From Pisciglobus halotolerans (GTDB lineage: Bacteria; Bacillota; Bacilli; Lactobacillales; Carnobacteriaceae): a DNA stretch of 34,401 bases. Shown piece after piece: positions 1 to 34,401 of this stretch (position 1 is the first letter of the stretch; the number at the start of each line of letters is the position of its first letter). The translations under genes were made by a program, and so were the position numbers. Location: the NCBI RefSeq assembly GCF_900113675.1, contig NZ_FOQE01000023.1, positions 1 to 34,401 of the forward strand, given 5' to 3'. The notes under the pieces were generated by a model. The model made no database searches, was not told the origin of the DNA, and saw only the letters and a list, made by a program, of their open reading frames with translations.

Positions 1-165
1 TTTGACGCCGCAAAGTTTACAGCAGGAAGGTCGATAGGTCAATTTTCCGTGTACTACCAGATATTCTTGATCCTTTTTCTTTTCCTTTGTAACGGGAACT
101 TCAGCTAATTGAACATTTGGGTCTTTAATATTGAGCAATTTTTTTATAGAATGAGTGTAGGCCAT
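1..165 (-). CDS. ISL3-family transposase, N-terminal part (cut by window edge)
   Basis: The first 55 codons of a transposase run off the left edge of the window. The start is ATG at 165-163, preceded on the minus strand by an AGGAG ribosome site about 7 bases upstream. The protein begins MAYTHSIKKLLNIKD and reaches RPSCCKLCGVK. The C-C-x-x-C run at this position is typical of the N-terminal zinc finger of ISL3 (IS204/IS1001/IS1165) transposases, which bind the element's inverted repeats. The DDE catalytic domain lies outside the window. The 124 bases between this start and position 289 are the non-coding end of the element. Family assignment is good; the exact IS name is not determined. Confidence 0.85.
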   Translation of the reverse strand, partial: MAYTHSIKKLLNIKDPNVQLAEVPVTKEKKKDQEYLVVHGKLTYRPSCCKLCGVK

Positions 166-289
166 GTGAATTCTCCTATTCTTTTGTGTGGTAACTTAAT
201 TATAGGAGTTCACTGGTCTTTTTTCATTTAAAAACAAAAAATAGTGCCAGTGAACCGATTGGTCCACCAACACTATATATTATAGAGCC
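1..289 (-). mobile_element. ISL3-family insertion sequence, one end only
   Basis: The element ends at 289 with a terminal inverted repeat that reads, on the minus strand, GGCTCTATAATATATAG followed by TGTTGGTGG. ISL3-family ends typically begin GGCTCT or GGTTCT. The next base, 290, is the G of the interrupted pcp start codon, so the junction can be set to the base. ISL3 elements usually make 8-bp target duplications; the predicted duplicate is GAAAATTT (290-297), whose partner lies outside the window. The same terminal sequence, with 5 differences in 24, caps three MITE-like elements elsewhere in the window. Confidence 0.85.
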
Positions 290-1028
290 GAAAATTTTAG
301 TAACCGCATTTGATCCATTTGGTGGAGAAAGCATCAACCCAGCACTAGAAGCAGTAAAAGGACTAGAGGATCGCATAGCTGGTGCAGAAATCGAAAAATT
401 AGAAATTCCAACAGTTTTTGATAAATCAGCAGAAACGGTCCGGAATGCGATCAAAGCCTTCCAACCAGATGTTGTCCTTAGTATTGGACAAGCTGGCGGA
501 CGCTTCGAAGTCTCTCCAGAACGTGTAGCCATCAATGTAGATGACGCACGCATTCCAGATAACGAAGGAAACCAACCAATCGACAAACCGATCCATGAAG
601 ACGGTGAATCAGCATACTTTACACAATTGCCTGTTAAAGCAATGGTCACTGCTGTAAGAGAAGCTGGCATTCCAAGCGGCGTGTCTAACACAGCCGGAAC
701 ATTTGTCTGCAACCACATCATGTATCAAGTACAATATATGATCGACAAAGAATTCCCGAACATCAAAGGCGGCTTTATTCACGTACCGTTCATCCCAGAA
801 CAAGTGATCAACAAACCAGGCCAACCAGCAATGAGCTTGACAGACATGACAAAAGGCCTAACAGCCGCTATCGAAGCCATCGTAGCCTACGACGGCAAAG
901 AAGACCTAAAAGCAATCGGCGCGGCGCCACACATTAAAAAAAGGATGCGAAGCAACCCCGAAAGAGATCGAGCATTAACGCAGGAACAACGCAAGTATCC
1001 CAGCGAAGCGGTTGTGCGGACAGGATAA
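290..1028 (+). pseudogene. pcp: Pyroglutamyl-peptidase I, start codon destroyed by IS insertion
   Basis: This encodes a cytosolic cysteine peptidase that removes N-terminal pyroglutamate. Reading from the IS junction gives [12 protein letters not shown], the normal second residue onward of Pcp, so only the G of the ATG remains. The catalytic triad is intact: Glu78 in ERVAIN, Cys141 in TFVCNH and His165 in FIHVPF, with the family's 63 and 24 residue spacings. No ATG, GTG or TTG lies in frame between 291 and 626. The first, TTG 627, would give about 133 residues lacking the Glu. The family usually ends near residue 215 (His at 930-932), but here the frame continues 31 residues into a dispersed repeat and stops at 1028. 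The gene is therefore altered at both ends. Third codon positions become C-rich and T-poor from about 740 on. Confidence 0.88.
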
Positions 1029-1089
1029 GATAGACATAGCTTTCTGTGTTTCACAGCTCAACTAAAAAGAATGCGAAGCGACCAAAAAA
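942..1089 (+). repeat. AGGATG-module repeat, one full unit plus a fragment
   Basis: A 126-bp unit (942-1067) starts AGGATGCGAAGC and ends CAGCTCAACTAAA. A second, truncated unit starts at 1068 with AGAATGCGAAGCGACC and runs into the terminator. Its first ~75 bases match the 125-bp units after gor (19310 and 19435) at most positions, for example GGAACAACGCAAG and CCCAGCGAAGCGG. Read in the pcp frame it encodes the tail [19 protein letters not shown] and onward. No known repeat name comes to mind. Confidence 0.75.
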
Positions 1090-1090
1090 A

Positions 1091-1135
1091 GCAAAAAGGG
1101 AACAGGTAATACTGTTTCCTTTTTGCTTTTTCATT
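1091..1135 (+). terminator. Intrinsic terminator after pcp
   Basis: Stem GCAAAAAGGGAACAG (1091-1105) pairs with CTGTTTCCTTTTTGC (1112-1126) with one G-T pair and a 6-base loop, followed by TTTTTC. It lies 62 bases after the extended pcp stop. Confidence 0.85.
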
Positions 1136-1147
1136 TTATCTTTTTTT

Positions 1148-1256
1148 GGTTTTACAATATTTAATGTTGGTCAGCACCAATGTGTTCTTATGGCTTTCTA
1201 TCAGTAGCCCATCGACCGAAGAAAATTTCTTTACCAACATTAGAAGAGGAAGAACC
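1148..1256. mobile_element. ISL3-like MITE, copy A (109 bp, internally deleted)
   Basis: The left end GGTTTTACAATATTTAATG and the right end ACCAACATTAGAAGAGGAAG plus AACC match the ends of copies B (19782) and C (27231). Internally it keeps only the right part of copy B, joined just after the left repeat. No 8-bp duplication is visible at its edges (CTTTTTTT against CATTATTT). It sits directly behind the pcp terminator. There is no coding capacity. Confidence 0.75.
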
Positions 1257-1382
1257 CATTATTTGGAAGCTTCTACTGTACCCCTTATTGAAGCTGGTAA
1301 AAAAACGCAATTATTCTTTACGTTTATGTGACTTAGGCCGTTGATTTTTCGTGGCACTCTTTAAAATAGCTTCTCTAAATAA

Positions 1383-1606
1383 GCAGGTGCACGACACGTA
1401 GACTCCTGCGGGAACAGCGGACCAAGTGAGACCCCACAGAACGAAACACAGTGCCGTTCGAGGAGGCTCGCGGTTCGCCCGCGGAAAGTGAAGTGTCTGC
1501 CCTGCATGTATCAACGCTTATTTAAAAATAAAAAAGAACCAAAAATAAAAAACATGATCAGCACAAGTGCGAAAACTTTTTTCCAACCATTAATTGATAC
1601 TATCGC
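1383..1606. repeat. GC-rich structured repeat with AT-rich tail
   Basis: 1383-1505 is far more GC-rich than its surroundings and can fold. GCAGG (1383-1387) pairs with CCTGC (1501-1505), GACAC (1393-1397) pairs with GTGTC (1494-1498), and CTGCGGG with CCCGCGG inside, with further small hairpins (CGAGGAGGCTCG). The ACTCCTGCGGG...CCCGCGGAAAGTGAAGTGTC pattern resembles a dispersed repeat I associate with Bacillus-group genomes; that link is from memory. Its flank to about 1606 is homologous to 9854-9962, for example GAAGTGTCT-CCCTGC and CCA-CAATTAAT type segments, so the repeat unit includes the tail. Confidence 0.55.
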
Positions 1607-1757
1607 GATTCGTCATTATTTGTGTGTTTACTTTTATTTAATACGATAACAAATAGAAAAAAACAGTATGTTGTGCCTCCAAGGAGGAAATCCCTAGAGT
1701 GATTACCTAAATGACTAAATGAGCCGGTCTGAAAAAATAGTAGGCGATGAAAGGTTG

Positions 1758-1806
1758 AAACATTCATCCACCTATGCCGAACAGAGCATAGAAGGCCGTT
1801 CATTGC
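1758..1806 (+). repeat. Partial copy of the array-end module
   Basis: AAACATTCATCCACCTATGCC and the following GAACAGAGCATAGAAGGC resemble the middle of the modules that end the two large 52-bp arrays (near 16704 and 24177). The match is short and imperfect. The rest of 1607-1845 shows no gene or other clear element. Confidence 0.35.
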
Positions 1807-1845
1807 AGTGTTATTGATCGTCGTTATCAGTATGACAGAGCTGTT

Positions 1846-2667
1846 TTAGCATGCTTCATTTGTTTCAACTGCAACACCGAAATGATCAGAAACGACTGGA
1901 TAGTGATGTCCGTTGAAGATCACCTTTGAGGAAATCACTGGAACAGGATGATTCGAAAAGATATAATCCATTCGCAAACCTGTTTGATTATCTGTCCATC
2001 CATCAATTGCCTTTGCAACAGTAAAGCCGTTATCTTTTTCTTCAGCAAGCATGTAAGTGTCGAACCATTGTTGTGAAACTCTCTCATATCCTTCTTCTTT
2101 TTGGTCGGCTGGATTGTTGAAATCCCCCATTAGAAATATCGAACCTGATAATGATTCAAAAACTTTTTGGGCTTTTTCCCATTGGCTTGAAAAGGGTTCT
2201 TCCTCATCTTGCCACCAACCAAGGTGCAGACTGAAGTACCAATGCCCTTTTGACTTGATGCCAAGGGCTTTGCGGCTCTTGTAATTATCATAGGACTTAT
2301 TTTCTGAAACAAAAAACGAGGAAACTTCTTCAATCGGATTCAAACTCAATAGAGCCAAACCTTCATCGTAGCGGTCATACCCAACATGAGAAGGTTCCCA
2401 AGTCCAATAGTAAGAAATTCCCTTTTCACGAAGTTTTTCCTGTAAAAGTAGCGCAAAGTTATCTTCTTTGATGGGATGTTCTTTGTTTGCCTCTTCAAAA
2501 GAAAGCAACCTCGACTGCTCTACTAAAGGAGCAGCAATCGATTGATTCACTTCTTGCAAAGCGATCACATCAAATTGCTGCGCAGCGATTGCTTCACATA
2601 AGAACGTCAACTTTTCAAGTGCCTCTTCTTCCATCCAGCTGTGTGTGTTCAATGTTAGCAATTTCAA
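1846..2667 (-). CDS. mapP: Maltose 6'-phosphate phosphatase (EEP family)
   Basis: A 273-residue cytosolic phosphatase of the endonuclease/exonuclease/phosphatase fold. Motifs in order are LNTHSW near the N-terminus, IALQEVNQ with the metal-binding Glu, LGWW, LMGDFNNPA, DYIFSN and SDHFGV near the C-terminus with the catalytic Asp-His. The family includes nucleases, but a copy directly downstream of malT is what E. faecalis MapP is known to be. It dephosphorylates maltose 6'-phosphate made by the PTS so that maltose phosphorylase can act. The start is TTG 2667, set by GGGG 7-8 bases upstream. The gap to the malT stop is only 3 bases, so the two are surely cotranscribed. The assignment of substrate rests on context. 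Confidence 0.82.
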   Translation of the reverse strand: MKLLTLNTHSWMEEEALEKLTFLCEAIAAQQFDVIALQEVNQSIAAPLVEQSRLLSFEEANKEHPIKEDNFALLLQEKLREKGISYYWTWEPSHVGYDRYDEGLALLSLNPIEEVSSFFVSENKSYDNYKSRKALGIKSKGHWYFSLHLGWWQDEEEPFSSQWEKAQKVFESLSGSIFLMGDFNNPADQKEEGYERVSQQWFDTYMLAEEKDNGFTVAKAIDGWTDNQTGLRMDYIFSNHPVPVISSKVIFNGHHYPVVSDHFGVAVETNEAC

Positions 2668-2670
2668 TTT

Positions 2671-4332
2671 CTATACCCCTAATTCGTCGAGAATATCTGA
2701 TTTTAAAATATCGGCTTTAGGTCCATAAATAGCTTGGATACCTGTACCTTTTTTAACCAAACCAAGAGCGCCCAACTTCTTCCAATCTTCTTCGTTTTTG
2801 ACAGCTTCTGGATCTTTGACGGTTACACGCAAACGTGTCATACAAGCATCTACATCTGAAATGTTTGTTTTTCCGCCTAATGCTTCAATGATCCCAGCCA
2901 CTTGCGCATTCGTTGTTTCGTTTGTTGGGGCTGCGTTTGTTTCTTCATCATCAGTTGTTTCTGATGAAGATTCATCAATGTAATTACCAAGACGACCTGG
3001 AGTAGCGATGTTGAATTTTCCGATCATCCAATAAGAAATACCATAAGCAAGTAAGAAGAAAATCACACAAGAAAGAACAAAATTGATGACATCTCCTAAT
3101 AACCCCGCATTGATCGACATTGGAATACGGGTCAAGAATTCAAGAATACCAAACGAGTGAACACGTAAGTTGATGATATCTACTAACGCAAAAGACAAAC
3201 CTTGAATCACTGCATAAATACCATATAAAGCAGGAGCAGCAAACATAAACATAAATTCAAGCGGTTCTGTCACACCTGTCAAGAAAACAGCTAAACCGGC
3301 AGAAAAGAAAATAGATTTGTACTTAGAACGTTTGTCTTTGTCTGTACGACGATACATTGCAAATGCAATTCCCAACAATGTTCCGGCAGCACCAATCATT
3401 TGTCCGGCCTTAAAGCGGGCAGGTGTCACGGAAGCCAAAAGATTGTTATAAGCAGCTGTATCTCCAGCGTTTTTCAAGTTGACCAAGTCACTCGTCCAAG
3501 CTAACCACAAAGGATCTTGTCCGAAAACTTGTGTACCGGCAGAAGATCCGGTCAATACAGTATAAGTTCCGCCTAGTGCAGTATAGTTGACTGGGATCGT
3601 CAGCATATGGTGCAAACCGAAAGGCAGTAGAAGACGTTCTAATGTACCATAAACAAATGGCGCAAAGATAGGAGCTGTCTCACTTGAAGTAGCGATCCAT
3701 TGTCCAAAGTTGTTGATACCTGTTTGGATGATCGGCCAAACAACAGCTAAGACAAGCGAAATGATCACTGACCATAGAATAACGACAAATGGAACAAAAC
3801 GCTTTCCATTAAAAAAAGAAAGGGCTTCAGGAAGTTTGCGGTAATTATAATACTTGTTGAAGATGACTGCGCCGACGAATCCAGCAATGATCCCTACAAA
3901 TACCCCCATGTTCAACGCAGGTGCACCTAAGATAGAAGTAAAGTAACCGTCTACCAAAATCTCGCTGCCAAACAAAGTATGCGTTGTTGCACCTTCTGTT
4001 GTCAGCATTTCAGATGTTACACCGAATAATGCACCTGTAGTTACATTGATCAGGATAAATGCTAATAGCGCTGCGAAAGCACCGCCAGCTCTTTCTTTTG
4101 CCCATGAACCCCCGATTGCTGCAGCGAATAAGATATGTAGGTTACCAATGATGGCCCAACCTAAACTTTCCATTACGCCGCCAGTTGTACCGATAAGGAA
4201 TAAATCTCCACCAAACATAGTGATCATTTTTCCAATACTGATCATCAATCCTGCGGCTGGCATCACGGCCACTACGACCATCAATGCTTTTCCTAACTTT
4301 TGCCAAAAATCAAATGAAAAAAACTTTTTCAT
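2671..4332 (-). CDS. malT: Maltose PTS permease EIICB
   Basis: A 553-residue PTS transporter of the glucose family that imports maltose and phosphorylates it. Residues 1 to about 440 form the membrane EIIC domain (FWQKLGKALMVVVAVMPAAGL start, conserved GLHHMLTIP and TEPLEFMF). An acidic Thr/Asn/Glu linker follows (about 445-470), then EIIB with the phosphorylated Cys near residue 497 in DACMTRLR. There is no EIIA domain, so a separate EIIA is needed. I chose ATG 4332 because GGAGAGG lies 8 bases upstream; the open frame extends 29 codons further but without a ribosome site and into the promoter. It is divergent from malP across a 312-base region with three operator-like sites. The glucose/trehalose PTS relatives look alike; the locus makes maltose most likely. 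Confidence 0.88.
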   Translation of the reverse strand: MKKFFSFDFWQKLGKALMVVVAVMPAAGLMISIGKMITMFGGDLFLIGTTGGVMESLGWAIIGNLHILFAAAIGGSWAKERAGGAFAALLAFILINVTTGALFGVTSEMLTTEGATTHTLFGSEILVDGYFTSILGAPALNMGVFVGIIAGFVGAVIFNKYYNYRKLPEALSFFNGKRFVPFVVILWSVIISLVLAVVWPIIQTGINNFGQWIATSSETAPIFAPFVYGTLERLLLPFGLHHMLTIPVNYTALGGTYTVLTGSSAGTQVFGQDPLWLAWTSDLVNLKNAGDTAAYNNLLASVTPARFKAGQMIGAAGTLLGIAFAMYRRTDKDKRSKYKSIFFSAGLAVFLTGVTEPLEFMFMFAAPALYGIYAVIQGLSFALVDIINLRVHSFGILEFLTRIPMSINAGLLGDVINFVLSCVIFFLLAYGISYWMIGKFNIATPGRLGNYIDESSSETTDDEETNAAPTNETTNAQVAGIIEALGGKTNISDVDACMTRLRVTVKDPEAVKNEEDWKKLGALGLVKKGTGIQAIYGPKADILKSDILDELGV

Positions 4333-4374
4333 TTTAAAAACCTCTCCTTCTTGTTCCGTTAAAAAATAAATAAT

Positions 4375-4386
4375 GCAAACGTTTGC
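4375..4386. promoter_or_regulatory. MalR/CcpA-type operator O1
   Basis: GCAAACGTTTGC is a perfect 12-bp palindrome matching LacI-family maltose-regulator operators and most of a cre site. It lies just downstream of the malT -10, where a bound repressor would block transcription. Confidence 0.8.
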
Positions 4387-4390
4387 CTTA

Positions 4391-4419
4391 AATATACGTT
4401 TATTCAACAGAAAATGCAA
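4391..4419 (-). promoter_or_regulatory. malT-mapP promoter
   Basis: On the minus strand TTGCAT (4419-4414) and TATATT (4396-4391) are separated by 17 bases. The -35 overlaps O2 and the -10 sits next to O1. Transcription would start near 4384, inside O1. Confidence 0.75.
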
Positions 4420-4427
4420 GCGTTTTT
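4416..4427. promoter_or_regulatory. Weaker operator-like site O2
   Basis: GCAAGCGTTTTT keeps the left half and centre of GCAANCGTTTGC. It overlaps the malT -35. Confidence 0.45.
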
Positions 4428-4541
4428 CTGTTGTTTATGCTAAGAAGAAACTTGTTACCGATAACAGAATTGTTGAATCGCGAGGATAAGCGGTTTTTGG
4501 AGCAAAAAGAGAAGAGCGTAGATAAAAAAACGATTTTTGAA

Positions 4542-4570
4542 TTGACAATGCAACCGTTTGCGTATAGACT
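4542..4570 (+). promoter_or_regulatory. malP operon promoter
   Basis: TTGACA (4542-4547), a 17-base spacer, then TAGACT (4565-4570). The spacer is filled by operator O3, the classic layout for steric repression. The leader to malP ATG is about 70 bases. Confidence 0.75.
4550..4561. promoter_or_regulatory. MalR/CcpA-type operator O3
   Basis: GCAACCGTTTGC differs from O1 by one base and occupies the -35/-10 spacer of the malP promoter. Its centre is 175 bp from that of O1. Confidence 0.75.
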
Positions 4571-4644
4571 GACGTTGAATAACAGAGAAATTGAAAGCAG
4601 CAGGGAGGATCCCTATGCCATTCAATGAATCAGGAGGAAAAGAA

Positions 4645-6915
4645 ATGACAGATAATCGATTGTTTGATATTGATGAATGGAAAGTAAAAACTACACTGTT
4701 GAATAAAAAAGAACGCCGATTGCAAGAGAGCTTAACTAGTATTGGAAACGGATATATGGGCATGCGCGGCAACTTCGAAGAAACTTACTCAGGAGATCAT
4801 CATCAAGGAAGTTACATAGGCGGCATCTGGTACCCTGACAAAACGCGAGTAGGCTGGTGGAAGATCGGTTACCCAGAATATTTTGGTAAAGTGATCAATA
4901 CAATGAACTTCATTCAGTTGGACATTGTGATCGATGGTGAAAAAGTTGATCTGTATACAGATACGATAACGGACTTTGAAATGGAATTGGACATGCAGCA
5001 TGGTCTGTTGAATCGACGTTATGTGATAGACAAAAAAGGTAAAAAAGCAGCTGTTAATGTAGAACGTTTTGTTAGTTTGGATCAAAAAGAATTGTGTGCC
5101 ATTCGTTTATCGGTGACGAGTTTATCTGACACGATCGATGTAGAATTGATACCTGCATTAGACGGTGATGTCACAAATGAAGATGCCAATTATGAAGAAA
5201 AATTCTGGCTGCCTGTTGCGTCAAAAGCGAATACACTGGTGATCGAAACCAAACCAAATGACTTTGGCATTGAACAATTCACTGTTGGAGCAACGATGAC
5301 GAACCGCGTAACGCATGTTGAAAAAACGGGTGAAGTGCTGACGCCGATGAAAGTTTCTGAAACGTATAGTGGTAATTTAACACCAGGACAATCGGCAACG
5401 ATCGAAAAACGGGTCGTGCTCACAACTTCTCGCGACTATGATCCAGAAAAGGTAGAACAACAAAGCCAAGTGATCAGTCAGGCAGTAGATGCTTTATCCT
5501 TTGACGAATTGAAAAGACGTCATCAAACGTTATGGTTGGAAAGATGGCAAAAGGCGGATATTGAAATCGGTGGAGATCCAGCTGCGCAACAAGGCATTCG
5601 TTTCAATCTATTCCAATTATTCTCCACTTATTATGGTGAAGACTACCGCTTAAATATTGGACCAAAAGGTTTTACAGGTGAAAAGTATGGCGGTGCCACT
5701 TACTGGGATACAGAAGCTTATGCCGTTCCCCTTTATTTAGCTTTAGCCGATCAAAGCGTAACCAAAAACTTATTGACGTATCGTCACAATCAGTTGCCAG
5801 AAGCTGAGCACAATGCGCGTCAGCAAGGATTGAAAGGTGCATTGTATCCAATGGTCACATTTACAGGTGTTGAATGCCACAACGAGTGGGAAATCACCTT
5901 TGAAGAGATCCACCGGAATGGCGCAATGGCACATGCGATCTACAACTACACGAACTATACAGGCGATGAAACCTATTTGAAAGAAAAAGGATTAGATGTC
6001 TTAGTAGGCATCAGCCGTTTTTGGGCCGATCGTGTGCATTATCATCGGACGAAAGATCAATATATGATCCACGGTGTTACAGGACCGAATGAGTACGAAA
6101 ATAACGTAAACAATAACTGGTACACAAATAAAATGGCAGCTTGGACATTGCGTTACACACTATCAGTACTCCCATTGGCACCGCTGAAAAAAGAAGAACT
6201 TCATATCAGCGAAGAAGAACTGGACAAATGGCAAGACATTATCAATAAAATGTATTATCCTTATGACAAAGAACAAGGCATCTTCGTTCAACATGATACT
6301 TTCCTTGATAAAGACTTGCGGCCAGTCAGCGCGTTAGATCCTGCTGAGCTGCCATTGAATCAGAACTGGTCTTGGGATAAGATCTTGCGTTCGCCATTCA
6401 TCAAGCAGGCAGATGTTTTGCAAGGCCTCTACTTCTTTAGAGATGAATTCTCAACTGAAGAGATCGAGCGCCAATTCGATTTTTATGAACCTATGACTGT
6501 TCATGAATCAAGTCTATCACCAAGTATTCATGCGATTTTGGCTGCTGATCTTAAAAAGATGGACAAAGCGGTTGCTTTTTATGAACGAACTGCACGTTTA
6601 GACTTGGATAATTATAATAATGATACCGAAGATGGCTTACACATCACTTCTATGACGGGAAGCTGGCTGACGATCGTTCAAGGATTCGCAGGAATGAAAA
6701 CGACTGATGGACGCTTATCCTTTAGACCGTATTTGCCTAAGAACTGGCAAAACTATGCTTTCCATATCAATTATCGCGATCGTTTGTTAAAAGTATCGGT
6801 AACAAGTGATGAAGTGAAGATAGCATTATTAGAAGGTGAGCCGCTAGACATGGCGGTTTACGATGAAGCTGTTTTACTGAAGCAAGTATACACTTGCAAA
6901 ACAGTTGCTGTTTAG
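4645..6915 (+). CDS. malP: Maltose phosphorylase (GH65)
   Basis: A 756-residue cytosolic enzyme that splits maltose with phosphate into glucose and beta-D-glucose 1-phosphate. Order of domains: N-terminal beta-sandwich with [13 protein letters not shown], then the (alpha/alpha)6 barrel with [11 protein letters not shown] and [10 protein letters not shown], then the C-terminal small domain. The catalytic Glu is expected in VTGPNEYEN, at residue 483, very close to its number in the Lactobacillus enzyme. The start at ATG 4645 follows AGGAGG by 7 bases and puts [10 protein letters not shown] at the usual N-terminus. An in-frame ATG at 4615, itself 6 bases after GGAGG, would add 10 residues. First gene of the four-gene plus-strand operon; pgmB starts 43 bases after its stop. 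Confidence 0.93.
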
Positions 6916-6958
6916 TAACGAACATACTGATCAACATGAGGAAGGAAGCGTGAAGAAG

Positions 6959-7630
6959 ATGAAAGCTGTATTATTTGATTTAGATGGTGTGATCACAGAC
7001 ACTGCTGTTTACCATTACAAAGCTTGGAAAGCATTGGCTGCAAAAATTGGAATTGAGATCGATGAAGCGTTTAACGAGCAATTGAAGGGTATCAGCCGCA
7101 TGGACTCTCTAGAGAGTATTTTGGCAAAAGGGAGCAAATTAGACGCCTACTCAGAGGAAGATAAGCTTGCATTGGCAACAGAAAAAAATGATTTGTATAA
7201 AACCATGATCCAGCAAATGACGCCTGAAGACATTCTTCCAGGAATCAATGATCTGATTTCGGGATTAAAGGCAAAAGGGATGCGTTTAGGCTTGGCTTCT
7301 GCCAGCCAAAACGGTCCGATGATTTTAGAAAAGCTCGGTCTTAAAGATACATTTGATGAAATCGTCGACCCTGCTCAATTGAAAGCTGGCAAACCAGATC
7401 CAGAAATTTTCTTGACGGGCGCGCAAGATTTGGGCTTTAAACCAGAAGAATGCGTAGGTATAGAAGATGCAGCAGCCGGCGTAGACGCTATCAATGCAGC
7501 CGGTATGGTTTCGATTGGAGTAGGAAACGAACAAACTTTACAAAAAGCGACAACAGTTGTGCCGGATACAGCTTCTCTTTCAGCAGCTTTAGTAGAACGT
7601 GTGTGGAGGGAAACGGTTGAACATTCGTAA
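6959..7630 (+). CDS. pgmB: Beta-phosphoglucomutase
   Basis: A 223-residue HAD-superfamily enzyme that turns beta-glucose 1-phosphate from MalP into glucose 6-phosphate. The N-terminal FDLDGVITDT gives nucleophile Asp7 and acid/base Asp9. The cap domain follows (KALAAKIGIE, ISRMDSLESIL), then the core motifs LASASQNG, AGKPDPEIFL and GIEDAAAGVDAI. ATG 6959 was chosen because KAVLFDLDG is the usual N-terminus. A GTG at 6950 also reads in frame but sits almost on top of the AGGAAGG site at about 6940. The last 14 bases overlap malM, suggesting coupled translation. Confidence 0.92.
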   Translation: MKAVLFDLDGVITDTAVYHYKAWKALAAKIGIEIDEAFNEQLKGISRMDSLESILAKGSKLDAYSEEDKLALATEKNDLYKTMIQQMTPEDILPGINDLISGLKAKGMRLGLASASQNGPMILEKLGLKDTFDEIVDPAQLKAGKPDPEIFLTGAQDLGFKPEECVGIEDAAAGVDAINAAGMVSIGVGNEQTLQKATTVVPDTASLSAALVERVWRETVEHS

Positions 7631-8624
7631 AAGCTCATGGGGACATGTCGATGGGCATGAAGTTTTTTCCTATACACTAACAAATGATCAAGGAGCGATA
7701 TTCCGGTGCATGGAGTATGGAGCGGTAGTAACCGCAATTGAAGTTCCAGATCGTGAAGGTCGAATGGAAAATGTCGTGCTCGGTTTTGATTCCCTTGATC
7801 AGTATGTGAAAGATTCACCTTATTTTGGCGCTCTTGTCGGCAGAGTAGCTGGTCGCATTGCGCGTGCTTCTTGGAAAGATCATCAGTTGACAAAAAATGA
7901 AGGCGAGCATCACATTCATGGCGGTACTGCTAATTTCAGTCATCGCGTATGGAAAAGCCGGGTAGTAGAAGATCATCATAAAATAGGTATCGAATTTTCT
8001 TTGGATAGCCCTCATGGAGATAATGGATATCCAGGAAATCTGTGTGTAAAAGTTATCTACTATTGGACAAACGAAAATGTTTGGGAAATGGACATTCTAG
8101 CGCAAACTGATCAAGAAACTTTGTTTAATCCTACGAACCATACGTACTTTAACTTAAGTGGAAACGTAAAGAACAAAATTTTAAACCACACCTTGCAGAT
8201 CGAAGCCAGCGCTTATGCAGAAACGAATGCAGAAAAGCTGCCGACTGGAAGACTGTTGCCTGTTTCTGATACGGCATTTGATTTTAGAGAACCCATTCAA
8301 ATGGGAAAAGCTTTAGAGAAACACCCAGCAGGCTACGACACCCCTTTTAAGTTAGAGGGCACAAAGCACATTGCGTTGGAAGATCCGGAAAGTGGCCGGT
8401 GCTTATCGATTCAAACAGACCGAGATGCTGTGGTTGTATTTTCAACGACCAATATGGAAGAAGACTATATGGTTGCTGGAGAAAAGATGAGCAGTCATCG
8501 TGGGATTGCTCTAGAAACGCAAGAATTACCCGATGCAGTCCACCATTCGGCTTTTCGCTCGATCGTGATTGCACCGCATCAAGAATACCGTTATCAGACA
8601 GCTTACAAATTTACCGTTTGCTGA
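7617..8624 (+). CDS. malM: Aldose 1-epimerase (mutarotase)
   Basis: A 335-residue galactose-mutarotase-fold protein. GALVGRVAGRIA, the His of GEHHIHGG, the His of NPTNHTYFNLSG and the C-terminal Glu of GIALETQELPD are the conserved elements, the Glu being the expected catalytic base. It should interconvert alpha and beta glucose or maltose, which helps because MalP produces and uses specific anomers. Start TTG 7617 is set by GGAGGG 6 bases upstream, inside the end of pgmB; GTG 7599 is possible but lacks a site. The malM name follows the E. faecalis operon and differs from E. coli malM. Confidence 0.88.
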   Translation: MNIRKSSWGHVDGHEVFSYTLTNDQGAIFRCMEYGAVVTAIEVPDREGRMENVVLGFDSLDQYVKDSPYFGALVGRVAGRIARASWKDHQLTKNEGEHHIHGGTANFSHRVWKSRVVEDHHKIGIEFSLDSPHGDNGYPGNLCVKVIYYWTNENVWEMDILAQTDQETLFNPTNHTYFNLSGNVKNKILNHTLQIEASAYAETNAEKLPTGRLLPVSDTAFDFREPIQMGKALEKHPAGYDTPFKLEGTKHIALEDPESGRCLSIQTDRDAVVVFSTTNMEEDYMVAGEKMSSHRGIALETQELPDAVHHSAFRSIVIAPHQEYRYQTAYKFTVC

Positions 8625-8664
8625 AAGTACGGCTGGATAAAAAAGAAGAGAAAGGGGTGTAGGA

Positions 8665-9696
8665 ATGGCGATTACCATAAAAGATGTAGCAAAAAAAGCT
8701 GGAGTAGCCACTTCGACTGTTTCCCGTACGCTGCAAAATTCACCAAGCATCAGTGAAAAGACGAAACAAAATGTCCGACAAGTCATGGATGAATTGGGAT
8801 ACCGACCGAATTTAACGGCACGCGGTTTAGCCAGTAAAACGACTCAAACGATTGGGATCGTTTTGCCTGTATCGGAAGGGAAAGCTTTTCAGAATACCTT
8901 CTTTCTCAGAATGATCCGCGGTATCAGCAAAGCGTGTAACGAGAAAAAATACATGGTAGCGATCGCTTCAGGCATGACGGAAGAAGAGTTGTTGGAAAGC
9001 ATTCAAACGATGGCAGAAGGCGGACGAGCGGATGGCTTTATTGTGCTTTATTCAAAAAAAGATGATCCTATTATTGAATATTTGCATCAAGAAAAGCTGC
9101 CGTACGCGATGATCGGAAAACCATATAAGTATGAAAATGATATGCTATATGTGGATAATGATAATAGAACGGCCGGAAAAGATGCGACAAATTATCTGCT
9201 CCAGCTAGGGCATCAAAAAATCGCTTTTATGGGCGAAGATAGAGAACAAATGGTAATTTATGAACGGTTGGAAGGATATGAACAAGCGCTAAAAGAGGCC
9301 GGTTTAGAAATGGATCCTAACTTGATCATAGATGTGACGTTGCCTGAAGATCAATACCAAGAAAAAATCCAGCAATTATTTGATGTTGCAGATTTTCCAA
9401 CGGGCATTGTGGCGAGTGATGATTTGATTGCACTGAATACCATTTACTTACTCAGCAACTTTGGATTGAAAATTCCAAAAGATGTGTCGATCATCAGCTT
9501 TAACAACTCGATTTTTGCTGAAAAATCACAGCCGGAGTTAACTTCGGTTGAGTTGCATATTGATTCGTTGACTGCTCAAACCGTGTCTCAGCTGATTGGA
9601 CTGGTCGAAAAGACACAGACGCTAGCCGTCAAAACAATCTTGCCGCACCAAATCATGGTAAGGCAATCTTGCCAAGAGATAAATGCGGATAGCTGA
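8665..9696 (+). CDS. malR: LacI-family maltose operon repressor
   Basis: A 343-residue DNA-binding regulator. Residues 4-23 form the LacI helix-turn-helix (IKDVAKKAGVATSTVSRTL). The hinge and periplasmic-binding-type sensor domain follow, with YVDNDNRTAG, GHQKIAFMG, GIVASDDLIAL and SIISFNNS at the expected places. It starts at ATG 8665 behind AGGGGTG, 40 bases after malM. Closing its own operon and facing GCAANCGTTTGC operators, it is most likely the local repressor, released by maltose. No terminator is obvious after it. Confidence 0.88.
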   Translation: MAITIKDVAKKAGVATSTVSRTLQNSPSISEKTKQNVRQVMDELGYRPNLTARGLASKTTQTIGIVLPVSEGKAFQNTFFLRMIRGISKACNEKKYMVAIASGMTEEELLESIQTMAEGGRADGFIVLYSKKDDPIIEYLHQEKLPYAMIGKPYKYENDMLYVDNDNRTAGKDATNYLLQLGHQKIAFMGEDREQMVIYERLEGYEQALKEAGLEMDPNLIIDVTLPEDQYQEKIQQLFDVADFPTGIVASDDLIALNTIYLLSNFGLKIPKDVSIISFNNSIFAEKSQPELTSVELHIDSLTAQTVSQLIGLVEKTQTLAVKTILPHQIMVRQSCQEINADS

Positions 9697-9764
9697 GTGT
9701 TTGGCTTTTATCACAAAAGTAGGGATGACAAAGTAAATAAGGGAAAATAGGGGGAGACTCGCTT

Positions 9765-9965
9765 ACTGTGGTCGTTTCCAAAAGATAGACCAAACATCTA
9801 ACTTTTGGTGCTGCACAGCTGACGGGTCTCTTTCTTTCGGTTCTACTTGGCAAAAGCGAAGTGTCTACCCTGCGAATAGGATGGCTTATTAAAAAAAGTA
9901 AAAATAGAAAACATCGTCGGCATAAGTGTAAAAATTTTTCCCAACAATTAATGGACACTATCTAT
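9765..9965. repeat. Degenerate second copy of the 1383-1606 repeat
   Basis: 9854-9965 aligns with 1485-1606 with small gaps: GAAGTGTCTACCCTGC, GGCTTATT, then an A-rich run, AAAACATCGTCGGCATAAGTG and ACAATTAATGGACACTATC. The GC-rich half (9765-9853) is only faintly recognisable. This is the main content of the 368-base gap between malR and the next gene. Confidence 0.45.
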
Positions 9966-9978
9966 ATAAGGTTCAGAA

Positions 9979-10007
9979 TAGACGAAATTTCTCTCTTACG
10001 TTATACT
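9979..10007 (+). promoter_or_regulatory. Possible promoter of the glycosylation operon
   Basis: TAGACG (9979-9984), 17 bases, TATACT (10002-10007), about 58 bases before the glycosyltransferase ATG. The same hexamer TAGACG is the best -35 of the exporter operon at 27164. Confidence 0.5.
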
Positions 10008-10064
10008 GGGGTGATAGGAGTCTGAAAAAAATGGATCCATTGAAGTAAAGGAAGGTTTTTTTTG

Positions 10065-11048
10065 ATGAAAAGGATAACGATATTGATTCCTGCATATAAC
10101 GAAAGTGAAGTCATTGAGCAGATGCATGAAGTCTTAAGTCAGACTTGCAGCAAACTGTCTCGTTATCAATTCGAATTTTTATTCGTTAATGATGGAAGTT
10201 CGGACAATACGATCGATTTGATCAAGATACTGGCAGAAAAAGATGAGCGGGTCCAGTATGTAGATCTTTCTAGAAATTTTGGAAAAGAGATCGCGATGTC
10301 AGCAGGTTTTGATTACGCTAAAGGGGACGCAGTAGTGATCATTGATGCCGATCTGCAGCAGCCGCCTGAAACGATCGAGGAAATGATCTACTGGTGGGAA
10401 CAAGGCTACGATGATGTCTACGCAACGCGTGAAGAACGTAAAGGCGAAAGCGGCTTGAAAAAGCTGACGTCTAAACTGTATTACAAAATGCTGCAGAAAG
10501 TTACCAAAGAACGTATTTATCCCAATGCTGGTGATTTCCGTTTATTAGACCGTAAATGTATTGATGCCTTAAAGCAGTTGCGAGAACAGGCACGTTACAC
10601 AAAAGGGATGTACGCTTGGATCGGCTTTAAGAAAAAGGAAATCAGCTATGTGGCAGAGCCGAGAGCTGGCGGTGAAACGAAATGGAAATTGTCTTCCTTG
10701 TGGCTGCTAGCGATTGATGGCATTACAGCTTACAGTACGCTGCCATTAAAAGTGTGGTCGATCATTGGAACGATTATTTCATTGTTGGGGTTTGTCTACT
10801 TGTTGATCGAAATCGGGAAAACATTGATTTATGGCAGTGATGTTGCCGGTTATCCTTCCATGCTTGCTGGTATTCTCTTGCTAGGCGGGATCCAATTGAT
10901 TTCTTTGGGTGTCATTGGTGAATACTTAGGGCGTGTGTTTGTGGAAACAAAAGGGCGGCCGCTATACTTTGTGCAAGAATCATCAAAAGAGAAAAAGCTG
11001 TCAGTTGAAAAAGAACAGAAGACGGATACAGAAAGTGTTGGGAAATAA
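10065..11048 (+). CDS. GtrB/CsbB-type membrane glycosyltransferase (GT2)
   Basis: A 327-residue inner-face membrane enzyme that most likely loads a sugar from a nucleotide donor onto undecaprenyl phosphate. The N-terminal GT2 domain has LIPAYNESE, FVNDGSSDNT and the metal-binding DADLQQPP. SRNFGKE and GDFRLLDRK are typical of the dolichol-phosphate-mannose-synthase group. Two C-terminal membrane helices (about residues 229-252 and 263-290) anchor it. ATG 10065 lies about 9 bases after AAGGAAGG; a TTG one codon earlier is also possible. The next gene, a GtrA flippase, starts 3 bases after its stop, which supports the role. The sugar cannot be told from sequence. Confidence 0.85.
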   Translation: MKRITILIPAYNESEVIEQMHEVLSQTCSKLSRYQFEFLFVNDGSSDNTIDLIKILAEKDERVQYVDLSRNFGKEIAMSAGFDYAKGDAVVIIDADLQQPPETIEEMIYWWEQGYDDVYATREERKGESGLKKLTSKLYYKMLQKVTKERIYPNAGDFRLLDRKCIDALKQLREQARYTKGMYAWIGFKKKEISYVAEPRAGGETKWKLSSLWLLAIDGITAYSTLPLKVWSIIGTIISLLGFVYLLIEIGKTLIYGSDVAGYPSMLAGILLLGGIQLISLGVIGEYLGRVFVETKGRPLYFVQESSKEKKLSVEKEQKTDTESVGK

Positions 11049-11051
11049 GCA

Positions 11052-11459
11052 ATGGAAAAAATCAAGCAATTATTGAAAAAATATGAAGAAGCGATCAGTT
11101 ATTTAGTTTTCGGCGGTTTGACAACTGTCGTGAATATCGTCGCATTCTTTTTACTAGACACAGTGTTGAACATGCAATATTTAGTGGCCAACTTGATCGC
11201 CATCATCGTATCGATCTTATTTGCCTTCTTCACGAATAAAAGATATGTGTTTAAATCAAAGTCTGAAACCCTAAGAGATTGGCTGAAAGAGTTCTTATTA
11301 TTTGTTGGTTTTCGAGCCGTTTCCGGTGTTTTTGACATGCTGAGTATGTGGGTACTGGTTGATTTCTTACAAATCGACACGAATATTTCAAAAATTCTGA
11401 CACAATTTATCGTTGTTGTTTTGAATTACTTTTTCAGCAAATTCTTTATTTTTAAATGA
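11052..11459 (+). CDS. GtrA-like flippase family protein
   Basis: A 135-residue integral membrane protein with four predicted helices (about 17-37, 41-62, 77-100 and 112-132) and the GtrA-family features YLVFGGLTTVVN, FFTNKRYVFKS and LNYFFSKFFIF. GtrA proteins are thought to flip lipid-linked sugars outward. It sits between the transferase that makes such a lipid and the GT-C enzyme that would use it. Size is normal. Function is inferred from family and position. Confidence 0.83.
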   Translation: MEKIKQLLKKYEEAISYLVFGGLTTVVNIVAFFLLDTVLNMQYLVANLIAIIVSILFAFFTNKRYVFKSKSETLRDWLKEFLLFVGFRAVSGVFDMLSMWVLVDFLQIDTNISKILTQFIVVVLNYFFSKFFIFK

Positions 11460-11496
11460 TTTGCTGGACAGCAAACGACAAAAAGTTGGAGGAAAA

Positions 11497-14250
11497 ATGA
11501 TGTTAAATGGATTTTCTGCTGCATCGCAGCAAAAATGGCCGATGAAAAAAACGATTATGCTATATACAGGGATTTTTTTAGCTTTGATCGTTGCCATCTA
11601 TAGTTACTTCTGGATAAATGGTATTTCTTTTATTTGGCAAAGTGATGGTTTTACGCAACACTATTTATTGTTCAAAGATTATGCAGAGATACTGAAAAAC
11701 TTTTTGCGCCACCCACTTGAAGGAATCCCCATGTGGGACTGGACAAACGGTTTGGGAGCAGATATGATCCAATCGTATGGTTATTATGTGATTGGAGACC
11801 CGTTTGCTTATTTAGGCGTCTTTTTTCCTGAGCATTTGATGGAGTTTGCCTTTCACTTCTTGATCTTATTAAGAGTATACTGTATCGGTTTAGCTTTTCT
11901 TTTTTTTGCTCGGAAAATAGGGCTGTACGCTGACGGCGGCTTGTTTGGATCAATCGTTTATACCTTTACTTTTTATGTCATCTTGAATGTGACACGTCAT
12001 CCTTTCTTTTTAACACCGATGATTTTCTTGCCGTTGTTATGTTTAGGAATGGAAAAGATGTTGCGGAATGAGTCGAATCGCTTGTTTATACTGGTCGTCT
12101 TTATCAGTGCAGTCAGCAATTTCTATTTCTTTTACATGCTGACCTTACTGGTATTCATTTATGCACTCGTCCGTTATTTTTATATGAATGGGTTTATTTC
12201 TTTCAAACACCTTTTTCAATATGTTTGGCGAGCACTTTATTCTTACGTGATTGGTCTATTGTTATCGGCAGTCGTACTGGTACCAATCATTTGGGGCTTT
12301 TTGCATTCTTCACGCGAAGCAAGTGAATTTGCAGGAGGGCTGTCCATTTACCCCCTGCAGTATTATATTGTGATGGTTCGTAATCTGTTTATTCCAGATA
12401 GTTACTTATGGACCGTCATGGGATTTGCATCAGTCACGATATTGATCTTGCCGCTGTTTATCACCAGACGGAAGTGGTTTAGTTACTTGCCTTGGATACT
12501 ATCGGTATTTTTGGTTATGCTGCTGCTGCCAGCATTCGGCTCGATCATGAACGGGATGTCTGGACCATTTAATCGCTGGTCATTTGCTATTCCGCTGTTT
12601 CTAGGCTTAGCAGCCGGGAGACTTTATGATCACCGATTTGATTTGCGTAAAAACGACTTAAAAATGATGGGCTTTTCGCTAGCCATCTTTTTGTTGGTTG
12701 CTGTGTTGGAAAGGAAAGTCAGTCCGATTCGTTCTGTGATGTTTGCACCCATTTTGTGTGCGGCTGGAATGTGGTTATTGCTGATCGGTGCCAATACGCG
12801 TGAATCTCTCACAACAAAAAGGAAAAAAATGGTCTCTCTTGGTCTGTTCCTTTTGTTGAGCTTGAACTTAGTGATCAATGCAATGGATTATTATTACCCA
12901 AGTGGTCAAAATACGGTTGAAACGCTGCTAGACTATGGGACAGCCGATCAAACGTATGAGCAGACTTTTGATGGAGCAGAAAATGTTATTCCTCAAGTTG
13001 ATCGAGATGTTTTTCGCATGGGATTGACGGCTAAAGACCGGGACATTCGTAACCATCTCATCTATTTGGACCGCATGGGAATGACGTCTTATCTTTCGAT
13101 TACGAACGGTTATGTAGCGGAATTTTCGCGTGAGTTGGAATCTGGAGCTTTTCAGCTGATCCAACCGGTCCGTAATGGGTTTGACGATCGTCGTATCATC
13201 AATCATTTATTAGGGGTGCGGTATATTGTTACGCCAGTTGAAAATGAAAACTACTTGCCGGAAGGGTATCAAGTGATCCATCGAACAACGGGTGAGCATC
13301 CGCATTTAGTAGCGGAAACACAAGAGGCTTATCCTTTCGCTTATGCCAATGAAACTTATTTGTCCACAGAAGACTTTGAAAAGCTGAATCCAGTTGAAAA
13401 AGATGCTTTTCTTTCTTATGGGGTCGTGGTAGATGAAAAAGAAACAGATGTCAGCCAACTGCAACCATTTGATCAAGACTTGGGGGTCAAAGAACTGCCA
13501 TTCGATGTGATCGTGGAAGACAGCAGCTTGGATACAGTAGGAAATAACAAAGTTCGCGTGAAAGATAGAGAAGGCTCTTTTGAACTAAGCGTTAAAAATC
13601 AACAAGAGTTGGAAAATGCAGAAATCTATGTTCACTTAGAAGGATTGCACTATCATCCTGAACAAACAGACTCGATCGCCAGAGAAAAGACGAGTTACAC
13701 GGCAAATGTTGCTTTCGGTCAACGGAACAAATCTATTTTTCAATCGGATGAGTTGAGTTTTAGCACATATATGTTCCGAGATAAGATGCTATTTAATCTA
13801 GGCTATCAGGAAAAGGTCGATCCGGATGAAAAATTCGTGATCACCTTTGATGAACCGGGATTGTATGAATTGGATAATATTACGATTTATGCTTTGCCGA
13901 AAGATCCTGAATATCAAGCAAAAGTAGCAGAGAAAAAAGAACATCAACTACAGCTGACGACTTTTGAAAACGATCGGATCGAGGGGACGATCGATCAGCA
14001 ACAGCCTGCCATTTTAACGACTTCTATTCCATATGGAGATGGTTGGAAGGCGACGGTCAATGGCAAAAAAGTCGACACGATAAAGACCAATATCGGTTTT
14101 GTCGGCATCCCATTAACCGCGGGCCATTCTGAGGTCGTTTTGACGTATCGGACGCCTTTCTTGTTAACAGGCTTAGCGTTGACGGTTATCGGTTTGCTAT
14201 TGTTTATCGCAAATGAGCGCTACTGGAAGCAAAAGAAAATAACCCTTTAA
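11497..14250 (+). CDS. YfhO-family GT-C membrane protein
   Basis: A 917-residue polytopic protein. The first helix is around residues 16-36, followed by an Asp-containing outward loop (WQSDGFTQHYLLFKDY) typical of GT-C enzymes, then about ten more helices to roughly residue 450. A large extracytoplasmic domain follows (about 460-885) and one C-terminal helix (FLLTGLALTVIGLLLFIA). In Bacillus and Listeria YfhO relatives work with CsbB/GtrB-type enzymes to put sugars on lipoteichoic or wall teichoic acid. This one probably does the same with the two genes before it. ATG 11497 follows TGGAGG by 4 bases and ATG 11500 by 7, so either could be used. Confidence 0.82.
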   Translation: MMLNGFSAASQQKWPMKKTIMLYTGIFLALIVAIYSYFWINGISFIWQSDGFTQHYLLFKDYAEILKNFLRHPLEGIPMWDWTNGLGADMIQSYGYYVIGDPFAYLGVFFPEHLMEFAFHFLILLRVYCIGLAFLFFARKIGLYADGGLFGSIVYTFTFYVILNVTRHPFFLTPMIFLPLLCLGMEKMLRNESNRLFILVVFISAVSNFYFFYMLTLLVFIYALVRYFYMNGFISFKHLFQYVWRALYSYVIGLLLSAVVLVPIIWGFLHSSREASEFAGGLSIYPLQYYIVMVRNLFIPDSYLWTVMGFASVTILILPLFITRRKWFSYLPWILSVFLVMLLLPAFGSIMNGMSGPFNRWSFAIPLFLGLAAGRLYDHRFDLRKNDLKMMGFSLAIFLLVAVLERKVSPIRSVMFAPILCAAGMWLLLIGANTRESLTTKRKKMVSLGLFLLLSLNLVINAMDYYYPSGQNTVETLLDYGTADQTYEQTFDGAENVIPQVDRDVFRMGLTAKDRDIRNHLIYLDRMGMTSYLSITNGYVAEFSRELESGAFQLIQPVRNGFDDRRIINHLLGVRYIVTPVENENYLPEGYQVIHRTTGEHPHLVAETQEAYPFAYANETYLSTEDFEKLNPVEKDAFLSYGVVVDEKETDVSQLQPFDQDLGVKELPFDVIVEDSSLDTVGNNKVRVKDREGSFELSVKNQQELENAEIYVHLEGLHYHPEQTDSIAREKTSYTANVAFGQRNKSIFQSDELSFSTYMFRDKMLFNLGYQEKVDPDEKFVITFDEPGLYELDNITIYALPKDPEYQAKVAEKKEHQLQLTTFENDRIEGTIDQQQPAILTTSIPYGDGWKATVNGKKVDTIKTNIGFVGIPLTAGHSEVVLTYRTPFLLTGLALTVIGLLLFIANERYWKQKKITL

Positions 14251-14295
14251 AAAAACGACTGTACAGGTCTAATGCCGGTACAGTCGTTTTTTTAC
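14251..14295. terminator. Bidirectional intrinsic terminator
   Basis: AAAAACGACTGTAC (14251-14264) pairs perfectly with GTACAGTCGTTTTT (14278-14291), with T runs on both strands. It separates the convergent yfhO-like and mgtC-like genes. Confidence 0.9.
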
Positions 14296-15027
14296 CTATT
14301 GGTCCTCAATTGTCCATTGTGAAGAGATATGAATCACAGAAGAAAGTTTGGAAAGGTCATCTACGACCTTTGAAATAGGGGGATCATCACTTGATAAGTT
14401 TAAAGTATAGTAATTTGTATAAATTATGTGATTGCGATCAATGTCTTTATCAACACTGTACTCTACATCAAAAACATCGATTTTTTGCTGCTTAAAATAA
14501 TCCTCGATCAACTGTTTCGTCTGTGAATGATTCAAATATTGGATTTTAACCAACTTATCGTCAGGGACTTTAAAGATTCGCCTGATCAATCTTAAAACCA
14601 ACAAAATAATCAAAGTACCAGAAAAGGAAATGACAAAATATCCCATGCCAATAGCAATTCCAAGACCAGCTGTGGCCCAAATAGAAGCAGCTGTTGTTAA
14701 TCCGCTGACGTTGCGTTTCGTAATGATGATCGTTCCGGCCCCGAGAAAACCAATCCCACTCACGATCTGTGCTGTTAGACGTGTAATGTCGGTAGAAATG
14801 GTTTGAGCATAGTCAGGGTTCATACGGACGATTTCGATGGTCTCATAAGTTGCCCGCATCTGCACCATTGATAAAATAGCTGCACCGATACAAACAAGCA
14901 TATGTGTTCTTAAACCAGCATCATGTCCTTTTAATTCTCTTTCATAACCAATCAAACTGCCGAGAGCCGTTGCTGCTAATAAACGAATAATCACTTCAAA
15001 TACACTCAAATTGATGATATCTTCCAT
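14296..15027 (-). CDS. MgtC/SapB-family membrane protein
   Basis: A 243-residue inner-membrane protein. Residues 1-145 carry the MgtC/SapB region with about five helices and the hallmarks LIGYERELKGHDAGLRTHML, SGIGFLGAGTI and TTAASIWATAGLGIAIG. The remaining ~95 residues form a cytosolic ACT-like tail. Family members are linked to growth at low magnesium and to membrane-potential or ATPase control, but the role of Gram-positive ones is uncertain. The frame is open 36 codons further upstream; I chose ATG 15027, preceded by GGTGA and matching the usual MEDIINLSV-type N-terminus. It lies 85 bases after the chromate-type pair on the same strand. Confidence 0.82.
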   Translation of the reverse strand: MEDIINLSVFEVIIRLLAATALGSLIGYERELKGHDAGLRTHMLVCIGAAILSMVQMRATYETIEIVRMNPDYAQTISTDITRLTAQIVSGIGFLGAGTIIITKRNVSGLTTAASIWATAGLGIAIGMGYFVISFSGTLIILLVLRLIRRIFKVPDDKLVKIQYLNHSQTKQLIEDYFKQQKIDVFDVEYSVDKDIDRNHIIYTNYYTLNLSSDDPPISKVVDDLSKLSSVIHISSQWTIEDQ

Positions 15028-15112
15028 TATTTCACCAGCTTTCAATAAGGGGTATTTAGTATGTTTAAAAAACAAGCGGTGGTGGATTCTATTGTTCAAT
15101 AGAAAATCAGTA

Positions 15113-15676
15113 CTAAAAGATATAATAGATGGCAATTCCAGCTATTCCTGAAGCGATCATCACTTGGATCGGTCCAAATTTTGTTTTGCGCAGGATCAGG
15201 AAACAAATCGCGAAAATGATGACGGAAATCCAATTTAAATCACTTAATGAAACCGGAAATTCTTCTTTGTTAAATAAAGCGGTTAAAAAGATGCTGAGTC
15301 CAGCTGAACCAATCAGTGCGACAACTGCGGGGCGTAGACCTATGATCATGCCTTGAACAATAGAGAGGTTCCGATATTTATAATACAATCGTGCTAAGAG
15401 CAGTACAATGATACAAGAAGGCGTGACACAACCAATCGTAGCAATAATAGATCCTGGGAGGCCTGCGACTTTTGTTCCGACAAAGGTGGAAGCATTAATA
15501 GCGATCGGGCCAGGTGTCATTTGCGAAATGGTGATGATATCAATAAATTCCGTACTGGAAAGCCAATGATTATTTTCGATCACCTGTTGCTGGATCAAAG
15601 GCAAAGCAGCATAACCGCCTCCAAAACTAAAAAGACCGACTTGAAAAAAACTCCAAAATAACTGTAAGTAAATCAA
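15113..15676 (-). CDS. Chromate transporter family, second half-size subunit
   Basis: A 187-residue membrane protein with one CHR domain: FSFGGGYAALPLIQQQV and MTPGPIAINASTFVG are the paired family signatures. Five to six helices are expected. Short CHR proteins come as gene pairs and are thought to form a heteromer; the true substrate in such bacteria is often unknown. The start is TTG 15676, which overlaps the upstream gene's TGA as TTGA, with GGAGG about 9 bases before it. This strongly suggests coupled translation at equal ratio. Confidence 0.85.
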   Translation of the reverse strand: MIYLQLFWSFFQVGLFSFGGGYAALPLIQQQVIENNHWLSSTEFIDIITISQMTPGPIAINASTFVGTKVAGLPGSIIATIGCVTPSCIIVLLLARLYYKYRNLSIVQGMIIGLRPAVVALIGSAGLSIFLTALFNKEEFPVSLSDLNWISVIIFAICFLILRKTKFGPIQVMIASGIAGIAIYYIF

Positions 15677-16251
15677 ACTTCAGGTCCTCCTTCTGTCTCA
15701 TCTTTTTTTTCTTGATGATTCAAAATCCCCACTATCCCGCAGACAGCCAATACGATCAAAATATTGACGTCAAAGAAAAGGGTTGCTGCAAAAGCTAAAA
15801 TCATCATCACGATAGGAATCCATTCTTTTTGAAGAATGATCTTAGAGGCCATATCGTAGATCACATTAATGATCACCGCAGCTACACCAGCTTGCATCCC
15901 CAGTAAGAGCGCGCTGACGATCGGATTTTCTCTAAAGGCGACATAAAAATAGGAGATCAATGTAGTGATCAATAGCGGCGGCAAGACAGTTCCGATGATC
16001 GATACTATCGCTCCGAGGATACCAGCCATTCGATAGCCGACAATAATCGAACTGTTGACCGCGATGGGCCCTGGTGCAGATTGCGCAATGGCTACAAGGT
16101 CCAGCATTTCTTCTTCATCAATCCATTTCAGTTCTCTGACAAAACGTTTCTGCATCAACGGCACGATGACATAACCACCGCCAAATGTAAAAGCGCTAAG
16201 CGTGAACGTGGAAAGAAATAAAGTCCAATAAAAAGAAGCATCTTTCTTCAT
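15673..16251 (-). CDS. Chromate transporter family, first half-size subunit
   Basis: A 192-residue membrane protein with the CHR signatures FTFGGGYVIVPLMQKRF and SAPGPIAVNSSIIVG. It is the partner of the next gene, with which it shares a 4-base overlap. The start ATG 16251 has GGAGAG about 6 bases upstream. A TATACT -10-like box (16281-16276) lies 25 bases before it, but no good -35 is visible. The charged C-terminus (HQEKKDETEGG) is probably cytosolic. Confidence 0.85.
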   Translation of the reverse strand: MKKDASFYWTLFLSTFTLSAFTFGGGYVIVPLMQKRFVRELKWIDEEEMLDLVAIAQSAPGPIAVNSSIIVGYRMAGILGAIVSIIGTVLPPLLITTLISYFYVAFRENPIVSALLLGMQAGVAAVIINVIYDMASKIILQKEWIPIVMMILAFAATLFFDVNILIVLAVCGIVGILNHQEKKDETEGGPEV

Positions 16252-16420
16252 GAGGTTCTCTCCTTTTCGATAAGTTCACTTCTAGTATAACTTAAATAAC
16301 AGCCTGCTTCATCTAAAACGAAAAGAATGAAACGATTTTTGAGTGGACAAGTAAAGTCCTTTTAGCTCTTTTTCTATTACGATGGGATCGATTTGCTGTA
16401 AAAATGATTGGTCGCTGATC

Positions 16421-16646
16421 CTGTAAACAAGTTGCTTGCCGGGTTTTATGCTCTGAACTTGATCACAGCAGCTTGGTCTGTGAACGAGTTGCAGGTTTTG
16501 TGCCCTGAACTTGATCACAGCAGCTTGATCTGTGAACGAGTTGAAGGTTTTATACTCTGAACTTGATCACAGCAGCTTGGTCTGTGAACGAGTTGAAGAT
16601 TTTCTGCTCTATACTTGATCACAGCAGCCCAATCTGTGAACGAGTT
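16421..16646 (+). repeat. Array 1: four 52-bp hairpin units
   Basis: Each unit has arms AACTTGATCACAG and CTGTGAACGAGTT around a 9-base loop (13-9-13), then a 17-base spacer. Dyads start at 16456, 16508, 16560 and 16612, exactly 52 bp apart. A degenerate right arm (16421-16433) precedes them. The arms pair at 12 of 13 positions with one A-A mismatch. The 16252-16420 stretch upstream shows nothing else clear. The array lies between the divergent chromate and GT8 genes. Confidence 0.9.
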
Positions 16647-16650
16647 GCAG

Positions 16651-16775
16651 CACAATAGCATTCAACTGATGCTGCTAAACATAGCTTGCTGTCATTTGGC
16701 TAAACACTCATCCGTCTATACCGAATACAGAAAGTGAAGTCTGTTTTCAAGAAAATATTCATTATAATAGTAAGA
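16651..16775 (+). repeat. Array-end module, copy 1
   Basis: It begins CACAATAGCATTCAACTGAT and then GCTGCTAAACAT, a stretch of 32 bases identical to 24124 onward. Similarity then continues more weakly for about 90 bases (CTCATC-GTCTATACCGAATA against CTCATCAATCTGTACTGAACA). It directly abuts the last hairpin unit in both places. Confidence 0.8.
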
Positions 16776-16957
16776 GCAAATGGGCCAAACAAGTGACTGA
16801 TTCATAAGGTGAACCACATATCTTCAAATATTCAGGATGAGAAAATATTTGCGTGGTGCAGCAGGCAGAGATAAGGCTATTAGCTGACTGTAAAGCCTCC
16901 TATACCACCAGCATGAAATGTTGAACAAACAACTTCATTTTTTGATGGCTTAAATTG
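16776..16957. other. Intergenic stretch without recognised content
   Basis: This AT-rich stretch between the module and the GT8 promoter shows no gene, convincing hairpin or repeat. Confidence 0.5.
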
Positions 16958-16966
16958 TGTTAGAAT
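16958..16966 (+). promoter_or_regulatory. Extended -10 promoter for GT8-gor
   Basis: TGTTAGAAT is an extended -10 (TGn plus TAGAAT) 118 bases before the GT8 start. No clear -35 is present at 17 bases, which extended -10 promoters tolerate. Confidence 0.45.
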
Positions 16967-17083
16967 GGATGTGGAAAAAAATTTCTCTTTATAAAAATGA
17001 GATAGGTGGACAAGTGTGCGTGATCTGTGCTTTTCAGCATAGAAAAACTTGCCGGCCAAAAATAGATAAAGGATGTTTGGGAT

Positions 17084-17923
17084 ATGAACCTGCTTGTTAC
17101 TTGTAATGAACAGTATTTACCACCGTTAAAAACGATGTTGAATTCCGTTTTTCAATCAAATCACCAAGCCAAATTTGATATTTATTTCATGCACCAAAAG
17201 ATCAATGAAATAAAAATGGCAGAACTGGATGCATTCATCACAGAAAACGGGCATGTACTCCATGACATCGATTGCGAAGGAATGTTTGAAGCAAAAGTTT
17301 CTGTCAATCGGTATTATTCAATCGAAATGTACTATCGATTGTTGGCTCCATTTATCCTGCCTAAAGAGGTAGACCGAATTTTATATTTAGATCCAGATAT
17401 TATCAATTTGAATCCTTTTGACGATTTCTATCACCAGGATTTTAAAGGGAATGCTTTCATTGCAACTGCCCATGATTACATTACCAAATGGATCCAGCCA
17501 ATCAATAACATTCGCTTAAAAACAAAGGAGTCTAAAGATTACTTCAATACCGGTGTGCTGCTGATGAATGTAGACAGGATCCGTGAAAGCAAAAAAGAAG
17601 AAGAAATTTTATCGCTGATCATGAACACAAAATTGTTGTTACTGCCGGATCAAGATATTTTTAACCAGATTTACTGGAATGAGATCTTAGAAGAAGATTG
17701 GCGGTTGTATAATCTTGACCCGCGTTATTATTCTATTTTGAATACGATCAATCTAAAGGAGTATAATAAAGAATGGGTCGAGCGAGAAGTCGTTTTTATT
17801 CATTACTGTGGCAAGCACAAACCGTGGAATGAAAAAGAGCAGTATCGCTATGAGCTGGGTGAGTACTATCACTTTTATCAACTGGACCACTTTGCAGATG
17901 AAACAGTTGCAAGTGAAGAATAA
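17084..17923 (+). CDS. Family 8 glycosyltransferase (GspA-like)
   Basis: A 279-residue GT8 enzyme with a GT-A fold. The N-terminus MNLLVTCNEQYLPPLKTML is the donor-binding strand. The metal-binding DPD is in ILYLDPDIINLNP near residue 105. YFNTGVLLMN, LPDQDIFNQIY and the C-terminal HYCGKHKPW are further family motifs. It should transfer glucose or galactose from a UDP-sugar, perhaps to a wall polymer or protein; the acceptor is unknown. There is no membrane helix. ATG 17084 follows AAAGGATG. The gor frame opens 3 bases after its stop, so the two are probably cotranscribed. Confidence 0.85.
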   Translation: MNLLVTCNEQYLPPLKTMLNSVFQSNHQAKFDIYFMHQKINEIKMAELDAFITENGHVLHDIDCEGMFEAKVSVNRYYSIEMYYRLLAPFILPKEVDRILYLDPDIINLNPFDDFYHQDFKGNAFIATAHDYITKWIQPINNIRLKTKESKDYFNTGVLLMNVDRIRESKKEEEILSLIMNTKLLLLPDQDIFNQIYWNEILEEDWRLYNLDPRYYSILNTINLKEYNKEWVEREVVFIHYCGKHKPWNEKEQYRYELGEYYHFYQLDHFADETVASEE

Positions 17924-17956
17924 AAAATGAAAATGGTAAACAAAGGAGCAAAAGAA

Positions 17957-19306
17957 ATGAAGAAGTATGATTATATTGCAATTGGCGGCGGAAGTGGCGG
18001 AATCGCATCTATTAATCGCGCAGGGATGCATGGTGCTAAAGGGGCATTGATCGAGGCTAATAAAATCGGCGGAACGTGTGTGAATGTAGGTTGTGTGCCG
18101 AAAAAAATCATGTGGCATGGGGCACAGATGCTGGATGATATGCGTTTGTATGCGGAAGGTTACGGGATTGATATTGCTTCTAAGCAATTGAATTTTAAAA
18201 AACTAGTGGATAATAGAGAAACTTTTATCGAACGTCTTCACGGCAGTTACCAAAAAGGCTTAGACAGCAATCATGTTGACTTGATCCGCGGTCATGCGAC
18301 TTTTGTAGATAATCATACTGTTGAAGTCGATGGAGAACAATATACAGCTGATCACATTCTGATCGCTACAGGTGGTCGACCAAAATGGCCAGGCATTCCA
18401 GGAGAAGAATATGGTATGGATTCCAACGGCTTTTTTGCTTTAGAAGCATTACCTGAACGAGTAGCGGTAGTAGGGGCTGGTTATATTGCGGTAGAGTTAG
18501 CTGGTGTATTGCACGGTTTAGGAGCAGAAACGCACTTATTTGTACGCCACCAAGCACCTTTGCGCAACTTCGATGTTATGTTGTATGAAGGATTAGTTGA
18601 AACCATGAAGCGGGAAGGACCTGAACTGCACACTTATTCCGTTCCAAAAGAAGTTAAAAAGAATGCAGATGGCAGTTTGACGCTGTTCTTTGAAAATGGC
18701 ACTTCTCACACTACAGATGCCATTATTTGGGCAATCGGACGTGTGCCAAACACAGAGAATTTAAACTTGGAAGCTACCGATGTTGAAATCAACCCCGGCG
18801 GCTTTATCACTGTTGATGAATATCAAAATACAACTGCAAAAAATATCTATGCAATTGGTGACGTTACCGGGCATATCGAACTGACACCTGTAGCAATTGC
18901 TGCCGGCCGCCGTTTATCAGAACGACTCTTCAACAACAAACCTAACGAACGACTAGATTATGACAATATTCCTTCTGTGATTTTTAGCCATCCACCAATT
19001 GGAACAGTCGGAATGACTGAAAAACTTGCGGAAGAAACATATGGAAGAGAAAACATCAAGGTCTATAAGAGCGTCTTCACTTCCATGCACAGCTCGATCA
19101 CGCCGAACAGACAAAAATCATACATGAAACTCGTCTGCTTTGGACCAGAAGAAAAAATCGTCGGCTTGCATGGACTAGGACACGGCGTAGACGAAATGAT
19201 CCAAGGCTTCGCCGTAGCCATCAAAATGGGCGCAACAAAAGCCGACTTCGACGACACAGTTGCCATCCACCCAACCGGAGCCGAAGAATTCGTAACAATG
19301 CGATAG
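17957..19306 (+). CDS. gor: Glutathione-disulfide reductase
   Basis: A 449-residue FAD/NADPH flavoenzyme that reduces oxidised glutathione in the cytosol. It shows the FAD-binding GGGSGGIAS, the redox-active Cys pair in [13 protein letters not shown], the NADPH site [13 protein letters not shown], the second FAD motif [10 protein letters not shown], and the C-terminal catalytic HPTGAEEF. The glycine-rich motif followed by the VNVGCVPKK active site separates it from lipoamide dehydrogenases. ATG 17957 lies 8 bases after AAAGGAG. Length is normal. From about 19080 to the end, third positions become mostly C (about 37 C to 5 T in the last 82 codons by hand count), unlike the rest of the gene. 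The stop is followed within 4 bases by 125-bp repeat modules. Confidence 0.9.
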
Positions 19307-19309
19307 GAA

Positions 19310-19559
19310 AGGATGTGGAGCGACCCCGATAGAGAACGAGCACTAACGAAGGAACAACGCAAGCAACCCAGCGAAGCGGTTGTGCGGATGTTACAAGTTA
19401 GGCGGAGATCTCTGGGGAGCGCAACTCAACTACTAGGATGTGGAGCGACCCCGATAGAGAACGAGCACTAACGAAGGAACAACGCAAGCAACCCAGCGAA
19501 GCGGTTGTGCGGATGTTACAAGTTAGGCGGAGATCTCTGGGGAGCGCAACTCAACTACT
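19310..19559 (+). repeat. Two tandem 125-bp AGGATG modules
   Basis: 19310-19434 and 19435-19559 appear identical. Each starts AGGATGTGGAGCGACCCCG and ends GCAACTCAACTACT. The first ~75 bases are T-poor and match the unit after pcp (942). A reading frame from ATG 19313 stays open 52 codons (to 19471), beginning MWSDPDRERALTKEQRKQP; it is in the gor frame but after the gor stop. Coding is unproven. Confidence 0.9.
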
Positions 19560-19765
19560 AGGATGTGGAGCGAGGTCGAAAGAGGCGACAGGAAAATGAA
19601 AAAGTGCGCCGCAGAGCATCCCGCGCATGCGAGCGACTTTTGAGTTTTACCCGAGACTCTACCTCGCACAGCTCAACTAAAAGGATGTGGACAAAGCCCG
19701 AAAGAGTCACAGCAAAAACAGGAAGTTGTTGAAGAGAGCAGCGTAGCGCGCATCAAAACATATAA
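19560..19765 (+). repeat. Two further AGGATG modules with different cores
   Basis: Module 3 (19560-19681, 122 bp) starts AGGATGTGGAGCGAGG and ends CACAGCTCAACTAA. Module 4 starts at 19682 with AGGATGTGGACAAAGCCCG and fades near 19765. The ends match the 125-bp modules while the interiors differ, so these look like mosaic cassettes. The start of module 3 is again T-poor. Confidence 0.7.
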
Positions 19766-19781
19766 CTATTCTTAAAAATGG

Positions 19782-20068
19782 GGTTCTACAATATTTAACG
19801 TTGGTCTGTAAAAAATCAATTTTTTAATGCTAAGCTCGTTAGAAACCTATTTCTAGAAATTTCAGGAGGCGCATAGGGCTACTGATAGCCATGAAAAAAG
19901 ATGCAACGTGAATCACTTAGTGTTAGGCTTTAGCCGTTACACTAAGTTTGAAGCTTGCAAGCATTGAGATTGAGACGTGATTTTTGGCTCAATGTGTTCT
20001 CATGGCTTTCCATCAGCAGCCCATCAACCGTAGGAAATTTCTTTACCAACGTTAAAAGAGGAAGAACC
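19782..20068. mobile_element. ISL3-like MITE, copy B (287 bp, fullest copy)
   Basis: Ends GGTTCTACAATATTTAACG plus TTGGT and, inverted, GGTTCTTCCTCTTTTAACG plus TTGGT (19 of 24 alike). Exact 8-bp direct repeats AAAAATGG flank it (19774-19781 and 20069-20076), the duplication size expected of ISL3 transposases. Internal inverted repeats include ACTTAGTGT/ACACTAAGT. There is no transposase frame, so it must be moved in trans. Confidence 0.9.
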
Positions 20069-20106
20069 AAAAATGGAATGGAGATTCTCTCTATTCCATT
20101 TTTTGC
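20069..20106 (+). terminator. Terminator split from gor by the MITE
   Basis: AAAAATGGAATGGAGA (20069-20084) pairs with TCTCTATTCCATTTTT (20088-20103) with one mismatch, and T residues follow. The first 8 bases of the stem are the right-hand target duplicate of MITE copy B. Confidence 0.8.
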
Positions 20107-20150
20107 GTTCTGTAAGTTTTAGACGCTGTTTTTTCGTTTGAATCCGTTTT

Positions 20151-20195
20151 AAAAACGAACAATCGTATAAAGTATTTTATTATTATACGAATAAA
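20151..20195 (+). promoter_or_regulatory. Possible PurR (PurBox-like) sites
   Basis: AAAAACGAACAAT (20151-20163) differs by one central base from the PurBox pattern AWWWCCGAACWWT. A weaker direct copy TTATACGAATAAA lies at 20183-20195, 32 bp away. Both are just upstream of the permease -35, which suits purine control, but the second copy is poor. Confidence 0.35.
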
Positions 20196-20197
20196 CG

Positions 20198-20226
20198 TTG
20201 TGTTTTTGTGATAGGACTCCTATAAT
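20198..20226 (+). promoter_or_regulatory. Promoter of the purine permease
   Basis: TTGTGT (20198-20203), 17 bases, TATAAT (20221-20226). The transcript would have a leader of about 145 bases. Confidence 0.75.
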
Positions 20227-20311
20227 GAAGATGAAAAAGGCAGAAAACAAGAATTAGCTAACCAATCATTCATCGATCGAAATGATATGAGCGCTTTATT
20301 TCTCTGATCGT

Positions 20312-20341
20312 AGAACGAGGTGAGCTTGTTCTTTATTTTTT
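20312..20341 (+). terminator. Leader terminator before the purine permease
   Basis: AGAACGAG (20312-20319) pairs with CTTGTTCT (20325-20332) with one G-T pair, followed by TTATTTTTTT. It lies within the transcribed leader, suggesting attenuation. Upstream CGATC (20275-20279) can pair with GATCG near 20306-20310. I do not see the purine aptamer core. Confidence 0.6.
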
Positions 20342-20379
20342 TCTTTTAGAATTGAAAAAAGGGAAGGTATAGAGAAAAA

Positions 20380-21843
20380 ATGGAAAATTTCTTTAAGTTA
20401 AAAGAAAACAACACGACAGTTTCAACAGAAGTGATGGCTGGCATTACGACTTTCTTTGCCATGTCCTATGTTATTTTTGTAAACCCTGCTGTTCTTTCAT
20501 TGACGGGCATGCCGTCACAAGCAGTTTTTCTATCAACATTGATTGCTTCAGCTGTAGGAACTTTGATCATGGGACTATTTGCAAATGTTCCTTATGCACA
20601 AGCACCGGGGTTAGGTTTAAATGCTTTCTTTACATACACGGTTGTCTTTGGACTAGGTTTTACTTGGCAAGAAGCACTGGCAATGGTTTTTCTTTGCGGA
20701 TTATTCAATATCTTGATCACAGCTACCAAGATTCGGAAAATGATCATTCGCTCCATTCCTGATACGCTGCAACAAGCAATCGGCGGCGGAATCGGTGTGT
20801 TTGTCGCTTACATTGGGATAAAAAATGCAGGATTTATTCAATTTACTTCGGAAGCCGACAGTATCTTGTCTATCAATAACTCAGCTTATGATGCAGCTGC
20901 AACCACTTATCAAGGGGGAGTAACAAATGTTGTATCTGGCGGCGGAATTGTTCCAGCTTTAGTCAACTTTACCAATCCTGGAGCTTTGTTAGCATTGGCA
21001 GGATTGTTCATTACGATTATTCTAGTGGTGTTAAATGTAAGAGGTGCGATTTTAATTGGGATCCTTGCAACGACCCATCTAGGTATTCCAATGGGGATCG
21101 TAGATTTATTGGCTCTTTCTCAATCGAGTAATTCTCTTGGAAATGCTTTTTCTGAATTAGGTATTACGTTTGGCGCTGCTCTTGGAAAAGAGGGAATGCT
21201 TTCCTTGTTCAGTGATGCTTCCAAGCTACCTTTAGTGATCATGACGATTTTTGCTTTCAGTTTGACCGATATATTTGATACGATCGGGACATTTATCGGA
21301 ACCGGCCGTCGTACAGGTATTTTTAGTGAAGAAGATGAAAAAGCTTTGGATGATAGCACAGGTTTTAAAACAAAAATGGACAAAGCGCTGTTTGCGGATG
21401 CTGTAGCTACTTCAGTCGGCGCAGTTTTTGGAACTTCAAACACAACAACTTACGTAGAAAGTGCGGCAGGTATCGGTGCTGGCGGAAGAACAGGACTAAC
21501 AAGTGTGACAGTAGCCATTTTATTTTTACTGATGTCTTTATTTTCACCAATCATTGCGATCGTACCGTCCCAAGCAACTGCTCCTGTTTTGATCGTTGTA
21601 GGGATTATGATGATGTCTTCTCTTCTTGAAATCGAGTGGAATGATATGGAAGAAGCTATTCCTGCTTTCTTTGCTTCAATTTTTATGGGATTTGCTTACA
21701 GTATTTCTTACGGGATCGCTGCTGGTTTTATCTTCTATGTTTTGATCAAAACCATCAAAGGTAAAGTCAAAGAAATCAATCCGATTCTGTGGGTCTCGAC
21801 CGGATTATTCATCTTGAATTTTCTGATTTTAGCCTTTATATAA
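20380..21843 (+). CDS. pbuG: Guanine/hypoxanthine permease (AzgA/PbuG group)
   Basis: A 487-residue purine-proton symporter of the NCS2-like AzgA group, with 12-14 membrane helices. Family marks are GITTFFAMSYVIFVNP, APGLGLNAFFTYTVV, the substrate-site DIFDTIGTFIGTG and the GTSNTTTYVESAAGIGAGGRTG stretch. ATG 20380 is preceded by GGGAAGG about 12 bases upstream. It stands alone between a leader terminator and its own terminator. The adenine-specific and guanine-specific members are alike, so the exact base is uncertain. Confidence 0.87.
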   Translation: MENFFKLKENNTTVSTEVMAGITTFFAMSYVIFVNPAVLSLTGMPSQAVFLSTLIASAVGTLIMGLFANVPYAQAPGLGLNAFFTYTVVFGLGFTWQEALAMVFLCGLFNILITATKIRKMIIRSIPDTLQQAIGGGIGVFVAYIGIKNAGFIQFTSEADSILSINNSAYDAAATTYQGGVTNVVSGGGIVPALVNFTNPGALLALAGLFITIILVVLNVRGAILIGILATTHLGIPMGIVDLLALSQSSNSLGNAFSELGITFGAALGKEGMLSLFSDASKLPLVIMTIFAFSLTDIFDTIGTFIGTGRRTGIFSEEDEKALDDSTGFKTKMDKALFADAVATSVGAVFGTSNTTTYVESAAGIGAGGRTGLTSVTVAILFLLMSLFSPIIAIVPSQATAPVLIVVGIMMMSSLLEIEWNDMEEAIPAFFASIFMGFAYSISYGIAAGFIFYVLIKTIKGKVKEINPILWVSTGLFILNFLILAFI

Positions 21844-21859
21844 TATTTCTTTATCATAC

Positions 21860-21900
21860 TAGAGAGTGCGAAAGGTAAAAATTCGCCTCTCTATTTTTTT
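21860..21900 (+). terminator. Terminator after the purine permease
   Basis: TAGAGAGTGCGAA (21860-21872) pairs with TTCGCCTCTCTA (21882-21893) with a one-base bulge, followed by a T run. Confidence 0.85.
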
Positions 21901-22127
21901 GTCAGAAACGAAATTGTTTTTATCCATTCAGTTAAAAAGCTTGATAAAGTAAGGTAGCGCTTAAATTCCTTGGGTATGAAAATAGATGTATAATTTGACC
22001 ATTTGGTAATTGAAATTTTTTATAAAAACCTTTACTATTTAAGAGTCACTTTATTGCGCATTGCGATATTGGATAAGCATTTCGGAAAAATTTCTTATCG
22101 AGGGCCTTTAACCTTTTGACACATTAT
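21901..22127. other. AT-rich region upstream of the cystine symporter
   Basis: It holds TATAAT at 21989 with a poor -35 (TTCCTT, 17 bases before), and TTGACA at 22116 with no good -10. Either could drive the next gene. Nothing else is clear. Confidence 0.35.
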
Positions 22128-22145
22128 CTTTCCAAAATTGGAAAG
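22128..22145. promoter_or_regulatory. Palindromic operator candidate
   Basis: CTTTCCAA-AA-TTGGAAAG is a perfect 8-2-8 palindrome 19 bases before the symporter ATG and just after a TTGACA. It may be a repressor site or a small hairpin near the ribosome site. Confidence 0.5.
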
Positions 22146-22164
22146 ACATTAAAGGGGAGTCGAC

Positions 22165-23556
22165 ATGACTACATTTTCTATTATTGTTGTCCTGCTTTTG
22201 TTTGCAGCTGTTTTATTTGGCTTATGGCAAATGCAAAAGAAACACGTCAAATTTTCTAATCGTGTTTTTGCCGGGTTAGGTGCCGGTATTGTCTTTGGGG
22301 GTGCGCTGCAGCTGCTGTTTGGAGCTCAAGGAGCGATCACAACCGGTTCGATTGAATGGATCAATATTGTTGGAAACGGATATATCGGTTTTCTGCAAAT
22401 GTTGATCATGCCGCTGATCTTTGTTTCGATCATAGGGGCATTTACGAAAGTCGAAGGAACGAAAAACCTCGGAAAAATCAGTTCTACGGTCTTGATCACT
22501 TTGTTGGGAACAACAGCGATCGCTGCCTTTATCGGGATCATGAGTGTACACGTCTTTCATTTAGATGGTGCCGAATTCGTTCAAGGAGCAGTAGAAACAC
22601 AGCGGATCGAAGAATTATCTGAGCGACAAGCACTAGTTGAAGATTTATCTCTTCCAGAACAAATAACAAACTTTATTCCAAAAAATGTGTTTGCGGATTT
22701 AGCTAATACACGCGACACGAGTACGATCGCAGTCGTGATCTTTTCCGCATTTGTGGGTGTGGCTTATCTAGGTGTTGCACGTAAACATCCAGAACAAGCT
22801 GATTTCTTTAAAAAAATGATCGACAGTCTTTATGAAATTGTGATGCGTATAGTGACATTGGTTTTGCGTTTGTCACCATACGGAATTTTTGCTTTGATGA
22901 CAAAAGCGCTAGCTACGAGTGATTTCAAAGCGCTCATCAACTTAGGTGTTTTTGTGATTGCTTCTTATACAGCGATGGCCGTGATGTTCGTGATTCACCT
23001 ATTGATTATATCTGGGTTTAAAGTTAATCCAGTAACGTATTTGAAAAAAGCCTGGCCTGTATTAAGTTTCGCTTTCACCTCTCGTTCAAGTGCAGGTGCA
23101 TTGCCGTTGAACATTGAAACACAAACAAAAGCATTAGGGGTTGACCACGCTTCCGCAAACTTTGCCGGAACATTTGGTTTGTCGATCGGACAAAACGGAT
23201 GTGCAGGCATTTATCCTGCTATGTTGGCAGCTATCGTTGCACCAACAATGGGGATGGATGTCAGTAGTCCAGCTTATATCTTGACGATCATGGCGGTTGT
23301 GACGATCAGTTCATTCGGTGTTGCCGGTGTAGGTGGCGGTGCTACGTTTGCTGCCTTGATCGTATTAGGTTCATTAGGATTGCCAGTATCGATCGTTGGG
23401 TTGGTTATTTCTGTTGAACCGATCATCGACATGGCACGGACATTCTTGAATGTTAATGACAGCATTATTGCTGGTGTGATTTCATCTAAAACAATCAAAC
23501 ATTTTGATCAAGATATATTGAACGATGAAAATGCAATGATTGAAGCAGATATTTAA
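22165..23556 (+). CDS. tcyP: L-cystine symporter (TcyP/YdjN type)
   Basis: A 463-residue sodium or proton symporter of the dicarboxylate/amino-acid family, imported substrate most likely cystine. After an N-terminal helix and a basic loop come the scaffold helices. AFTSRSSAGALPLNIETQ and FGLSIGQNGCAGIYPAMLA are the two re-entrant-loop motifs, and VAGVGGGATFAALIVLG and DMARTFLNVND are C-terminal binding-site motifs. The RSSAGALPLN version is typical of TcyP rather than glutamate carriers. ATG 22165 follows AGGGGAG by 6-7 bases. Transcribed alone, with a strong terminator behind it. Confidence 0.87.
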   Translation: MTTFSIIVVLLLFAAVLFGLWQMQKKHVKFSNRVFAGLGAGIVFGGALQLLFGAQGAITTGSIEWINIVGNGYIGFLQMLIMPLIFVSIIGAFTKVEGTKNLGKISSTVLITLLGTTAIAAFIGIMSVHVFHLDGAEFVQGAVETQRIEELSERQALVEDLSLPEQITNFIPKNVFADLANTRDTSTIAVVIFSAFVGVAYLGVARKHPEQADFFKKMIDSLYEIVMRIVTLVLRLSPYGIFALMTKALATSDFKALINLGVFVIASYTAMAVMFVIHLLIISGFKVNPVTYLKKAWPVLSFAFTSRSSAGALPLNIETQTKALGVDHASANFAGTFGLSIGQNGCAGIYPAMLAAIVAPTMGMDVSSPAYILTIMAVVTISSFGVAGVGGGATFAALIVLGSLGLPVSIVGLVISVEPIIDMARTFLNVNDSIIAGVISSKTIKHFDQDILNDENAMIEADI

Positions 23557-23566
23557 GTAAATTAAA

Positions 23567-23617
23567 AAAATGACGCTATTTTCCTTTTTTGAGGGAAATA
23601 GCGTCATTTTGTCTTTT
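23567..23617 (+). terminator. Strong terminator after tcyP
   Basis: AAAATGACGCTATTTTCC (23567-23584) pairs with GGGAAATAGCGTCATTTT (23593-23610) almost perfectly, followed by GTCTTTTTTT. Confidence 0.9.
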
Positions 23618-23824
23618 TTTTAGAATGGCTGTCTCTTAATCAGCAGCCATTACCACTACAACGAACACAATAAACTGTAAGGGACTACGTACAAAGTTTG
23701 ATTCGCTCATGGTGCTGGATTGATAGCACAGATCTTAGCGAAAAGATGCAAAGCGAGCGAAGCGTGGCTTTGCATCCTTAAAAGTCTTTTGGCTTTCTTC
23801 CTATCATGCGAGATAGATGTGCTG
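23618..23824. other. Intergenic stretch before array 2
   Basis: It contains a 10-bp hairpin (GATGCAAAGC at 23744 with GCTTTGCATC) without a following T run. No gene is visible. Confidence 0.45.
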
Positions 23825-24119
23825 CAAAACTGCATGGCATTCTATCTTGTGAACGAGTTGCAGGATTTCCGCTCTGAACTTGATCACAGGAGCCTAGTCT
23901 GTGAACGAGTTGCAGGATTTCCGTTCCCAACTTGATCACAGGAGCCTAGCCTGTGAACGAGTTGCAGGATTTCCGCTCTGAACTTGATCACAGGAGCCTA
24001 GTCTGTGAACGAGTTGCAGGATTTCCGTTCTGAACTTGATCACAGGAGTCTAGTCTGTGAATGAGTTGCAGGCTTTCCGCTCTGAACTTGATCACAGCAG
24101 CCTGATCTATGAACGATTC
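23825..24119 (+). repeat. Array 2: five 52-bp hairpin units plus a degenerate one
   Basis: Dyads start at 23877, 23929, 23981, 24033 and 24085, exactly 52 bp apart, each AACTTGATCACAG, 9 bases, CTGTGAACGAGTT with few changes. A sixth, half-decayed unit at 23825 stays in register (right arm 23847-23859). The 17-base spacer is GCAGGATTTCCGCTCTG or close. It lies between convergent tcyP and the exporter genes. Confidence 0.92.
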
Positions 24120-24123
24120 GCAA

Positions 24124-24248
24124 CACAATAGCATTCAACTGATGCTGCTAAACATTCTTTGCGAGTATATGTCTAAAAGCTCATCAATCTGTACTGAACA
24201 TAGAAAGAGAAGGCTGCTTTCTAAAGAGTGTTCGTTGTAGTGGGCTCT
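24124..24248 (+). repeat. Array-end module, copy 2
   Basis: It begins with the same 32 bases as 16651 and stays similar for about 125 bases. It follows the last unit of array 2 directly and ends about 30 bases before the exporter permease stop. Confidence 0.8.
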
Positions 24249-24281
24249 TTGACTCCGTTATTTGCGTTACTGTCTAGGTGA

Positions 24282-25508
24282 TTATTCATAGCGCAGAGCT
24301 TCAATTGGATCTAATCGCGCAGCTTTGCGGGCAGGATAAATACCGAAGAAGATACCAACAGCACTAGAAAAGAACAAAACGAGCAGGACTGAGCCAATCG
24401 TAATGTTCGGCACGATATCGAGTGCATTAGAAACAACGGAAGCTAAGAAGATTCCTAAAACAAGGCCGATGATACCGCCGATCAAGCACAGGATGACAGA
24501 TTCCATTAAAAATTGAGCGAGGATCGTTCCTGTAGTGGCCCCTAAAGCTTTTCTTGTTCCGATTTCTCTGGTTCGTTCTGTTACCGAGACGAGCATGATA
24601 TTCATTACACCGATACCGCCGACCAGCAGTGCGATCGCAGCTACAGCAGCAATGAAGTTAATGAACAAACTCATCACATTATCTACCTGATCTAACGCTT
24701 GTAAGAAGTTGGTTGCAGAATACCAGTCTTCACCAACAGCATCATGACGCGTTTCTAAGATTCTTACAGCTTGTTTAGAGACGGATTCGATCGCATCTTT
24801 GCTGTCGACTTGGATCGTCAAACTGTTGATTCCTTTGATCGTTGGGTTCATTTTTTCCATAGTGGTCAAAGGAACAGCTGCATAAACCGGCATTTGGCTT
24901 AAGTCAAATGAGCCTTGCAGATCTTGAAACGTTCCCTTAACGACACCGATTACGGTCAAATCCGATTGGTTCCCAGCATTATCTGAGATTTTCAGCTGTT
25001 CACCTACTACATCTGTTTGACCATTAAATAACGCTGCTGCTGTATCTTCGCTGATAACTGTGACATCTTTACTGTCCAAATAATCACTTTGATTAAAGTA
25101 GCGACCATAGACGATCGTGCTGTCCATCGTTTGGTTGATGTATTGCAAGTCGGGCATGCCATAGGAGAGCAGAGCATCTCTTGTATCAAAATCAGAACGA
25201 ACCGAAGCGCTGGTCGTATTGTTGGCTGACACGCGCTCGATTTCTGGGATGCTTTCTTTTAAAGCTGTCACGTCTGCATCAGTGATGGCCTCACTATCCG
25301 TTGCATCATTTGAAACGGATAACGTAATCGTCGAAGCACCTAAATCATTGAAAGTGCCGGTGATCTCTGAAGTTGCTCCGTTCCCGATGCCGAGAATAGC
25401 AATAACCGCAGCGATCCCAATGATAATACCTAACATGGTCAAAAAGGAGCGCATCTTATTGGCCAATACACTATCGATCGCCATTTTAAAATTTTCTCTT
25501 AGATTCAT
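24282..25508 (-). CDS. MacB/FtsX-type ABC exporter permease
   Basis: A 408-residue permease with one helix near residues 18-42, a large extracytoplasmic domain (about 45-280) and three C-terminal helices (about 283-310, 335-362, 370-393). MLGIIIGIAAVIAILGIGNG at the N-terminus and GGIGVMNIMLVSVTERTREIGTRKALGA are typical of the MacB/YknZ group. This group couples ATP use to pulling peptides or toxins out at the membrane surface. ATG 25508 has AAAGGAG about 9 bases upstream. Last gene of the adaptor-ATPase-permease operon; B. subtilis YknXYZ protects against a killing peptide, so a similar role is possible. Confidence 0.87.
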   Translation of the reverse strand: MNLRENFKMAIDSVLANKMRSFLTMLGIIIGIAAVIAILGIGNGATSEITGTFNDLGASTITLSVSNDATDSEAITDADVTALKESIPEIERVSANNTTSASVRSDFDTRDALLSYGMPDLQYINQTMDSTIVYGRYFNQSDYLDSKDVTVISEDTAAALFNGQTDVVGEQLKISDNAGNQSDLTVIGVVKGTFQDLQGSFDLSQMPVYAAVPLTTMEKMNPTIKGINSLTIQVDSKDAIESVSKQAVRILETRHDAVGEDWYSATNFLQALDQVDNVMSLFINFIAAVAAIALLVGGIGVMNIMLVSVTERTREIGTRKALGATTGTILAQFLMESVILCLIGGIIGLVLGIFLASVVSNALDIVPNITIGSVLLVLFFSSAVGIFFGIYPARKAARLDPIEALRYE

Positions 25509-25523
25509 TTTAGCGGCTCCTTT

Positions 25524-26213
25524 CTATAAAATCTTTTGTTGTTGCGGATAGTCATCACGAATGACACCGTCTTTAAATAGCACGACTCGTTTCGTATACT
25601 CAGCTACTTCAGGTTCGTGCGTAACCATCACGACGGTCGTTCCTTCCGCATTTAATTCTTGGAAGATGCGCATAATGTCTAACGTTGTTTTAGAATCTAG
25701 ATTTCCCGTTGGTTCATCAGCCATTAAAACGGAAGGTGTATTCACGATTGCACGTGCGATGGCGACCCGTTGTTTTTGTCCGCCGGAGATCTCATTTGGG
25801 CGATGTTTCACACGATTGCCGAGACCCACACGTTCTAATGCTTTTACGGCCCGTTCATTTCGTTCTTTTTTTGGTACATTTGCGTAAACCATCGGCAATT
25901 CCACGTTTTCTAAGATGGTCATCCGCGGCATAAGGTTGAACGACTGGAACACGAAGCCGATCTCTTTGTTGCGGACATGAGCCCCTTCATTGTCAGATAA
26001 GTGGCTGACGTCTTTACCATTCAAGTAATAAGTGCCTGAATCAAAACGGTCGAGCAAGCCTAAAATGTTCATCATCGTTGATTTTCCTGATCCGCTGGGA
26101 CCCATGATCGCTGTGAACTCGCCTTCTTGAATGCTCAAAGAGATCTTATCTAAGGCTACGAGCGGTTCGCCGCCAGTACGATAGATTTTTGTGATATCTT
26201 TTATTTCAATCAA
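25524..26213 (-). CDS. ABC exporter ATPase (MacB/LolD group)
   Basis: A 229-residue cytosolic ATPase. Walker A is GPSGSGKST, the Q-loop FVFQSFNLMPRMTILENV, the signature SGGQKQR, Walker B VLMADEPTGNLDS and the switch His in VMVTHEPE. The GNLDS version and NVELPMVYA are usual in MacB/LolD/YknY proteins. The start is TTG 26213, with AGGAG placed 9 bases before it and overlapping the end of the adaptor gene. It ends 15 bases before the permease, so the three genes form one transcript. Confidence 0.9.
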   Translation of the reverse strand: MIEIKDITKIYRTGGEPLVALDKISLSIQEGEFTAIMGPSGSGKSTMMNILGLLDRFDSGTYYLNGKDVSHLSDNEGAHVRNKEIGFVFQSFNLMPRMTILENVELPMVYANVPKKERNERAVKALERVGLGNRVKHRPNEISGGQKQRVAIARAIVNTPSVLMADEPTGNLDSKTTLDIMRIFQELNAEGTTVVMVTHEPEVAEYTKRVVLFKDGVIRDDYPQQQKIL

Positions 26214-26225
26214 CTATGCTCACTC

Positions 26226-27092
26226 CTATTCTGCTTTTTCCGTTTTGACCGTTACATCTTCTTTGAGGGAATCTTCTGGCGATAGCACCACTGTTTCACC
26301 TTTTGATAAACCATCTTTGACCTCGATCTTATTGGCAGATTGCAATCCGATCTCAATAGGGGTAACGTGGACGACATTGTCTTTGACTGTATAGACGAAC
26401 GGTTTGTTGTCGCTGTTATACACCAAAGCTTCTACTGGTATCGTCAACGCATTTTCAGCTGAAGCAGTGGCGATCTCTACATCAATATCAAAGCCGGCAA
26501 TCAAGTCTTCCGGTTCTTTGTCAAATGTAAGAACAGCATGCAATGCACGTGTTTCTCCCGTGGCACCTGTTTGCGCAGTAGCCATTGGGTCTACTTCACT
26601 GACACGACCCTTATAAATATCCTTGCCGCTAGTCAAAGTAGCTTTTTGGTCTTTTTTGATGAAAGGGGCATCTGTTTTCGTCAAATCAACGCCGACTTGC
26701 AGCTGATCTAAGTCAGCCAAAACCACAGCAGGCGTACCTGTTTGCGCACTTGTATCAGGTTCATTTTCTTTTACATTAACCGCTGTAACGGTTCCGTCAA
26801 ATTTAGCGGGGATAGAGAAGTCGGTGAAAGAGACAAGTTTATCGCCTTTTTCAATTTTATCGCCAACTTTCACCGGCAAATCCGTTACTACTCCTTGACC
26901 AAAGACATTTTGTGTATCAGAAGGTTCCACTAAACCACTCAGTGAAACAGTTTCGGTAATCGTATCTTCTTTTGCTTCTGTCACGCGAACGGTGATCTCT
27001 TTTTCTTCTTTTCCAGAAAAAAAGATGGCATAACCAATGTAACCGATAGCAGCTAAGCCAACTAAGATACCCAGTATTTTTTTCCAATTCAT
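26226..27092 (-). CDS. HlyD/MacA-type membrane-fusion adaptor
   Basis: A 288-residue protein with an N-terminal signal anchor (about 5-24) and an extracytoplasmic adaptor body. The half-lipoyl pieces FGQGVVTDLPVKVGDKIEKGDKL and FDGTVTAVNVKENE bracket a very short linker rather than a long coiled coil. Beta-barrel and C-terminal domains follow, ending in GLSKGETVVLSPE. ATG 27092 follows AAGGAAGG, 6 codons inside the open frame. Gram-positive adaptors of this sort pair with MacB-like permeases, as in YknX. First gene of the operon. Confidence 0.87.
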   Translation of the reverse strand: MNWKKILGILVGLAAIGYIGYAIFFSGKEEKEITVRVTEAKEDTITETVSLSGLVEPSDTQNVFGQGVVTDLPVKVGDKIEKGDKLVSFTDFSIPAKFDGTVTAVNVKENEPDTSAQTGTPAVVLADLDQLQVGVDLTKTDAPFIKKDQKATLTSGKDIYKGRVSEVDPMATAQTGATGETRALHAVLTFDKEPEDLIAGFDIDVEIATASAENALTIPVEALVYNSDNKPFVYTVKDNVVHVTPIEIGLQSANKIEVKDGLSKGETVVLSPEDSLKEDVTVKTEKAE

Positions 27093-27135
27093 ATGATTCC
27101 TTCCTTTCAATTCCTTAAAATCATGGCACTTCTCT

Positions 27136-27164
27136 ATTATAAGACTCCTCTTTTTAAACGTCTA
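27136..27164 (-). promoter_or_regulatory. Promoter of the exporter operon
   Basis: TATAAT (27141-27136) with TAGACG (27164-27159) 17 bases upstream on the minus strand, 44 bases before the adaptor ATG. Confidence 0.6.
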
Positions 27165-27230
27165 TGAAACTGACCAAAATTAAAGAAACCTTTAAACAAG
27201 AAAAAATATATGGGCAACAAAAATAAAAAA

Positions 27231-27366
27231 GGTTCTACAATATTTAACGTTGGTCTGTAAAAATCAATTTTTTTAATGCTAAGCTCGTTAGAATCCTATT
27301 TCTAGAAATTTCAGTAGCCCATCGACTGTAGGAAATTTCTTTACCAACATTAAAAGAGGAAGAACC
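27231..27366. mobile_element. ISL3-like MITE, copy C (136 bp)
   Basis: It has the same ends as copy B, with exact 8-bp duplicates ATAAAAAA at 27223-27230 and 27367-27374. Compared with copy B it lacks the middle: it follows B to ATTTCTAGAAATTTCA and resumes at GTAGCCCATC. It lies between the divergent exporter and phosphatase operons. The rest of the 444-base gap has the exporter promoter and no gene. Confidence 0.9.
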
Positions 27367-27536
27367 ATAAAAAAATGCTTTTTCCATAACTTGATATAAA
27401 GTATGTCCAGCGGCGAACATATTTGTGAAAAAAGAAGGGATGGCGTAAAATAAAGAAAATGATGCCCGAAAGCAGCTGAATTATTCTTCCTTTAAATTTT
27501 TGATATCCTAATACTAAAAAAAGCGAGGCGATCATC

Positions 27537-28262
27537 ATGAAATCGGAAGTTTTTGCAGTAGGCGATGTTCATGGAGAATATAGCATGTTCAAAGAGATCC
27601 TGACGCATTGGAATGAAGAAACGCAGCAGCTGATCTTGATGGGGGACTTGGGCGATCGAGGAGAAGATCCAAAATCTTGTTTTCTACTCGCAAAAGAATT
27701 GGTTGAAGAAAAAGGCGCGGTTTGTTTAAGAGGCAATCATGAAGAAATGCTGCTGCGTTTTCTGCAAGAGCCTGAAGAAAATCAAGGCCTTTATTTACTG
27801 AATGGCGGAAAAGAGACGATCGAATCTTTTCTTTATACTGGTGTGTTGAAAGAATATTCTGCGACAGCGATCAGTCACTTGTTGAAAAGCCGCTATCCGT
27901 TTTTGGAAGACTTTTTAAAGAAACGTCCACGCTACATCGAATGGGGATCTTATCTTTTTGTGCATGCTGGAGTAGACTTGACCAAACAAGATTGGAAGCA
28001 GTCGACCGAACAAGACTTTGTTTGGATTCGTGAAGTTTTTTATGATCAGCAAAACCATACCGGAAAGACGATTGTATTTGGTCATACGATCACACCGATG
28101 CTGTATGGTGATGGGCGAACAACAGCTATTTGGCAAAAGAACCACCTCATCGGAATTGACGGCGGAGCTGTTTATGGCGGTGTTCTTCATGGGGTAGTCT
28201 TTGATCAAAAAGGGATCAAAGCAAATTATCAAGTAAAGAATCCAAAAGGAGCAGGATTGTAA
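27537..28262 (+). CDS. PPP-type metallophosphoesterase
   Basis: A 241-residue phosphatase of the PP1/PP2A-like (PPP) group. The metal-binding motifs are complete: GDVHGEY at the N-terminus, GDLGDRGED, RGNHEEML, FVHAGVD and FGHTITP. Bacterial members remove phosphate from Ser/Thr/Tyr or split diadenosine tetraphosphate (PrpE, ApaH-like); sequence alone does not decide. ATG 27537 has GAGGCG about 7 bases upstream. The transporter ATPase begins 60 bases later with no terminator between, so it likely heads this operon. Confidence 0.83.
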   Translation: MKSEVFAVGDVHGEYSMFKEILTHWNEETQQLILMGDLGDRGEDPKSCFLLAKELVEEKGAVCLRGNHEEMLLRFLQEPEENQGLYLLNGGKETIESFLYTGVLKEYSATAISHLLKSRYPFLEDFLKKRPRYIEWGSYLFVHAGVDLTKQDWKQSTEQDFVWIREVFYDQQNHTGKTIVFGHTITPMLYGDGRTTAIWQKNHLIGIDGGAVYGGVLHGVVFDQKGIKANYQVKNPKGAGL

Positions 28263-28322
28263 AAATGAATGGAAATAGGAGCAGAGAATGGAATCTTTGC
28301 TTCTTTCGGTATAGGAGGAAAT

Positions 28323-29294
28323 ATGATTCAATTTGAGAATGTGTCGAAAGCTTATCTAGAAGGCAAACCTGTTGTTTCTAATGTTGATTTGACGATCGAA
28401 GACAACGAGTTTTTCGTCTTGATCGGTCCGAGCGGCAGCGGAAAAACGACAACGCTGAAAATGATCAATCGTTTGATCCCGTTGACTACAGGTTACATAC
28501 GCATCAACGGTAAAATGATCAGCGAATATCCATTGAATGAATTGCGCTGGGACATCGGCTATGTGCTGCAGCAGATAGCGTTGTTTCCGCATATGACGAT
28601 CGAAGAAAACATTACGATCGTACCTGAGATGAAAAAGTGGCCTAAGGAAAAGATGCAAGAACGTGTAACAGAACTATTAGACAGCGTGGGATTAGAACCG
28701 GAAAAATACCGTCATCGGATGCCATCAGAACTGTCTGGCGGTGAACAGCAGCGTGTTGGGATCGTTCGTGCATTGGCAGCTGATCCGGAGATCATATTGA
28801 TGGATGAGCCTTTCAGTGCTTTGGATCCTATCAGCCGCGCTAGTTTGCAGCAGGATATATTGGAAATGAAACAGAAACTCAATAAAACGTTTGTCTTTGT
28901 TACCCATGACATGCGTGAAGCCTTGATGCTGGGAGATCGGATCTGCATTTTCAATCAAGGAGAGATCGTTCAGATCGGTACGCCGAATGAGATCGTGCAG
29001 CAGCCGAAAAATGATTTTGTGCGTGACTTCCTCAGATCGGGCAACATTGAGCTGCGACGGGAAAAGACCCTTCGTGATCTGACAGAAGCTGCTTACTTGA
29101 ATCATGATGCCACCGCAACTGAAGGGCCAGTGCTGCCACTTTCTGCTGAGATCAATGAAGCTATCACAGCATTAGCTGAAACACCGGTGATCCGTTTAGC
29201 AGGTGACGGCGGAGAGATCCTAGGGACTGTTTCACATCAACAGCTGCTGGCTTATTTGGCAAATGAAATCGAGGAAAGGCGGGAGCAAGCATGA
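28323..29294 (+). CDS. QAT-family ABC transporter ATPase (OpuCA/EgtV-like)
   Basis: A 323-residue ATPase. Walker A GPSGSGKTTTLKMINRL, the QAT-type RLIPLTTGYIRINGK region, Q-loop VLQQIALFPHMT, signature LSGGEQQR, Walker B IILMDEPFSALDP and VTHDMREAL are present. The C-terminal ~60 residues look like one degenerate CBS domain (PVIRLAGDGGEILGTVSH), shorter than the paired CBS of osmosensing OpuA ATPases. ATG 28323 follows AGGAGG by 5 bases; the open frame upstream (18 codons) lacks such a site. It overlaps the permease gene by ATGA. Confidence 0.87.
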   Translation: MIQFENVSKAYLEGKPVVSNVDLTIEDNEFFVLIGPSGSGKTTTLKMINRLIPLTTGYIRINGKMISEYPLNELRWDIGYVLQQIALFPHMTIEENITIVPEMKKWPKEKMQERVTELLDSVGLEPEKYRHRMPSELSGGEQQRVGIVRALAADPEIILMDEPFSALDPISRASLQQDILEMKQKLNKTFVFVTHDMREALMLGDRICIFNQGEIVQIGTPNEIVQQPKNDFVRDFLRSGNIELRREKTLRDLTEAAYLNHDATATEGPVLPLSAEINEAITALAETPVIRLAGDGGEILGTVSHQQLLAYLANEIEERREQA

Positions 29295-30808
29295 AGACAT
29301 TGCTAGAGACTTTCCAAGGTCGAGAAGAGCAACTATGGACTGCACTGCTCCAACACATTGAGCTTTCCTTCATTTCTTTGTTGATTGCAGTCGTCATCGC
29401 AGTGCCGTTAGCTATTTACTTGAGTCATCATCGAAAAGCGGCTGCACCTGTTATTCAAGTTGCCGCTGTTTTCCAAACGATCCCCTCACTGGCTTTGTTG
29501 GGATTGCTGATCCCGATCGTTGGTATTGGTAGTGTGCCGGCGACGATCGCGTTAGTACTGTATGCTTTGCTGCCCATTTTGCGCAATACATACACGGGGA
29601 TGGTCGACATCGATCCTTCTTTGATCGAGGCAGCGGATGCAATGGGGATGAACACTTGGCGCAAGCTGATCAAAGTCCAGCTTCCGATGGCGCTGCCCGT
29701 GATTATGGCAGGGATCCGAACGGCTATGGTTCTGATCGTTGGTACTGCTACGATCGCAGCCCTGATCGGAGCAGGAGGTCTTGGGGACTTGATTCTTTTA
29801 GGGATCGATCGAGGCAACAATACGCTGATTTTATTAGGGGCCATCCCAGCAGCATTGCTGGCGATCGCATTTGATTTTTTACTGGGCAAGTTGGAAAGAA
29901 TCTCTTTGCGAAAAACACTGACAGTTATTTCTGTCGGTTTAGGCTTGATTGTATTGCTGATCATGATTCCTTGGCTTTCAAATGAACAAAAAGAGATCAC
30001 GATCGGCGGGAAATTAGGAGCCGAGCCAACGATTATTATGAATATGTACAAAGAATTGATCGAAGACCAGACAGACATTTCTGTAGCGTTGAAACCAAAC
30101 CTTGGAAAAACAACGTTCAACTTTCAAGCACTGCAATCAGGCGAGATCGATTTGTATACGGAATACACCGGTACAGTATTGGCTACTTTTTTAGATGAAT
30201 CAGCTGCATCAACAGATCAAAAAGAAGTTTATGAGCAAGCTAGAAAAGGCCTAGAAGAACAATATGACATGACCCTCACTGAGCCGATGGCTTTTAACAA
30301 CACGTACACACTAGCTGTCACCCCTGCGTTTGCAGAACAATATGATCTTCAAACCATTTCAGACTTACTTCCGATCCAACAGCAGGTAAAAGCTGGCTTT
30401 ACACTAGAATTTACGGATCGTGATGATGGTTATCCTGGTCTGCAAAAGTTATATGGATTGAATTTTACGAATTTAAATACGATGGAACCAAGCATTCGCT
30501 ACCAAGCGGTTGGATCAGGGGATATCAACTTGGTAGATGCTTATGCAACAGAAAGCGAAATGGAAACCTATCATTTGATCCAGTTGGAAGATGATAAAGG
30601 ATTGTTCCCACCTTATCAAGGCGCCGCATTAATAAAAAATGAAACTTTGGAAACTTATCCTGAGTTAAAATCGATACTAGATCAGTTAGGCGATAAAATC
30701 ACCGACAAAGAAATGCGCGAAATGAATTATGCAGTGGATGTAGAAGACCGCTCAGAAGCAGCAGTTGCGCATGATTATTTAATAAAAGAAGGATTGATTC
30801 AAGAATGA
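29291..30808 (+). CDS. Fused permease and binding protein (EgtU-like)
   Basis: A 505-residue fusion. Residues 1-215 form a MetI-type permease with about six helices and the ATPase-docking loop EAADAMGMNTWRKLIKVQLP. A further helix (about 217-235) tethers an external type II substrate-binding domain (238-505) of the glycine betaine/choline family, starting ITIGGKLGAEPTIIMNMYKE. From memory this start, with the fused layout and length, resembles pneumococcal EgtU, an ergothioneine importer; choline, carnitine or bile-acid transporters of this family are alternatives. Its ATG overlaps the ATPase stop, and its own stop overlaps the next gene, both as ATGA. Confidence 0.8.
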   Translation: MKTLLETFQGREEQLWTALLQHIELSFISLLIAVVIAVPLAIYLSHHRKAAAPVIQVAAVFQTIPSLALLGLLIPIVGIGSVPATIALVLYALLPILRNTYTGMVDIDPSLIEAADAMGMNTWRKLIKVQLPMALPVIMAGIRTAMVLIVGTATIAALIGAGGLGDLILLGIDRGNNTLILLGAIPAALLAIAFDFLLGKLERISLRKTLTVISVGLGLIVLLIMIPWLSNEQKEITIGGKLGAEPTIIMNMYKELIEDQTDISVALKPNLGKTTFNFQALQSGEIDLYTEYTGTVLATFLDESAASTDQKEVYEQARKGLEEQYDMTLTEPMAFNNTYTLAVTPAFAEQYDLQTISDLLPIQQQVKAGFTLEFTDRDDGYPGLQKLYGLNFTNLNTMEPSIRYQAVGSGDINLVDAYATESEMETYHLIQLEDDKGLFPPYQGAALIKNETLETYPELKSILDQLGDKITDKEMREMNYAVDVEDRSEAAVAHDYLIKEGLIQE

Positions 30809-31629
30809 AAATAGGTGTCATTTCAGATCTGCATATCGACAGCAACCAAAAGGCGATGAGCCGCGAAAAAGATTTTTCGCGTTCTTTAGCAGATCAGCTG
30901 AATCAGCAAGCCGTTGAAGTGCTGCTGCTAGCAGGCGATATCAGTAGCGATTATCGTTTGTCCCAGTCCTTCATCGAAAATGTCAAACAACAAACGAACT
31001 GCAAGATTTTATTCGTACCAGGCAATCATGACTTTTGGTCAAGGAAAAACGGCGAGACGGATACGGCAGGCATTTATACCTATTTTAAAGAGCAGGAAGA
31101 AAGTATTTTGGAAAGGCCTTTCTTGCTGAACGATGAATGGGCGGTAGTAGGTAATGCCGGCTGGTACGATTATGGCTATGCCGATCAAAAGCAGTACACG
31201 AAAGCAGATTTTGACCGCATGAAATATCGTATCGGTGCTTGGAATGACAAATACTATGTGCACTGGAATGAAAAGAACCAAGTGGTAGCTGATTGGATGT
31301 TGGGGAAGATTGAAAAAGATTTGCAGCAGATTGGGGAGCGGAAAGTGATTTTAATGACACATGTGGTGACCCACCCGGAATTTGTGGTGCCGTTGCCGAA
31401 TCGCGTCTATAATTACTTCAATGCTTTTCTAGGCAGTCGTTCTTATGAAACGTTGTATCAAAACCATCCTATTGCTTATAGTATTATGGGGCACGTCCAT
31501 TTTCGCAAAACTTTTCAAGATAACCAAACGCAGTACATTTGCGCTTGTTTAGGAAACAAAAAACATTGGTCAAATAAAAACGAAATCGAAGCCGAAATCA
31601 AACGCACCTTGGTGACTTTCGAGATTTAA
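30805..31629 (+). CDS. Calcineurin-like metallophosphoesterase
   Basis: A 274-residue protein with the full metallophosphoesterase set: ISDLHIDS, LLAGDISSDY, VPGNHDFWS, the middle His in MTHVVTHPEF and MGHVHFRK. There is no signal peptide or membrane helix. The substrate is unknown; relatives act on nucleotides, phosphoproteins or phospholipids. It overlaps the EgtU-like gene by 4 bases, so it is translated from the same transcript, and a terminator follows 2 bases after its stop. It is unrelated in detail to the PPP enzyme that opens the operon. Confidence 0.8.
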   Translation: MKIGVISDLHIDSNQKAMSREKDFSRSLADQLNQQAVEVLLLAGDISSDYRLSQSFIENVKQQTNCKILFVPGNHDFWSRKNGETDTAGIYTYFKEQEESILERPFLLNDEWAVVGNAGWYDYGYADQKQYTKADFDRMKYRIGAWNDKYYVHWNEKNQVVADWMLGKIEKDLQQIGERKVILMTHVVTHPEFVVPLPNRVYNYFNAFLGSRSYETLYQNHPIAYSIMGHVHFRKTFQDNQTQYICACLGNKKHWSNKNEIEAEIKRTLVTFEI

Positions 31630-31670
31630 AAAAGAGGCGCTGATCTTTAATCGTTCAGCGTCTCTTTTTG
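31630..31670 (+). terminator. Terminator of the transporter operon
   Basis: AAAGAGGCGCTGA (31631-31643) pairs with TCAGCGTCTCTTT (31655-31667) with one mismatch, followed by TT. Confidence 0.85.
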
Positions 31671-31794
31671 TGACCAATGGCTATGAAGAGAACTTTTAAA
31701 CAAATCGATTCCGGATTTACTAGAACTTGTCCACAGCCCAGGCTCCTGGGGTAGAGACGATCCGGAAAATGGAGCACAATAGATCAAAGAGGAG

Positions 31795-31832
31795 GGAAAA
31801 CAAAAGCTCACTTTTGTTTTCCTTTCTAATTT
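31795..31832. terminator. Free-standing hairpin with T-rich tail
   Basis: GGAAAACAAAAG (31795-31806) pairs perfectly with CTTTTGTTTTCC (31811-31822) around CTCA, then TTTCTAATTTT. It looks like a terminator but no gene ends here; the operon terminator is 125 bases upstream. 31671-31794 holds a decayed single 52-bp-unit arm (AACTTGTCCACAG, 31724) and nothing else clear. Confidence 0.6.
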
Positions 31833-31850
31833 TGTTTTAAAAAATAGGTT

Positions 31851-31937
31851 AACTTGTTCATAGACTGAGCCTCTGTGATCAAGTCGAGTCTAGATTAGCT
31901 GTAACTTGTTCATAGACTGAGCTCCTGTGACCAAGTC
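31851..31937 (-). repeat. Array 3: two inverted 52-bp hairpin units
   Basis: Dyads at 31851-31885 and 31903-31937 have the 13-9-13 layout and 52-bp spacing of arrays 1 and 2 but read on the minus strand (GACTTGATCACAG, 9 bases, CTATGAACAAGTT). It lies between the operon terminator and the tex promoter. 31938-32024 shows no further element. Confidence 0.88.
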
Positions 31938-32024
31938 GAGAACCAATCTGGACTTCGAGCGAGTAGTACCGGATGAAGCGAGCGTACCTATTTGGTTTGC
32001 TCCTGTTTATCGATTTAAATACTT

Positions 32025-32053
32025 TTGGCGCCTGTTAGCAGGTATGGTAAAAT
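32025..32053 (+). promoter_or_regulatory. tex promoter
   Basis: TTGGCG (32025-32030), 17 bases, TAAAAT (32048-32053), 34 bases before the tex start. Confidence 0.65.
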
Positions 32054-32086
32054 AAGAAAGATCGTGTTTGAGAGAGGAAGAGAGCA

Positions 32087-34270
32087 GTGACTGAAATGAA
32101 CGAAACGAATGTCATGACATTATTAGGCGAAGAATTGAAAGGCTATACGAGAAAGCAACTGACGACAGTATTGAATTTGTTGAGTGAAGGGAATACTGTG
32201 CCGTTTATTGCGCGTTATCGAAAAGAAATGACGGGCTCGTTAGATGAAGTTCAAATTCGTGAAATCGAAGAACGACATCAGTATATTGAAAATTTGGAAA
32301 AACGAAAAGCAGATGTTTTGCATACCATCGATGAACAAGGCAAATTGACTCCTGAATTAAAACGGGAAATTGAAAAAGCAGACAAGATGCAACTGGTAGA
32401 AGACTTGTATCGTCCTTATAAACAAAAGCGCCGCACCAAAGCGACGATCGCAAAAGAAAAAGGACTGGAACCTTTTGCGGAGTGGTTGTGGACTTTTCCG
32501 CATGCAGATATCCAAGCAGAAGCTGCTCAGTATATCGATGCAGAAAAAGAGGTTGCTTCTGCGGAAGAGGCTTTAGCTGGAGCACACGAAATCTTGGCAG
32601 AAACAATCAGTGATGAGCCAAGTTATCGCAAATGGATCAGAAATCACACTTTTAATCATGGTCGGATCGTTTCCACTGCGAAAAACGAAGAAGCGGATGA
32701 AAAAGGCGTTTATGAAATGTACTATGATTACAGCGAACCCATCAAGTCTGTTGTTTCACATCGGATTTTAGCCATGAACCGCGGTGAAAAAGAAGATATT
32801 TTAAAAGTGGCGGTTGAAATAGATGAAACGCAAATCGATACGTACTTCATCAATCAATTGATGAAAGACTTGACTTCTCCTGCAGCGGCGTATATTCAAG
32901 CCGCCTACGAAGACAGCTACAAACGTTTCATCGGACCGGCGATCGAACGTGAAATTCGTTCAGAGCTGACTGAAAAAGCTGAGGAACAAGCGATTGCGAT
33001 TTTTGGGGAAAACTTGCGAAATCTGTTGCTGCAAGCGCCGTTAAAAGGAAAAATCGTTTTAGGACTAGATCCCGCTTATCGGACTGGTTGCAAGCTAGCT
33101 GTATTGGATCCAACCGGAAAAGTGCTGGACATTGACGTGATTTATCCGCACAAACCAGCAAGTGCAGCTAAACGAGAAGAAGCTGCTGTCAAATTTAAAA
33201 AAATTATCAAACAGTTTGACGTGGAAATGGTTGCCATCGGAAATGGAACAGCTAGCCGTGAATCAGAGACCTTTGTAGTTGAAAATCTACGCGACCTGGA
33301 CCAAGAAGTCTTTTATGTGATCGTGAATGAAGCAGGTGCTTCTGTTTACTCGGCCAGCGAAGAAGCACGAAATGAATTCCCTGATCTGCAAGTTGAACAA
33401 AGAAGTGCTGTCAGTATTGGCCGCCGTTTGCAAGATCCTTTGGCAGAGCTTGTCAAAATCGAGCCCAAAGCTGTTGGTGTAGGGCAATACCAACACGACG
33501 TTTCGCAAAAGCAATTGGCAGAGCAATTAGATTTTGTCGTCGAAACGGCCGTCAACCAAGTAGGTGTCAATGTGAATACCGCGAGCGCTTCGTTGTTGCA
33601 GCGGATTGCCGGTTTGACCAGGACAACTGCTAAGAATGTCGTTGTTTTCCGTGAAGAAAATGGCCGTTTTGAAAAGAGAAATCAATTGAAGAAAGTACCC
33701 CGTTTAGGACCAAAAGCTTATGAACAAGCAATCGGTTTTCTGCGGATCATCGGCGGCAAGAATGTACTAGATAATACCGGTATCCACCCAGAATCTTACG
33801 GCGAAGCAGAACAAATTTTAGCCATCGCTGGCTTGACTTTGGAAGATGTAGGAACGGAAAAAGCGAAAGAAGCTTTAGCCAAATGCCATTTGAAAGAGCT
33901 AGAAGAAGCAACTGGATTAGGCAAAGAGACGCTGCAGGATATTCTGGATGCATTAGTGAAGCCAGGACGTGACTTGCGCGATGACATGCCGGCACCGTTG
34001 TTGCGCAAGGATGTTTTAACAATGGAAGATTTGAAACCCGGCATGGAGTTGGAAGGGACAGTCCGGAATGTGGTCGACTTTGGCGCTTTCGTAGATATCG
34101 GCGTTAAACAAGACGGTCTCGTGCACATTTCAAAACTCAGCAACAAATTTGTCAAACACCCTACAGATGTGGTTGCTGTCGGAGATATCGTGACAGTCTG
34201 GGTAGATGATGTTGATTTGAATAAAGGACGCATCTCCCTTACGATGTTGTCTCCAAAAAATGCAGATTAA
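32087..34270 (+). CDS. tex: Tex-family S1 RNA-binding protein
   Basis: A 727-residue cytosolic nucleic-acid-binding protein thought to act with RNA polymerase in transcription or RNA handling. The helical N-terminal region contains TVPFIARYRKEMTGSLDE. The YqgF/RNase H-like domain starts near residue 323 (VLGLDPAYRTGCKLAVLD). Helix-hairpin-helix motifs follow (VGVNVNTASASLLQRIAGL, FEKRNQLKKVPRLGPKAYEQ). The C-terminal S1 domain is around residues 648-720 (GMELEGTVRNVVDFGAFVDI). GTG 32087 follows GAGGAAG by about 7 bases; ATG 32096, three codons on, is an alternative. Length is normal. A diverged 52-bp repeat array begins at its stop codon. Confidence 0.92.
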   Translation: MTEMNETNVMTLLGEELKGYTRKQLTTVLNLLSEGNTVPFIARYRKEMTGSLDEVQIREIEERHQYIENLEKRKADVLHTIDEQGKLTPELKREIEKADKMQLVEDLYRPYKQKRRTKATIAKEKGLEPFAEWLWTFPHADIQAEAAQYIDAEKEVASAEEALAGAHEILAETISDEPSYRKWIRNHTFNHGRIVSTAKNEEADEKGVYEMYYDYSEPIKSVVSHRILAMNRGEKEDILKVAVEIDETQIDTYFINQLMKDLTSPAAAYIQAAYEDSYKRFIGPAIEREIRSELTEKAEEQAIAIFGENLRNLLLQAPLKGKIVLGLDPAYRTGCKLAVLDPTGKVLDIDVIYPHKPASAAKREEAAVKFKKIIKQFDVEMVAIGNGTASRESETFVVENLRDLDQEVFYVIVNEAGASVYSASEEARNEFPDLQVEQRSAVSIGRRLQDPLAELVKIEPKAVGVGQYQHDVSQKQLAEQLDFVVETAVNQVGVNVNTASASLLQRIAGLTRTTAKNVVVFREENGRFEKRNQLKKVPRLGPKAYEQAIGFLRIIGGKNVLDNTGIHPESYGEAEQILAIAGLTLEDVGTEKAKEALAKCHLKELEEATGLGKETLQDILDALVKPGRDLRDDMPAPLLRKDVLTMEDLKPGMELEGTVRNVVDFGAFVDIGVKQDGLVHISKLSNKFVKHPTDVVAVGDIVTVWVDDVDLNKGRISLTMLSPKNAD

Positions 34271-34401
34271 GTTGGTCATAAACAAGCTTTTATTACCTAC
34301 TCGAGGGGGTAAACCAATTTGAGTTGGTCATAAGTTAGCTTTTATTACAAACTCAAGAGGGCAAATCAGTTTGAGTTCGTTATAAAGCAGCTTTTATGAC
34401 A
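34270..34401 (+). repeat. Array 4: diverged 52-bp repeat after tex (cut by window edge)
   Basis: AGTTGGTCATAAA at 34270, AGTTGGTCATAAG at 34322 and AGTTCGTTATAAA at 34374 are spaced exactly 52 bp. The first two pair with TTTATTACCTACT and TTTATTACAAACT across 6-base loops (10 of 13 matched in the second). The period equals arrays 1-3, and a central AAGCT is shared with their reverse complement, but sequence is otherwise changed. The first arm begins on the last A of the tex stop. Confidence 0.8.

What the first reader, a model, noticed from the sequence alone, without database searches (positions are those of the whole stretch)
23825..24119. A 52-bp hairpin-unit repeat family in three to four arrays
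Arrays at 16421, 23825 and 31851 contain eleven intact units. In all of them the dyad is 13-9-13 and successive dyads are exactly 52 bp apart. 52 bp is about five helical turns, so bound proteins would line up on one face. The arms carry the same A-A mismatch (GATCAC against GTGAAC) everywhere, which gives each unit a direction and argues against simple slippage decay. All copies are intergenic. A protein-bound array, a nucleoid or segregation site, or a structured RNA are all possible; I know no described family with these features.
Basis: partly seen in the sequence, partly recalled or inferred. Interest (0 to 1): 0.75.

Follow-up and report, generated by a model that had tools for sequence, protein, structure and literature searches.

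The report
Phased 52-base-pair hairpin-unit repeat arrays
A lactic-acid-type bacterium carries dozens of intergenic arrays of 52-base-pair mirror-image units, many of them riding in small mobile-element shells; several unrelated-looking versions keep the same unit length, which suggests that something reads them as evenly phased DNA sites.

Summary
The window holds eleven 13-9-13 dyads in three arrays, 52 bp apart within each array. The genome holds about 31 arrays of this family (F1) and further families (F2 to F4) with other sequences but the same 52-bp period. Many F1 and F2 arrays lie inside short elements with shared inverted termini (six complete ones, 181-797 bp), so the array is largely cargo of a MITE/BOX-like modular element; 13 of 31 F1 arrays show no shell.

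It was right that the period is strict and the copies intergenic. Arms are about 90% identical between arrays, loops and linkers about 48%, so the arms look constrained. Arrays with a GAGTTnGTC half-site and a 50-51-bp period occur in two further genera.

Most likely these are non-autonomous mobile repeats whose arrays are helically phased binding sites for an unidentified DNA-binding protein. The architecture is well supported; the protein is inferred. New variant of a known kind (BOX, BrickBuilt).

The parts
23847..24119 (+). F1 array, five 13-9-13 dyads (23877-23911, 23929-23963, 23981-24015, 24033-24067, 24085-24119) plus a leading left arm
   Evidence: TRF period 52, 5.2 copies
16421..16646 (+). 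F1 array, four dyads (16456-16490, 16508-16542, 16560-16594, 16612-16646)
   Evidence: TRF period 52, 4.0 copies
31851..31937 (-). F1 array, two dyads, no shell module found beside it
34270..34401 (-). Array of another 52-bp family (F2/F3 type; GAGT..ACTC width 34, linker 18), cut by the contig end
23651..24245 (+). Whole modular element: terminal inverted repeats, 5' module, array, 3' module (595 bp)
   Evidence: terminal repeat pair with 1 and 3 mismatches; module copies elsewhere in the genome
23651..23667 (+). Left terminal inverted repeat
24229..24245 (-). Right terminal inverted repeat (3 mismatches to the model)
23668..23846 (+). 5' module
   Evidence: 15 places in own genome match window 23640-23850 at E<=0.001, the query itself and some terminal-repeat-only matches included
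24120..24228 (+). 3' module
   Evidence: 16 places in own genome match window 24110-24260 at E<=0.001, the query itself and some end-only matches included
16647..16766 (+). 3' module copy after the 16421 array (77% identical)

Best explanation
These are arrays of helically phased inverted half-sites carried largely by a family of non-autonomous, BOX/MITE-like modular elements. Shown: a terminal-repeat shell holds a 5' module, a variable number of 52-bp units and a 3' module; two sequence families of array (F1, F2) occur in shells with the same ends; other arrays lie outside recognisable shells. Shown: arms are far more conserved than loops and linkers, and the period is 52 across families. Inferred: a DNA-binding protein (host nucleoid or architectural protein, or the element's lost transposase) binds the arms cooperatively on one face of the helix (half-sites about 2 and 3 turns apart, 5 turns per unit), so selection keeps arm sequence and unit length while linker sequence drifts; unit number changes by unequal recombination or slippage; shells spread arrays to new intergenic places when a transposase was present.
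For: Terminal repeats bound six elements of 181, 436, 595, 679, 703 and 797 bp in the fetched loci; F1 in the window copy, F2 in L036, L041, L045 and L040, no TRF array in L039. 52 is the period of 45 of 49 TRF arrays of period >=28 in the fetched own loci; a 46th (L024) is hidden by a 29-bp row. In 381 kb of own genome picked by hand without regard to arrays, all seven TRF arrays of period >30 have period 52. Between-array identity: R arm 0.89, L arm 0.92, 9-nt loop 0.48, 17-nt linker 0.49 over 31 arrays (random 17-mers 0.27). R-9-L gap is 9 in 166 of 172 R-L adjacencies; L-R gap is 17 in 141 of 157 (10 L-L or R-R adjacencies set aside). The modal unit step is 52 in 29 of 30 F1 arrays with two or more cut units, one tie. 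Of 17 non-F1 arrays 15 have modal GAGT..ACTC width 34 and linker 18; F1 has 35+17. Families differ at arm pairs 8 and 9 with pairing kept. Arrays with GAGTTyGTCC half-sites occur in G008 (period 51, twice) and G013 (50, 51), other genera of the same family. Solitary half-sites are near control level, so the sites occur as arrays.
Against: No binding protein was identified or tested. No transposase for the shell was found: PF13358 and PF01797 absent, other IS families not searched; no target-site duplication or empty site established. Period could be kept by common descent: 24 of 31 F1 linkers fall in one single-linkage class. Arm conservation is somewhat inflated, because arrays were found by F1 similarity and cut by matching the R arm. 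Within F1 there are no compensatory changes. Between families the pairing evidence is mixed: pairs 5-14 beat swapped right halves (125 against mean 106 of 170, 4 of 2000 as high) and slid registers (31-57), but a column shuffle over all 17 pairs is not beaten clearly (194 against mean 187 of 289, 100 of 1000 as high); arrays are related and their strand was not harmonised. L018:7829 shows no GAGT..ACTC dyad. One G008 array (L092) has period 52 but no clear dyad. No array of period 48-54 was seen in the stretches sampled from G001, G003, G009, G011, G016.
Confidence: 0.5

Rival explanations
1. Selfish minisatellites with no bound protein. A mobile element with an internal tandem repeat spread, arrays homogenised by slippage and unequal crossing-over, and the 52-bp period is simply inherited by all families from one ancestor.
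For: Precedents: BrickBuilt, a minisatellite within a MITE (abstract), and BOX (passages). No clear bias for gene orientation. 24 of 31 F1 linkers are in one class. The column-shuffle control on pairing between families is not clearly beaten.
Against: Does not explain arms at about 0.9 identity while linkers of the same units are at 0.49, nor width plus linker summing to 52 in both 35+17 and 34+18 layouts. Indels are not rare in the shell modules: 0.06-0.10 per substitution, from 4 and 5 copies.
Confidence: 0.28
2. REP/BIME-like elements: 35-bp palindromes spread and amplified by a transposase that recognises the hairpin.
For: 34-35-bp imperfect palindromes, extragenic, more than 100 per genome; the cited REP paper says that BIMEs bind gyrase and IHF (passages).
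Against: A Y1 transposase (PF01797) was found in none of 6 genomes, this one and G008 included, while the control rings in 5 of 14. No GTAG or CGTC tag at the dyad foot (AACT or GAGT). In Stenotrophomonas BIMEs the inter-REP segments vary in length, though elsewhere REPs are called regularly spaced (passages); here the linker is nearly fixed. The shell has terminal inverted repeats.
Confidence: 0.08
3. A transcribed structured RNA (tandem hairpins acting as mRNA stabiliser, processing site or terminator).
For: Six single units fold better than shuffles (z -2.8 to -5.5; whole window array z -5.4 as RNA, and -3.9 as DNA).
Against: Any long dyad array folds well. No Rfam match. In the R-9-L hairpin G-T pairs number 136, of which 80 at pair 5; A-C number 79, of which 40 at pair 11. 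Of 14 co-directional F1 arrays 5 are sense and 9 antisense (hand count); 9 of 26 classed F1 arrays lie between divergent genes.
Confidence: 0.12

Closest known systems
BOX elements of Streptococcus pneumoniae and S. suis (PMC3049150; passages and section 7 read)
   Same: Modular: 5' module, tandem array of internal modules, 3' module; terminal inverted repeats; many interspersed copies; similar size (67-637 bp there, 181-797 bp here); S. suis has flanks of 115 and 133 nt around shared internal modules.
   Different: 52-bp dyad unit with near-fixed half-site spacing; several sequence families of array, two of them in shells with the same ends; arrays also found without flanks. No sequence comparison with BOX was made here.
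BrickBuilt MITE of Porphyromonas gingivalis (PMC4596501, abstract and outline read)
   Same: MITE with leader and tail enclosing a minisatellite, always intergenic.
   Different: 23-nt unit in a distant phylum; here the unit is a 52-bp dyad and several families share its length.
REP/BIME elements with RAYT transposases (PMC2817692, PMC3733652, passages read)
   Same: Short imperfect palindromes, extragenic, high copy, in clusters; cited as protein-binding sites.
   Different: No Y1 transposase found, no GTAG/CGTC tag, units within an array all in one direction, linker length nearly fixed, inverted-repeat shell.
EFAR elements of Enterococci (only named in PMC3733652; details recalled); E. faecalis stem-loop families Efa-1 and Efa-2 (table in PMC2267715)
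   Same: MITE-type or stem-loop repeats of related lactic acid bacteria; EFAR modular and palindromic (recalled).
   Different: Not compared by sequence here.

Membership tests
MITE / BOX-like modular element | Terminal inverted repeats bounding a short non-coding element | tested here: met
   Six elements of 181-797 bp in fetched loci
MITE / BOX-like modular element | Target-site duplication and empty sites | tested here: inconclusive
   Ends often abut TTA or TTAA-like bases; no clean duplication seen, no conspecific genome held
MITE / BOX-like modular element | Internal modules in variable tandem number between shared end modules | tested here: met
   About 3 to 12 units in arrays that adjoin a shell module
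BOX | Sequence homology to boxA, boxB or boxC | not tested
   No BOX sequence was compared
IS630-mobilised MITE | Cognate IS630-type transposase in the genome | tested here: not met
   PF13358 found in none of 2 genomes (G000, G008)
REP/BIME | 20-40-bp extragenic palindromes in high copy | tested here: met
   34-35 bp, 147 forward hits at up to 2 mismatches
REP/BIME | RAYT (Y1) transposase | tested here: not met
   PF01797 found in none of 6 genomes
REP/BIME | GTAG or CGTC tag at the palindrome foot | tested here: not met
   Feet read AACT (F1) or GAGT (others) in the consensus units
Known structured RNA family | Match to an Rfam model | tested here: not met
   0 matches at gathering scores in the window and 0 at E<=1 in 23600-24300

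The most novel reading that the evidence does not exclude
The arrays are an uncharacterised class of chromosomal scaffold: at least three genera keep intergenic arrays of inverted GAGTTnGTC-type half-sites at about 2- and 3-turn spacing, where arm sequence diverges in complementary steps between families while the five-turn period stays, because an array-binding protein polymerises along one face of the DNA.
Probability: 0.25. Interest if true: 0.8.

Novelty: new variant of a known kind. Interest (0 to 1): 0.55.

Why it matters
Tandem repeats inside bacterial mobile elements are easily taken for inert cargo. Here sequence-distinct repeat families in one genome keep a 52-bp unit with inverted half-sites at about two- and three-turn spacing, and relatives in other genera keep 50-51 bp. 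If a protein reads this phase, the arrays give a sequence handle on an unknown DNA-binding protein and on how a mobile element became a genome-wide scaffold. If nothing reads it, they are a clean case of a repeat unit length inherited across strong sequence divergence.

Tried and rejected
RNA families: no match. tRNA: none. REP/RAYT: no Y1 transposase. IS630: none. Spread through phages or plasmids: no match to window 23640-24260 in either collection; dyad patterns give 0 in viral contigs and 0 in the genome-contig scan (the tool says the window's own or very near records may be left out). Exact F1 dyad pattern: only the own genome of 59; F2 array: only the own genome of 18. Shell end pattern in 294 other genomes of the order: 11 have one hit each, fewer than the 26 control hits, so no autonomous partner was found. 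Named loci around tex (485 kb, the best 80 of a capped list): one period-51 array in L186 (Virgibacillus), not followed. Literature: 52-bp repeats, EFAR/BOX, MITE with tandem repeats, BIME; none of the listed titles and abstract starts describes this family, but searches listed only 20 of 35, 15 of 174 and 8 of 17 papers, and subscription journals are mostly not held. A spacing of '21 and 31 bp' that I first took was off by one base and is now given as 20-22 and 30-32.

Full report
Observation. The eleven window dyads are as described: 13-9-13, 52 bp apart within each of three arrays. The mismatch is A-A in 10 of 11 and G-A in one. The array named in the finding runs 23847-24119. A fourth 52-bp array at 34270-34401 belongs to a different sequence family.

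Genome scale. The window lies in a 2.44-Mb draft of 88 contigs; none of the 58 relatives drawn is of its genus. Its Tex protein is at best 73% identical to the named relatives listed (Isobaculum 73%, Enterococcus 72%), so I place it only in the Lactobacillales (inference). The F1 dyad matches 147 places forward and 154 reverse at up to 2 mismatches (control 0); being palindromic these largely coincide. I parsed 30 F1 arrays and added one at L048; the two in L025 flank an N gap and may be one. Unit steps are 52 in 123 of 130, 53 in 5, 51 in 2; the modal step is 52 in 29 of 30 arrays with two or more cut units, L020 being a tie. Gaps: R-9-L is 9 in 166 of 172 R-L adjacencies (the rest 8, 6 or 5), L-R is 17 in 141 of 157 (the rest mostly 16 or 18, a few chance arms); 10 L-L or R-R adjacencies were set aside.

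Other families. TRF on 266 kb around these loci and on 381 kb picked by hand without regard to arrays shows further families with other sequences but the same period. Of 49 non-overlapping arrays with period of at least 28, 45 have period 52; a 46th, L024, is masked by a 29-bp row. In the 381-kb sample all seven TRF arrays with period over 30 have 52; a further pair of F1-like half-sites 51 bp apart (L061) was not reported by TRF. Of 17 non-F1 arrays 15 have modal GAGT..ACTC width 34 with linker 18; L012:1392 gave one exact pair at 33, and L018:7829 shows none. F1 has 35 and 17. Both layouts sum to 52. Inverted half-sites are 22 and 30 bp apart in F1 and 30 and 22 between GAGT/ACTC cores in the others, about two and three helical turns.

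Shell. Many arrays sit in a larger element. Of 31 F1 arrays, 15 adjoin a copy of the 5' or 3' module on the expected side and strand, L024 adjoins only 25 bp at the 5' end, L015 and L017 have doubtful matches, and 13 have none. Six elements are bounded by terminal repeats: 181, 436, 595, 679, 703, 797 bp. F1 lies in the window copy, F2 in L036, L040, L041, L045; in the 181-bp copy L039 no tandem array was reported. So the same ends carry different arrays. No cognate transposase was found: PF13358 in none of 2 genomes, PF01797 in none of 6; other families were not searched. Target duplications are unresolved.

Constraint. With units cut in register and one consensus per array, identity between the 31 arrays is 0.89 (R arm), 0.92 (L arm), 0.48 (loop) and 0.49 (linker), against 0.27 for random linkers. 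In 17 of 26 arm columns all consensuses agree. The arm values are somewhat inflated, since arrays were found by F1 similarity and phased on the R arm. R7-L7 is A-A in 102 of 166 dyads, T-A in 42, G-A in 19: some arrays outside shells are perfect palindromes and the shell-borne type has lost two pairs, so the mismatch looks like a derived trait of one lineage (inference). Within F1 changes do not compensate. Between families, arm pairs 8 and 9 show T-A, A-T, C-G and C-G, G-C, A-T respectively. Pairs 5-14 are complementary in 125 of 170 cells against a mean of 106 when right halves are swapped among arrays (4 of 2000 as high) and 31-57 in slid registers; but a column shuffle over all 17 pairs gives 194 against a mean of 187, with 100 of 1000 as high. 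The arrays are related and their strand was not harmonised, so this is suggestive, not proof.

Length. Linkers fall in seven single-linkage classes, 24 of 31 in one. Shell modules at about 0.7 identity show 0.06-0.10 indels per substitution from 4 and 5 copies, so neutral linkers this diverged should vary in length. That argues for a length constraint, but the number of independent lineages is small.

Relatives. Exact F1 dyads: none in 58 relatives. F2 array: none in 17 same-family genomes. A pattern for the half-site GAGTTyGTCC with its inverse hits G008 six times and G013 five times, own genome once, 15 of 18 genomes none, reversed control three hits in all. These are tandem arrays: G008 period 51 (L076, L206), G013 periods 51 and 50. 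G008 also has a period-52 array without a clear dyad (L092). Stretches from G001, G003, G009, G011 and G016 held no array of period 48-54; G007 has a 55-bp repeat of 2.1 copies at two places.

RNA or DNA. Units fold well as RNA, as any dyad would. G-T pairs number 136 (80 at one position) and A-C 79 (40 at one position) in the R-9-L hairpin, Rfam has no match, and F1 arrays show no sense bias (5 sense, 9 antisense of 14 co-directional, hand count) or excess between convergent genes (3 of 26). I read this as DNA-level. In the 381-kb sample F1 half-sites number 7 and 4 against shuffled controls of 4 and 2, two of them the L061 pair, so no ordinary regulon is seen.

Known kinds. Architecture resembles BOX (passages and section 7 of PMC3049150) and BrickBuilt (abstract of PMC4596501). 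REP/BIME fails on transposase and tag. Verdict: a new family of MITE-borne tandem dyad arrays, a new variant of a known kind, with an unexplained common period.

Noticed in passing
window 19310-19573: A 125-bp unit repeated 2.1 times with 100% identity right after a glutathione-reductase-like ORF (named by recall); a 79% copy at 940-1064 overlaps the 3' end of the ORF ending at 1028, and further whole or partial copies lie in L060, L018, L059, L044.
   Followed up: partly
L039:1949-2129: A 181-bp copy of the shell with both terminal repeats and no tandem array reported, perhaps a minimal form.
   Followed up: partly
L025:512-1024: A run of N between two halves of an F1 array, so one array may be longer than assembled.
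   Followed up: no
L092:11180-11720 (G008): A period-52 array in another genus without a clear dyad; its upstream flank looks like the AAAGCGAGCGAAGCGAGACTTT hairpin of the 5' module by eye, but blast of the module gave no hit there.
   Followed up: partly
L071:3160-4189 (G003): A 122-bp tandem repeat of about 8 copies in a relative.
   Followed up: no
L186:4150-4291: A 51-bp repeat of 2.8 copies just downstream of tex in a Virgibacillus record.
   Followed up: no
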